Below are positions 1 through 64,000 of a DNA stretch of 64,000 nucleotides, one piece after another. The notes beneath the pieces are model-generated. The model saw only the letters and a list, made by a program, of their open reading frames with translations, did not search any database and was not told the origin of the DNA. Location: the NCBI GenBank assembly GCA_020746875.1, contig JAGTJL010000001.1, positions 186,001 through 250,000 on the forward strand, in the 5' to 3' direction. The stretch is from Rhexocercosporidium sp. MPI-PUGE-AT-0058. Its lineage: Eukaryota > Ascomycota > Leotiomycetes > Helotiales. Every line of letters begins with the position of its first letter. Position 1 is the first letter of the stretch. A program made the translations under genes and the position numbers.

Positions 1-2166
1 GCAAGGGGAAGGGGGAGGGGTACGAAGAAGGATTGTGAAGAAGGCAAGCCGAAGGGGCCCATGCTGACATCTCGTGAGATCTACGTCGAATCAGGATACG
101 GGGCTTGGGGATTTCCCTGTTACCAACCTCCACTCACGAGGCCCTCGTCTTTCTCTTCAACCTCCCAAATGGAATGAGGCACAGGAATGTCAGAGCGACA
201 GGTAAGATCCGCTCAGACCCACGTCAGGCTATCATTGTCTCTCGCTCTTCAGAGTTCAGGTCCAGATTCCAGATCCGGTCCGAGCGAAGGCACAGGTCAG
301 GGTCATGTCCCTACTCGTGCCTGGCCTGGATACCGCTGGCTGGACATCCTCCCTCCCCTCGTACAAGTAATATGCCTGTCGGTTTTGCCTGCTTGCCTAC
401 AGACTACAGACTACAGACTACAGCTAGGTGCGTCGAGGATCTGTACGACATCTTTGACACCCTTGAAGTACCGGTACGGCTAAGAAAGAAGCCTTCCTGG
501 GGTACACCTCGTACTGAAGTCGTAACTTACTTCTTCTACTCCTCCATCCACCGTTATTCCGCTTCGCAAACAGTCTCATACCAAGCCTCCTTCTACATTT
601 TCAACACCTCTCACTCTTCTATTTGCAACACTACTTCCTCACATTCCCACCGACAATTACCCAAGGATAACCCGGCATCTGCCTCATGACTCAAGCTACT
701 TTACATCATCACTCATCATCCATCCACAGAAAGACACAAAAGAAACCACACCAAACACTAACCAACCAATCCCTTGTCTGACAACCCCTCCATCTCAACC
801 CCGCCACCAACCCGCCTCGCACCCCCAGACAGGCGCCACCCGCGCTAAACATATCAATCACCCATTGATCGGCCCAGCTCACCCCCCCAGCTCACCAGCT
901 CACCAGCTCACTCTTCTTAGCCGGGCGCCCGTCATGCAATGCAGTACCAAACAGCTACTCCATTAACTGCAAGGCACGCACAATCAATCACACGCACGCA
1001 CGCAGTCATCTACAAAGTCTATCTGCGGACCTACCAGACATGGAAGTCAAGTCAGGGCGATCCAATTCGAGATAGAGTTCAAGATCCCAAACCCCCACGC
1101 CACGATACTCTCGACAAGGTTCAACACTTCACTTCACAAAAGAAGCAGCTTTCGCCATCAGAAACCATCCTTCCAGCGCTGTCACCATCACTGTCCAGTC
1201 ATTTCGCAAGGCTAGCCATATACATCACATCACACTTAATCCACCCACTCTCCTCACCCTCTCTCTGCCTCATCCTTCATCATCTTCATCCCTCCCCCAA
1301 GCCAAGCCATACGAAAACGAACCACGGTTCCTGGTGCCTGGTACCTTACTTCTCTACTCTCCTTATATCTGCTCCGCTTCTCTTCTTCCCTTGCCGCACT
1401 TGGCTAGGGAAAAGAAGGATTTCGACGTCATGGTGAGATGAGCGGTGTAGGAATTTGGTTCGGTTCCACTCTTCCTTCTTCTTATCCACTGCCTGGTAGG
1501 TCCCAAACTTTTTCAATGTCACGAGACTTGGTCCCGATCATTCTCTCCTGAGACTGACAGCGTCGTTTGACGAGTTTAGAAGGGTGAGAGCTTCTGGATC
1601 ATGCATATCTTCCTCCAAGGAGATACTGTAAGTGGCTCAAAGCCGCATATCATAGCATGTAAGTCGGCAGGCAGGCCAAAAAAAATTCGACCGGGAAGCA
1701 AATTACATCCATTTTCCGTTTAGTCTTTCTACGCATGCATGTTGTTTTTCCTCCGGCCCCAGCAGTCAGTCAACTTCTAGCAGAAACCCTTTCAAAATGC
1801 CGTGGATGCAGTGAAGTGACAAGACACAGGCTGCGCTAGACAGCACAAGGCACAACAAGTTGTAATTCGATTTGGACCATTTCTTCCACTGATGTTCTGA
1901 TGCATTTCACATTTTTTTTCTCTCGATCAGACATATTGATCTCGAAGTGTTAGTGCCATCATTCATACATACAATCCCCATTCTCTCCTACCTTTCCTTC
2001 CTCGCTCTCTCTCTCTCTCCAATTCCTTCCTGTCATCTCTTCTCCCCCTTCCCTATCACATCCTCACCCCATCCTCATATCCATCATCACTCCATTCCCT
2101 CCTTTCCTTCCTCAAACCGGCCACCACCTCGACACTAGTCTAGTGCATACACTACCAAGTGCCGCT
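1..2166. other. Gene-poor left edge
   Basis: I see no supportable gene in this stretch. The open frames in it are pyrimidine-rich, have no domain and no consistent codon use. It contains a 7-bp tandem repeat (397-423), a short GCTCACCA-type repeat around 880-912 and long CT-rich tracts (about 1980-2110). The last part is the 3' flank of the small minus-strand gene ending at 2167. Confidence 0.5.
397..423. repeat. 7-bp tandem repeat (CTACAGA)n
   Basis: About 3.9 perfect copies of CTACAGA are directly visible. It is a simple repeat with no gene context. Confidence 0.85.
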
Positions 2167-2632
2167 TTATGGGCAGGTACTCCCGCCGCAGGCATACTCA
2201 TCCCCAACCTTGTGGCACGAGCAACCCCTCTTCATCAACTCGTCCGTGGCACTCAACGCCAGGTCACGAGGACAGGTGGAACCGCCGCAGATGCTGTTTT
2301 TGCAGTTGTGTTGGCATCTCCGCTTTTTTTTCTTTCTTATTCCTATTGGAACTTATCGATGGTCGATGATGAATGGTGGGAGAGTAGGGAGGAAGGTGAA
2401 GAGGAGATGGAGAGGGAAGGGGAGAGGGAAGAGGAGAGGGAAGAGGAGAGGGAAGAGGAGAGGGAAGAGGAGAGGGAAGAGGGGGCTCTGAGAAAATGAG
2501 AAGAAGGAGGAAAACGTACTATTCATCCCCGACCTTATGGCACGAACAACCCCTTGCTTCGATAGATGGGGGTGGTGCTGCGAGAGCGAGGGCCGAGAGG
2601 AATGTTAGGGCGAGGGTGAGTGAGAACTTCAT
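2167..2632 (-). CDS. Secreted two-repeat cysteine peptide precursor
   Basis: Two-exon gene read by hand: exon 1 2632-2520, intron 2519-2294 (GTACGT...ACAG, 226 nt), exon 2 2293-2167, giving 79 aa. The first 19 residues are a clear signal peptide (start MKFSLTLALTFLSALALAA). Two modules follow: GCSCHKVGDEYICGGSTCP directly after Ala-Arg, and the same sequence with Ile changed to Ala directly after Met-Lys-Arg, a classic Kex2 site, ending at the stop codon. Each module has four cysteines (C-x-C-x8-C-x4-C). The intron falls inside the Tyr codon of the first copy. The copies differ at nine synonymous codons and one replacement, so the peptide itself is under selection. The architecture (signal, repeated peptide, basic cleavage site) is that of fungal Kex2-processed repeat precursors, such as pheromones and RiPP precursors. 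I do not recognise this peptide; it does not resemble known alpha-pheromones. Its function is unknown: signalling, antimicrobial or effector roles are all possible. The model is well supported; expression is unproven. Confidence 0.85.
2421..2481. repeat. 12-bp purine minisatellite inside an intron
   Basis: About five copies of a GGGAAGAGGAGA unit lie entirely within the intron of the minus-strand repeat-peptide gene, where they read as a polypyrimidine tract. The open plus-strand frame of Glu/Arg repeats across it is an artefact of this repeat. Confidence 0.85.
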
Positions 2633-2790
2633 TTTGCTGATTGTCTGATAATTGCTGTTGGCTGTTGAAGTTTATTGGTGTTGTGAAATGGAATTGTGTT
2701 TTTGTTGGGCTCGGCCGGGCTGATCTGGTATGATATAGTTTGTGGATATCTGGTACGGCTTGGGGAAAGAAGGGGACGGGTTTGACGGGG

Positions 2791-2797
2791 TTATATA
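2791..2797 (-). promoter_or_regulatory. TATA box of the repeat-peptide gene
   Basis: TATATAA on the minus strand, 159 bp upstream of the ATG at 2632. The stretch just before the ATG is A/C-rich (CAATCAGCAAAATGAAG), as in well-expressed fungal genes. Position and sequence fit a core promoter; this is inference. Confidence 0.5.
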
Positions 2798-3666
2798 CTC
2801 TCCTCCTCCCTCCTCCCACCATCTTCTACCATCGGCATGGCATTGTTCCATTTGACAGCAGAAGGAGTGAGGGGCACGAAGATCTACAAACCCTCCTCTC
2901 CCCATCCACGGTCCGCAGTCCGCAGTAATTAACCCATCCTCTCCAACCACAGCTCTCCAAACACCCACCAACCGCTCCTCCCTCTCCAATCCTCCACCCA
3001 AACCACCCAAACCACCCTCGCCGCAACGAGCAAGCGAATAGGAGAATAGGACGACGTGGTAGGGACGATACTAATGTGCCTGTATCTAGAGTCTTTTCTA
3101 ACCACCTGCCATTTCTGTAGCTCAGATGCGCATATGCTTAGCTTGAGGGGGGTCTTGCGGTAGTGGCGGGCTGGACGGACGCTTGGTGTGGTGTGGAAGG
3201 TTTGGTGGTGCTCCTTTTATTTATTTATATAAATACATACATACTTACATACATCCACTCTCAGCTTACAATTCTCTTCCATTTTCTCAGTACTGTACAG
3301 AAAGAACATCTCTTATCTCGTCTTTACTTTTTCAGAAAATATTGGATCCTTTCCTGCCTCGATGGTTGTGAAGTTAGCTTTCATCCCGCAATTTGTTGTG
3401 TTGTATCATATTCTATCATGTCAAGAGAAGAAGGCTAGCCAAGCTTTCATCTAACCAACTCTTAGTCACCTACGAGATCCAAAGATCCATCCATTGGCCG
3501 CCTCAACTACAACCACCAGTTAGACCGCAAGAGAGGCTCCAAGCGTATAAGCTTATCTTCCCTCGCACCCAAAGAGTAGAGAGGAGACTGGAGACTGGAG
3601 AATGGATGGAGAGTGCAAGTGGTAGAGTGGGCACTCATTGTAAGACTTAGATTCAATCGCAGGACT

Positions 3667-3708
3667 AGGATTGGGATTGGGATTAGGATTGGGATTGCGA
3701 TTGCGATT
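3667..3708. repeat. Degenerate 6-bp repeat (GGATTG)n
   Basis: About seven copies of GGATTG with single-base variants (GGATTA, CGATTG). It is interstitial; the unit is not the canonical TTAGGG telomere repeat. Confidence 0.75.
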
Positions 3709-3823
3709 ACCTAGGTACAGTACACTAACCTAGCTAGCCACCATTCCTTGACGTGAAAGATGGGGACTAGAGTTCCAGCGAGCGAACTCCTTGCGGAAGG
3801 CGACATCTCCCATTCCACTCCGT

Positions 3824-3867
3824 CCTTTTCCTTTCCTTTCCTTTACATTCCATTCCACTCCATTCCA
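3824..3867. repeat. CCTTT / CATTC pyrimidine repeat
   Basis: Adjacent short runs of CCTTT and CATTC-type pentamers. Simple sequence only. Confidence 0.6.
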
Positions 3868-4069
3868 GACGAATCTCTCCTCCTCCTTTAACGTCTAACT
3901 TCTCGTTTCTCTAGATAGGATGTCAAGTGTACATACAGTACGTACGAGGTACATGGTTAATCATTTGGTATATCTTAGGCACACTTGTGATGGAGACAAT
4001 GTATTCCGGGTCGGGGGCTGTTCGGGCGAGGAGGGGATTTGCCACTAATACTGGTTTTTGGGCGATATT

Positions 4070-4088
4070 GTCCTGTCCTGTCCTGTCC
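4070..4088. repeat. Pentanucleotide repeat (TCCTG)n
   Basis: Between three and four perfect TCCTG copies. Simple sequence only. Confidence 0.75.
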
Positions 4089-5207
4089 CATCATCATGCA
4101 TGCTTGCACTTGAATCAGAAAGTGGAAAAGTGTCAGTTCTTAGCGAGGGGGAAGAATATGGATTGGATTAGAAAACACATGTCGTTCCTCAGCTACGTTG
4201 AGATCCAACCGAGGGAGACATTCGATGGCTGCAGCGGTCTAGTCCGCCTAGGAGAGCAACGAAGTAGGTAACTTGTTTTTTCGAACTGCTGTCCTTCATG
4301 AGCCTCCTGGCTGAAATACCCAGCCGGCTCACCCAGGAAAGGAAGCCTACGGGGTTCAAGGGAGTGAGTGAGCCAGCGACTTGGAGTAGTCGAATTCAAG
4401 GGATTTAGGAACATAACAAGAGGTTCCCGAGGTCAGCTTGAGATCAATGAAACGTCAATCGTCCGCCCAGCCTCGGCTATTTCACAGGGGTCTGCTGCTT
4501 GAAAAAGGGGGGGGGGTTTCCTAATCCGGGCGGGGTATCTTGGTCACATGTCTCTTTGCTTGCCTTCTATGCTTCTGCGTACTTGATTTGCAAAATCAGA
4601 AGAGTACTACGAATAAGTCAACTTACGATTTTGGACTCCACATTCCTCACCATACACGTATCACGAAACTCTGTAAATCATCCAATCGTGTCTCAATCCG
4701 TGACCAGAGTCCAGGCCATCATCACCACCGCCACCATCCCCACCAGCTCGAACGTCGGAACCTCCTCCGCAAGATCACCACTCGATACCGAGTCTACCCC
4801 GGATCTTCACTGCACGTAATACAAGCTCGGACTTCATTTGCTTACCTCAAGCTTTTGTTTTCCGAAGCGAGGAAATATATTGGTTGATAGCTTCCTTTAA
4901 CGCGGGTTTGTGTCGGGATCAAATTGGCCGGGTAATTAAGTGGACCCCCCCTCTCTACCGTACCGCACCACTTTTCTGTGCTTCGTTAAGCAGCATGGCG
5001 TCACCAACGTCATTGCTATAAGGGAGGTGGTGAAAAGGGTATTACAAACCCCATCTTTGCAGAGTTGAATACTTGCAAGTTGATTACACTGTACCATTAA
5101 TTATACTTCAAAAATTCCTTTTCCTTCTCTCTATCACATTTCTTGCGTTTCTAAGTGATTCGGAAGAAGCCACTGTATCATCCAAATCTACCACTTGTAT
5201 TCTCAAG

Positions 5208-6696
5208 ATGTCAGGTGCGAGGAGAGTCAGTCTTAATTCCCAGGGCGAGCTTGCTGGTGGGAAGGTTCAGAAGACGGATATTGTGTGGGTTCACACTCCC
5301 CAGTTAATACCTCCATCCAACAAACTTCCAGCATCTTCTTTGCGGTATATCATGCCAAAAGCTATACAAGAGCTGACATCGAACCAGGCTCTACACATCC
5401 GGAACGCCGAATGGCCAGAAAGTATCTATGACTCTCGAGGAGCTCGGGCTAAAGTACGAGACGAAACATATCGATATCTCGAAGAATACGCAGAAGGAGG
5501 AGTGGTATTTGAAGATTAACCGTATGCAACTCTCCACATCTCTATCACTCTAAAAAGATTAATAAAAAAAGATTCTTGGGGTGGAATTCGAGTGCGAAAT
5601 ATACGAACTGACGAGGGAAATGATAGCAAATGGACGTATCCCAGCCATCATTGACCGAACGGAAACAGCAGAGGGAAAGAGCCATGAGAAGAGAGTCTTT
5701 GAGGGTATGGCTATTATGCTTTATCTTTGCCAGAAGTATGATCAGGAGTATGTGATCTCGTATGCTTTTGATAGCGACAGGTAGGTATTCCTTCTTGATA
5801 TTTCACTTCTCTGAGAAAAAGCGAGAGGAAAGCTATGAACTTCTGTTATTTTTTTTTTGGCGGATAGAGAGATGGGTAAAGAGATCAGGAGCTAGATGAG
5901 AGATGTCAGGCGGCGACTGACGCGTATCTAGGTATTGGGAAATCGTCGAGTGGATGACTTGGATGCAGAGCGGAATCGGTCCTATGCAGGCAAGTTCCAT
6001 TTCCTATGACATATTTTTTTTCTGGTCTAACCTGATGCACCCAGGGACAAGCAAATCACTTCTTCCGCTACGCACCCGAAAAGATCGAATATGCCATCAA
6101 TCGCTACCAAACCGAAGTTCGTTCCCTCTCCCATCTATTCACTCCTCCTTCCCCCTTCCGCAATTCTCAAAGATCCCATCACTAACATACCCAATCAACA
6201 GACCAAACGCCTCTACGGCGTGCTCAATGACCGTCTCGCCCAACAAAAATCAGCAAATCACACTGCAGCAGGGACAGAAGCCTCCACAGCGGGCGGCGAC
6301 AAAAGTAAAGCCGAAGGCGGCGGACCCTGGATCGTAGGTGACAAGTTGACAATCGCTGACATTGCGTGTTTTTCGTGGGTTAATTGGGCGGAGTGGGCTG
6401 GGGTGGGTTTGGATGAATTTCCGTGAGTTCTTTCTTCTTCTCAGAAACGCTGTTCAGGAACGGATTGTGAATACATGTTGGAAGCATGTATGCTGATAGG
6501 CTTGATGTGTAGGGAAGTTAAGCAGTGGGCTGATAAGATCAATCAACGACCTGCGATCAAGAGGGGACTGGATGTACCGGAGCCGTTTAAGATGAAAGAG
6601 AAGATGAAGACTAAGGAAGGGGAGAAAGAGTTTGAGGAACATCATAGTAAGTGGGTTATGGATGGACAGAAGAAGGACCAGGAGAAGCATAAGTGA
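5208..6696 (+). CDS. Glutathione S-transferase, Ure2p/YfcG-like
   Basis: Seven exons: 5208-5284, 5388-5521, 5627-5780, 5932-5989, 6045-6116, 6202-6422 and 6513-6696, giving 299 aa. All junctions keep frame; most introns carry a CTGAC or CTAAC branch site. The N-terminal thioredoxin-fold domain is recognised by [20 protein letters not shown], then [11 protein letters not shown] and the helix reading [10 protein letters not shown]. The C-terminal helical domain has [28 protein letters not shown] and [18 protein letters not shown], the standard order of this class. These enzymes conjugate or reduce substrates with glutathione in the cytosol; the substrate cannot be read from sequence. Between LYGVLND and WIVGDK there is a low-complexity Ala/Gly/Lys insertion. 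Intron 4 (5990-6044) begins GCAAGT, a non-canonical GC-AG intron. The ATG at 5208 was chosen over an in-frame ATG at 5073 because the stretch between them is AT-rich and leader-like. Confidence 0.88.
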
Positions 6697-7777
6697 AATG
6701 CGGGAATCAATGACGTTCGAGGTTTGGGATTGATTGTTTGCTGTACTGTAATTTAGTGTACTTGTATGTAAATTGGTCGTGTTTCAAGGAACTGGTTCGC
6801 GAGGTTGTGGGCGCAAGGTGCAATTCGTTCTGATGATAGTTTTTCTGACCATCTTCTATAGTACGGAGTTCAAGGGACGATGACAGTGAGAGTTCACTCA
6901 AACTGTAAACGCATCAAAGAAGATGTCGTCCTGAGTTTTCATTAGTGCCGCAAGTTCTTCCCCCTGCGAAAAGGGAAATACACTACACTCATTCACATGC
7001 ACTGGATGCAAATACTACTCGCTACTTATACGCCCGCGATTTTTTTAATTTCAAAATGAACCCCTTGCTCTCAGTAAATCGCTGTCGTTCCTACGGGTTA
7101 CTATAGTTTCTAATGTGTATATATATATTTTTTGAGTCGAGTGTTCCCTAACCTCCCTTCAAGTCCATGTCATGGAGTTTTCCTTGACAGATGAATACAA
7201 GGAAAGGTTTCTTCGCTACTTCCTTTCCCCACTAGGACTCGATCACCGCGATGTGACCTCTTCTCGTATTTCGCACTCGCATTCGTTCTCTGGGCCCACG
7301 TCTGGACTATGCCACTTGAAATATTTTGTGCCTTTTGTGGAAATGGATGTCCTCTTCTTAACCAAGTCCTTACCTCTCGATGATCAATGATGATCAGAAT
7401 TAGTTCGACATTCACTTCACCTTGTGTTGCAAGTATGGCAAGCAAATTCAAGTTCTCTATATTTATAGACAACAGATCTGGATTCTCTTGCCATCATACA
7501 AGAACGCTGACCGCTGGCTTGTGGGGCGACTGGTGAGTTCAAACCCAGTTCTTTACTTCTCGTATGGACAACTGTAGTTACCTATCTACTCAAATAATGA
7601 TTTGCAGATAGGTTGAAGGCATATTATTTTCGTATTTTAGCTAGTCGAGGAACTATCAAAGATCGGACGATGCGCGCCCATTGTAATTTGGTCTTACTCT
7701 CAATTGATCAGTTGCTATCAACTCCCCAAATTTTGTCCCAAAGTCTCTACTCTGTTGAAACCCAACCAGCAAAGATG
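6697..7777. other. Intergenic, no gene seen
   Basis: The 3' flank of the GST followed by AT-rich sequence. Short open frames here have no domain, no convincing start context and no splice partners. Confidence 0.5.
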
Positions 7778-8417
7778 TCACTTTTCGGATTCAATTTGAC
7801 CTTTAAAGTCATCCTTCGCTGGCTGGTCAAAATTTCGAAAGCTGTCGGTATCAACCAACTCCATGGGCGGCACTGGTGTGCAGATATTGTAAACTGTGCT
7901 ACGTAAAAGTCTCAGTGCTTCCAATAATGCCGAGGGTGCCACATATACCCTTCTGCCTTCATTAACTTCCTTCTCAGATCGCATCGGTATACAAAGCATC
8001 TCCTATGATGTATGCTGTGGAATGCAATTTTCTTGATTCAGAGATGACAAGGGGACGGGTCGATGGTCCCCAACGACTTCTAGAATAGATTGAGCCTCAT
8101 CACACAGATCGCGAAACTTGGCCTTAACCTTTGAACGATCTTCGATATCCGAGACAAGCGTTGGTATCACGCCATCATAGGAGATTACTGAAACTCGCAG
8201 GTTGTTGAAAGCAATCTACTCGCTCAAGAGTTTGCCACCGGTAGGGATATTCCTGATCCGAGTGAGATGTAATGCGAGAGCAGTCTTTTGAACATGACCT
8301 CACAACATTCACGTCGGAATTGAGTTTTTGAGAACTAGCCTCGGTATAAACCTTGTGAGGGTCTTGTTTGGAGAGTTTCGGCAATCCCTCGATTGTCCTC
8401 CCGATGATCTTTGACAC
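7778..8417 (-). pseudogene. Minus-strand coding remnants, unknown family
   Basis: Three consecutive minus-strand blocks read like protein but sit in different frames: about 8417-8175 (starts SKIIGRTIEGLPKLSKQ), about 8190-8000 (contains YDGVIPTLVSDIEDRS and KAKFRDLCDEAQSILEV) and 7999-7778 (contains RRVYVAPSALLEALRLLRS). I cannot join them with normal introns; a TTCAG acceptor exists between the first two, but the only donor would give a 34-nt intron. The composition (charged helices) could be the helical N-terminus of a larger fungal protein, but I do not recognise it. It lies directly beside the damaged plus-strand ADF-H fragment, so the locus looks like decaying DNA. Confidence 0.25.
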
Positions 8418-9114
8418 CTTTCACTATACTTAGTACCACAAGGTGAGGGAAAATGTAAAAACTACGTCGTTGAGCGCAACGATGAACTCGAAAACTCAAG
8501 TACAAAAGAGCGCCTTCCTTGCCCTCTCGGATATTACTTCGGCAGCCTCCACACCCAAGAACAAACTTTACTCCCAGCCAAACAAACTTTCTCCCCTAAT
8601 CCCACACACCCATCCAAAAACCCATCAGTAAAAAAGGTCATTCACCTCGAAAACGCCTCCGAGCTCCGTAAAATCCAATCCGACCTCTTCGGCAGCAGCT
8701 CCAAGAGTGGCTGGGTCCCCCTGAGCTGCGTCGGGACATCCGTTGTTCATTTCATCGCCTCAGGCGAAGGACCACCCAACGACATCGCTTCTCATCTGAA
8801 AGACGACCAGATCCAGTTCGGGCTCATCCATATCTACGTCAACAGTGCCGTTAAGGACATCCTTTTCGAATGGATCGGAAAAGAAGTCGGGCTCATCGAA
8901 ATTTGGAAGAAGTCTAAATGGGCCGTGGAGATCCAGGCGTTTCTCCAACCATACCAGGCCAAGGTCGTTGTCACGAATAAGGATCGTTGGACGCCGAGAA
9001 GTAAGCATGCTTCATTGAACTGTATTGCTCGTTTCGTGTTTTGTGTCTGACGGTATCATTGCTAGCGTGATCAAAAATGCAACTGCTTCGGGGGAAGGTG
9101 CCCTAATTGAGTGA
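8413..9114 (+). pseudogene. ADF-H / coactosin-like domain gene, probably broken
   Basis: A frame open from 8413 to 9000 encodes an ADF-homology-like domain: GWVPLSCVGTSVVHFIASGE, then DDQIQFGLIHIYVN, ILFEWIGKEV and KVVVTNKDRWTPR. This follows the order of coactosin-type actin-filament-binding domains. The N-terminal part (about 70 codons before it) is unrecognised. There is no ATG anywhere in this frame and a TGA at 8412, so a first exon is missing or lost. An intron 9001-9065 (GTAAGC, CTGAC branch, CTAG) is clear, but splicing puts an immediate TGA at 9068. One base out of frame lies a good domain tail (VIKNATASGEGALIE, stop at 9112). Loss of one G at the exon-intron border (AGAAG|GT to AGAA|GT) would explain this. 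A shortened functional protein using an upstream exon remains possible. Confidence 0.5.
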
Positions 9115-9684
9115 GCGGGTGTTATCGAGTCTAAATGAACCAATTGCTGTTAAGACAAGAATTGTTTCTGGGAGATGGATTTCTAGCTTAATTTAGCACT
9201 GTCAGCTCGGTACCCTATGAGCTGAAGCGTCACAGACTAAACGAATTTGGAATTTGACAATTTATCTTTTTGCAGTAATACGTCCAATTCCCTTGTGGTG
9301 CCATTTACTGTCGTTTACTCGCGGAGAGAACGAGAACGGTGCATTGCAATCATCCCGAGCGACCAGTGTGATATGTAAGCCATTACGACACAGAGTGAAG
9401 GGCCCATGGAGTACACCCGTTTCGCGTCCATATCGATATCTTGCTCTCGAACAGTCTTTCTGATGCCGCTGTACAGCAATGTACAGTACACCACGAGAAG
9501 ATAAACGCGAGGCCAGAACACTGAAAGCTCTCTCCTGGGGAAGTATAAACGAACATCGCCACAGTCTAGTGCTGGCCAAAAAGTATGTACGGGGTAATAT
9601 TTACATACATAGTAGTAGAGAATGTAGTTCACAACCTCTCTATACTGTTTAAATGACATCTCCTCAAAATCTGCAACTTCCTTT
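9115..9684. other. Intergenic, no gene seen
   Basis: Convergent 3' flanks of the ADF-H remnant and the esterase gene. The open frames visible here on the minus strand run on into the esterase in a wrong frame. Confidence 0.5.
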
Positions 9685-10833
9685 TTACAGACACTGAGAG
9701 TAATATGGGTTGGAAAATGTGCAGGCCGTTCCGGATACACAAGCAGTTGTACCACTCCATGCAAGCCCGCCACATTGTCCCCACTTGACCTGCGGTGCAC
9801 CGGTAGGTGTTGCAGTGGCACTCGTTGTTGAGGTACTGCTAACACTCTTACTAGTAGTCAACGTCGTTGGAATCGCAACACTCGTCGAACTACTCCCAAC
9901 AGTACCCTCCGGCCGCGAAAAACACCCAGTCCCCGTGCAAGTCAAATCAAACCACCTCAATACCTCAGCAGCATTCGTCTGGATATCATGCGTAACGCCC
10001 TGAGCACTAACAGCCATGAACTTCTCCCCGTAAATATAAGTCGTCCATCCACTCTTCAGATCATTAGGCAGCGTCTTGACAGGCGTACTCGGCAACCCCA
10101 ACACGGCAGTCCATTCCTTGATCTCCTCCTGTAGATTCTGCGGGTACAGAACCTGATCCGCCGTTCCGTGGAAGACCTGCATCTTTGGTCTCCAGCCCGT
10201 GTAGCCCGGGTATGCTGCCTCGACAATGGCTTTCCACTCCGCGCCTGTCTTGACAATCTTTCCGGTCGCGCATGCATCGCTCCAAACGGCGTAGCCATTA
10301 CCGGCATAACATCCGAATGCGACCCCTGCCCAAGCACTACCAGCTGCGAAGACGTCCGGGTATGAGCCAAGGAGGACATTTGTCATCATAGCGCCGGAAC
10401 TTGTGCCCATAGAAAACACCCTCCTCGCGTCGCCGTTGTACTTCTGCAGCGTCCATTTCACCATACTGACGATACCCTGACTGTCGCCTCCGCCATTATG
10501 AGAGAGTGTTTGAGGTGAGGAGACATCCCAGCATTGGCCTTCAGCGTTGGGAGAGCTGGGGAAAATCATGATATAACCATAAATATCTGCGAGAGTCGCC
10601 AACTGTGTTCCGGCGAATGCAGCTTGTGCGGTACCTTGACACCAGTGGGGATTGACGAGGATGGGAGGGCTGGGTGCGAGTTTTGAGGGGAGATAGAGAT
10701 AAAAGGAGACATTGGTTGGGTTAGGGCCGAAGGGTTCTGTGATATGGATGAGGGGATTTGCGGCGCTGGAGACGGAGGAGAGGAGGGAGAGGAAGATGGA
10801 AATGCCCGCTAGGGCTGTTTTGAAAGATGACAT
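9685..10833 (-). CDS. Secreted CE1 acetyl-xylan/feruloyl-type esterase with CBM1
   Basis: Single-exon gene, 382 aa from the ATG at 10833. An in-frame codon further upstream (10911) would put the signal peptide internally, so I start at [10 protein letters not shown]. Order: signal peptide (1-25), esterase domain of the PHB-depolymerase-like CE1 group (about 28-300), Ser/Thr-rich linker (about 305-348), C-terminal fungal cellulose-binding module CBM1 (about 349-382, starts [13 protein letters not shown], with four cysteines). Catalytic residues inferred from family: Ser145 in GTSSG, Asp226 in FHGTADQ, His282 in GVTHD. Family members remove acetyl or feruloyl groups from xylan outside the cell; which one cannot be decided here. 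The upstream flank has a minus-strand TATA-like element at 11044-11050 and a CCCCTAGGGG palindrome at 11071-11080. Confidence 0.92.
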
Positions 10834-11043
10834 TGGAAAGGAGTACAGAAAAGTACGCTGAAGAGACAAGTTCAATTGATACGAAAAGCAACACACGAAC
10901 AGAAGAAACATGCAAAATAAAACAGAACTTTGAGGCGCTTTTTGATATCAATATCCAGAGGTGGAATTAACCCCCTCCAAGACACGGAGACGAGACGCCG
11001 CCACTAGCATTCGAATTTGGCATCGCAGGATGATGTTCCGTGA

Positions 11044-11050
11044 ATTTATA
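11044..11050 (-). promoter_or_regulatory. TATA-like element of the esterase gene
   Basis: TATAAAT on the minus strand, about 211 bp upstream of the esterase ATG at 10833. Supported only by sequence and position. Confidence 0.4.
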
Positions 11051-11070
11051 GGGGACTTTGAACCTCTGGG

Positions 11071-11080
11071 CCCCTAGGGG
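11071..11080. promoter_or_regulatory. CCCCTAGGGG palindrome (double STRE-type site)
   Basis: A perfect 10-bp palindrome holding AGGGG on both strands, the core of Msn2/4-type stress elements, about 240 bp upstream of the esterase start. The function is inferred. Confidence 0.35.
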
Positions 11081-11590
11081 TAAAATGGATGAAGAGGGAA
11101 GATGGAAAGTCTCGAAATTTCTCCGTCCCGTTTGATGGAAGTGACCCCTCATTTTGTCAGGTGATGGTAATCTTGGCGGGGGTATTTACGGCCCGGTCCT
11201 CCCCTTTGTTTGTCGCTAAATTTAAGCGACTGATCCAGGGGATCAGAGGAATTACTTGGGATTGGATCTTCGAGGATTGTTGAGTTCTACCTGGTGCATC
11301 CACTTATTTGGATGACTGGAGACAATCTCACGATACTGATAAAGCTTGAGTATTGTAGTTCTTCGTTTTGAAGTTCTATATTCAATTCTGAAGGAACGCT
11401 AACCCAACGCCACGCTGTATATATTTACACCAAAACCAAAAACTCCAGGTACGTACAAGTACAGCGTTATTCATCTCGAACCAAGAGCAACGCTCGTTGG
11501 GTATATGTCGCTTCATGAGAGGATAAGTTCATTGATAGGTCACTCCAAACAGGCAAATTCGCAATTCGCGTTTCCGATCGTTGGATAAGT

Positions 11591-12127
11591 TTAGAGATGG
11601 TCATGACCTATTGATTATCAGCAGCGGATCAGTATTGTATCGGGGCTCATCAATGACTCACGGCCAAGTCCATGTCCTCTCTTCGAGATTGACTTCGCTT
11701 GACTCTGCTTGATCTTCGCAAGTCTCGCTCTGAAAAAGGGATCAGTCTCAAAATCTGCAGCTCTCAACACCAGAAGTACTCACTCCTCAGCAGCCTCCTT
11801 CTCAAGGAGCTTGATATGGTCCCTCGCCTCTCTAACCGCAGTCCTGGCTACCGCCAACGCATGATCCGCCTCCTTCTCTCTCTTCTCGGCATTGACAACC
11901 CTTTCCCTCGCGGCTATGAGGGAGGGATCTTCATTGCGATGTAACAGGCCACGACGAGGAGGTGACGTTGAATGCGATGTATGGAGCCCTTTCGTCCGGA
12001 CTGGAGAAGGGGAGCGGTTGCGACGGCCGAAGAGGGTAGACTTTCGTTGGGGGACGTCGTCCCGGACAACAGTAGAGGAGGAACTTGTGGTTGTGGTGTC
12101 GGCAGAGTGCCTGTTGAAGAGAGGCAT
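11591..12127 (-). CDS. Small conserved fungal coiled-coil protein, unknown function
   Basis: Three exons: 12127-11784, 11729-11662 and 11607-11591, giving 142 aa. Introns are 54 nt each with GTGAGT donors. The protein starts MPLFNRHSAD, followed by a Ser/Arg-rich disordered part with phosphorylation-like SPSPVR and TSPPRR motifs. Then comes a predicted coiled coil (about 75-125, e.g. EKREKEADHALAVARTAVRE) and a short basic tail ending GLGRHDHL. Stopping at the end of exon 1 would leave a 115-aa protein; both introns have good donors, branch sites and acceptors, so the longer form is preferred. I recognise the general layout as a small conserved protein of filamentous ascomycetes but know no function. 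Confidence 0.7.
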
Positions 12128-13649
12128 GATTTCCTGTTTTTGGTATGGAGAATGCTGAAGATGGTATGTATAGGATAAAGTGGACTGTCAGAGCTGTCAT
12201 TGACTTGGGGAAGCTTGAAGTGGAAGACTTGTGGAGAATTGGAATGAGGAGGGGGAGATGGGAAGAGTGGATTTTAAATGTAGACGCGTGAGCGGTGATG
12301 ATCGTCAACCAAGGTTTCTAAAATGAGGATGATGAGATGGCTGATGTTGTCGATGACGTTGTTCGCAGGGGATGTGAGACCAAAGCAGGGGTGATTGGAG
12401 GCAAGGTATGTCGGCACGTGATGACATGGATGAAGTCCGACTCCATGCAGCAGGATGAAGGAAAAAGAATATTGATTCAGCGAATGCTTAACGATTTCCT
12501 TCCAAACAATATGATATTCTTCTCTGGCATCTAGATGAGCCACTTCAGTGCGCAAGACTGGGCGGCGAACATGGCAGGTTCAATGAACAAGAGATCTCCA
12601 CCTACACCCAGAGGTAGCTATCTCCCCTGATAAACACACTCTAGAAACTTTACCAATTCATTTGAGGTCTGGACTTCAATCGCACTCCAGGTTCCACGTT
12701 ATCTCTTTTGTTTGGATTTTACGTTGAGGGCTCGGTAAAGTCGAGGCTAGCATTCAGGGGCAACGCTAAATTGCTTGGCTGGTCCATTCCTCAAACTCAA
12801 CAGCGTCTCCTCTGCCCGGTCGAGGGTGAACTTCGTCATATCGTCGATATCACAACAGCTAACTCCAACCACCACCCCGACTTCCAGAGGCAAAATCATA
12901 CTCTGTGCAAATTGCTACTCCCTACCGAACTCGAATGTAGACTCTGGCAGATCGATGTCACCAAAATCCTGCTAGAAGTTGCGAGAGATAGGAGGAAGAT
13001 ACATCCGTATCTACGATCTAGCTGTTGAATTGTGCAAGCACATGAGGATATGCCAATCCAAATCTTCCGGATCCCTTGCAAACATGCCTGTGTCCGGCGT
13101 CGGTCTTGTTAGACGATTATCGGGCAGGGCGTGATGCACGGGAAGCAACACCACCCATAGCTTATTAGTGAAAGGTGCCAGCACAAGACACGAGATAGTT
13201 GCTCCCGGCCCAAAGACTCAAAGCTGAGAGCAGGACGGGCGTCAATAAATCTGGTACTTATTTTATATTTTGCAGCCAGTACCTATAGCGGGAAGAAATC
13301 CTGGACTTGGTTCATTAAAAGTACTGAGGGACGACTAGGCTAATCTGGCTCCTGGACAAATCATCACATGGTCGACTGGAGGGCAGAAGGATTCTGGTCG
13401 CATTCCGTAATGGTCCCTTCCTGGTTCTTCATGCTACTTTACGGTGAATGACCTCTATATTCGAGTTCTATAACGGCGTTAGATCGCTTTGGACGAGGCC
13501 AATATCTGTCCGAAATGGAGACTGCTTCAAAATCCGTCCAATCTCCGATTCTTTCTTTTTCGGTCATTTACAGAAATCAACTCAGTAAGGTACATTTCGT
13601 ATTTTACATGATTACCGCCCAAAAATGGAAAAGTATCAGAAATTTCCAA
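12128..13649. other. Intergenic, no gene seen
   Basis: Promoter side of the coiled-coil gene and 3' side of the DUF4360 gene. Short frames on both strands show no domain, signal peptide or splice continuity. Confidence 0.5.
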
Positions 13650-14350
13650 TCAGCAAGCCCGCCATTCAAGCGTGGTAGTTACCTCTCCCTCATTGAAGTA
13701 TGTATGCTTCGAAGATCCCCCTCCTATTCCAGTGACAGCACCGCGATTGGTGATCATCAAGAACGAAGTACTGCCGCAATCTGACCACAATCTATCTCCC
13801 TTGTCAACATTATCTGTGACATCGAAGGTCCCTTTCGCCGGACCCACAAAGTCATGGCGTGTGTTGGCTGTGCCAGCCTCTGTTTTCGTTAACATTTGAA
13901 GCTTCTCGAACCTGGCAATCGCCTTACCTCCTTGGAAACCGTATCTCATCAAGTGACTAGCTGTCGCTCCAACTGGAATGTCCACCGTATCACGATAGCT
14001 GGTACTGACGACCGAGAATTGCCTTCCTTCCGGGTAGCCGAATTCGATTCCCAAGCCGCAGAACTCCTCGCTCTCGCTCTGAGGAACGTTGGAGCCCTTT
14101 GTTACGTCGAAGGCTGGGAAGTGAGCTACGATTCTGATGATTCATGTCAGCTACCATGTTGTGCAGAGGTCTATTATAGCAGGGCTTACTTGTTCTGATC
14201 GACCTTGACCCAGAAGTCGGCCGTCCCTTGAGGACACCCACTCCCCCAGTGTGTCACCGCGGCTCTATTTTCCAGAACCATGCCTTTAACACGGGACAGA
14301 ACTGTCGCAGCCGCCACAACAACACCAAACAAACACGGTTGGTAAAGCAT
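13650..14350 (-). CDS. Secreted DUF4360 protein
   Basis: Two exons: 14350-14190 and 14133-13650, with a 56-nt intron (GTAAGC, CTGAC branch, ATCAG acceptor), giving 214 aa. A nearer acceptor (CGTAG) would break the frame, which fixes the junction. A signal peptide covers about residues 1-21 (starts MLYQPCLFGVVVAAATVLS). The mature part follows the DUF4360 pattern: WGSGCPQGT near the N-terminus, FPAFDV, a cysteine in EEFCGLGIEF, GYPEGRQFSVVSTSYRDTVD and a late cysteine in LWSDCGST. Members are small secreted proteins of filamentous fungi; no biochemical role is established to my knowledge. The start at 14350 places the signal peptide at the N-terminus; an upstream in-frame ATG at 14404 would add 18 residues before it. 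Confidence 0.85.
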
Positions 14351-15089
14351 ATTGATATAAACAAATAACGAAGCTGACGGTGATAAATTTTGTAGACGGC
14401 ACACAAAGCTTGTCGGAGGAACCGCATTCTAGGAGAGGGAATAGCATGTCATTTTATAGACATCGGTGCCAGGATGGCTACTCGTATTCCAACATGTGGT
14501 CGATGAAATTTCTTGACGTTCTTGGATATAGGCTACGGGGAGTTCATTTAAGGTTATTCAATGTTGATTTCTGGGGAGCCAATGGGGAGGGGAAGATCGG
14601 GCCTGAGAGATGGTGGCCGCTTTACCCGGTGGCGATCGGATATGTGCCTGAAGAGAAACATCAATTGATCGCTTGGGTGTTGGTCGGATCGTCGGTTTGT
14701 TCTATTATTGGAATCTTTTTGTCTGCTGTTTGAGGGGCGTGCTGGATGATGTTTGTGGGGAAGTGGCAATTTTGGTTGAACTTCAGCTGTTTTGCCTTGG
14801 AAAAGAGGCTGCTTGTTGAAAAGTGTTTCCCTCATTAGCAAGCAATGAAGATCTTCCTTGATAGATTCCAAAAGGAAACGAGTAGAGCCATTTGAATCGA
14901 ATCGATGTGGATTAATATAAAGCCTAAGAAAAGCTGCCGAAACTATTCTAAACCATGAGGATGTTGGGCTCCTAGATAACCATCCTTGCCAGCCTTACAA
15001 TCCTCTCAGCTTTAATTTCTCACAAAACTCTTGCCATCCCTGCCCTCTATATCGTCACATGCTCTACACCGCCCACAATCATCTCTTAT
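14351..15089. other. Intergenic, no gene seen
   Basis: A plus-strand frame ending at 14733 has a hydrophobic C-terminus but no ATG in a good place and no domain. I do not call it. Confidence 0.45.
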
Positions 15090-16451
15090 TCAAATCGATT
15101 CTTTCAACCTTCCCACGACATTCTGTTCAAATTCTTCGCCCAAGACCTCCCTATTTTCCTTCTCAAACTCTATCACACTTCTCCCCCCAAACAAATTCCA
15201 CGGTGTAGCTCCTTTTTGGATACTACGAAGTGAAGACCTAAGCCAGGACTTCTTCGGACGTGCCTTAACAATTTGGTGGAATGGTCCTTGATCTTGGATG
15301 TCGGCTATCAGAGTCCTTAGCAGCGGTGGATCAAGCTGAGTAGGCATTGCCCCAATGTCCTCCAAACGTGGTGGAAGACTGCCTAGTAGAGTTTGTATCT
15401 GCCAAAGAGCCTCGTCTTCGCCTCCCATGAGTGATGTGGTGAGTGGATGACCCGCTCGAATTTCAAAGAGTGTGTTTGCAAAGGCCCAGACATCCGACTC
15501 CTTGCCAAATTTTCCATCTCGCAGATATTCCGAGGGGCAGGCACTCAAAGGTGTGGCGAGTCCTGCTGGGGGGTGGTTGAGGAAATATGATGCTCCGAAG
15601 TCAATGATCTTGATGTTGCCCGTGCAGTATGGAAGTAGTCGCATAACATTGACAGCCTCGTAGATGAATGCTGGTGCCGATTCATCCATCTCATGGTCCC
15701 CATATGGCTAGACTCGCTCTCGGACGGCCTTCCCAAGGATTTTGATCAGCTCTTTTTGAGACTTTCCATCAAGTATTTCGAGCTTGAGGAGCACATTTGC
15801 GCTCGTAAAATCTCCTTGAGCAATGCCAACCTCTAGAGAAGGTAGGAAGTCAAGACTTTGTGCCATCTGCAGAGCAACCATTTGAGCATCTCGAGGCTCC
15901 AGCGTCGGGATATCTTCATCCACGAGGCGACCCTGCGATAGCTGCGCGATGCTTGGGCCTATAACCTCGGAGACAATGCAGAGATGTCTTCCGTTGGGGC
16001 CCGTGATCTAGAAATGCTCGGTAGGGATGTCGATCGGGGCTCCTGAGTGTGACGATGCCCGCTCTTTAATATCCTCGTACGCCTTGATGTCGACATTCAT
16101 TGCATCCTCTGAAGCCACTGCCATAAGTATCTTGATGGCCACATATCTCTTCTCTATCATGTCCTGTGCCAACCAAACGGTAGCGAAACCTCCATGGCCT
16201 AGCTTGTGTATGATGGTGTATTGGCCATCTTTGACCACATCATTGAGGAGTATAGGGTGATACCCTCCTTCCTAGTAGGCCTCAATATCCTCGACTCTGT
16301 CTGTATATGGCGGTATATATCGCATTTCGTCATCTCCCATCTCACTGAGCTCAGCTTCCAACTCGGTTGTGTCCACCCCGCCGCCCGTTTCTGCCTCGTT
16401 CGTTCGGACTTGCGACTCAGTCTCCATCACGGCACGATCTTGGATACTCAT
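15090..16451 (-). pseudogene. SRPK-like protein kinase with three in-frame TAG codons
   Basis: From the ATG at 16451 to the TGA at 15090 one single frame of 453 codons runs without any frameshift, interrupted only by TAG at codons 60 (16274-16272), 148 (16010-16008) and 248 (15710-15708). Kinase landmarks are in order: GGYHPI just before the domain (62-67), glycine loop GHGGFATVWLA (84-94), VAIK with Lys106, GPNGRHLC typical of SRPK kinases (151-158), catalytic loop GDFTSANVLL with Asp214 and Asn219, and KIIDFG with Asp284. The HTD/HGD histidine is Gln and the usual Lys of the catalytic loop is Thr. Each TAG sits where families often have Gln, Glu or Lys. I found no GT-AG intron that removes a TAG and keeps the flanking motifs. 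Best reading: a recently killed gene. CAG to TAG changes (C to T in CpA) would fit RIP. Readthrough or assembly error cannot be excluded. Confidence 0.8.
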
Positions 16452-16848
16452 GTTGGCGGGTGGTGGATTATTTGTGAGGATATTTGAAGTTGCATGGTAG
16501 ATGTGCGAGGTGTTTGTCCGGGGTGATGTCGATGACTGGGTTTTTAAGAAAATGAGTTTTGGAAGGTGCTGGCTGACTGTTTTTGGGCTTTGAAATTAGG
16601 CGAGCATCCTTTTAGCACGGCGAGTTGATTCGCATCAAATCACTCATTCACCCAGAAATTCAAACAAAGGAAAGAAAGTGATTGAACGAGGTTGGGAATC
16701 TGGTGACTGGGATTCCGGGAGAGCGAAAGCCTTTCAAAGCTGATCAAAGAAGTTGGAGCTGAAACGTGACCGGCACAACAAAGGGAACAGGTCAAAGACC
16801 TTGGTAACCGAATTTAGGGAGTGAGATGTGTACTTGGGCTCTATGAGA
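16452..16848. other. Intergenic, kinase upstream flank
   Basis: Upstream flank of the kinase and 3' flank of the next minus-strand gene. In the frame of that gene, 18 further sense codons follow its TAG, to a TGA near 16792. Confidence 0.5.
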
Positions 16849-17142
16849 CTAGATTGAATAGATGTGAGCATTGTCGGGCTTGCCAATGGACTTTCCCCAT
16901 AGGACTTTGGTAAAGTCGGCAGTAACATGGAGGTCGTCTTTAAAGTAGGTATGAGAGAACTTCACACCGATTCTGCTGCTTAGGCGAGGGGCAGAGCTGT
17001 GAAAGATCAGAGAGTCTTCTCGGAGGTTAAAATGAACTCACCAGATCACATAGTTACTAAAACCACGAGACTTAGCAGCTTGGGCGCAGACTGTCTCTGT
17101 ATAGGCCTTCACGTGCGGGTTATCGGAATAGATGTTTGCCAT
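16849..17142 (-). CDS. Small protein of unknown family
   Basis: Two exons: 17142-17042 and 16996-16849, with a 45-nt intron (GTGAGT...CTCTGAT...CACAG), giving 82 aa starting MANIYSDNPHVKAYTETVCA. I do not recognise the family. It has no signal peptide and no membrane segment; the second exon contains KFSHTYFKDDLHVTADFTK, which looks like regular beta or helix-rich globular sequence. It ends at TAG (16849-16851), after which the frame stays open for 18 codons, so the gene may be truncated by a nonsense change like its kinase neighbour. The model is supported by frame continuity through a well-formed intron only. Confidence 0.5.
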
Positions 17143-18348
17143 GTGAGCTGGAATTTGTAGCAGTAGAATTCAATGACTCCAGTCTTGCTTTAGTAACCTA
17201 TTTGTAAGGTAGTAACTGTAATGATTATTGAGGGAAGTCGCTGTGCGTCTTTAGGTGTTCGTTGGTGCCATTGTCATCCCTTCCCCAAAGCTTCATCTTC
17301 CTATCTGGGCGAAAGAAGTTATGGATCTAGTCCGAAGAACCGTCTTAAAGAAACATCGGGGCGATATCGAGAAGCATGAGACATTTGTCGCTGCTTGCAA
17401 TTTGCATTTTTAAACTCGCTTACTTTCTCGCGTCGATTCTTGACAGACGGGCGGATGCTCAACGCCAACGATGTGACAGCTACATTTGTTTGAGGTCAAC
17501 ATTGGCTTAAGACTTCTCAAAAACTGTAAGACATGATGGATACAGTGGTGTTCGATGCGCGGAGAGTGTGGCTGAGCGAGAGTTGAAGGATATCGAGTAC
17601 CAGGGTTACACCTCGCACTTCTTTCAAATTGGGGACTAAGCTATTTCCGAGGGTTTCATGTGTATTTCCGTTCTTTCCCGTCACCCCGGATACATTGAGG
17701 ATGAAGGGAAACCATTGCTCAGGAGCGAATCGAAACACAATATATCTCCGATTTCAAATCGGGCCTGGAATTCTTGTACTTCCCGTGGATGTGGAACTGG
17801 AGACTTCACATGATATTATACCAATCTATGATTTGAACTGTGTTGGTCCTCTTCTTTGAAGTCACTCCGACTCGCTTGTGATGGATTGGATCTGAGGGCT
17901 GAGTTTTTAGGACTGGGATGCTTGATTAATCTTTCTTTGATCTTTGGGACAATCAACGGAGTGCTCAAGGGTACATGTGAGTATTTGTGAATCGTTTGCA
18001 AAGAGCGGGTACAACCAAAGCCAAAAATATTAAGTCTAAGGAGGAGAAACAGGTGTCTGGGTTCCATTGCAAACCTCAATCAAAAGACAAAACTTGACCA
18101 CAATGGGAACATGCGAGTCTCAGAATGAATATCGCAGTGGACAATGCAGATGAGTCGTTCCAAAACGTGACTAAGTCTCGCTTCGTGGGCATTTGTTGTT
18201 GCCATTGACGTCGCGTCTCGCGTAGGAGCTCATCTTTGATCTCTCGAAAGTGCCTCACCTCGACCGTCCTTCCCCTTCCCAAACGACGGCGCTCTTCGAA
18301 AGCACCACTTCTGAACACCAACACAAGATCCCCAAACTGTACGAGAGA
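17143..18348. other. Intergenic with possible coding fossils
   Basis: Minus-strand frames at about 17850-17517 (e.g. FEIGDILCFDS, then FRFAPEQWFPFILNV one frame over) look faintly protein-like but shift frame within 60 bp. I see no intact gene. Confidence 0.35.
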
Positions 18349-19315
18349 ATGGGTGCCTCTGACCGCAACAGAAAACCTTTGATGGATACGGACATGGAGA
18401 TGGACTTAGCGATGGGTGATAGTGGTGTCAGTGGTGACCAGGTTGTTGCAGAGAACGAGGCAGGACCAGGCGCACCTCAAGACGAGGCAGATGTCATCAA
18501 TGCTGATGAAATGTTGGCACGCCAGGTCAGTATATTTCCTCTTTATCTTCTGCGTGATCTCAGAGAAATGCCCTTGGATCTTCGGTCTTGAGCCCGTTCT
18601 CTATTCTTGGGATCTCAAAGCAGAGCTATGCTAAGCAGTCAAACAGCTAGCAAGAGAGGAGATAGAGAATGCAATCGACCAACGTACAAGCAGCAAGCGC
18701 AAAGCATCAGTATCACTCTCCGACTACGTTTATGCTGATTCCTCGGACGATGAGGCTGAGAGACCGCACACCCAATTCTTCGCCCGACCAGGCAAAGAAC
18801 CAATCGAGGTTTCCTGGGATGAGAACTGTTCGAATTGCGAGATACCACAGGCTGCTCCTGTTCGGGCGATGATTCGTAGGATTGTAGCTAAAGTTGCTCT
18901 CGAACGTGGACATGAGATCGCCTGGATCATGTATGTTGTTCCCTCCACCCTGGTCGTTGCCTGTCTCTATTCCGACTCCGCACTCTTTTTTGACTGCTGA
19001 AAACAGTGCTTGCTGACACCTTTACTCAGGAAATGCTACCTGCGCGGCAGATGGATTCAGAACAATCCCGTCCCCTCTACTGATCGTCGGTTCCTGAGCT
19101 ATGTTGAGCACATCGAGGCAGAGTTCGGATACAAGTCAGATGAAGATGAAATTCTCGATCCCGGCGTCCGTCCACACGAGAGTGCTACCATCTACTTCGG
19201 ACCGGATGATGAGTGGATTTTGGAGAATATTGGACTGTGGCGCAAGAGTGGTGGTGCGACCGTTGTCTGGAATCAGGATGAGAACTTGAGGTTGAGAAGC
19301 CCACGCATCCTTTGA
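18349..19315 (+). CDS. Unknown protein, CxxC motif, probably nuclear or cytosolic
   Basis: Three exons: 18349-18525, 18647-18930 and 19030-19315, giving 248 aa. The start is the first ATG; the frame is open upstream only through a GTG. Junctions are phase 0 and phase 2 with GTCAGT and GTATGT donors. The N-terminal third is acidic and disordered (DMEMDLAMGDSG), followed by a helix (LAREEIENAIDQ), a basic SSKRK stretch and a serine/acidic segment. The C-terminal half looks globular: CSNCEIP, VRAMIRRIVAKVALERGHEI, YLRGRWIQNN, then an acidic tail with DDEWILENIG. No known domain is recognised. A CxxC pair alone does not make a zinc finger. Downstream lies another unknown gene in the same orientation. 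Confidence 0.65.
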
Positions 19316-19987
19316 GGAGGTGCTTGAGCTACAGGTGCACAATTGATGGGAAGGAGCGAGAGGGCATTATCATGGATGGATGCACAAGTTGATTCTAGAC
19401 TCTCTACTTATCAAAAACGTACGGTTTGATAGAGGTGATTGGAGCTTTGTTGATAAAGATAGAGATTGTTGGGACTCGCCTGTTCTGGAGATTGCCCCTG
19501 GTCGACAAATAGATTTCTTTGCACCGCATGTCTGACCCTCGCAATTACTAGAGCTGTGAGTATCAAGACGCCGTAGAAATCCTTTTCATAGCTGTGCATA
19601 CGTTGAAGGCAATCTATAGTCCAAAGCAAATCCTTCTGAATTCTTCAAACTATTTCTTGATCATCCGCAAAGTATCGTCGCTAAAGTGACTGGTCCAGAA
19701 TTTGCAATTGCGTTTACTGATGACATTGAGAGTTTAGTATACAAGCAATATTGGCCTATGGTTGCGGTGCGGATAATTTGACCATGTACGTCGCCGCAGC
19801 ATCGAATGGAGCTAGGCAGCAATGAGAGCACAGGCTGATCAGCAGCCTTACGATACCAATAACGTCTATAAAGACTTATTCCTTATTCAAAAGTCAAAGG
19901 AGATTGTGTAGTACAGTGCACCTTAAGTTTAAGTCGAATATCACTTGATTATCTTGGATATCAAAGCCTTGGGACTTCACGCCCATC
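19316..19987. other. Intergenic, no gene seen
   Basis: Separates two same-strand genes. No coherent frame. Confidence 0.5.
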
Positions 19988-20512
19988 ATGACAAGTAACC
20001 GCCAAAGCCCAGTAGGCTCAGCCGTGGCACCAAAACAAGCAGCAACATCCAAGATCACCTCCCAACCAGAGCCCTCTCACCGAGCAGCCATCCACTCTCT
20101 CAGATCCGACCCAAAAGGTGTATTCCAGCTCGGGCACGAAGGAGTGATGCGCTCCTTCGACGGCACATACGACCGCAACGTAATCGGCGCCGTAGCTCTC
20201 AGTCCTGCGCAGATCAAGAGTTATCTAGACTCATTTCCCGTTCCCTGGAGTCAAGAAACCGAGGACTTGTATAGAGGTGTGGATGGAAGGGATATTGCGG
20301 GTGAAGAGGCGCTTTTCCATCCCTCGGATGATTTGCGTCCGCCGAAGTATACGGAGGATAGAGTGAGGGTACAGAAGGACGTTGAGGAGAAGAACAGGGA
20401 GATCAGGGAGATGATTGAGAAGGAGGAGAGGGAGGGTGTGGACATTGTTGCGAAGTATGCTTGTGGAAGGGTAATTAGTGATTCTGACCTAGGTCTGAAG
20501 AAGGAGATCTAG
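19988..20512 (+). CDS. Unknown conserved-looking protein, 174 aa
   Basis: Single exon, ATG at 19988. Disordered N-terminus (1-30), then a compact block (about 45-110: GVFQLGHEGVMRSFDG, NVIGAVALSPAQIKSYLDSF, WSQETEDLYRGVDGRDI), then a long charged helix (about 125-150: VRVQKDVEEKNREIREMIEK) and a short tail. Codon use is strongly C/G-ending as in the neighbouring real genes. There is no signal peptide or membrane segment and I recognise no domain. It converges with the membrane-protein gene ending at 20697. Confidence 0.65.
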   Translation: MTSNRQSPVGSAVAPKQAATSKITSQPEPSHRAAIHSLRSDPKGVFQLGHEGVMRSFDGTYDRNVIGAVALSPAQIKSYLDSFPVPWSQETEDLYRGVDGRDIAGEEALFHPSDDLRPPKYTEDRVRVQKDVEEKNREIREMIEKEEREGVDIVAKYACGRVISDSDLGLKKEI

Positions 20513-20696
20513 GTACATGTCATTGATTTGAAGAGCTGTAACATATTAAGCCTCCGCAACTTCTCTAGTGTCTTCCTCTTCGTCGCTACCGACAACATGC
20601 AACAGCGAGTCGCTCATAATAGTAGTCCTGCCGTTCTCTTCCCCACCTGTGGAGTTTCTACTCACTCCATTCGCATCGCCGACATGCTCCCCAAAT

Positions 20697-22780
20697 TTAC
20701 CCCCTCTCATCCACAGAATACACTTCCCGAAGGCCAAGCTTGATGGCCTCAAATAAGTCTTCAGCAAGCAGCTTATCTTGACCATCCTCCCTTTTCCACT
20801 CGATGCTCAAAAAGTAAATGATGAGTACAAGACCCAAAACTAACCAGAAGCCCGCCGCGTTGAGATTCTTCCATCCAACAGTGCGAAATTGATACGCACT
20901 GCACATGTCCAGGAATCCATCGTCAATACGATTGGCGAAATTGCATTCATTGGCGCCTCGTCCTCGTACGTAGTCTCTCAGCTCAATTTGAATCCGCGCC
21001 AGTGACGTCTCGAACAAGGCTTTTGCTTCGACCTTCCATTGCGTGGAAGACAGGGGCAGCGAAACCGGCAGAGTGATATTGGATTGCATTTTGGAAGTTG
21101 CATCTAGGGCGTTGCCTCCGCGCATGGAGATACTGTTACACACACTCGAACGCCGGAGTGATATATCCAGCATGTAATACCCCATCTTCTCGATATGCGA
21201 TGTAGGGTTGAGAGCTTTGGGAGGTTTGTCTAGATTTCCAGACCAACAGAAGTCACCTGATAGGGTACAGATGGAGGCTCTGTCAACACAAGCAAGAACC
21301 GTTGCAAACGGGTCTGCGTTGTAATACAGGGGTTTACCACGGAGCGGCGGGGGTGTAACGAGAGCGTTTGCTGGAAAAATTGGATCCTTAAGTGGTTGAG
21401 TGTGATAATTGTTCTGAGATTGCACGAACATCAATGTTGTGAACCTGTACCTTTCGGAATTGAATCCTGGGATAGGCTGCCAGTCACCAGAAGAGCCACC
21501 TTGGTTACAAAATGTACTGATGCCTAGTCAGCCTTCGTGATTGATGATGTCGAACATCGGAGGGGTGGAGATATGGAGTCCACTTACGCGACTTCGTACC
21601 CAGGGAACATGGGCCATGTATTCTTTGTAGTCGTCCATGTTGAATCGCTCATACCGCTCGGGCCGTAATTGTAGCTGAGAGATTCATTCGAAGCGAAGGC
21701 GAAATCCTTCCTTTCGATAGGCACACATGTAGTTGATCGATTGAATAGCATTCCTTTGGGGACATTGATGCCAAGAGATTTGGATGAGATCAACTCTGTC
21801 CTCATAGTGTACGCTGAAGATTGACCGAGAAGGCAAAGTTCATTGGCGAAAGGGCATGCATCATCGTGCACCTCTGTATAAGGCATATCTTGCGCGACAA
21901 AGAAGTTGCAGCCGTCGGCGCCGGTAGAGCTCCTGTAGCACCTTTTGGCATATTCGCTAGACTCAAGTTCTTGAAGATAATTGAGCCCAGTGGTGCAGTT
22001 AGGTGATGCTTTTTCACCTCCCATGACCCAGACTCCACAGTCTACAGATGCAGACAAAGCTATACTTTCTGATATGAGGTTGGTAGATGCGATGCTTCCC
22101 CAAATAATAAGCCCAAAGGTGATGGCACTGAAAAGCCAGAGGATTATAACAATCACGGTTTCTACCCAACGGGCCTTGATGTTCTCCCACCTGAAGCCCG
22201 TGTAGACCTCGTCAAAGGGATCCATTCTAGGGGTTCCTGTGGTTCCTGTGGTTCCTGGAATTGGAGAATGGTCAATACGAGCAGCAATGAGACGAGGCGC
22301 GGTAAGTTGCGAGTCAACTGGGGCGAGAGGAGGCGCGTGCGTGACCATCTTCCAAGAGAGTAACACAAGAGACACCAGTGCAAAGTCGGGAGTCCTGGAA
22401 CATTTCCATGTTTCTCTTATGAGAGGGTAAAAGGATCTACGTGGAGACCTGGGAAGCATCCTGTGGCTCTCGTTTGGTTCAGCTTCAAGTGCTACAGGTC
22501 TGCGTGAGTTGTGGCTTAAATAGATACTCTCAACCGATGCCCATATCCTGACGATGAAGCGATTGAGGACAATGTATGCTGCCGGTGATGCCAGAGCAAG
22601 AAGTGCGACAACAACACCCAGAATGATTCGCGACTGATCTTCAGCTATGGTGATTTGACGCCCTATTCTGTCAAACAAGCGCTATAACATGGGCCAAAGA
22701 GATGACTTACTCCAAGCATGTCGATTGAAGTCTGTCCAAGGTTTCCAAAAGCCATGATAGACTTCTTCAGTCTCCAACAT
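20697..22780 (-). CDS. Large fungal multi-pass membrane protein, unknown function
   Basis: Three exons: 22780-22711, 22662-21588 and 21516-20697, giving 654 aa. The first intron is 48 nt and its acceptor (AATAG) is the only one that keeps frame with the ATG. N-terminus: MLETEEVYHGFWKPWTD; the pattern VYxGFW is typical of a family of large fungal membrane proteins of unknown role. Membrane segments: about 35-55 (IILGVVVALLALASPAA), about 120-140, about 195-220 (ETVIVIILWLFSAITFGLII) and near the C-terminus (about 600-620, GFWLVLGLVLIIYFLSIEW). Between the last two lies a roughly 380-residue cysteine-rich loop, probably extracellular or lumenal, with Cys in DCGVW, NCTTG, RCYRS, GCNFF, DACPF, ELCLLG, ATFCNQG, ICTLSGDFCW and NECNF, plus several N-glycosylation sites. 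The role is unknown; plasma-membrane location is inferred. Confidence 0.8.
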
Positions 22781-23557
22781 TTTGAAGCTATACTAAATGA
22801 AAATTGCCCTAATAGAGGAACTGCTGGATCCGGATACACCTCACAAGCATGAAAGGGAAGGAGATGACGGTTTTAAAGACACTGCTGTCCGCAGACCCGT
22901 CACCGGTCCTGCACAAGACCATGTTGGGCAGCAAAAAACAGCCAAGCGCAATCCTCAAGTGCTCAACTTCGCCCGAGGAGGCTATGTGCATTACTAACCA
23001 ATGGGCAACGACTGAAGGCTTCTAGCAGCAAACCCACTAACGATATAGCCGTCCGGACGCCTTGTTCCTGGCATAGAGATGTTTCGTTCGTCTACGCTGA
23101 TGGTGAGGTTTCATTCCTCACCGAAGCCTTTGCGAAACTACGCTTAACTACGGCTGGAAGTCTGCCTTGGGTTTCCCTTCCCCAAAGCTGCCTATGTAAC
23201 ATGCTGGGACATCACTAGGGATGATGTGAGTACCGCTACGTCGCGAGCAGCCTTATTCTCGTCAGAAGTAGCGCCTCTCCCAGCGAGCTTGGGATCACTG
23301 ACAAGTCTAGCAGCCGGGGTGACATTGCTGGTAGTCAGATTGGAAGGTGACATAAGAAGCCGGAGGTCATTTCCGGTGCGTCCATCTTCTTCGAGCGCGA
23401 TTTTGTATTCAGGATCGATAATCGTACCAGAATCTCAAGTCGTAGGCGGGAAGTTACGTTGCTAGGCAGTCTCTGAATTCTTTCGGGGGGGTGGGGGTTG
23501 GGCCCGCACTTGTAGGGTTGCAGATGATATTGTTCCAAAACTTCAATTGTGCCGTCT
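22781..23557. other. Intergenic, no gene seen
   Basis: Promoter of the membrane-protein gene and 3' flank of VMA12. No coding frame supported. Confidence 0.5.
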
Positions 23558-24696
23558 TTAAGTGAGGTCTTTCATCCGTTTTCTTGCTCGCGGCCCCATT
23601 TCATCCTCTTTTGACTCGATAGTCACATGGATCTCCTCCGGTGCGTCATCTGTATCATTTCCAGCCCCAACAACCCAAGTGTTGACAATCTCCTTGACTT
23701 CTTTAACCACTTTTTCCTTTCCTTTTGCCTCGCTGACACGTCTGAGATATCCCGAGTAGACTACCACTTCAGCAACACCAACCAAAGCACTCCCTGTCAT
23801 ACTCAGTGCCAGTCTCGCAGGTGTGTTCCACCACTTTGCCGCAATCCATATAGCCACCGCACAGGCCACAATGCTGATCAAGATGTTGAATATTAAGGCC
23901 ATCTGCCTGTCTACATCTGCGTATGTAAGCCCGTCATCATCCGGGTCTGAGGCATTGATATTCTGGTGGCTGGACGCAAAAGCTCTCGCGGCAGAGGCAG
24001 CTGGGAATCTTTGAGAGAAGGTCTCCATGGGAGGAGGAGGGTTCGTCATTCGTTCGTAGTTGCGTGCTTCTTCTTCTCGTCGGAGGCGTGCCATGAGGGC
24101 TTTGTATTCGGAAGTCTAGTTACATGACTGTCAGCAAGCTGTTTCGAGCCCGTGATTGTGGCCTTCAAGCATATTTATTGTACGCCAAATGACAACGGCG
24201 CTTGGAACTCCTGCTCCGATTCCCCCACTACATCTGCTTCTTGGTCTGGCTAGGGAGGGATACATACAGGTTCTGGTTTTGGCGGTGGTGGAGGAACGTA
24301 AACTCTAGCACCTTTGAGCAGATCCTCCAGACGGCATGGTTGAAGCTTTTGAGCTTTCATTTTCTGCGAAATAGCCACGACTTGTCCGTGTGATATTGAG
24401 TTGCCTATCCTGGGATTCGAAAGTGTTGGCTCCGAGGCAGCATTGTCATTTCTTGTCTCTCCTGGACCTGTGTTGTTTCCTGGAAGGACGTAATTATTTC
24501 GTATGTTCCCTTCGGCACCATTCCCCGTGTATGCTTTCGTCTGGTCTTCGCTTTTCCTTTTGTTATTGTTGCCTCTCGTTGAATTATCGTCGTCGCGAGG
24601 GCGGTTGCGCTCTTCGCTCCCCTCTATCGCTCGGTCGAGGCCCCGGACCTTTTCCAAGGCCTCCACCATCGTGACCGTCATGGTAAGTAGCACCAT
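23558..24696 (-). CDS. VMA12: V-ATPase assembly factor Vma12 (TMEM199 family)
   Basis: Two exons: 24696-24268 and 24115-23558, with a 152-nt intron (GTATGT...AACTAG, phase 0), giving 328 aa. The family is recognised from ISHGQVVAIS (residues about 105-115), the core SEYKALMARLRREEEARNYE at the start of exon 2, FPAASAARAFASSHQ, and LTYADVDRQMALIFN leading into two closely spaced membrane helices (about 215-237 and 244-264), then a basic C-terminal tail. Vma12 works in the ER membrane to assemble the V0 sector of the vacuolar H+-ATPase. This copy has a long disordered insertion (about 25-95, rich in Asn, Arg and Asp) between the N-terminal helix and ISHGQ. It is divergently transcribed from COQ1, with 347 bp between start codons. 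Confidence 0.93.
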
Positions 24697-25043
24697 CTCG
24701 AACCTTTTTATTGCATTGTTGTGAGATGTCGTCGTGGAGAGACCGTCGTTGAGATCTAGCTGAAGACCCAGGTTGCCTGGAGTTCAAGCTTGTCTCGCGT
24801 GTACTTGCTTGCCTCGGTCCTCTGATGACCCGACAATGGTCTAGTCTAGCCGCAAAAATATATGCGGAATACCACGGCTTCATCATTTTGTCACCCGCGC
24901 TATTGCTCCCCAAACGACCTCTCCACCCAAATACCCATTTCCCAGGGTGCTTTTCGAGTGTAGGATTGAATCTGGGCTTTCGGGTGCCCAGTCTGCTACG
25001 ATAGTACTTTCAATTCGGGTTTACAGAGGCAGGAACTGGGGAG
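24697..25043. promoter_or_regulatory. Shared promoter region of VMA12 and COQ1
   Basis: 347 bp separate the two divergent start codons. I see no clear TATA box. Shared regulation is possible but unproven. Confidence 0.4.
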
Positions 25044-26463
25044 ATGAGAATCCGATCAGCCAGAGCTTCGTTGCTCTTCAACAGCTCCTCAACCTCGACA
25101 ATACCTTTATATTCGGCATGTTACAGGTGCCAATTGACTCCGCGGCAACCCGTGCGACTTTTCTCGAATTCGATATACCGGCATCCCTCGCGGAGGAGGC
25201 AATCAACCTGGGCGCAAGCCGTCTCTGTTGCCTCCCATGTATTCTCCAACGCGACTGCTCGCCCGGCAGGACCTGGAGATGTTAGCATAGATCCTTTGCG
25301 TATAGTGGCGAAGGAAATGAAGTTTTTGACTGGCAATATACGGCAGCTTCTAGGATCCGGGCATCCTTCTCTGGACACCGTTGCGAAATACTACACTCAA
25401 GCGGAGGGGAAACATGTGCGACCACTCATTGTACTGCTGATGTCTCGGGCTACAGCTCTGACGCCCAAGTCTACTCGATTCAGTAGCCAGCAAAGTACAG
25501 CAAATATTGACATTTCCATCTCTCCAATGTCAATTCTCACCGATGTCAACCCAACTGCCCCTTCGACGAATCCTCTGACCCACGCACAAACCTCGTACTC
25601 CGCCGCAGAGAGCGACATCCTCCCATCCCAGAGACGACTGGCAGAAATCACCGAGCTGATCCATACTGCGTCCCTCCTCCACGACGATGTAATTGACCAT
25701 TCTGTGTCAAGGCGAGGATCACCCTCCGCAAACCTCGAGTTCGGGAACAAGATGGCGGTACTGGCGGGGGATTTCCTTCTAGGGCGTGCTTCCGTGGCAC
25801 TTGCCAGGTTACGGGATCCGGAAGTCACTGAGCTTCTAGCAACAGTCATTGCGAATCTGGTGGAGGGAGAATTCATGCAACTGAAGAATACAGCCCGAGA
25901 TGAGAAGAATCCAGTCTGGACCGAGGACACCGTCACATACTACCTTCAAAAGACATACCTGAAGTCTGCGAGCTTGATATCGAAATCGTGTAGGGCAGCA
26001 GCATTGCTTGGAGGCTCAGACATTGCGACTGTGGATGCGGCGTATGCGTATGGGAAGAACTTGGGCCTTGCATTTCAACTGGTGGATGATATGCTGGATT
26101 ATACGATCAGCGAGAAGGAACTAGGCAAGCCAGCAGGTGCTGATTTGGAGCTGGGCCTTGCTACTGCTCCTCTGCTCTTTGCGTGGAAGAATAATAAGGA
26201 GCTGGGGTCTTTGGTAGGGAGGAAATTCGCCGAGGAGGGCGATGTTGCAAGGGTTCGTCACCCAACTCCTATTCCTGCCACATCTACTGACTAAAATCTA
26301 GGCTCGAGAACTAGTCCTCAAAAGTGACGGGCTAGAGCAGACACGAGCTCTGGCTGAGGAATACGCAAATCGCGCGATTGCTTCACTTGATGCATTCCCT
26401 GAGAGCGAAGCGAAAGATGGTCTGGTAGAGATGGCTATCAAAACTTTAAAGCGGAGGAAGTGA
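25044..26463 (+). CDS. COQ1: Mitochondrial polyprenyl diphosphate synthase (ubiquinone side chain)
   Basis: Two exons: 25044-26252 and 26302-26463, with a 49-nt intron (GTTCGT donor, GACTAAAATCTAG end), giving 456 aa. The N-terminus is basic, Ser/Arg-rich and lacks acidic residues, a mitochondrial presequence. Trans-prenyltransferase signatures: GKHVRPLIVLLMSRA near residue 125, first aspartate-rich motif DDVID (214-218) within LLHDDVIDHSVSRRGSPS, GDFLLGRASVALA, and second motif DDMLD (348-352). The enzyme extends FPP with isopentenyl diphosphate to make the quinone tail at the inner mitochondrial membrane. An insertion of about 60 residues between the RP motif and the first DDxxD (rich in Ser/Thr) is common in fungal Coq1. 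Ending at the first exon's stop would lose the C-terminal helix NRAIASLDAFPES, so the intron is required. Confidence 0.95.
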
Positions 26464-27777
26464 TGATTCGAATACTTGTACAACCCTCCTCTTACTCTAG
26501 CGGCACTGTGGCTGCTCTGTACAATGGATGCATGAGGATCTGCATAGAAGGTGTATTATACGGTTGGCTTATGTGGCGACCTTGGCTGTAGAAGGCCGGA
26601 AATAGACTTTTCATAATTTTCATCGGGACATGCCTTCTGGATTCGTGTGAGGCGGGCTGTTGAACAGTAAGTAACCCGCTTCACTCCATACATGTGAGTG
26701 GCTTCATGGACGTATCCTTTGACTTACCTCCGCTGCCCTTTCATGCCTTTGATTGTTTGGACTTTGCTTGCAGCATGATCTACATGGGATTTGAGGATGT
26801 TAGTCTTCGTATCTGCCATTTCAGTGTTCTCGCACATCGATATTGAAAATATCTTGAAGATTGATGTTTATAAGCGCTAGTATAGATGCAATCGCTACTA
26901 AGAATAACTGCGCTAGAATATACTCAATCTACGTATGACTTTCGCTTAGGATCATACTTACAAGTCATAGATGATTTGCTAACTTATTGTGTAATCTTGT
27001 ACTGATGTCAAGGCCTGCTTGTAGAGAAGAATATATGCTGTTACTCAAGATACCGCTGAAACCATCTTAAGAAGTGAAGCACTCCTTAGGAACTGACATG
27101 ACAATCTCACCCAATAATACTTTCAACAGCTCTAAGAAGCTGATCAAGCAGAATGTCATTTCTCTTCCAAAGCTTAGAGAGAATTGGGTTTGAGATGTGG
27201 AACACTGTGCATCCTGTCTATACCTTAGAATTAATTACACTATAGAATTCGTGAGAAGAACCATAATATCAAAACCTATTATAAGACATGCTATAAAGAA
27301 ATAACAAGAGACTTAAAGATCATTTATAGCTTCAAAATCCGAATTCTTCATGTCTTCCTAATATCAAGCGTAATGAACATGTAATGTAGACTTTGAGTGC
27401 AAGCAGCTGAAGGGTGGCCAGTCCAAATCAAGCAAAAACAGCTCAATATAAGAAACACCTGGGGTCTGTCATATGGTGAACCTTGAAAGAATACTTCTCT
27501 AAACTAAATAGCCTTAGCGTCTTTGAAAACAGAGACTTACGGCTGAGAAGAACTTGTGAAACAAAGGTCCTCGCTTTGAGGAGGGCAGGGGTGACTGGTT
27601 GCACGTGCTTCCGTGGAGCCTTAGCTTACTCGGTTCATTGAACGCAGGGACCTCAACCCAACGTCTCCACGCGTCACGTCTCTCAACTTCTTCAATAACC
27701 TCGAATCTCTGAATAGCTTCAAACCTCGAACAGAACAGGATACAACGACGTGAGGGCCTGTGCGCCCCTCGCCCGCG
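26464..27777. other. AT-rich intergenic stretch, possible decayed element
   Basis: From about 26780 to 27560 the sequence is visibly AT- and TpA-rich compared with both flanks, with no open frame of note. This resembles old, mutated repeat DNA (RIP-type bias), but I found no terminal repeats or recognisable transposon protein. Confidence 0.4.
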
Positions 27778-29268
27778 ATGGCCATGACGTCAGTTACCAG
27801 CAGGTGCGGCCGCATCCCAACTCTCACCTTCAACCTTATTGACACCAATTTTTCTAGAGTCGCGCCTCTTAAGAGATACTCAACACGCGTCAACAACACC
27901 ACAGAGAAGCCTCCTGTCAAAAGGAAGCTCTCAGAGGACTCTCAATCAGTTGTTGATTTACCTCCTGTGAAGAAATTCGCGCGTTCTTCTATTCAAAGCT
28001 ACTTTCAACCTCTGTCGAGTTCCTCAAGTACCACACCGACTCGATCTGGTCCTCAATCCTCGGACAGCCTTGAGCCAACACCAACTCCCCCTTCATCTCC
28101 TCCCTCGAAAGAAGCAATCAGCCCTCCGGTTTCGTTACGGAGACCTCACAAACGACCGAAAAGAAGACTCTCTACCAAGCCTAGAGCTTCCCAAATCGTT
28201 AGGATGCCTCCAACCACCGAGCTGTCTTCAAGCGTCTGCTCTCAGTGCCTCGAGGATTACGTCTGCCTGAAGCATCGCGATGTTCCTTACCCCCTCACTG
28301 ACAAGTACATCGAAGGCGATGCGATTGACCACGGTCCTTCATCAGCGTACGTTGGTTCATATGCTACGAGTGCTCCCTGCGTTCCAAGTCCAGCCAAGTT
28401 TGCGTCCGCGAGTGGAGCCAATCACTGGAAGCAGACCCATCTCCGCCTCAGTAGTATCGATACTCGAGTCTGTTGCCAAGACTGCGGTTACCTCTACGAT
28501 AAGACCCTGGACGACGATCGCAAGGCCCACGAAGTCTATCATGACGAGATAGTTAATTGCAGCGCGGATGCCAGCAAGCTCTACCCAGTTACCCTTCCAG
28601 GATGCTTCCCGTCGTTCAACGACTCCATCATCAAGGAGCTGAGATGCATCAGAGTCCACCGCAATAGCCCCTTGGGTTGCCGCTCCTATGCCAGCCGTGT
28701 GCTTGACAAGGTTAACAAGGAGCTGGGCTGTGAGAAGGCTAATGAGATCGGACGAAGCCATATCTTCATTGCTCTATTCAACAACCGAGCTGTCGCCGCT
28801 GTCATTGTCGAACGCATCTCCAAAGCTGGTGCTTACATCCGTGCGAGGGGATTTGGTGACCTTGCTCCTCTTCGGCAGGGTAACTCCAACGCTGGTGTTG
28901 CTAATCGTGTCATGGCGTTGAAAGACTTTGGTCATGTTGAGGAAGAAATCTCTACTGTTCATGCCACCAATAATATCCACATGTGTGTCGATCGGATTTG
29001 GGTGGATGAGGAGTTCCGCCGCGGCGCTTTCAAGTCAATTCATTTCGCTAGCTATATCCTTGATGTTGCCCGCGAGCACTTCATTGATAACTATGTTATT
29101 CCCAAGACCGAGGTTGCTTTCTCAAGGCCGACCAATCTTGGCTACAAGTTTGCGTGCGAGTACTTCCGAGGTGTCTTCGACCAACTCTTCCCCAGCCAGG
29201 ACGTCAAGCTTCTGGTAAACTCAGCTGAGTCTGTCCACAAACGTCAGATGCCTGGTGAATCTAGATAG
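27778..29268 (+). CDS. ECO1: Divergent Eco1/ESCO-type N-acetyltransferase
   Basis: Start at the ATG 27778 (the upstream open frame has only GTG). Read through, 496 aa; a well-formed 54-nt intron 27804-27857 (GTGCGG, TTGAC branch, TTCTAG) would give 478 aa and is in frame either way. Order: basic N-terminus with a PIP-like segment SIQSYFQPL, a disordered Pro/Ser region, a C2H2-type ESCO zinc finger (about 229-252: CCQDCGYLYD...DDDRKAHEVYH), then the acetyltransferase part (IFIALFNNRAVAAVIVERI, DRIWVDEEFRR, TEVAFSRPTNLGYKFACEYF). Eco1 acetylates cohesin Smc3 to set up sister-chromatid cohesion. The acetyl-CoA-binding motif, normally RRxGIA, reads RRGAFKS here, so activity is doubtful. This may be the single Eco1 of a divergent lineage or a diverged paralogue; I cannot tell. 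Confidence 0.8.
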   Translation: MAMTSVTSRCGRIPTLTFNLIDTNFSRVAPLKRYSTRVNNTTEKPPVKRKLSEDSQSVVDLPPVKKFARSSIQSYFQPLSSSSSTTPTRSGPQSSDSLEPTPTPPSSPPSKEAISPPVSLRRPHKRPKRRLSTKPRASQIVRMPPTTELSSSVCSQCLEDYVCLKHRDVPYPLTDKYIEGDAIDHGPSSAYVGSYATSAPCVPSPAKFASASGANHWKQTHLRLSSIDTRVCCQDCGYLYDKTLDDDRKAHEVYHDEIVNCSADASKLYPVTLPGCFPSFNDSIIKELRCIRVHRNSPLGCRSYASRVLDKVNKELGCEKANEIGRSHIFIALFNNRAVAAVIVERISKAGAYIRARGFGDLAPLRQGNSNAGVANRVMALKDFGHVEEEISTVHATNNIHMCVDRIWVDEEFRRGAFKSIHFASYILDVAREHFIDNYVIPKTEVAFSRPTNLGYKFACEYFRGVFDQLFPSQDVKLLVNSAESVHKRQMPGESR

Positions 29269-30209
29269 GTCTGCCTGAATATCACGTTTCCACTAGACTG
29301 GATATTGACTTGGAGGGGTTTGGAACAGTATCCACTGGGCTGATCTCGACTTGGAGGGAGCTGTACTTGGGTTTTTGCGTGGACGTTCAGATGACTAGGA
29401 TTTGAGCTTAGGTTGGGCGATACTTGGGCGTGGTTCATGGGGTGGTAAAAGCGGTTTGCATTGCATGGAAGGGGATGGACTTTTTCAACGCATGGATGGC
29501 ATGGACGGTCTGGGGAGTTTATTGATTTCCGGACTATACCCATGCATGGACAGGAGTTTTTAAGGGCATGGACAGCATCAATGAATGACAAATTCAAACA
29601 TAGTCGAATGGTTCTTGACTTTTGATTTTGAGGCATTAGCATCTTACATGGTCTGCGCAGGAACCCTCCGCACTAATCTAGGATATACAGGAAGCTTCGT
29701 TTCAAAGGGAAGTTTCGTTCACGGAAGAAGCAAGTGTCAAATTTTGTATCTACATAGGATGAGCGTGTCGTGAGACTTTGCGATCAGAACTAAAGACGGG
29801 ATGAACTGCTTGGCAAGACATCGTCAGTGTGTTGAAGCCAGGTTTGCAATTGTGACTTCGGACTTTTGTTTAAGACAGTTTCCAAACATCGCGGCCCACA
29901 ACAGGATATTGTTTCACCTCGAAGTCCCCCAGCAAACGTCCGTGGTCAAGATCTGGGGAAGACATGCTCAAACCCCAGTTCGGATTGTGGGGAACAAGCC
30001 GCTGGGCTGATGGTGGCCCTGCCAAATAAGCTTCGCGACGCCGAGACCCGCACCATTTGATAAGACAAGATCAAGACGCCTCAACCATCACCGAGCTTCC
30101 GGCACCAAGCAACGTGCCAACGACGACCACTCGAATGATGACAGTCCGGATACCTTCAATAACGCAATAATCGCACGTTCGCAGATCTGGATGTTTTCAC
30201 CTAATCAAG
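29269..30209. other. Intergenic, no gene seen
   Basis: Contains several GCATGGA copies around 29460-29575 and the promoter of the next gene. No coding frame supported. Confidence 0.5.
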
Positions 30210-31829
30210 ATGTCTGCCGAACTGCCTTCCTCGAACCCTTTTCGGAGGAAAACCCCTTCGACCCTCCCCTCCGCCATGTCAGAGCGCCCCTCTACGAACC
30301 TCCACATATCCTCTCAGTACGAAAACATACCTCCAGAAGCTGCTAGCATGGAGCAGACAGCTATACCCAAGAAGATCACGAAGAAAGTACGCGTGCAGTC
30401 CCCTCCTCCGCCATCACCGTCTACACCTTCCATACCAGATTCATCCTCAACGGTTGGGGAAGATAGCTATGCAGTACATGGCAGACCTCCCTCGCCCCCG
30501 ACCCCACAGGCAGATGATCCTTTCGATAGTGTAACATCGGACACGTCTGAAAATGAGGAAATAAGCAGGCCCACTAGAGCTCCGGCGAATCCTTTCTCAA
30601 AGACCCTAGAGACTATGGAGCATCCGGAACGAGAGGCTCCAATATCAAACCCAACGAATACTACAAATGCAGGCAGGGCGTCCATGGATGTGGAGGCATT
30701 CAAGAGATTATTGATGACAGGCAATGCTGGGTTGAGCACAACTCCGGTCCAACAGGTCGCTCATTCGCATGTGGCACATACCCTTGGGGATGGGGGAAGT
30801 AGTACAGATACATCATCAATATCCCGACAGTCTATCTTCGAAGCTGTGCAGGAGCCACTGCCGGAATCACCTCGCACGTCACACGAGATATCGGAAGCAG
30901 AAGACGACAGGAGAGGGCTGGTGACAGAGCGATCAGTTGCACCCAGGAAGAAACCCCCACCACCAAGTTCAAGACATGGCAAATTGATAAAGGTCGAGCT
31001 GCGAGATGAAGGCACATCAAATGCCCTGCAATCACCTCCTACGCCAGGCTCCATCACATCCCAACACTATTTCAGCTCCAGTCCTCGCTCCCAGACCGAT
31101 CTCAACAAGCCTTTGCCTCCAGCCCCAACTCGAGCCAGCCATGATTTGGAGCGTGAATCTGTTTTCGACAAGGAATCGGCTGGAAAGACACCTGAGCCAC
31201 CATCTCCATCGTCATCTATAAGAAAGAAGAACCCACCAGCACCACCACTTGCTCGACGGCACAGCCAGAAGGTTGCTGAATCGAAGTTGACTAGAAGTGA
31301 TTCAACCAGATTGTCACCCAAGCCCGAGGAGGAACTTCCAAGAATTGGATTGCAAGAGAACAGGCGGCCTTCAACGGACAGCGTTAGGGTCCCTCCCCCT
31401 CCACCATCTCGTCGTCCAGGTACGGTCAGAGGGTCTTCACATACACCAGTGACATCGCCATCACCAGTCTCTTTGCCGACTCCACCGCCAGCTCGAGGCT
31501 CATCTCGATCCGTATCCGGCGGTAAACCTCCCTCTGTATTCAACTTGGACCTATCTTCCACCAACAAAAGAGCCTCTGTCATGGCACCTCCACCTCCACC
31601 GCCTCGTCATAGCCGTAGTAGCTTAGATGTACAATCCCCTGGGAACTTACAGCGGTCGAGTGGTGAGTATACTCGGCGGAGCAACGAAAGTGCTCGACGT
31701 GGGTCGCAATATGAAGAACCATCCGTCGCAGTGGAAACCGAAAGCAAAAATGACATACTGGCGGACCTGAGTAAACTCCAACGCGAAATCGACGCTCTAC
31801 GTCAGAGCGAGACTGGGAGAATCACATGA
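30210..31829 (+). CDS. Proline-rich disordered protein with NPF motifs
   Basis: Single exon of 539 aa; ATG at 30210 in good context (AAGATGTCTG). Almost all of it is predicted disorder rich in Pro, Ser and Arg. It has NPF motifs (SSNPFRRK near residue 10; ANPFSK near 130), which in other proteins bind EH domains in endocytosis. It also has many polyproline runs fit for SH3 or profilin binding (PPPPSPSTPSIP, RVPPPPPSRRP, MAPPPPPPRHS), and a short C-terminal coiled coil (ILADLSKLQREIDALRQ). A short ordered-looking segment (SMDVEAFKRLLMTG) lies near residue 155. A role in actin or endocytic scaffolding is inferred from these motifs only; I do not recognise a named orthologue. Confidence 0.75.
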   Translation: MSAELPSSNPFRRKTPSTLPSAMSERPSTNLHISSQYENIPPEAASMEQTAIPKKITKKVRVQSPPPPSPSTPSIPDSSSTVGEDSYAVHGRPPSPPTPQADDPFDSVTSDTSENEEISRPTRAPANPFSKTLETMEHPEREAPISNPTNTTNAGRASMDVEAFKRLLMTGNAGLSTTPVQQVAHSHVAHTLGDGGSSTDTSSISRQSIFEAVQEPLPESPRTSHEISEAEDDRRGLVTERSVAPRKKPPPPSSRHGKLIKVELRDEGTSNALQSPPTPGSITSQHYFSSSPRSQTDLNKPLPPAPTRASHDLERESVFDKESAGKTPEPPSPSSSIRKKNPPAPPLARRHSQKVAESKLTRSDSTRLSPKPEEELPRIGLQENRRPSTDSVRVPPPPPSRRPGTVRGSSHTPVTSPSPVSLPTPPPARGSSRSVSGGKPPSVFNLDLSSTNKRASVMAPPPPPPRHSRSSLDVQSPGNLQRSSGEYTRRSNESARRGSQYEEPSVAVETESKNDILADLSKLQREIDALRQSETGRIT

Positions 31830-33314
31830 TTCTAATGATACAAAGAATATACTGTACGGGTATGAGTGTTCTGGACGCCAATGAGTGGAGGTCCATATTG
31901 TCCATACTCACCGCCTTCAAAAATTTCGGTGGCTTGACATGTGCTGTTTCTGGCTACCATCGGTATATGCTCGGGCCAGCCAAACATCGGTTTCATGGAT
32001 TCTCATCTTTGATCGGAAAGGTTGTCAAGTGATCAGATCTTCGACGTTTCTTGATACGACGTGGTATAGAAAGCCTTGCCAAGTCAAGCCAAGGAGCTCT
32101 ATTAGTGTATCAAGAAGAGAGAGAGAGGGAAGAAGCTTCGGAAAAGTGTGGTCTCGCCATCTTCTCTTTCTTGTTTCGACCTGGGGCTGGCAAATCATGT
32201 GGGAGTCCTGGCTCAAGTACTTGGGCCATAAGTTCGGTGGTTCACCGAGTACTTGGAATCAAAAACGGAACGAATATTCGTTCGGCAGCGTAATGTCAGC
32301 GAATTGACAACAATGGGTTTTGAGGACAAGTCATGAATTAGAATCATCGATCCATGAAGCGGATAGTTGGCATACAGACTAGGCATTCGAAGGCGTGGGC
32401 GAGATGGGATTGCTGCTTCCAAGTTCCAGGTATTACTATTGATAATACTCATTAATCGCATTACAAGGAAGTTCATTTCAATTCGGTACATACCATTCCA
32501 AGTTCTGTACCCTAGCATACGGGTCTTGAACAGCGGTTCCAGAATGTCGTCAGGATTTCAGATCTAGTCAAACCCTGTTCCGCTTCCAACATATACCAGA
32601 GATCTATATTTCAATCTGTACTTTCCTCTATCTCTGCAAGTGCAAAATGTGAGCGTTGGAACCTGCATACCTCATATGCATGAACACCTCATCCTAGTCT
32701 CTTACTCCTCTCAGTATGACAGTACTTACAGTAGCTATGATTCGCTATTCGAGCAATTCCTCTCTTTCATCCCCTCCCATCGCAAGTCGTGAGTCAGTAA
32801 ACTTGGAACCAACCTAGCCCTTTCTACAATGCCCTTCCCCGAAATAATAACAATACACATAAGACTCAGTTGTCGCTTGCTGTATTAGTCTAGACCCCAA
32901 ACTTGGACTCCCTCCAATCGCACAGCGATCTGAGCTTGCCATTGATTCGCCTTGCTCTCCTCCGCATTGGATTTAGACTTTGCACTTTTGCACTTTACTT
33001 TAAATTACTTTTGTCTCTCCTCATTCCCCGCTTCACCTATACTCCCAGCAGATGCTGCATGCCGGATGCCAGATATAAAAAATCTTTCCCAAGAGTGGAA
33101 TTTCTGCACGTACGCACCCTACGGACCGCCAGACAAGACCCTGCTACTCTACTAAGGCACAGAGAAGAAGAAAAACAGGATGCAGTTACAATTCTCCAAT
33201 ACTGCAGGAGAGGGAAAAACAAAAGAACACAAACAAGGTATTCGGAAGTATCGATCGGATGTGACCCCCTTCATGAAATAGAGTTCAAGCCACCAGCATG
33301 TGATGTGATGCGAT

Positions 33315-33344
33315 GTGCAGTGCAGTGCAGTGCAGTGCAGTGCA
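33315..33344. repeat. Pentanucleotide repeat (GTGCA)n
   Basis: Six perfect GTGCA copies, directly followed by two copies of CTCGCGTCGC-like sequence (to about 33370). Confidence 0.85.
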
Positions 33345-33707
33345 TCCTCGCCTCGCGTCGCCTCGCGTCGGGGGCCCACCGCCTTCCCTTAAACAGTTGT
33401 CTAGTAAGTCCAAACCCTGCGATTTCTAAGTGTTCTGTTGACGTCGACGAGCAGCGGGCCACGAACTCAAAATGACCAATTGCCGATGACGGATTTGGAT
33501 CCATCTCCGCGATCCCTAAAGGTTGTGAAGGGGGATGGAAGCGTTGGGGGGATAGTCGAGTCATGGTCGTGATCATCATCGTGGGCTTCATCGTCAGGTA
33601 AGTTTTCCGCCACCTGGTTTTTTTAAGTTTGAGATGAGGAATACAGAGAAGGCGACGGTAGCTTTTGGGGGTTTTAAGTTTCGATCAGCCGGACCTGTTT
33701 CCTGAGT

Positions 33708-33748
33708 GGGGGATGGGAATGGAGATGGGAATGGGAATGGGAATTGGG
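33708..33748. repeat. GGGAAT-type repeat
   Basis: Six to seven imperfect GGGAAT / GGAGAT units. Confidence 0.7.
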
Positions 33749-36700
33749 TTGTGCCATCTGAGATGTTGACGTCGGTACTGTACTGTATGTCTCGTGTGAT
33801 TGCATGGGTGTTTGGATGCGATGGGTGGTGCTTGAAATTTGTAGAGGTGTGCTTGAGTGTCATTTTTGAGTTTGAACACCCCACGCTAGGAACGGGTGGA
33901 CTGCGGTGTTGTGTTTCTGGTTTTGTCTGCTGGTAGAAGAAGAAATAGTATACGTTTCTTGAAAGGTATACTAGTGCTTGAAGTCCAGATGCCAGATGAG
34001 GCAGTTGTGGAGAACGAAGTTGCGAGCGGATGACCTTGCTGACTGGGATATGGAGTAGAAGGGAAGTCCGCTTCGAGTTTTATGGGATGGGCAAGTGGGT
34101 GTTTCCCATGTTGGTAAGTGGATACCAGACTACAGTCAGTAGGCGGTAATGATTTGAGTTTCTATTGTGCCGCTAAATTTTGAAGATGGCATGGCATTTC
34201 AGATTCCGGTATTTGCTTATTGCGAGAGGAGCTGCCTGCTAGGCGCTATTGGCTATATCCTTGAAGAGGAGCTGGAAGCGAATTGGTAGTCAGATTAGCC
34301 TCTAGCCACTTTCCAGCCATGTCTTTCTCTAGGCTTAGCGAACATGGACGCTGAGGACTCAGTAGAAGTTTGGTGCTTCTTACGGATATCAGTGCGGCCA
34401 GGGGAAGGAAAGATATCTTGAGTTTTCTGCAATAGCTTCGCCTCGAGTTTTGCACAAGATTTACAGGGACCTTGAAAGTAGTCTATAAGACAACGATACC
34501 ACTAACATCAAGGCCACCAACCAGCATGGCAATTTTTAAATCACCACCTACCAACAGCCAATCCAATGGGGATCAATCCCCTGGAAGAGACATTTGCTTT
34601 AAAGAGGCGTAATATGCTTCACTTTAGGTCTTGAGGCTGCCAAGAATCCAAATGTACAAGGATACTTGACTCTCATTATCCATCGACTCCCGTGTTCCAC
34701 ACATTTCTATTTCCACCTCCACCTCAGCCATGACCTAGAGCTCCTTGCAGGACCACATGGAGAAATTTCGCATCTGATTCTGCCTCGGAGATCATTCAAT
34801 CCCCCTTCAGCGCTCATCAATATTCGATAGCCTTTTTTGGGGGGAGGTAGTCAATGAGTGCGTAAGAACCTATCACTTTCTGACCGATCTCAGTCCCCTA
34901 AAGAACTTCCAAGATTGTTCACTCGTGGCGTGAAGGATGGAGAGAAACCCTGTCCCGTCCATTGATACGGGATCACATGTGGCAGGTGGTTGGGGGCTAC
35001 TGGGGAGGAATGAAGCGAGTCGACGTTGGGTACTTCTGCATGCTAACGAGATCTCGCCCGGCAGGATCCGAATGCAAACGCCAATGACAGCAGGAAATCA
35101 ATTTCTGGGCTGGAAAAATGCAGTTGAAGACACGGCATATGTGCGTTTGGCTTGCAGGAGGGCTGTCTGCTGTTTGCTTTTTTGTTTCAGTAGTTTTGTT
35201 CATAGGCTTTGGGCTTTGTCAAACGCGCATGGATATTGTTTGGGAGTGTCGTGGTGCAAGGGACATGCACGCTGCTGAGATGATGATGGTTATTGCTTGC
35301 CAATTTTCTTACCCGAGGTGGTGGTAGTAAGATTGACACAGGAAGTTCTTCGTGATGATGACGAGGAGGAGGATGTGCAATGGAAGGCTGCGCTGAGCTG
35401 AGGCTTCAGCAATATGGATGATCGTCCCGAATACCTGCAAAAGAGACTTGCTGATCTTCCGCACGCGGCATCATCTTGCACTCACCCCTGCATATGGGGA
35501 AGGGAAGAAGCTAGTAGAAGAGCCATTCGATTCGACGACAGTTGGCGAGACGTTGGAAGAGTGCGAGGTGACCTGCGTGAACTATGAGCTTTTGGGACAG
35601 ACGTGCATAGAGTTTGCGCTAGACGACTCATGCCCTACTTCTGGGTTGCAGGTTGTCAGGTTATCAGGTCGGGTATTTTACCATCTAGACGGCGACAAGC
35701 TGACAGGACAAAAGCTGGAAAGTGGGAGGCTAAGCTCTAGAAAGATGCGATGTTTGCTTTTTTCGGAGGGCTGGTCGTCGATTGAGTTTTGGGATCTCTC
35801 CACTTACTTGAGATGCGATGGAGTTTCGGAAGTATTTTATCGACCGACCGAGCTTGGACCGCAATGCAAGGACGATCGTTCGACGCTCTGCTGGTGGAGA
35901 CAGAGACCACAATAAAGCCTTCTTGTGCAATGATTTGTGTAAATCAACGGGGTTGCTTGTGGCACCCAACGCTCACTGTGGCAGCTTGGCGAGGCTGATG
36001 ATCAAATTGAAGAGGACAGAGCGGGCTCGGTCCTCGTTGCCGAAGTGAATCACTGCTGAAGAAATGGTGTTTTTAGTTAGTGGTTGAAACGGGTGCGGCA
36101 GTGCTTCGTTTTCAGCCTGGTGCGGGTTGGAATGTAATTGGTTTGGTCGGGTGTTGCTGCCCTGCAGTGCATACAGTCTTTCTGTTGAGACTTGGTATTG
36201 TTCTTTCTCTTGCTTGCCTTGCGAGCTGGAGCTTAGATTACTCGACATCAAAGAGTTCGAGGCTGCAGATGTTGGTCAAACTGACGCCCTGCCGCTATGC
36301 CTATGATCAGGGAGGGAGCTAGATGGCATTTTCCTTTTACACTCATTCAGCCGATGCAGCCTGAATGATGTTGTTATCTGGACTTTCGTGAGTGGAATAC
36401 AGAGAACGGAAGTCTGCATCGTGTAGGACCCCCACGACATGAATCAGCGATGCTTCGGGATACTGCATTGAGACTGCCTTTCCTCGGTTGAAGATCTGTC
36501 TCGGTTGAAGAAGATGCGTATATCCGATTGATGTGTGCCAGCCTGTCTTACAGTATTAGCTGGAGGACAAATTGCATGCATGGCGGATATTGTGGAGGTT
36601 GTCTTCGACTTTGTTTCAATGGCTCGCCAGATCTAGCTACAGTATTGACCTGTCAGTAGCGAAATCTTTCAGCTACAGATTCTGCACGGATGTCAAGCCA

Positions 36701-39700
36701 AGACGCTTTGGGTCGATTGTTGGTTGGAACACCGCTTGCTTTCGGGACGGGAAGGCACGAGACGAGACGAGGAAGTTCCGATCTTGATCTTCAGTAGATT
36801 TCGCACGGTCTTTAGGGAAATGGGTTGGGTATGCTAGATGGGAAATCAAAATGACCCACTGGCCTCTCCTGGGAGGGACCCTGTTGTACAATACCATGCC
36901 CTGGTTGCCCAGAAAAGTGGACAGGATATCCAGAAGATTACCAAGCCAAGAAACCAAGGCATGTTATTGCAAAGATATGGGAGCTTACGGTTGTTTCTAA
37001 CTGTGCACAAAACATTGCAATAAGTCTGGCCATGTAGAATCTTGAGATAGGAGATAACAGGGCCATTTCTGCAATCCAACTTCTCGGTGCCACGGGCAGG
37101 AGAAGACAAGATGATCGCAACCAAGGAATCCAGAGATTTCGAAGGATTCAGCGTCTGCCAGAGCGGAGGGTTGTCCGAAACTCTGGTTGTGGTATCCTGG
37201 ACTTCCAGGCTGGTCTTCTGAGCGGCACAGAATGTCTCGCTGGCACCTCTCCAGAGCCCCGCCATAACTATTCAAGAAGGATTTATCACACGGTACCGAG
37301 CACTTCATGCAGGAGGCATCTCTGTTCCAACTCACGAATCACATTTGGCTTATGTGCTACAAGTGGAGAGCTGCACGGCATGGATGATTCCTTTTTGTAA
37401 AAGCTGGCACCGACCAATCCAGTGCTCAACCAGGTCCCAAAAGCCCGGTTGGCGTGGCTGGAATTGCAACGCTGTCATCTTGTTGGAACTTTATGTTGGA
37501 TTTTTTGTCCGTTGCTTGCACATGTGCTACGGCAGATTTGTTGCGGCTAGGTTGTCCACGAGTCATGCGGCCGCCTAGACCTTTTGATGAGATTCTTAAG
37601 AGGACAGGTGTATTTGAGGATTTTGTGGTCATGCTTAGAGCCGCGACATCGTGAGTCTCAAGTCGGTTGTCCTCAGATCCTCAGATTAGACTATGGCTTT
37701 GTTATCAGTTGCCCCTCCCGAGGAAGCTTCTGTGGAGTCATTTGGAGCTGTCTCTTTTTGGAGGAGCTTGCGAAGAAGAGGGAACGATGCCACTGTTTGG
37801 GGCTCTCTGGGGTCTATGGGACGAGAAGACTAGATCCTCTTCTTTGACTCAGTACGTGTCTTTTCGACCCGCTTCAACGTGATTAATGATTCAGATGAAA
37901 AGTCCAAAATCCAGTTCTGAATCCACCACGGGGATTTTAATTTTAAGGGTTTGGTGATGAGATCTAGGGGTTTGGGAGCTTCAGGGGGCCAGCTTGAGGA
38001 TGGACCAGACGCTGTGGACACAGTGGAGACGGGGTCGAGGCATGACGGGCTGCACCAAATCTCGGTATGCGGCCCAGCCCTGAACCCAGCTTGCTTCCGC
38101 TACCATGGCCTTCTACTTCTAGGTGGTACAAGGACAGTACAGTCCTGTACATTTTCGGGCAAGGAACGCTGATAAGCAGACAAGAGGGACGCTGAAACTC
38201 TTTGGTCAGCGTTATTGACAAGAGCTTAGAGGCGCGGATTGGACGTTGCTTCGTTAGGCTCGCTATTATGTGCTGCAATTCCAGGGACATCCAGGGCAGG
38301 CAAGCAAAGGAAAGGGCTGTCAGGCGGCGAGTTATCCGTATGGAGGTATGGAGGGACTCGAACAGTTTCGTTTCTTTTTCTCCCCACAGATGCTGTCAAT
38401 TCCCGGGACGTGGCACATCGTGACTTCACTGAATTCTACGACGGACGGAACGGACAGGGCATCCTAGGAAGCAGAGGCACTGGAGATCATGGACACTCCG
38501 GCCGCAGCCTCCAAGTGGAAAGAGGGGTATTAGTACTGTTAGAACGCCATGTTTCAACTCCCTATCGAATTGCTCCAGGCTTCCCAAGGCCTTCCAAGGC
38601 CTGCAGGTTGCTGCATATCCAGTGCAGAACTTCCAGCGGCCATGCCTGATGAAATCTTCGATAGCAGGTAGCTTCGGAGTTCTCTCCGCTCCAGAAAGCC
38701 CAGGACTTCAGGATATCTGAGACTTTTCGGCTGTCAAAATCGGACTGGTTGTATCTGAGACTTATAGAGTGGCCGTTGTAGACAGTGGAGTAAGCGGAAA
38801 GTCACGGAGGATACGTTATGAACGGATTATGGAGAAGGCAAGATCTCGATATAACGCCGATTTGAGTCTCGCAAGTTCCCAGCATCGAGCTAATTTCTGT
38901 CCGCCATCAGTAGTCTGAAGTCTCAGGCTCCACGCTGCTTCGGGTGATCGTCAGCAAAGCCCTTTTTTCTCGTCTTTCCTGCCCTTTTTCGGTTCATATG
39001 CCGGCGATACCCTGCGCTCCCTGATCGTGATTCCTGAGCCGCAGGGTTTTATGGTTGACGACCAGCCTAAACCTCCCATCGGTCCACCATGACGAAGTCT
39101 TACTAATTGACACCTCTGCGAGACGTGGGGTTTTAGAGTTCAGCACCAGTCCGAGTTGAGACTGTAGTGTAGGTCTGCGATGCGAAATACATGGCTCGCT
39201 GGAGGGTAGCAAAGCTCGGTGCTCGAACTTCAGACGATAGAAGGACGCCGATGAGGTGGAGTGAAGGAGAGGCATCTGGTCGAGGACGGCTAATCGGCGA
39301 GGAAGCGGGGGTATCGTGATACTAGAGGAATCGAGTACTATTGGGCCCTAGTTCTAGAGTTCTGGTTGTGATGCTGCATGAACGAAGGAACGGCCTGCCG
39401 TGCCCCAAGTCTTCCAGCCGCCTTTTGCTTATTTGCTACGTACTGGCTGATCTTGTGCTGTCTTTCTTGTCATGGTCTGGGATGTCTGTGCTTGGTTCTG
39501 CGAGCGAAGCGAATAGCTACTTAGTATTTGTCGCTCTCGGGATCATATCACTAAGAAGGCAAGGTTCAAGCCTGATGGCTTTCCGTGGAGGGTAGCCGGT
39601 GGTAGTATAGACGGATTTGGTGTGCTCTCACTCAGCATTCAGCATTGGGCACGTAACATTTAGTGGTGGGTGCTTGAAGGGTTGCGGTGCGGGTGTAAGC

Positions 39701-40964
39701 AGGGAAGAAAGCTGTTTTTGATCGAGGCCGGGCCGCTCAGCGCAACCTCGAGATGTCAGAAGGGAGCTTGGTCGTCTGTCAGCAAGGAAGCAGCTCTGGG
39801 ATTCCTGGATATCAGTTACGAGGTTGGTTAGTACTTAATTAGTTCAGTTAAGGAGTAGTCGCCTTCGCTGCACGGTCTGAGTTAGAAACACTCCCGCCCT
39901 TCGATCCCGCCTCCGGCCTATCAAAATTCCAAAAGCAGTGGAGGAGTGACTCCTGGAGACAGATAGCTACGGCTACGGGACGGCTGGTGGGTACTTGTAC
40001 TTGTCAATCTCGATCGTGCCCGCAGGATGCCCGCACGATCGAAACCACAGCACTGGCGGTATCCTTGCAAGAACCATCCAGTACAGACGCGAGTTTGGTA
40101 ACGGAAATATACAAAGTAGCTTCAGTTGTGCTGTGTTAGCCTTGCTTGGGCTTAGTCTTTACTACTTTACTACCCCCATGCTAAGACGGATTCGGCCAAG
40201 GGCAAAGTCTATTTGGCGTCAAGAGGCAAGGAGGGAGAAGAGGCAGAGGAGGCATCGAGGATGTCAGTAAGTAAGTACTTGTTTTGGTCCTTAGGTCGAG
40301 CGCTCATCCACTTTGCCTCTCCTCTCTCAGGCTCAAGCTCAAGCTCAAGCCCAAGCCACGACTCAGGGACCAGAGGGCGACGACTACTGGCTGTCCTCCG
40401 CTGCCTGCATCAGCAAAGGCATATCTTTCCAGGCTCCCCTGAGCGGGCCACCTGCATCGACGGACTTTCTGCATCTCGGAGCCCAAAGACTGCTCTCCTT
40501 TCCCTCTCCCTTTCCCTTTCTCTCTCCCCCTCCATCTCCACCCTCCCTCGACCTGCCCCTGCCGCTGGCCCAGTCCGTAACAGGTGGAATTCCCGTGCGT
40601 GGCCTTGCGTGCACGTCCTGCCTTCAACACCCGTATCCCCCCTGCTGAATCAATTGCTAGGGCCCTGGTCAAGTCAAAGTCAAGCCAAGCCAACTTGCAA
40701 GGCAGGGTTACAAGCGAAGTGAACCCCCGAAGGACGAACGAATTGCTCCGCCGTCGATGAGGAGTGAGCGGGCCAAATCCTATTACTATCGTGAGCTTCC
40801 TCTGGGCACCTTTCCCCCGTGCACCACCACTACTACTACTCTCCGCTCCCTCTCCCTCTCCCTCTCGCCTACCTCCCCCCCTCTTCTTCCCCTTCCACGC
40901 CTGGCAGATGAGGTCGCTGGTTCCCAAGAGTATACGGCAGCATTCGTGAGCAGGAAATTCTAAG

Positions 40965-43077
40965 ATGGAACAGCATAGCGTGTTGGAAGCACAGCACCAC
41001 TGCCCTCTCGGCATTCTCACGCCCAGCTCGGAGGAGGATATCGAGGAAGTTCCTCGACACCCCATGCGGACTGCCTCCTCGTTCGGCGCCCGCTACCGCT
41101 ATCCACGACCGCCTATCCGACGTCGAGTACATACCAAAGAAGGTCGCACGGAAACGTACCAGATGTTCGAGATATCCACGTCCCTGGATTCGAGGAGGAG
41201 TATGGATGGGTCGGATATATCGTCAGCATCGGCTTTGACTATGGCAACTTCAGCGGATTCGACGTCTACAGATCCGTGGAGCTCATCTGGTTTTGTGGAG
41301 GAAGAGGAGGATGGTGCTGATATCAACCAAGACGAGGACGATGGGTTGCTATTGGTCCCAAAGCTCGAGCCAATGGAAGACGATGTGGGTGATATGGATA
41401 TGTCGGACCTCCCTCTGTTGTCGAATATGCAGGAGAGTGTTGTCCCAGAGACTCCGAGTAATACCACACCTACTCTTGTCAAGAGACCTCGTGGACGGCC
41501 GCGGAAACATCCCAAGCCTACTCCTGAGTCCCTGGCGAAAGTCGCCAAGGGTCGGTCGAAAACGGGATGTATCACTTGTAGGAAGCGCAAGAAGAAATGT
41601 GACGAGACAAAACCTGGCTGTAAGTTGCGTATGGGTCCCCTCTTGGTCATCGCTGATAGATGGCGTAGGCCTGAACTGTGAGAAGAACTCCGTCACGTGT
41701 GAAGGGTATCCAGCAAAGACGATATGGAGGAGCGGCAAAGAGAAAGCTGAAGAAGGTAGGGCTATTTCGCAAATTCGCCAGCAAGGAGTCGATGAACTGA
41801 TCTCGTCAACAGCCCGTATACGCAGGGCGGGAAGTTTAACCCTGTCCAGTATACAACTACCATTTCTCATCAATGGGCTCGAGACAGAGGGCGACAGGGT
41901 GTTTCTACACCACTACATATCACGCTTGAGCATCATCTTTACGCTAGAAGGAGAGCACGACAGCGCTTTTAGAAACATACTGCTACCAATGGCCCAGCAA
42001 CATACTGGCCTGATGCATTCGATTCTCGCCCTTTCGAGCAAACACATGGATTACACTTCCCCCTATGGCCGTCAAGTGCTTGCAGAGCATCCCAGTCTCG
42101 ACATCGAAACACTAGAAAAGAGATCTCAATTTCATCAGGCAGAGGCAATGAAGGAACTACTCGGTCAGCCATCCGATTCGGCAATCACTCAAGTGGAGCG
42201 CAAAGCGCCTTCACCAGCTATCTACGCTCAGATGATATGTCTTGTTTTACAGACACTGTCGGACCCAAACCCCATGGGACAGCACCGAGTCCATCTCGAG
42301 CATTATCAAAGACTCATTCAGGAGAATCCTCCAGAGGAAAACGAACCAATGAAGTTCATCCACGAGTTTTTCCAATATCACATTCATGCCGATCAGTTGA
42401 TATTCTATCCCAAGAACGGCGCTCACACCCAGTATATATCCCCTGCGGACGAATGGAATCTTCCCTCCACGGTGCTCCAGCCTTCTGCAGTGCGCCTACT
42501 TGGTGTCTTTGATGGTCTTTTCCTCTACATGTCTAAGATCACCAACATCAGAAATAAGATCCGATACAATCTTGAACACCGCATCGATCCTGTTTTGGAC
42601 TACAGCAATCTCCATGCCGCAGCCGAAATCGACGCCGGGATCAGAGAGTGGGCACCAGCTTGGTCACCAGGTGACTCACGCGATAACGCAGGTCTGTTGT
42701 ACCGCCAAATGATGTGGATCTACCTCTGGCGCTCAGTCTTTCCACCGCAGACCACAAACTGGAAAGTCGATCCCAAGATCACCAGCGCTGTGAACGACGG
42801 TATTGCTCTCCTGGCTCGCTTCGGACCCCGAGACCCCAGCCAGACTTTGATCCTCGCCCCAGCATTCGTCATCGGCTGCGCAGCCTTTGAGGTCGAGCAG
42901 CGGGAGCCTATTCGGCAAGCCATCAAGACAGTCAAGGCTTACACGGAGTACAAGAATTCGGATACGGCGCTCGAGGTGCTTGAGGAAGTGTGGCGACTAA
43001 TGGACGCGAAGGATGAACGTAGTTGGGACTGGCAAGCTATTGCTTCTCGTATGAAGATGGATTTCCTCGCTACTTGA
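40965..43077 (+). CDS. Zn2Cys6 transcription factor with AT-hook
   Basis: Three exons: 40965-41619, 41669-41755 and 41813-43077, giving 668 aa. Intron 1 (49 nt) splits the fourth zinc cysteine codon and is certain. Intron 2 (41756-41812, 57 nt, in frame) is likely: read-through would insert 19 residues after EKAEE. The acidic Ser-rich N-terminus (1-170) is followed by an AT-hook (GRPRK, 177-181 in KRPRGRPRKHP) and a perfect binuclear cluster C202-x2-C205-x6-C212-x6-C219-x2-C222-x6-C229, then a fungal-specific transcription factor region (about 270-668, with LHHYISRLS, LLPMAQQHTGLMHSILALSS). It binds DNA, typically CGG half-sites, in the nucleus. It stands alone in about 20 kb of gene-poor DNA, which is common for developmental regulators. 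I cannot name the orthologue with confidence. Confidence 0.92.
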
Positions 43078-45063
43078 ACGAACTAAGCGAGGACCATCTT
43101 GATGCGAGAATCAACTACTTGTTTTCTTTCAGACGAGAGAATTTCTTTCCTCTGAATTGGATAACCTACTACGGATGACGATGTGACGACTTTGATACTC
43201 GAATCTCCTCCCCCGAACCTCTATACAACTCCCCATCTTATGTCGATACATGGGCCGACCTGTTTCTGTCGCTTCACAATTTATTCTTCGACTCGCATCT
43301 CTGGAGCGCAGTCTTCATCTTCTCTCTACTTTGTATTGCTCTACGTCTTTTCGCACTTAGTGTGCTGTGTCTATCTGTTTATCTGTCTATCTGCTTGGGT
43401 AGTTTTCATATCTCGGGTCGTGTTGTGAGATCTCAATACGGGCTGCTATCTACATCGGTGTTCTTTTCTTGGGCTGCGGGGTCAAAATGGGTTGGGACTG
43501 GCTGGGTTGGGCGGCCGGTCGGTCGGTTGGGTCTGAATGGATGGATGGCTGGGCTTGGATGGTCTCTTGTCTACATTTTTAGTTTTTGGGCTGGGCAGGG
43601 TGGCTTTTTGCTCGAAAGATTTTTGTGTGTCTTTCTGATTGTATATGTTGCGTTATGTTTTGCGCACGCTTGAAGCTTTGGGGAGTAGGGGGACTCTGTA
43701 TCTATGATTGGATGGATGGATGGATTGGACTCTGATGTTCATCTTGCGTCTGTTCCTGTTGGGTACTTAGGCGGGAATGTGGGATCGGTCGAGGTCAGTT
43801 GGTCGGTGGCAAACAAGGACCCAAGGAGTGTTGATGGACTTGGATCGGATCGGATGGATCCGATTCGATTTTGATTTGATTTTATATACGTTAAAGATAT
43901 ACTAGAACGGATAAGCAGCAATGCTTCTATACGATAGCTATACCTTACTCATACATTTTTATCTACATCTCCACACCCACACAAGCAAGTATCGCGCGGT
44001 CCTATTAATTTTCTTACTCTGCATTTTTCTATCGATTCAGCGCTTGTTCACTCAGGCTTGAGTTGTACAGCACAGCCTTTCACCAGAGATCCTCACCGTC
44101 CCCAATCCCCGTCTTCTTCTGGCATTGCTCGACCCTGCAATTATCCAAAGTCCATCCTATCTCACATATGCGCACGTGTATGCAGACGCAGTATCAAACC
44201 AACGTGCAAAACGAGACGGCTCACTCCCTACCTGCCTCCCTCCTCACTCACCCACACCCTCTCACAAACCATCATTCACCGCCTCCACTTCCTCCCGTCC
44301 TTCCCCAATGTCATCCCCCTCCACACCTTACCAGGATAACGAAACATCTCATATATAAATCCCTCCAATAACCAACACCAACCCCTACATTCCCACCACT
44401 ACCGGTAGCAGATCGCACAACATACACACATCCATGCATCTATACTCCCAGACATGCATATATGCATAAACATGCAGGCAAATATCCAGGACGGCGGTCG
44501 TGCAATCGGCGATCCTTTCTCCCTCGCCCAGCTTCTTGACAGCCAGCCATGTCGGAGGGGAAGCAGACGCCAGCCAATCGGAAATAATGAATCCCAGTGG
44601 CGTTTTTGGGCGTCGTATTTCGTCCTATCTGTATGTATATGCATGTTCCAGCGGAGGTTACACAAGACAAGGACTTGATGTGCCAACCCCCCCGCTCCTT
44701 ATGGAGGTACATGCATGGGTGTGGTCTCGTCGGGTCAGCTTTTGTGGGCGGAGGGGAGGGGCGGGGAGACGGTCGGTCGGCTGCATGGGTTTGGTGTGGG
44801 TGGTGATGGTGTTCGGCTGGCTGGCTTACGTTTGGTTCGGTATGCCGTACCGTGCCGACGTTGTATTGTGATTGATTGCTCGTACTGCCAGGGCAAGGAG
44901 AAGGGAGGGGAAAGGGAAATGCGAATGTGGATGTGGTTGCGATCCTGCAGGATGTGTACGGATCTTAGGGTGTACGCTCGGACGGGGGGTTTATTGTGAT
45001 TGATGAATGGTTGTGCAGCGGTTGATTTACTTTGCTTGTTTGATTGCATACTTGGTGGATGTT

Positions 45064-45090
45064 GGTGTGGTGTGGTGTGGTGTGGTGTGG
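45064..45090. repeat. Pentanucleotide repeat (GGTGT)n
   Basis: About five GGTGT copies. Confidence 0.8.
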
Positions 45091-45247
45091 CGGTTTGTTT
45101 TCGTCATTTGTCTTGGGATTCTGTCATATTCCTTGGGTGCTGAAGAATCGATGGTGGTTTAGGTAAGTTCTTTCATTTGCATTTTGTGTCAGGGTGAGGT
45201 AAGGGTTGAGGTGAGACTGTTTAGCTTTGGGAAGCTGAGTTGTAGAA

Positions 45248-45450
45248 TTACGGAGGTACAGCGGTTAAGTGTTGTGGCCTGTCGACCAGGGGGGTTGAGG
45301 CTCTTAACTCAACAGAGTAATGTCCCAAGAGCCGAGCTGACTTCCTCACACCAAGTTGACTACCTGTTTATTACTAGGAGAAGTAAATTTGTTCGGCCCA
45401 CCAGCTAGCCTGAAGACAGGCTACAACACTTCGCCGCTGTAACTCCGTAA
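45248..45450. mobile_element. MITE-like element with 42-bp inverted repeats
   Basis: The ends 45248-45290 and 45409-45450 are inverted copies: the first 36 positions (starting TTACGGAG, then TACAGCGG, AAGTGTTGT, GCCTGTC) match at 32. The 118-bp interior has no coding frame. Size, imperfect terminal inverted repeats and non-coding interior fit a non-autonomous DNA transposon (MITE). I see no clear target-site duplication (left flank TTGTAGAA, right flank GTGCTCAC), so the exact ends may be slightly off. A hairpin-forming non-coding RNA is the alternative. Confidence 0.6.
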
Positions 45451-47329
45451 GTGCTCACCGGCTAAGATGGTACGTAAGTCGTGAGTTAGGTGAAGGCAGT
45501 CTGTGACTTAAATCTAGGCATGCCTTACCTCCGTAGCATGACATAAACTATTGGAAGAAGGCTGTGTGTGGGCTGTCGTAGGTTTGTGGATTGATACGGC
45601 CCGGGTACGAGGATCAAAAACAAGCTTCTCGGTGCATGTATGTTGTACGACACGGGGTGGTGATGTGACGAGAAGAGCGGAGGAGCCTAACAAAAGACGG
45701 TTTGAGTGTCGATGAAGTACTTGGGTTCGTGGCGTCGGCTTGTGATATTGGATGGCTGGTCGGTGAAGGTTAGACGTGTAGCTTAGGCAGGTTTTTCTGA
45801 GGTAGGTGGCTGAAATATTGGCTCAGGGTTTGTTTCGGATGGGGTGGGATAGGAGGTGTAGGGTTTCTATACCGGAGTTGGCCGATGAGTAGATAGATGG
45901 GAGGATATTTTGTCACAAGGCTGTTTAAATCCGAAGGTGTGGTTCCCAATCTAAAACTTGTTTGGTCGGGAATTCGTAAGTCGGGTAATGGAGTAGGTCT
46001 TGTGGACAGAGATAGTCATCGTATCTCACTCGGTGAGCGAGAATATCTTGATTCTTATGATGTGGTTCGTTTCGGTTTACGGGTTTATGACAGAGGTTTT
46101 GTGGAGAGCAGAGATGGGCGTGAGAGCAGGGAAAGGGGATCATGGGGTCCAAAGTGGCTAATCACATGATTGAATTGAGACCGAGGAGCTGGTTGACTTC
46201 GTATGCTGTGGAAGGTGAGAGGCAGGAGTGCATATTGAGATGTCTGAGTGTGGAGGACGAGATCTGGTGAATATCCTCTTGTGATTTGTAGGTGTGTAGG
46301 TGTGAGGGATATCTGCCGAGGAGGGGTGGGGGAAATGGTGGGTAGAATCTGGTTGCTGTTGGTTGAAGGGGAGGATAATTATGGATGGTAGGTATGCTTG
46401 GAGGGTTATGATGGAGTGGCCAGGGTTATAGGGTTATTGAAGATTCGTTGTTGTTGGTGGTGTTGTTGATATTGTTCAGATTCGTTGTGACCCTTAAGGG
46501 GTAAAAGTGGTTGTGATGTTCGCTTGTTTTGGCGAGGTATTTTGACGTATTTGTTTGTAATTACTTGGCTTGTCACATCGAGTCTTTGAGCGTACTTCAG
46601 ACAGAGAGAGATATTCAAGATTGCTTTCTCTTTGGCCTATGGAACGAGGCGTTTGTGGCATGTGAAGGTGATTTTGCTCTGGAGTTCAACTGGTTCTAGC
46701 ATGTAATAGAATGGGAATAACCAATCTCTACTTACAAAACTTGGCTCCATGCAGCTTTACTACAGCCTACGAAATCAAGTAGAATTCCGCATTCAGTTTC
46801 CTGTAGATTTCTACGCACAGTAACTAGCCGGATGGGGCGGCGCTCCAAATAGTTGCCGATGCCGATCGGCACACGTTCAAAACATTCAAACATCCGGTAA
46901 GCAGAACGATTACAGGCCGAAGAGAGATAATCATGGACAAGCTACATTTCCGCAATGTAGCAAGCCAAGACCCACATCTGAGAGGTACAGTACATAAGTA
47001 TTCAGCTCCAGCATACTTATGCCGGTAATGTGACTGTATCTTAATGTGATCACACGCTGTAGCATCGCTTATAAGAAAGGTCCCCTGCATAGAAATGCGA
47101 GATCAAAATAGGGAGCGAGAGCGATTGGACGCGTCGTAAGCATTGACGGTTATTACTGAGAGCTTGTGAGATTCAAATCTCTTGACCACTGGAATTGGTC
47201 AGTGACCGGGGTGTGATTGAGTTTATTGAATGATTGACAGAGTTTGAAAGGTGTTCGTGTGTGAGACATCGATCATGATTGATAATGATGAGTGAGATAC
47301 AGGCACACGTACTCGGAGAATAACAGACG

Positions 47330-47584
47330 CTACGTAGGAGCCTTGCAGATATCGGGTTTGAGTCGACTTTGGACAGGTCTTCGGATGAGGAACACCCTTA
47401 AAGGACTTCGGACTCTTGAGAGAAGACCTTCTAGTGGAATGTATCTGCGTGGAAACGATGCCTCGTTGTGCAAAATATTTGCGAGATATGTGAATTCCAG
47501 AGTGCGATGAGTACCTCTAAGGCCACAGAAGAATCGCTCGTGAAGTGTGGAGGAAAAGTAGCATTGATCGTCGAAGTTGTCCAT
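47330..47584 (-). CDS. Possible small gene, unknown
   Basis: An ATG at 47584 in strong context (CGCACCATGGAC), preceded by C-ending codon-like sequence, opens an 84-codon frame starting MDNFDDQCYFSSTLHERFFC. Only the first 23 codons look coding; a possible GTACTC donor follows. No family is recognised. It may be the first exon of a gene I cannot complete, or chance. Confidence 0.2.
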   Translation of the reverse strand: MDNFDDQCYFSSTLHERFFCGLRGTHRTLEFTYLANILHNEASFPRRYIPLEGLLSRVRSPLRVFLIRRPVQSRLKPDICKAPT

Positions 47585-49929
47585 GGTGCGGATGTTGCGG
47601 ATTTCGTAGGAGGGGGCTGATGAAACTTTATTTTCGGATGAACTTCCTAATGAAGAGGAAGCAAGGAAATATTGGTGCTCAATCTAAACTTGAAAAATAG
47701 TAGCTTGGCTTTGATAGACATTTGCGATAAGATCGGGCACGATATTTCGGACGTAAGATAGAGACACCAAAGACTAGAGCATATGACGAAGACCAAGAAT
47801 AGAAAGGACTCGATAAGGAAGTATCTCCACGATCAAAGATAGATAACGTATAGTCAAGGGACGGAGCTATCCCAGCAATGCAGCCACACTTTTTCAAGTA
47901 CCGAGATGGTATGTCTTGTTGTATACATACTGCCGAGATACGTCCGACTTGGGGTGTCCTGTTCCAGATCTACTCGAGAAAAAGGAAATCTGCAAGTTCT
48001 TCAAATCCTGCGTTCCCTGTCAGAAATTGTATATCGGAACCGGAGGCTTGGGAATTCCAACGGAGACTTGATACATATCCGAGATGTCGATGGAACCCCA
48101 CCGGACTAAACTGACTCGTGTTGATACAGCGATAATGGTAAGCTAGCGAATCCCTGGAAGGACCTGAACAGGTTAGAATCCTTGTTGATATACGAAGCGA
48201 GTAGGGTTGCGTTTGGGTCGGGCTCCGTAGAAGAACGTGGGGGAGTAACGTTTGAGTGAAACATGCCAGTCATTTCATCGCGTCGTCCCGTTGAAGCCGT
48301 GTCCGCCATGTGGATTTCCATTTCTCAAGCGGCCGCTCCCAGTCAAAAAGTCACCATATCTTCAGCCTAGCCGTGTCCCAGACTTGAGGCGTTTGCTGTC
48401 GTGGAAGGTTGCATCGCGGCCAAGTGCGGAGCCTTATCAATAATCTTCCGACTTGGAAACCTGACCTCGGAGCTGACACTGTATTGAGTCTCTGAGTGTG
48501 CCCTTCACAAGTAATTGGCTGGCTGGCATGTCACTGTATCTGCAGCAGAGAGAAAGAGGGAGACGAAAAGTGGTAGTTTCACCAACTTTTTCCTATTGAG
48601 GTGGACTAGCGCCGTGGTGTGTGCCCTTGCTTTCCTCTCCCATTCCTTGAAGAAAGGGAACCCCTCATTTGAGCTGCGAATCTGACGACGAGCCGAAGCG
48701 CGTGGGGGCGGGGAGCAGTGGGTTGTGTTATGTGCTCTTGTAAGAAATATGAACTAACTCCACTGAGATAAAGTTGCCCGTCGGGGTACGGAGGAGAAAA
48801 TCCGTAGGAGCAAAGTTTGACGGTGCCATACATTCCGAATATTTTTCTTTTTTGTCTTGGGCTGGGATCTCAAAGAGTTGGAGGAAGGGATGATCCTGTA
48901 GGTTGGGACATACATGAGAAGGCATGAAAGCGCAGTGAGAGCTGCAGTAGTAGAGTGGGACATGCAGCTCGAAATATGCGCCATCTTCAATGCATGTGTT
49001 GTCTATACGATCAATAGGTGGAGAAAGCTGCAAAGCGTAAGGGCAGTCGCATGGAGGCTTGCCTGCACATTTCACTCCTTGGTTCGATCTTGTCAGTTGC
49101 GGGTTTGCTTAAAGGAATGGAAACATCAGCCTATTCATGGGCCGAACCGCCTTCTGAAGATTGGCTCGGGGGTGGCGTGTGGGCCAGATCCTGACGATTT
49201 TAGAGTTGGTATAGGGTCAATCATTGGACATCTACGGGTTTTGTACCGAAATCTATATCATGTCCCATACATTTGAAAAATGGTTGCGTGACAGGATGGA
49301 ATATTGTGGGAGGCATATGCTGGGTTTTGATGATGATGATGGAAGGTTGTGGCATTGGAAATAGTGGCATAAGTAGGGGTAGAAACCATGGGGTGTGAAA
49401 TCGGGCACTAAAGGAGGGGTTGGGTATGTGTTATTGTTGGGTTGCGGAGTACAGCAATCTTACTAGAGTTTTGATAAGGAACAAACTAGATGCCACTTAT
49501 TCTCTTCCCAAGTTCATAAACTATGGGCATTGATTTGAGTGTTGTTTGTGTCCTTCGTTAAAAGGGCACCGTTGGTAGCGCATTGATGGGTCCAACGATC
49601 AGCTTTGGTGATCGCTTTTAGGAGAATTGGACGCATTGCCGATTAGTATTGAAGAATGAACACGAGAATTCCAGAAATTAGATTTTCGATTTTATACACG
49701 AGTATATTTTTGATAACGAAAGTCTGCGTAGTTTGAGACCAACTTCAGGGAAGCAGGTTGGCACGGAGTAAGGATGAACAACGAAGACGTCGCTAAGCCA
49801 GCTCTCGTGTCAACAAAAAAGTCATGCGAGCTCGATTTCTGCCGTGGCTGGTCTTACTGAACGAACTCCAGGAAGTACGATGATTAGGTCCCTGGAATTG
49901 TCCCTCCTTAATTTTGCAGTCGTAATTCC
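47585..49929. other. Mostly non-coding, one coding-like island
   Basis: A minus-strand frame (about 49102-48728) reads like cysteine-containing protein (CAGKPPCDCPYALQL, FLQLFEIPAQDKKEKY, NFAPTDFLLRTPTGNF) but has no ATG. I could not join it to the nearby minus-strand ATG frame (MIDPIPTLKSSGSG, near 49238), which ends in a stop. The rest shows nothing. Confidence 0.25.
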
Positions 49930-50205
49930 ATGCATGAGCTGGAAGAGAGCTTCATCATGGCACTGTTGGGGTCGTTTGCTTTAATCTTCGTCTCGATGAC
50001 CTTCTTATCCGGCTTGATCACGAATGAAAGTGATATGTCACTGAAAAAAAGACTCTATGGATTTACTCAGGGACTGCTCTTAGTTAATCTTGACTATTTT
50101 GCTCAGGTAGCAGGAGGCGGAATGCAATGCAGCAATGTATCGTTGGAAACGACAAATGCGAGGGCGAAATTCGAAAAGATGATGAGGGATGCGGGAAAGA
50201 AGTGA
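49930..50205 (+). CDS. Possible small membrane protein, unknown
   Basis: 91-codon frame with ATG at 49930; a hydrophobic segment (about 9-30, IMALLGSFALIFVSMTFLSG) is followed by a basic helix. No family is recognised and codon use is unremarkable. It overlaps no other candidate. It could equally be chance. Confidence 0.2.
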   Translation: MHELEESFIMALLGSFALIFVSMTFLSGLITNESDMSLKKRLYGFTQGLLLVNLDYFAQVAGGGMQCSNVSLETTNARAKFEKMMRDAGKK

Positions 50206-51653
50206 GTTCTGTAGTTTTGGCTGGAGTTTGTGAGCGATTGCTCTCAAATATTAACCAAACATTAACAAGCAATGAGCTGCCTTTCCGTACGTGCCCGTCC
50301 TCTGTCCTGGTAATGTCTTGAATTGAACATGTTGTGTTCCTTCCAGATTTTGAAGGTTTTCGGCCGCTAAGGATTTCCTCCCATTCACTTAGAATGTTCT
50401 TGGTCGCCCCAGCATGCAAGGGGATGCTGACAGGTCGAATTGCCCGTCCACCGCCGTGGGTTTGCCTTTACATGAAGCTATCGTGAAATCATTCCTAATA
50501 TCACATGCGACTTGATACCCAAGGCGTGCACCCCTCACAGCGCCACTATCCATCGGAGAAGGCTCCATAAGGGAATCCGGTCGGTCGTGTTGCTCACGCC
50601 ACACCACGGCATGGAAACGAAGGTCAATTTGGATACCAAGGCTGTGTGATTGGATGTGGGCTCCGTACTCGTAATTAACTTCATCTCCCCGCAGTCCCTT
50701 GGGTCCTCGGGTCGTTCAACATCCGTGAGACCTTGTTTGAGCGACACTCGCTTCCCGGCATGCTGTCTGGCAGGATCGTGCCATGGGTCTGATGTTGTAG
50801 ACCTGGAGAGAAATATGGGGGAAGGATTTGGTTTGTATTGAGAAACCCAGGACGGTGCACTGGAACGAGCTGGAGTCGCACAAAATCGAGTTGAAAGACT
50901 TTCCCCGTCAGCACTTGTCGCCAATGGATTTAACCTTAACCCGCGATCTTACACAGACACAACTCTAAACAGACCGACATTCTAACTTCGTAAACATGTC
51001 CAGCGCTTGGATTACACCTCCGCCTTCTTCTTCTTCTTCTTCTTCTTCTTCTTCTTCTTCTTCTGGGATTATGGGTGAGTGATATTGACTTCATCTTGTT
51101 CCAAGCGAGGTGCGCTATGTTCCCCTCTCTTTCAAACCACATGGTGGGCTGGTCGGCTCGCAATTCCATCCACCCTCGCTTGTGAAAGCCTCATTCTCTT
51201 TGGTGGACAGTTGCCCTCGTTTCGTAGCCGATGTCTGCTTTCTGCAGCTCTGCGGCGGTTTGGTTACTCGAACGTATTAGAAGGCTTCTGAGTGGTTTAT
51301 TTCTCCTCCTCGGCATCTCCGCCAGTCCGTTCGTCGTCGCTTCCACGGGCGGGTCGTTGGTTGCTCCACATCGAGCAAACTCCACAGCGATAGCAAACAT
51401 GCTGCTCATGCACAGGTTCTGGGCTCGTATTTTTGTAAGTGTCCTCACATCGTAAGAGCATCTCTCTTCTCTGTTAAAGTATATGCACTCGTCTTCTTTG
51501 TTCACTTGTTGCAATTTTTCCGAGCTGTGAATACTAAACCACGGCTGGATCCACTCACCACGAGTATCTCCACACCACTACTCAAGTACCTACGTCAACC
51601 TCTAAGATCTAGGCTTTGAAATGGAGCGCAGAGCTTCATGATAGTTGACCATC
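50206..51653. other. Promoter side of the ABC gene, with a minus-strand coding-like remnant
   Basis: On the minus strand about 50930-50389, two blocks look coding: KVFQLDFVRLQLVPVHRPGF onward, and NYEYGAHIQSHSLGIQID to a TAA. They are one base out of frame; a weak 61-nt intron (GTCGCT donor) would join them, but no ATG start is clear. I do not recognise the product. The segment nearest 51654 is leader or promoter sequence. Confidence 0.25.
51024..51064. repeat. Trinucleotide microsatellite (CTT)n
   Basis: 41 bp, nearly 14 perfect CTT units, in the upstream region of the ABC transporter gene. Confidence 0.9.
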
Positions 51654-54600
51654 ATGGGGGAAGATATCGAATCTGGGCAGCGGGTCCTTGGAGATGCCAA
51701 TGGCATGGAGGCGCAAAACTTACAGATACCTCCCAGCGCTTCATCGCCACATACGAGCGATGCCAAAGACGAGCGCAATAACGAACTCTTCCATTCTGCC
51801 ACAGCGCATAGCAATCATATTTCCCTCCGCGATGTCCAACCCGTCGAAATACAGGTACGAGACCTGGCAGTTACGGTGGACCTTTCGCCCTCTGCACTCT
51901 CGATAGACAAATATGTCCCACGAAAACGGAGGCAAGATGGCAGCGATGCTCCTAAATCGAAGCAGATCCTTCACTCGGTATCTGCATCTATGCCAGTCGG
52001 TTCACTTACAGCAATCATTGGAGGAAGCGGATCTGGGAAGACAACGATGTTGAACACAATGGCAGAGCGTCTAACAAGCGCGAGGTTATCTTTCGGAGGT
52101 AGGACTACATTCAATGGCATGCGCGGGGTCAACAGCGTTCGAACGGCGTACGTGATGCAGCAGGACGTTCTCCTGCCTACACTCACAGTTCGAGAGACTT
52201 TACGTTACTCTGCAGATCTGCGGCTGCCGCCTCCAACAACAGAAGAAGAGAGACGAAAGGTCGTGGAGGAGGTCATCCTGGAGTTGGGCTTGAAGGAATG
52301 TGCAGATACACGCATTGGAAATCACCAACACAAGGGATGTTCTGGAGGAGAGAAACGGAGGACAAGCATAGGAGTGCAACTTCTCAGTAATCCGAGCGTA
52401 TTATTTTTGGACGAGCCTACCACGGGATTGGACGCCACAAGTGCGTTTCAACTAGTCAGAACATTGAAGTCTTTGGCAAAGAAGGGACGAACTATCGTGA
52501 CGACGATACATCAACCGAGATCTGAAATTTGGGGTATGTTCGATGGCTTGGTGATTCTTACGAGGGGGAGTCCCGTCTTTTCAGGCAGAGCAGATGACTG
52601 CATACCCTGGTTCAAGAAGATTGGAATGGAACTTCCTCCGTTTGTCAATCCGGCCGAGTTTCTGATTGATATCGCTGCAATTGATAATCGATCACCTGAA
52701 CTGGAAGCTGCGTCCTCAGAACGAGTGGAAAGGCTCAAAGCTGCTTGGCTTGAAGAAAGTCAACAGAGATATGCCTCCGAAAGCGAAAAAGGGGCTTCAG
52801 CAGCAGAAGCGACACCTACGGGGCATGCACATCTTGCTCGGTCTCCGTTCATTCGTCAAACCCGAGTACTTACTTCCCGGACCTTTCTGACCACGTATCG
52901 AGACCCTATGGGAATGGCTGGCTCGCTTTCCGAAGCAGTGTTGATGGGAATTTTGACTGGCTGGGTGTTCTTTGGATTGAGTAGAGACCAGTCTGGAATT
53001 CGAAGTCGACAAGGAGCCCTCTATAACGCTGCTGCCTTGCAAGGGTATCTTATTCTCATGTTTGAGACCTATCGACTGACGGTCGATGTCCAATTATTCG
53101 ATCGGGAGCACAATGAGAATGTGGTGGATGTTGTCCCCTTCTTACTAAGTCGACGTATCGCCAGGTTTTTTACAGAGGATCTTCCAGTCCCTTTGGCTTA
53201 CTCTGTGACTTTCTACTGGATGGCTGGCTTCAGAGCCGAAGCGGATACATTCCTCATTTTCTTCTCGATCATTTTCATCGGACAGTATATCGCTGTCACA
53301 TATGCAGCGGCTTGTGTGGCAGCGGCCAGAGACTTTGCTACTGCCTCTCTGATTGCCAATCTAGGATACACAGTACAGAGTATGGCATGTGGGTATTTCA
53401 TCCAGAGTAACAGTATCCCGGTTTACGTAAGATGGTTGAAATGGACGGCATATGTCTTTTACGCTTTCGGGAGTTTATGTGCAAACGAATTTGTCGGCCA
53501 GTTCTACGATTGTCCGCTTCCTGGAGGGGAGTCGGATCCGGCATGCGCTCAGTACACTGGAGCTTTCATCATGGACTCTCTAGGATTTCCGGAAGATTGG
53601 ATTGTGAAACCCATCGTTGCAATGGTTGCTTTCGTGGCCATGTTCTATCTTGCGGCGTTCATCGGTTTCAAGTTTCTACGCGTCGAGATGAATATGGCCC
53701 AAGCACGTACTTCAGATGCTGATCTATCTGCCGGGAAAGAAAAGATGGTTGTGCGATCGAATACAGAGGTTCGGACTGTTGATATCGGTCTAGATAGATT
53801 CGCTCTCGAACTGGACAAAAGGTCCATGATAGGACGAAAGCTACCAACCAAGACAATTCTTCATCCTGTCACGGCGACTTTCCAAGCAGGATTACTCAAT
53901 GTCATTATGGGCCCATCCGGAAGCGGGAAAACCTCCCTTCTTAACGCGATGGCTCTACGTCTTCACAATAGTGTAGGAACAAGCTACAAGCAATATGGAG
54001 AGATGACTTTCAACGGATCAGTACCTTCGGATTCTGTCATTCGGTCCGTCTGTTCGTATGTTTGTCAAGATGATGATGCACTTTTACCATCTCTCACGGT
54101 GCGAGAGACCCTACGATTCTCTGCCGGACTACGACTTCCCTCCTTTATGACTACTGCTCAGAAGAACCAGCGAGCCGAAGAGATTCTCATGAAGCTGGGT
54201 CTTAAGGATTGTGCGGATAATCTTATCGGTTCTGATACGGTAAAGGGAATTTCAGGTGGAGAAAAGCGCCGTGTCTCGATAGCTGTGCAGATCCTGACAG
54301 ATCCTCGGGTTCTCCTCCTCGATGAGCCTACATCAGGTCTTGACGCTTTCACAGCCTCTTCTATCATGGAAGTGCTGCAGGGACTGGCTCAAGAAGGTCG
54401 CACGCTGATCCTGACAATCCATCAGTCTCGCTCAGATCTCTTCCAGAAGTTTGGCAATGTGCTGCTGCTCGCAAGAGGAGGCTCCCCAGTCTACGCTGGA
54501 AACGGTGCTGGTCTTCTTCCTCATTTCGACTCTCTCGGATACCCTTGTCCAACAACCACCAATCCTGCCGATTTTGCTCTCGATCTGATAACAATTGATC

Positions 54601-55696
54601 TTCAACACTCAGAGCGAGAGGCTGCGACTCGTCAAAAAGTCCGTTCTCTTATATCATCCTGGACAAGTGGAGAATTCGCCTCGGTGCTTCAGCCTACGAC
54701 TATCTCCACGCCTGCTGAGTTGGGATCCTTGATCCGCAAGTCGACAACCTTCTTTGCAGCCTATCCTATTCTTGTCCATCGCGCCTTCATTAACTTCCGT
54801 CGTCAACCTCCCCTGCTCATAGCTCGTACCACGCAAGTTACCGGCTTAGCAGTCATCCTCACACTGTTCTTTGCTCCATTGAAAAATGACTACGCTTCCG
54901 TTCAAACCCGGCTGGGATTCATCCAAGAATTCTGCGCATTCAACTTTGTTGGCATGCTGCAGAACGTAGCTGTGTATCCGGCCGAGAAAGATGTGTTCTA
55001 CAGAGAAAACGATGACGGTACATATGGTGTGGAGGCTTTCCTCGCACAATACATCACTCTCGAAGTCCCGTTCGAGGTCGCTACTAGTCTGATCTTCGCC
55101 GTTCTAGTTGACTTGGCTGCCGGGTTACCACGCACACCTCAACTTTTCTTCGTATGCTTCTTCAACTGTTTCTGCATTGTCTCATGTGGCGAAAGTCTTG
55201 GCATCATGTAAGTACCCATCTTCGTCCTCCGAGACATGCCGCTAATGTATCTGCAAGGTTCAACACTCTCTTCCCTCACACAGGCTTTGCCATCTCCTTG
55301 ACATCCGTATTCCTCTCCATCTCGCAATTCATGTCCGGAGTCATGTCAATCAATATGCCGGCCTTCCTTCAGGGTGTGAACTACCTCTCTCCTCTACGAT
55401 ACGCCATCCGTAACCTAGCACCATACTCCCTCCATGCCATCCATTTCACCTGTAGCTATGAACAGCGTCTGCCTGATGGACGATGTCCAATCGAGAACGG
55501 AGAGCAGGTCTTAGATCTGTACAAATTGAATACAGATGCATTGAAAAACTTGATTGCGCTAGGAGTATGTACGCTCATCTATCGGTTGGCTGCGTATGCA
55601 CTTCTGAAGGCGACGAGAATGCACTGGGGGTCTGTGGGGTGGTCGGGGAGGATGAGAAAAGTGCTTGGTGGTGGGACAGCTTCAAGCACATCTTGA
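51654..55696 (+). CDS. Full-size WHITE/ABCG-type ABC transporter
   Basis: Two exons: 51654-55207 and 55258-55696, with a 50-nt intron (GTAAGT...GCAAG), giving 1330 aa. The ATG at 51654 (MGEDIESGQ) is the first true ATG of the frame. Layout NBD1-TMD1-NBD2-TMD2. NBD1: Walker A GGSGSGKTT (about 123-131), signature SGGEKRRTS (about 229), Walker B LFLDEPTTGLD, His in TTIHQPRSE. TMD1 is about 400-680. NBD2: Walker A GPSGSGKTS (about 752), signature SGGEKRRVS (about 866), Walker B LLLDEPTSGLD, His in LTIHQSRSD. TMD2 is about 1040-1330. Both ATP sites look intact, unlike many fungal PDR pumps with one degenerate site, and the forward NBD-TMD order with WHITE-like motifs points to two fused half-transporters. 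It is probably a plasma-membrane or organellar exporter of lipids or xenobiotics; the substrate is unknown. Confidence 0.94.
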
Positions 55697-56671
55697 CTAC
55701 ATTTCCTGAAGTAGCGAGAATTATTTGTGTACACATGGGTCATAATCCCCTCGTTCTTCGTATTAGCGGGCACCATAGCATTAGAGGCGTCAACGGGAAT
55801 GGTCATTATCTGCCAGAATCTACTGGGATATCGTTCGCCGTTTGAGACCAAATGTTTTCTTACGAAGACATGTTTGGATAGAAACATGTGCCATATCTTT
55901 GAACAAAGCCTTGACATCTTTTAATTGCTCATGGAAAGGGTGGATATGAGGCTAAGTTTCTGGCAAATTACTTGCTTACCGTTCCTGATGAAATCATCGT
56001 GTTCCACAATCCGTAGCACCAATGCGGCATATTAAACGAGCTTGTAGGATTCCTGTTCGACGGATTGATTCTCCAAAAAGGGACCTGTCCGGAACATCCA
56101 AACTGCACCTTTATAACCCAAGACGTCCACCTGTGGGTTGTAATATCTATTCGACACCCTTCACTAGAGAGTACTTCTCCAGTCACTCCGCGTACGGAAT
56201 TCGGGCTTCATGTGAAGACTAACTGGCTCCTAGGTAAGTATGCTAATTAAAGGTGGCCCAATCCTTTATGTTCACTCTATCTTAAACTTTGAAAGGCAAC
56301 AGAATACTACAAACACTGTCGAATCCATTACTTCTATCTCCTCAGAGGTCAACACGAATACGAATTCGAGGACTTAAGCGAAAGGGCGTGGAGTCAAAGG
56401 GGGAAAAAGACTGATTGGATGAGTCACTCGAACAAATGCAGAGAGCCTCGGATGTGATTATTTGTACAGACAACAAGCTATATAAAACCGTCGAATTCTC
56501 ACTCAAAGGAATTGATCCGCATCAAGTGCTCTGCATTGATTCAGTTCAGATCGAAGATATATAAAGTTCTGTACGAACTCCTCCTTTGCCAATTATCCAA
56601 ATACAGAATTCGGACTGACACATGCCCAGCTTCTCAAAGACATAAGCCTTTGATACAAAACTAAAGCCAGA
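55697..56671. other. Intergenic, no gene seen
   Basis: 3' flank of the ABC gene and promoter of the PhzF gene. No supported frame. Confidence 0.5.
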
Positions 56672-57553
56672 ATGAAGCTCTCATACACCACTCTGGACGT
56701 CTTCACATCCACCCGCTACGCCGGCAACCCCGTCGCCATCATCAGAATTCCCTCCGGTACCACTCTCACACAGGGCCAAAAACAGTCCATCGCCGCAGAA
56801 TTCAACCTGTCCGAAATAGTCTTCCTCCACCTTCCCGCAGAAGGAACCACGTCCACCGAGCGTAAAATCGACATCTTCACACATAAAGCAGAAGTCCCGT
56901 TCGCTGGCCATCCTACCATAGGAACCTCACACTACCTTCTGGAAACGACATCCCAGGACGTCAAGACTGTGATCACGAAAGCTGGGAAGATCGCCATTGA
57001 GAAGGATGGCCAGACTGGGGAAGTCAAGGCGGAAATCCCGTTTGAGTTTCACGTTCATGGGAAGACGTTTGAGAGTGCTTTGAATGAGATTGGGAATCCG
57101 GTGGTGAGTATCGTGAATGGGATGAGTTTCATCTATGTCGTTCTTCCGGACCTTGAGACCTTAGCGAAAGCTAAGGAGAATCTGAATGGGGATACGTATG
57201 ATCCTTCCGTTTTGGACGATGGGTGGAAGAACGGGTTAGTAGGGACTATGTATCTTGTTCCTCAGGGGACGGATGAGTTTGGGCGGAAGAGGTACCGCAC
57301 GCGGATGTTTGGATCGAGAGAGGATCCGGGGACGGGGAGTGCGAGTAGTGGGTTGGGATGTTGGTTGGCTGGACTGGAGGATAGGAAGTTGGGAAGGGGG
57401 CCGTTCAGGTATGTGTTTACGCAGGGGGTGGAGATGGGGAGGAAGAATGAGATTGCGGTTGAGGTTACTAGGGGTGAGGATGGTGAGGGGATTGAGAGGG
57501 TTGTGTTGAGTGGTACTGCGACCACGGTTATGGAGGGGACTTTGGAGGTTTGA
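56672..57553 (+). CDS. PhzF-family isomerase-like protein
   Basis: Single exon, 293 aa. Starts MKLSYTTLDVFTSTRYAGNP, the standard opening of the family. The conserved acid is Glu48 in NLSEIVFL, followed by FTHKAEVPFAGHPTIGT (GHP at 79-81) and EDPGTGSASSG (about 217-227) in the second half. This gives the two-fold diaminopimelate-epimerase-like fold. PhzF enzymes isomerise small metabolites by proton transfer; most fungal members have no known substrate. No phenazine genes are nearby, so a phenazine role is not implied. Length is normal (about 280-300 aa). Confidence 0.92.
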   Translation: MKLSYTTLDVFTSTRYAGNPVAIIRIPSGTTLTQGQKQSIAAEFNLSEIVFLHLPAEGTTSTERKIDIFTHKAEVPFAGHPTIGTSHYLLETTSQDVKTVITKAGKIAIEKDGQTGEVKAEIPFEFHVHGKTFESALNEIGNPVVSIVNGMSFIYVVLPDLETLAKAKENLNGDTYDPSVLDDGWKNGLVGTMYLVPQGTDEFGRKRYRTRMFGSREDPGTGSASSGLGCWLAGLEDRKLGRGPFRYVFTQGVEMGRKNEIAVEVTRGEDGEGIERVVLSGTATTVMEGTLEV

Positions 57554-58302
57554 TTTACTATTTACAAACATGGTTTGTTGAGACGGGAAAATATAACGTG
57601 GTGGGTTTTGATGTTCAACTCATCAATATCAACACTCGGGAAGTGAAAAGTCAAAAGCTTTGCGCAAGTAATTTTGAAGTAAGATAATTTTGTTTTGTAG
57701 GTTCTCTTTTGCAATACTAGGAGTTCTGGTAACAGTACCATACGGATGGAGCGAATCGTGATTGAGGAAAACCGGTCTGAGAGTGGCATGTGCAACTCCT
57801 CTATCAAAGTGTTCTGCGTAGGGGTGTAAAGCACCTCGAACATCTGGGTAGTTTACCATTTGTCAGATGACCACATCTTCCCCAAGCACCCGTAAAGTCT
57901 ATGAAAATACCAAGTAATGAGATACTAGAGATGAGAAAAATGGTTTCGAGTGGTCTGTCCATAGAAAAGCAGGCTCAAACCAGGGCGATGTAGTTCTTTT
58001 GCATCTCGCTCGTTGATTATTCAATTCTTTGACTTATGTCCGGAAAACAACATTAGACTCGAAACTAAATGATCATGCGAAAAAAAAAGTTATTTATACA
58101 AGAGGCAACAAGCAATTTGAGAGTTGACCTGAGCTTCTATCATCTCGCAAAACCAAATCAATACCTCAGCCACTTCGGCAAAGAAAACTATGTCGCAAAG
58201 TTCTTCAACAACTCATGGCATTGCTGCCACGATCACCATCTAACAACAGCAATATGACAAGAACTGAAGAAAGAGCAAAAGCAAACGTTCCAATTATGTT
58301 TG
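57554..58302. other. Intergenic, no gene seen
   Basis: AT-rich sequence with no supported gene between the PhzF gene and the tRNA. Confidence 0.5.
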
Positions 58303-58403
58303 TGCGTTCGCCGGGAATCGAACCCGGGGCCCATCGAATCTGAATGATCACTCTAATGAGTGACCACTGGCAACGATGGATTTTACCACTAAACCACAAA
58401 CGC
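58303..58403 (-). tRNA. tRNA-Gly(GCC) with a 30-nt intron
   Basis: On the minus strand the 5' acceptor GCGTTTG pairs with CGAACGC plus discriminator A. The D arm is GGTTTAGTGGTA, the anticodon arm CCATCG-TTGCCA, the T arm CCGGG-TTCGATT-CCCGG. The anticodon GCC is followed by A and then a 30-nt insertion before TCGATGG, the normal intron position one base after the anticodon. The exon part is 71 nt, as in other eukaryotic tRNA-Gly(GCC). The intron contains a near-perfect stem (TGGTCACTC / GAGTGATCA). Decodes GGC/GGU. Confidence 0.95.
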
Positions 58404-59100
58404 TTTTTGTTCTGCTGACTTGGATTGGTTTTGCTTATTTAGGTAGCTGAAGGGGTTTGTGATTTCTTGGGGAATGGGAAGTGGTGAATACCTAACTAGG
58501 TATGGAGTAGAGAAGTGTTTGTGCGGTGGAGAGGTGAGGTGATGTGAAGAGTTAAGGTGGAGTAGGCAGAGGGGGGAGAATAAGAATCCACTTTGATCTC
58601 GATTGAGTAGGGTTGGGTGTTGATGATCTATATGGGTGTTTGAATTTCGTGAAGTAATTATTAGCCTCGCGTAGTAGATAGACAGATACAACGGTAGTGT
58701 GCTCAAATCTAAGGCGATTAGCTTTGAAGAATAGCACGGAGCAGCCTCATATCACTTGTGAGATCACGGTTGGAACAAAGATAAATCCGGGAATACCGAG
58801 ACTTCACATAGAACACAAGAAATAAACTATGTAATCTGAACATTCATTATTTCGTATTGGTGAAATCGTATACAACGCCGCCGACTCCTCGCTTCATTAC
58901 GGTACGGTTGATTTTGAATCCCTACAATTTTCGTCACACTTGTCCACTCACTCACTCAAGAACCGGACACCTAAGAAAATACTTAGATCCACAACGATTG
59001 GATCATGAAAGGAACAAGCCAAAGAAACTTCCCCAAGGCCAACTCGCTAAAGATACTCGCTCACAAGAATTCAAGATCTTCCAAGGAAAAATCGGCACAA
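58404..59100. other. Intergenic, no gene seen
   Basis: tRNA upstream flank and 3' flank of the next gene. No supported frame. Confidence 0.5.
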
Positions 59101-60108
59101 TCAGTTGTCATACAAGTCATCAAACTGAGCATCAGGGCGAGGAACAGGTCTGAAGGCCAGAGGGTGACCATGAACGGTACCGGGAGGTGCACAAGAACTT
59201 CCAGGTGCGCCAGGAAGTTGCTGGCCAGACAATCTCGACATCTCAGCTTCCTCAGCCAGATACCGACGGCGTTGCTGGCTGAACTCGACTTCCGTCTGGC
59301 TTCTCGTGGCAGCTTCTTCCTTGCGTCGGTTCTCGAGAGCCATCAATTGAACTTCATACCCTGAGATGACACCTTGGCCTGCAGGGAAAGAACCTTTCCC
59401 CCATTTGTCTTCTGTCTCGGCAGGTGGGTTCTGTGATAAGAAGTTCGGTGCCTCATTCTGCTTTGCAGAATCTTCCACTTGTCTGTTCCCTTCGTCCCTA
59501 TCTGCACCCTCAGAGACCCCGCACCCAAAACGCTGACGTTGAACATCTGATCTGCGAACCTGTTCCAGTCGTCTCTTGTTCTGCTGTTCCAACAAACTCA
59601 ACTGCGACATCTGGGTCATAGGATCCATTTGTTCATAGCTCCCGACACTCGCGTGCGCATCGTGTCCTTGGTTCCGCGAACCACTGGTGTGTGCAGCCAG
59701 TTGTTGCCTCGCTCCCATCAGCCTCTTTCCATTCTCGTGCTCCAAAGCCATCTGCTGCAGATGGTAGTCCTCGCGCGAAGCAGCTTTCAACTCTTCCGAG
59801 ACTGTTCGACTGTTTCTCTCCAACCATTGTCGAGTTTCTTCGGCTTCTTGTCTCGCCCATAGGAGCCGCTTCTTGTTCTGCTGTTCCAATAGCATCAACT
59901 GCATCTGGTATGACTGTCGGCTGGCTGGAGATTGTGGGGAAATGGGTGCGACAGAGGGACGTGGTTCGACTTGGAAGGTGGATTCATACGCCGCTTGAGG
60001 CAGGGGTGCTTGCCCAGAGGAGCTTTCAGTGCTGGAGCTGGCATTCGAGCTGCCTTGGTTTTGGGGGACTCTCGCCCTCACCGGGATTTCGTGCTTGACG
60101 AGAACCAT
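59101..60108 (-). CDS. Protein with four LEQQNKKRL-type motifs
   Basis: Single exon, 335 aa, ATG at 60108. It is disordered except for short amphipathic helices carrying a repeated motif: YQMQLMLLEQQNKKRLLWAR (about 66-85), YHLQQMALEHENGKRLMGAR, SQLSLLEQQNKRRLEQVR and YEVQLMALENRRKEEAATRS. The motif (aromatic-x-x-Q-hydrophobic-x-LLEQQNKKRL) occurs in a range of fungal proteins, but its function is unknown to me. There is no signal peptide or membrane segment. The C-terminus is Pro/Gly-rich and ends FDDLYDN. It could be a scaffold or protein-binding hub; this is inference. Confidence 0.75.
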   Translation of the reverse strand: MVLVKHEIPVRARVPQNQGSSNASSSTESSSGQAPLPQAAYESTFQVEPRPSVAPISPQSPASRQSYQMQLMLLEQQNKKRLLWARQEAEETRQWLERNSRTVSEELKAASREDYHLQQMALEHENGKRLMGARQQLAAHTSGSRNQGHDAHASVGSYEQMDPMTQMSQLSLLEQQNKRRLEQVRRSDVQRQRFGCGVSEGADRDEGNRQVEDSAKQNEAPNFLSQNPPAETEDKWGKGSFPAGQGVISGYEVQLMALENRRKEEAATRSQTEVEFSQQRRRYLAEEAEMSRLSGQQLPGAPGSSCAPPGTVHGHPLAFRPVPRPDAQFDDLYDN

Positions 60109-61449
60109 CTTTGAGGATATATGAGGTGATGGATAGGCAGAAGGAGCCTGATATCGCGAAGTTGGCGTGGAGGTGGTTGCTGTTGCCCAGCGATTTCACG
60201 ACCTTCCAGCCCTACCAACGTCATCAGTTTAACGTCCTGTTTTCAGCCGCCAAGTCTTACCCTTGAGCTATCTTCCTTTTGACAACATGATGATTCGATC
60301 ACCTAGACAGGCGCTTGTGTGCCGTGATGTTTGTGTTTCTTTGTGTACAGAAAGCAGCAGAGGGAGGGGAGGGTTAAGGTGGTTATCTCAGGAATGGTAG
60401 GCAGGAAGGCAGCCAGCACATGCCAATTTGCCTAACAACACACACCCCTCCATTCTCTGGCAGTTCGCCCCGCGAGCTCCGCGTTGTCCTTGACAAGGGT
60501 CTAGCAATCATATCTCAAGCCAAATTTCACCACCTCCGAACATACCCAGTTACAACAAAAAGAAATTTCCACCATACGAACACTTCAATGTCCCAAACAT
60601 CAACATCGCGGAAAGGACTGGCGTTGTGACACCAAGACTCACTGAGATCATGTGATCACGTGACTTGTAAACATGGACCCAGGTAGCCTAATACTGCTCT
60701 GCAAAAGATGGTTCGTCTTCTATCAGATCTCCCTGCAGACAATCTGATTGGCATATTCTGGAAATAGATACGATTGCGCCTAATATGACACCTACCGACT
60801 CATCAGTTCGGTTCAAAAGGGGGGAGGGGTGATCTTTGGGCCTCGCTTGTCCTTTCGAACCCTTTTCGGTTGTTTCAACTCCACTTCTGAATCCTAATCC
60901 TCGACACCCAAAGTGTCACTCCCAAAGAGACATGTCCGTGCGATTGGCACGACTAATTCTCCATAGCAGAACCACTGGAATTGACTTCACGAGAGGCTTT
61001 ATGTTTCTGGTGAAACTATTCACGGATGATTTCGACCTATGAGATGCTTTCATTTGCATCAGGCCGAGGTCTCAGTTCCTCAGATGAAGACAGAATCAGC
61101 AGAGAACGGACTGCGTTGCAAAGCGGCGTCAGCATAATCCGCACGTCTGAGTGCAAGCAAGGCATTCACGTCTAAAGGAGACTCTGTCGAAGCCATGAAG
61201 TGGTTCTTTCGGAAGGCTTGGCATCTGAAACCTCCTCCAAGTGACAGTCAGCCATCTCAATGCGTTCACACGTAGGACAAATACCTCTCCCATAACCCAC
61301 GAGCATCCATTGTCTCTTGTTCTGTTATTCTAATTGTCTGCTTTGTTTCTTATCTTCACTTCCCTTCCTCCAACAAATTCATCGGCTGGTCCGCTTTTCC
61401 AGTACATATCTTCGAGCAGTTCCCAAATCTACAGCAAACGACCTTCAAG
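60109..61449. other. Intergenic, no gene seen
   Basis: Divergent promoter region between the motif protein (minus) and the GPI protein (plus). Short frames are unsupported. Confidence 0.5.
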
Positions 61450-62289
61450 ATGCAGCTTCAATCCATCCTCTTTTCTCTTCTGCTCACCACATCTGTTGCT
61501 GCAAAAGCCGACAAACCCATTTCCGAAAAATCACAGTGCAAGCAAATCAGGAAACTCCAAAAATTCGTTGACTTGGCCTCCAACACCACCAAACTGCAAG
61601 AACTCACCAACAACAACGCCACCAAGGTCGCACAACTGCAAGCCGAAGCATCCACTGCATCAACACAACTTACCAGTTTGCAGAGCAATGCCACCCTGAT
61701 TTCAGCCTGCGCTGTCATAAATGCCTCTCAGGAGCAGGAGGATCGATGCGAGGAGACTTTCAAGCTTCAGGCATTCATTGCATTCGCCTCAAACACGACC
61801 GCACTTGCAGCGAAGACGAACAACAATGCCACGAAGATTGCTTCTATTCAAGCGAAAGCTTCGACTGCAGCTACCAAGCTTCAGAGCCTGATGGGCAACT
61901 CGACATTGCAAGCAGCCTGCCCAACGATCTTGCAGAAGGATGAGTGCAAGGGCATGATGCAGCTTGCGCAGTTCGTCGCCAAGGTCAACAATCAGACGGT
62001 CCTTGACAAAGTCACGAAGGGCAATTCGACAAAGGCGGATAAGATCAAGACGGAGGCTGTACAAGCTCAGGCCATGTTGACGGAGTTGCAGAGCAACAAG
62101 ACGTTTATGGATGCCTGTAAGGCTTTGGGTATGACTGTTGGCAGTGGGAGGGGAATTGATAGTGGAGCGTCGACAGAGGCGGCTACTACTAGTGGGAAGA
62201 GCTCTGGAACTATCGTCCGTGTTGGAAGTATCCAGTTCACGATGTTGTCGACCATTTTAGTCGTCGCTGCTGGGATGTTCCTACTTTGA
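61450..62289 (+). CDS. GPI-anchored surface protein with three internal repeats
   Basis: Single exon, 279 aa. A signal peptide covers 1-18 (MQLQSILFSLLLTTSVAA). Three repeats of about 57 residues follow, each opening and closing with a cysteine: C30-C87, C100-C157 and C166-C223. Shared pattern: C, then LQKF or a variant, ASNTT, TNNNATK, an Ala-rich helix (QAEASTA / QAKASTA), LQSN, then C. Many N-x-T/S glycosylation sites sit at equivalent points. A Ser/Gly/Thr-rich stretch (about 230-255) and a hydrophobic C-terminal tail (264-279) with no charged end form a GPI-attachment signal. It is likely a plasma-membrane or cell-wall protein. The third repeat is the most diverged. No named family is recognised; the cysteine spacing argues against a CFEM domain. 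Confidence 0.85.
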   Translation: MQLQSILFSLLLTTSVAAKADKPISEKSQCKQIRKLQKFVDLASNTTKLQELTNNNATKVAQLQAEASTASTQLTSLQSNATLISACAVINASQEQEDRCEETFKLQAFIAFASNTTALAAKTNNNATKIASIQAKASTAATKLQSLMGNSTLQAACPTILQKDECKGMMQLAQFVAKVNNQTVLDKVTKGNSTKADKIKTEAVQAQAMLTELQSNKTFMDACKALGMTVGSGRGIDSGASTEAATTSGKSSGTIVRVGSIQFTMLSTILVVAAGMFLL

Positions 62290-62784
62290 GGATTATTGCT
62301 AGGGTAGTTCGGTCTAGGGCTGGCGAGTTGCTGGAGGGAATACATTCGTTTCTTGTATCCATAGCGTTTTTGGATGGATCTGTTGTCTGCATAGTCTGCT
62401 TTAGCAAAAAGACATTGTTTATGTATCTGCTTCTACTCCGGGGCATCCTGGAAGCTTCCCTGGCTCGCCCGTGACATCCCTCTGAAGAATTCCGAGGAAA
62501 TTGAGAATCGAGGTTCGGTCAAAACATGCTTGTCTACCTGCAAATACTATATGGATGATGGTCAAGCCGAGTGCGATTAAATCATCATCTTGCCAGGACG
62601 CTTGACATGACGCGGATATCACATGTATGGTTATATAAAGTGATGCTGCAACAACTGAAGGCACCACATAGAATCAATAAATAGGACAGAGATTACATGC
62701 TCTTCAATTATAGCAGCTAACTTGGGCAATTTGGAGTCGTTATACCGTCTCATACGACTCATAAAATTCCCATGGCCCTATGCA
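62290..62784. other. Intergenic, convergent 3' flanks
   Basis: Shared terminator region of the GPI protein (plus) and ABM protein (minus) genes. Nothing else seen. Confidence 0.5.
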
Positions 62785-63308
62785 TCATCTAGAGGCGAAT
62801 CCGCCAATTGGCTTGATAGTTTTGATATCAAGCGGCCCGCTGACCAGTGCCTCCTCTTTGACCGTGGCTCCCATAGCCTGGAAATATTCGGTCTTAAAGT
62901 GCGCATCGAAGGCGGCTTGGTTGTCATCTACGGCTTCATCAGCATGGCCGACATCACATGTTGCCATCATTCACCAGACAACTCACAAGTTTCCTCAACG
63001 ACAAAAACGTTTACTCCTTCGCTGTTGAATTGCTCAAAGATCTGGTACTTTGACTAAAGACAATGTCAGAACAAAATCAGGCCACTTTTCCGCGCCTCGG
63101 ATTAGATCGGACTGGAGCGGACTCACGACATCCTTCTCGTTCTTAGAGACGTTGTCGGCGAGGCCAGTCAGGAGTTCCTTGAGCTGGAGAGAGGGGTAAA
63201 GTGTCAGCACTACAAGCTCACAGCGCATCTCATCCAACGAGGGCGAAAACGTACACGATCCGCCTTGCCCGGAGCGGGGGTGAGAATAGCAACGACTTGA
63301 ATCGACAT
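62785..63308 (-). CDS. Small ABM-domain (antibiotic biosynthesis monooxygenase-like) protein
   Basis: Four exons: 63308-63255, 63183-63127, 63053-62987 and 62927-62785, giving 106 aa. All donors are GTACGT or GTGAGT type. The last acceptor was chosen at CCGTAG (62928) because it yields EETYDNQAAFDAHFKTEYF, the typical ABM core; the earlier AAG acceptor gives a poorer match. The protein starts MSIQVVAILTPAPGKADRLK and has a ferredoxin-like fold pattern: strand, LKELLTGLADNVSKNE helix, YQIFEQFNSEGVNVFVVEE strands, H in DAHFKT. Family members are small dimeric heme-free oxygenases or stress proteins acting on quinol-like substrates. No cluster partners are present, so the substrate is unknown. 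Confidence 0.88.
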
Positions 63309-64000
63309 GATTGAGTACTTCTGCTTTTGGAGTTGGTGCTGGCTCTTGTTCGTTCTTCTGTGGTAAAATTTTCGGTTGATGGTGGGTAAAAAAGTAAACT
63401 CAAAGAAAGTCACAGACTTGCTATTCTACCACTCTTTTATATAAATACGGCACGGACGCGGACCCGTCCCCCTGCGAGTCGTCCGTTGCTCCGCTCGCTT
63501 GCTAAGCTCGCGACGAACCAGCAACAATACATCAATCGCCTCGGCTTCGGACAAATATCGGATTTTACTCAGATGCAGACAACACCCCGAACAACCTCCC
63601 CTCTTCCAAATACCCAACGAGTCTAGATTGGCCCAAACAAAAGTTACGAAACTTGTCGTTTCTAGAACCCTGGCCTATGATGCTTTTGGACAATCATATC
63701 CTTAATCTGTCATGTTGACCCCGCATTGCGGGGTAGATCCTGGGCCATGAGCTCATTCGAGTTTGGCACGGATTGGCAGGTAAGCTCGACGGATAGTACG
63801 GATAGTGGGAATGAGGGGTTATGAAAGGGGAGTAGAAGAGGTAAGTAAAGGGGGATATCCTCTTCTTATTCTTTGAAAAGAAAAGGGAAAGCTCTTACAG
63901 TGTCGTTTTTCCCCAATCTGAATTACTCAAAATTTGGTTTTGAACGAAGAAAATAAAGAAATAGTCAATTTAGGGAATAGGAGAAGTAGAAACCAATCAC
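63309..64000. other. ABM gene promoter and right edge
   Basis: Promoter side of the ABM gene, then sequence with no supported gene up to the window end. Confidence 0.5.
63719..63733. promoter_or_regulatory. CCCCGC-ATT-GCGGGG inverted repeat
   Basis: Arms CCCCGC and GCGGGG with a three-base centre. GCGGGG fits the CreA/Mig1 consensus SYGGRG on both strands. About 410 bp upstream of the ABM gene start; function inferred from sequence only. Confidence 0.3.

What the first reader, a model, noticed from the sequence alone, without database searches (positions are those of the whole stretch)
2167..2632. Undescribed secreted precursor releasing two copies of a four-cysteine peptide
Seen: signal peptide, then GCSCHKVGDEYICGGSTCP after Ala-Arg and its twin (Ile to Ala) after Met-Lys-Arg, the second ending exactly at the stop. 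Known: fungal pheromone and RiPP precursors use this secretory, Kex2-cleaved repeat layout. The peptide does not resemble alpha-pheromones such as the WC...GQPC type. Inference: a new family of Kex2-processed, disulfide-bonded peptides (signalling, antimicrobial or effector). It is easily missed because the gene is short and spliced inside the first repeat.
Basis: partly seen in the sequence, partly recalled or inferred. Interest (0 to 1): 0.88.

Follow-up and report, generated by a model that had tools for sequence, protein, structure and literature searches.

The report
Fungal four-cysteine secreted peptide family
This small fungal gene looks real and encodes a secreted precursor with two nearly identical four-cysteine peptides; related peptides turn up in both moulds and mushrooms, so it belongs to a family without a name that the published survey rules would not pick up from this gene.

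Summary
On the minus strand, exons 2632-2520 and 2293-2167 join across a 226-nt intron into a 79-aa precursor: signal-like N-terminus, short pro-region, GCSCHKVGDEYICGGSTCP, a 14-residue linker ending in Lys-Arg, then a twin ending at the stop. It is more than chance: the cores differ by 9 silent codons and 1 replacement, and an orthologous fungal contig, misfiled in a bacterial MAG, has the same intron position and dN/dS 0.045. The gene appears single-copy here. Searches found 37 related proteins in Helotiales, Colletotrichum, Nectriaceae and Basidiomycota, with up to 4 cores. Of 58 cores with enough upstream sequence, 57 follow an aliphatic-x-x-Arg-type site (extended Kex2 motif), only 15 a dibasic one. 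Two published KEP surveys require at least three repeats between dibasic sites, so this gene falls outside them by design. Best reading: a Kex2-type precursor releasing disulfide-locked hairpin peptides that act outside the cell on a protein target. No RiPP link (nearest UstYa match about 416 kb away); not an alpha-pheromone; a weak pacifastin resemblance is not clearly separated from scrambled controls. Cleavage, the C-terminus of copy 1, disulfide pairing and function are unproven.

The parts
2552..2632 (-). Signal-like N-terminus and short pro-region (MKFSLTLALTFLSALALAAPPPSIEAR), codons 1-27, ending in the Ile-Glu-Ala-Arg site
   Evidence: residues 4-18 mean Kyte-Doolittle 1.99. No signal-peptide predictor was available; the signal cleavage point is inference.
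2520..2551 (-). Core peptide 1, exon 1 portion of GCSCHKVGDEYICGGSTCP
2294..2519 (-). Intron, 226 nt, GTACGT...AAACAG, inside the Tyr codon of core 1
   Evidence: same position in ortholog L047 (839-978, 140 nt)
2269..2293 (-). Core peptide 1, exon 2 portion
2227..2268 (-). Linker RDLALSATDELMKR ending in Leu-Met-Lys-Arg
   Evidence: 11, 12 and 13 of 14 residues identical in relatives P0001, P0002, P0003; helical in the model of relative P0001
2170..2226 (-). Core peptide 2, GCSCHKVGDEYACGGSTCP
2167..2169 (-). Stop codon TAA directly after core 2
2791..2797 (-). TATATAA sequence, about 159 nt upstream of the ATG
   Evidence: Read by eye; function is inference

Best explanation
The gene encodes a secreted pro-peptide of an unnamed fungal family. 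After signal-peptide removal, a Kex2-type protease of the secretory pathway cuts after the aliphatic-x-x-Arg motifs (Ile-Glu-Ala-Arg and Leu-Met-Lys-Arg) in front of each core. This frees core 2 as an exact 19-mer, and core 1 either as a 19/20-mer (if Pro-Arg is also cut) or with a C-terminal linker tail. Each core folds as a short hairpin closed by two disulfides. The window's peptides are slightly acidic and under strong purifying selection, so they most likely act outside the cell by binding a specific protein, as a signal or as a defence/competition peptide towards other microbes or its own hyphae, rather than by breaking membranes or as a plant-only effector. Shown: gene structure, repeats, selection in one ortholog pair, conserved intron, homologues with 1 to 4 cores in two phyla, conserved cleavage-like site, no UstYa match within about 416 kb. 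Inferred: secretion, cleavage, disulfides, hairpin, target and role.
For: Gene structure. Ortholog with the same intron position, dN/dS 0.045, core 1 with 0 replacement and 9 silent changes, and a partly conserved gene neighbourhood. Homologues: 9, 18 and 37 proteins in successive searches. 59 cores in 38 proteins including the window's; 57 of 58 with enough upstream sequence follow [L/I/M/V/F]xxR, 15 of 58 are dibasic. PMC8528282 (passages) gives P1 Arg, variable P2 and aliphatic P4 as the extended Kex2 motif. One match to the proprotein-convertase P-domain in the genome. Hairpin in both AlphaFold2 models, core pLDDT about 70. Net charge about -1.2 for both window cores (cysteines counted as reduced).
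Against: No expression, peptide or cleavage data. Models are weak overall (mean pLDDT 60 and 61), and a fold search of the first gave nothing at E 0.001 or better. Charges of the other 57 cores run from -2.2 to +2.7, so a cationic mode is open for some relatives. Core conservation is uneven: cores average only 56% identity within Colletotrichum, which fits a fixed target less well. Core 1 has no strong C-terminal Kex2 site. Core 2 is less conserved than core 1 between window and L047 (3.2 against 0 replacement changes), so the copies may not be equivalent. In Coprinopsis, removal of other kep genes gave no detectable phenotype (PMC9769878, abstract).
Confidence: 0.7

Rival explanations
1. Only the pro-region is removed; the two cores stay joined as one 52-residue secreted protein with two hairpins.
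For: The linker is conserved (11 to 13 of 14 residues in three relatives) and is modelled as helix. Core 1 has no strong C-terminal cleavage site.
Against: The linker ends in Lys-Arg directly before core 2, and the aliphatic-x-x-Arg motif recurs before internal cores of the 2- to 4-core relatives, P0034's first core excepted. Single-core relatives show that one core can suffice.
Confidence: 0.15
2. A protease inhibitor of the pacifastin type, reduced to the half of the domain that carries the reactive loop.
For: Sub-threshold Pfam Pacifastin_I matches in 3 of 10 relatives scanned, all Fusarium: P0021 (1.1e-5), P0022 (5.2e-5), P0026 (0.0019), profile positions about 14-36 of 40; and in 3 of 10 single cores, best 2.5e-4, which is better than any scrambled control. 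P0021 carries a precomputed PF05375 label.
Against: All below the curated cut-off; neither window core matches. Two of 10 scrambled cores that kept only Cys, Gly and Trp in place matched too (0.0017 and 0.0096), so much of the resemblance rests on that skeleton. The family has Gly where I recall the inhibitor's P1 residue to lie, and lacks two of the six cysteines I recall for pacifastin.
Confidence: 0.1
3. A membrane-active antimicrobial peptide (a rival on function, compatible with the same processing).
For: Small, four cysteines, hairpin model, signal-like N-terminus; some relatives' cores reach +2.7.
Against: Both window cores have pI 5.3 and charge about -1.2; median charge of the other 57 cores is -0.2.
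Confidence: 0.12
4. A plant-directed effector (a rival on function, compatible with the same processing).
For: Relatives occur in Rhynchosporium, Oculimacula, Colletotrichum and Fusarium, genera that I recall as plant-associated.
Against: Also in Agrocybe, Cyathus, Crassisporium, Cyclocybe and Pleurotus, which I recall as mushroom-forming; single cores reach 84% identity between Helotiales and Agaricales.
Confidence: 0.15
5. A dikaritin-type RiPP cyclised by UstYa (DUF3328) enzymes.
For: Secretory repeat precursor layout; at least 57 UstYa matches in the genome.
Against: Nearest UstYa match on this contig about 416 kb away; none among the 14 neighbouring frames scanned against Pfam. Four conserved cysteines suggest disulfides instead.
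Confidence: 0.03
6. A sexual alpha-type pheromone.
For: Kex2-type repeat precursor. PMC6339444 also reports alpha-pheromone-like KEPs in Basidiomycota (abstract; passage).
Against: Four cysteines rather than two; no Trp and no GQPC-like end in the window cores. The same paper states that known Basidiomycota sexual pheromones are a-type only (passage).
Confidence: 0.03

Closest known systems
Kex2-processed repeat proteins (KEPs; PMC6339444, PMC7329392)
   Same: Signal-like N-terminus, repeated core peptides, Kex2-type sites, copy number varying between species.
   Different: Two repeats and one dibasic site. Both surveys demand at least three repeats between dibasic sites (methods sections). 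Four-cysteine core; relatives with a single core exist.
[quoted passage not shown]
   Same: Pro-region ending in an LxxR-like site before the mature part, most clearly in the single-core relatives.
   Different: Repeats; mature part only about 19 residues; no effector function known.
Dikaritin RiPPs (ustiloxin type)
   Same: Secreted repeat precursor cut by a Kex2-type protease.
   Different: No UstYa match within about 416 kb; cysteine core.
Ascomycete alpha-pheromone precursors
   Same: Repeat precursor cut by Kex2.
   Different: Core without the two-cysteine pheromone motif; four cysteines; relatives also in Basidiomycota.
Pacifastin and other CxC...GxWxC....C modules (FnI, VWC)
   Same: Spacing of four cysteines with a Gly and, in most relatives, a Trp (Tyr in the window).
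   Different: Half of the domain only, below cut-off; scrambled controls match in a similar range, though the best real core is better.

Membership tests
KEP | Secretory signal peptide | tested here: inconclusive
   Hydrophobic N-terminus; no predictor available.
KEP | At least three repeats between dibasic sites | tested here: not met
   Two cores, one Lys-Arg site; criteria read. Fusarium relatives P0021-P0023 have 3 or 4 cores; whether their sites pass the survey rules was not worked out.
KEP | Cleavage by Kex2 in vivo | not testable with these tools
   P-domain match in the genome; motif before 57 of 58 cores.
Dikaritin RiPP | UstYa/DUF3328 gene close by | tested here: not met
   Nearest match on the contig at C1:604190, about 416 kb away (exon-by-exon search, counts are lower bounds).
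Alpha-pheromone | Two-cysteine core of WC...GQPC type | tested here: not met
   Sequence. Motif from the finding and recalled; examples in PMC6339444 passages.
Pacifastin | Score above Pfam cut-off | tested here: not met
   No Pacifastin match for the window precursor or its cores; Fusarium relatives below cut-off, best 25.5 against 27.9 bits; scrambled controls 2 of 10.
Pacifastin | Inhibits serine proteases | not testable with these tools
   Bench assay needed.
TIGR04076 | Score above curated cut-off of 33 bits | tested here: not met
   20.3 bits, E 6e-4, for the window precursor; none of three relatives scanned (P0022, P0010, P0009) matched it.
Any named Pfam or NCBIfam family, or PDB relative | Match above cut-off (Pfam, NCBIfam) or clear match (PDB) | tested here: not met
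   Pfam (best E 0.013; cut-offs not shown there); NCBIfam (4 proteins). PDB (best E 0.59; none; best E 3.1). P0021 carries a precomputed PF05375 label that the scan here puts under the cut-off.

The most novel reading that the evidence does not exclude
A peptide messenger shared between fungal phyla: one closely similar four-cysteine hairpin, made by moulds and mushrooms and read by a conserved target, kept by strong selection or passed horizontally between them.
Probability: 0.15. Interest if true: 0.85.

Novelty: new variant of a known kind. Interest (0 to 1): 0.6.

Why it matters
Single cores can be 84% identical between Helotiales and Agaricales, while precursors carry from one to four copies. 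That points to a conserved extracellular target, or to transfer between phyla. Because most cores follow monobasic aliphatic-x-x-Arg sites and many precursors have fewer than three copies, the published KEP rules do not reach genes like this one. A search by this site plus a short cysteine core could reveal more such families.

Tried and rejected
RiPP link: rejected for this locus. Paralogues: two protein searches and two DNA patterns (17 and 19 matches) of the own genome; of the 36 pattern matches only the window gene has an in-frame CxC 4 to 8 residues upstream. The patterns demand Asp/Glu before Tyr/Trp and would miss a core split there by an intron. Two further weak protein hits, on contig 12, were judged chance by eye: a transporter-like frame (E 0.139) and a coiled-coil-like frame (E 0.082).

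Pacifastin/VWC homology: weak hits were tested with ten scrambled cores made from two Fusarium cores; two matched, so the resemblance is not used as evidence of kinship, although the best real core scored better than any scramble. PDB by sequence: nothing convincing. Viral contigs: none. Bacterial origin: the only relative found in genome contigs has the same intron and a similar neighbourhood, so I take it for a mis-binned fungal contig. Metal binding through the His after CxC was considered and dropped, since that position is H, K, T or R in the 22-core alignment.

In print: text searches for peptide strings gave 0 papers, all on unrelated subjects by their listing; six locus tags gave 0. 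Searches gave listings (12 of 12, 20 of 496, 1 of 1, 20 of 21 and 20 of 36 papers shown) in which I saw none naming this family. Papers opened: PMC6339444 (abstract, sections 10, 17, 24, passages), PMC7329392 (abstract, first part of section 6, section 13, passages), PMC9769878 (abstract and a term search that found no 'cysteine' or 'disulfide'), PMC8528282 (passages). Supplementary tables of the KEP surveys could not be read, so the 3- and 4-core Fusarium relatives may be listed there.

Full report
What is there. On the minus strand the gene runs from ATG at 2632 to TAA at 2167, with an intron at 2519-2294 that splits the Tyr codon of the first core. The product, MKFSLTLALTFLSALALAAPPPSIEAR-GCSCHKVGDEYICGGSTCP-RDLALSATDELMKR-GCSCHKVGDEYACGGSTCP, has 79 residues. 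A TATATAA sequence lies about 159 nt upstream (by eye).

More than chance. The two cores differ at 13 nucleotides: nine silent codon differences (one a TCC/AGT serine switch) and one replacement. In 20,000 random placements of 13 changes on core 1, none gave one or fewer amino-acid changes. A scan of prokaryote genome contigs (24 pattern matches, 1 relative) found L047, filed as a Deltaproteobacteria MAG. It encodes a 79-aa precursor of the same layout with an intron at the identical position (GTACGT...TTCAG, 140 nt). In the surrounding 39.5 kb a coiled-coil-like frame, the peptide gene, a glutathione S-transferase gene and a CBM1 esterase stand in the same order and orientation as around the window gene; one further conserved gene has moved and is inverted. 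The GST and CBM1 names are from Pfam; the others are by eye, and Pfam named neither. I take the contig for a mis-binned fungal one. Between the two coding sequences there are 33.8 silent and 9.2 replacement differences (dN/dS 0.045); core 1 has 9 silent and 0 replacement, the linker 6 and 4, core 2 5.8 and 3.2 (Nei-Gojobori, one pair, silent sites near saturation). The introns align poorly (98 identical of 237 columns).

The family. A single-sequence search gave 9 proteins, a profile 18, an enlarged profile 37 (all at E 3.2e-5 or better). The tool reaches only relatives sharing short words, so this is a lower bound. They include Cadophora, Rhynchosporium and Oculimacula (Helotiales looked up for the first two), Colletotrichum, Thelonectria, Ilyonectria and Fusarium (Nectriaceae looked up for Thelonectria), and Basidiomycota: Cyathus (Agaricales), Agrocybe, Crassisporium, Cyclocybe, Pleurotus and Ceratobasidium (Cantharellales). 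Placements not looked up are recalled. Of nine proteins named as basidiomycete, eight lie on contigs of 63 kb to 2.5 Mb, which argues against contamination.

Copy number. A script found 59 cores in 38 proteins, the 37 hits plus the window protein; P0006, P0007 and P0017, fragments or unspliced frames, had none. One core: 8 of the 9 named basidiomycete proteins (Pleurotus P0034 has two). Two: P0001-P0003 and the window; three of six Colletotrichum proteins (the others have one). Three or four: Fusarium P0021-P0023; the five near-identical F. oxysporum models have two each and inflate the count. The script's pattern demanded the four cysteines and the Gly. In a separate alignment of 22 hand-typed cores from the first two searches, the invariant columns are the four cysteines, that Gly and the Arg before the core.

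Cleavage site. Of 58 cores with at least five residues upstream (one of 59 left out), 57 have Arg two places before the first Cys and Leu, Ile, Met, Val or Phe at P4, but only 15 are dibasic. The exception is the first core of P0034, whose start may be mis-modelled. PMC8528282 (passages) gives this as the extended Kex2 preference. Both KEP surveys used dibasic sites and at least three repeats (methods sections), so this gene falls outside by design. The first core ends Cys-Pro-Arg-Asp, and in several Colletotrichum proteins Cys-Pro-Lys-Asp. Release of copy 1 as a clean 19-mer is therefore uncertain.

Shape. Two AlphaFold2 runs (exon 2 of the window with 16 rows; Cadophora relative P0001 with 23 rows; other rows chosen from the 37 hits) place a hairpin in each complete core, with pLDDT about 70 there and 60 to 61 overall. 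The strands put Cys4 opposite Cys13, leaving Cys2 and Cys18. Loop length varies from 8 to 10 in relatives, so the pairing is not settled. The window's cores are slightly acidic; the other 57 cores run from -2.2 to +2.7, median -0.2.

What it is not. No named family matched above cut-off in the scans made. Pacifastin matches in three Fusarium relatives and 3 of 10 single cores are below cut-off, and 2 of 10 scrambled cores match in the same range, though the best real core (2.5e-4) beats the best scramble (1.7e-3). UstYa genes are plentiful in the genome (57 matches, a lower bound) but the nearest on this contig is about 416 kb away. There is no pheromone motif.

Across phyla. Mean core identity between Helotiales and Agaricales is 65%, against 56% to Colletotrichum and 61% to Nectriaceae (31 hand-typed entries out of 46 distinct cores). 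The phylum boundary is thus not visible in the core. Conservation is uneven: within Colletotrichum the mean is 56%, within Agaricales 60%, within Helotiales 89%. With about 19 residues, constraint and horizontal transfer cannot be told apart.

Function. Purifying selection, near-neutral charge and presence in mushroom-forming as well as plant-associated genera (ecology recalled) favour a specific extracellular protein target over membrane attack or a plant-only role. This is inference. The rivals on function listed above are compatible with the same processing, so the odds given are not meant to sum to one. The cross-phylum messenger reading remains open and is the boldest one the data allow.

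Noticed in passing
L047 (NYXK01000182.1), L050, L051: A 127.8-kb contig filed as Deltaproteobacteria MAG CPC1 carries an intron-bearing fungal gene and a gene neighbourhood like the window's: apparently mis-binned.
   Followed up: partly
P0004 (Rhynchosporium secalis RSE6_10894), P0006, P0007: Gene models that depart from the family right after GDEY or GDDY, where the window's intron lies (P0006 one residue later); P0004 resumes at VCGG, so the deposited model looks mis-spliced.
   Followed up: partly
   Followed up: no
window 2400-2480: The intron holds a GGGAAGAGGAGA-type repeat on the + strand (by eye); it was not seen by eye in the shorter L047 intron.
   Followed up: no
window 5377-6423: Glutathione S-transferase gene in several exons, next to the peptide gene here and on the L047 contig.
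   Followed up: partly
window 9688-10947: Esterase (Esterase_PHB) with fungal cellulose-binding domain CBM_1.
   Followed up: partly
window 13653-14141: DUF4360 frame.
   Followed up: no
G000 C34:2592341-2602710 and C2:2370954-2390343: Clusters of UstYa matches, candidate RiPP-type gene clusters on other contigs.
   Followed up: no
window precursor residues 27-55: Sub-threshold resemblance to NCBIfam TIGR04076 (E 6e-4, 20.3 bits against cut-off 33); not seen in the three relatives scanned.
   Followed up: no
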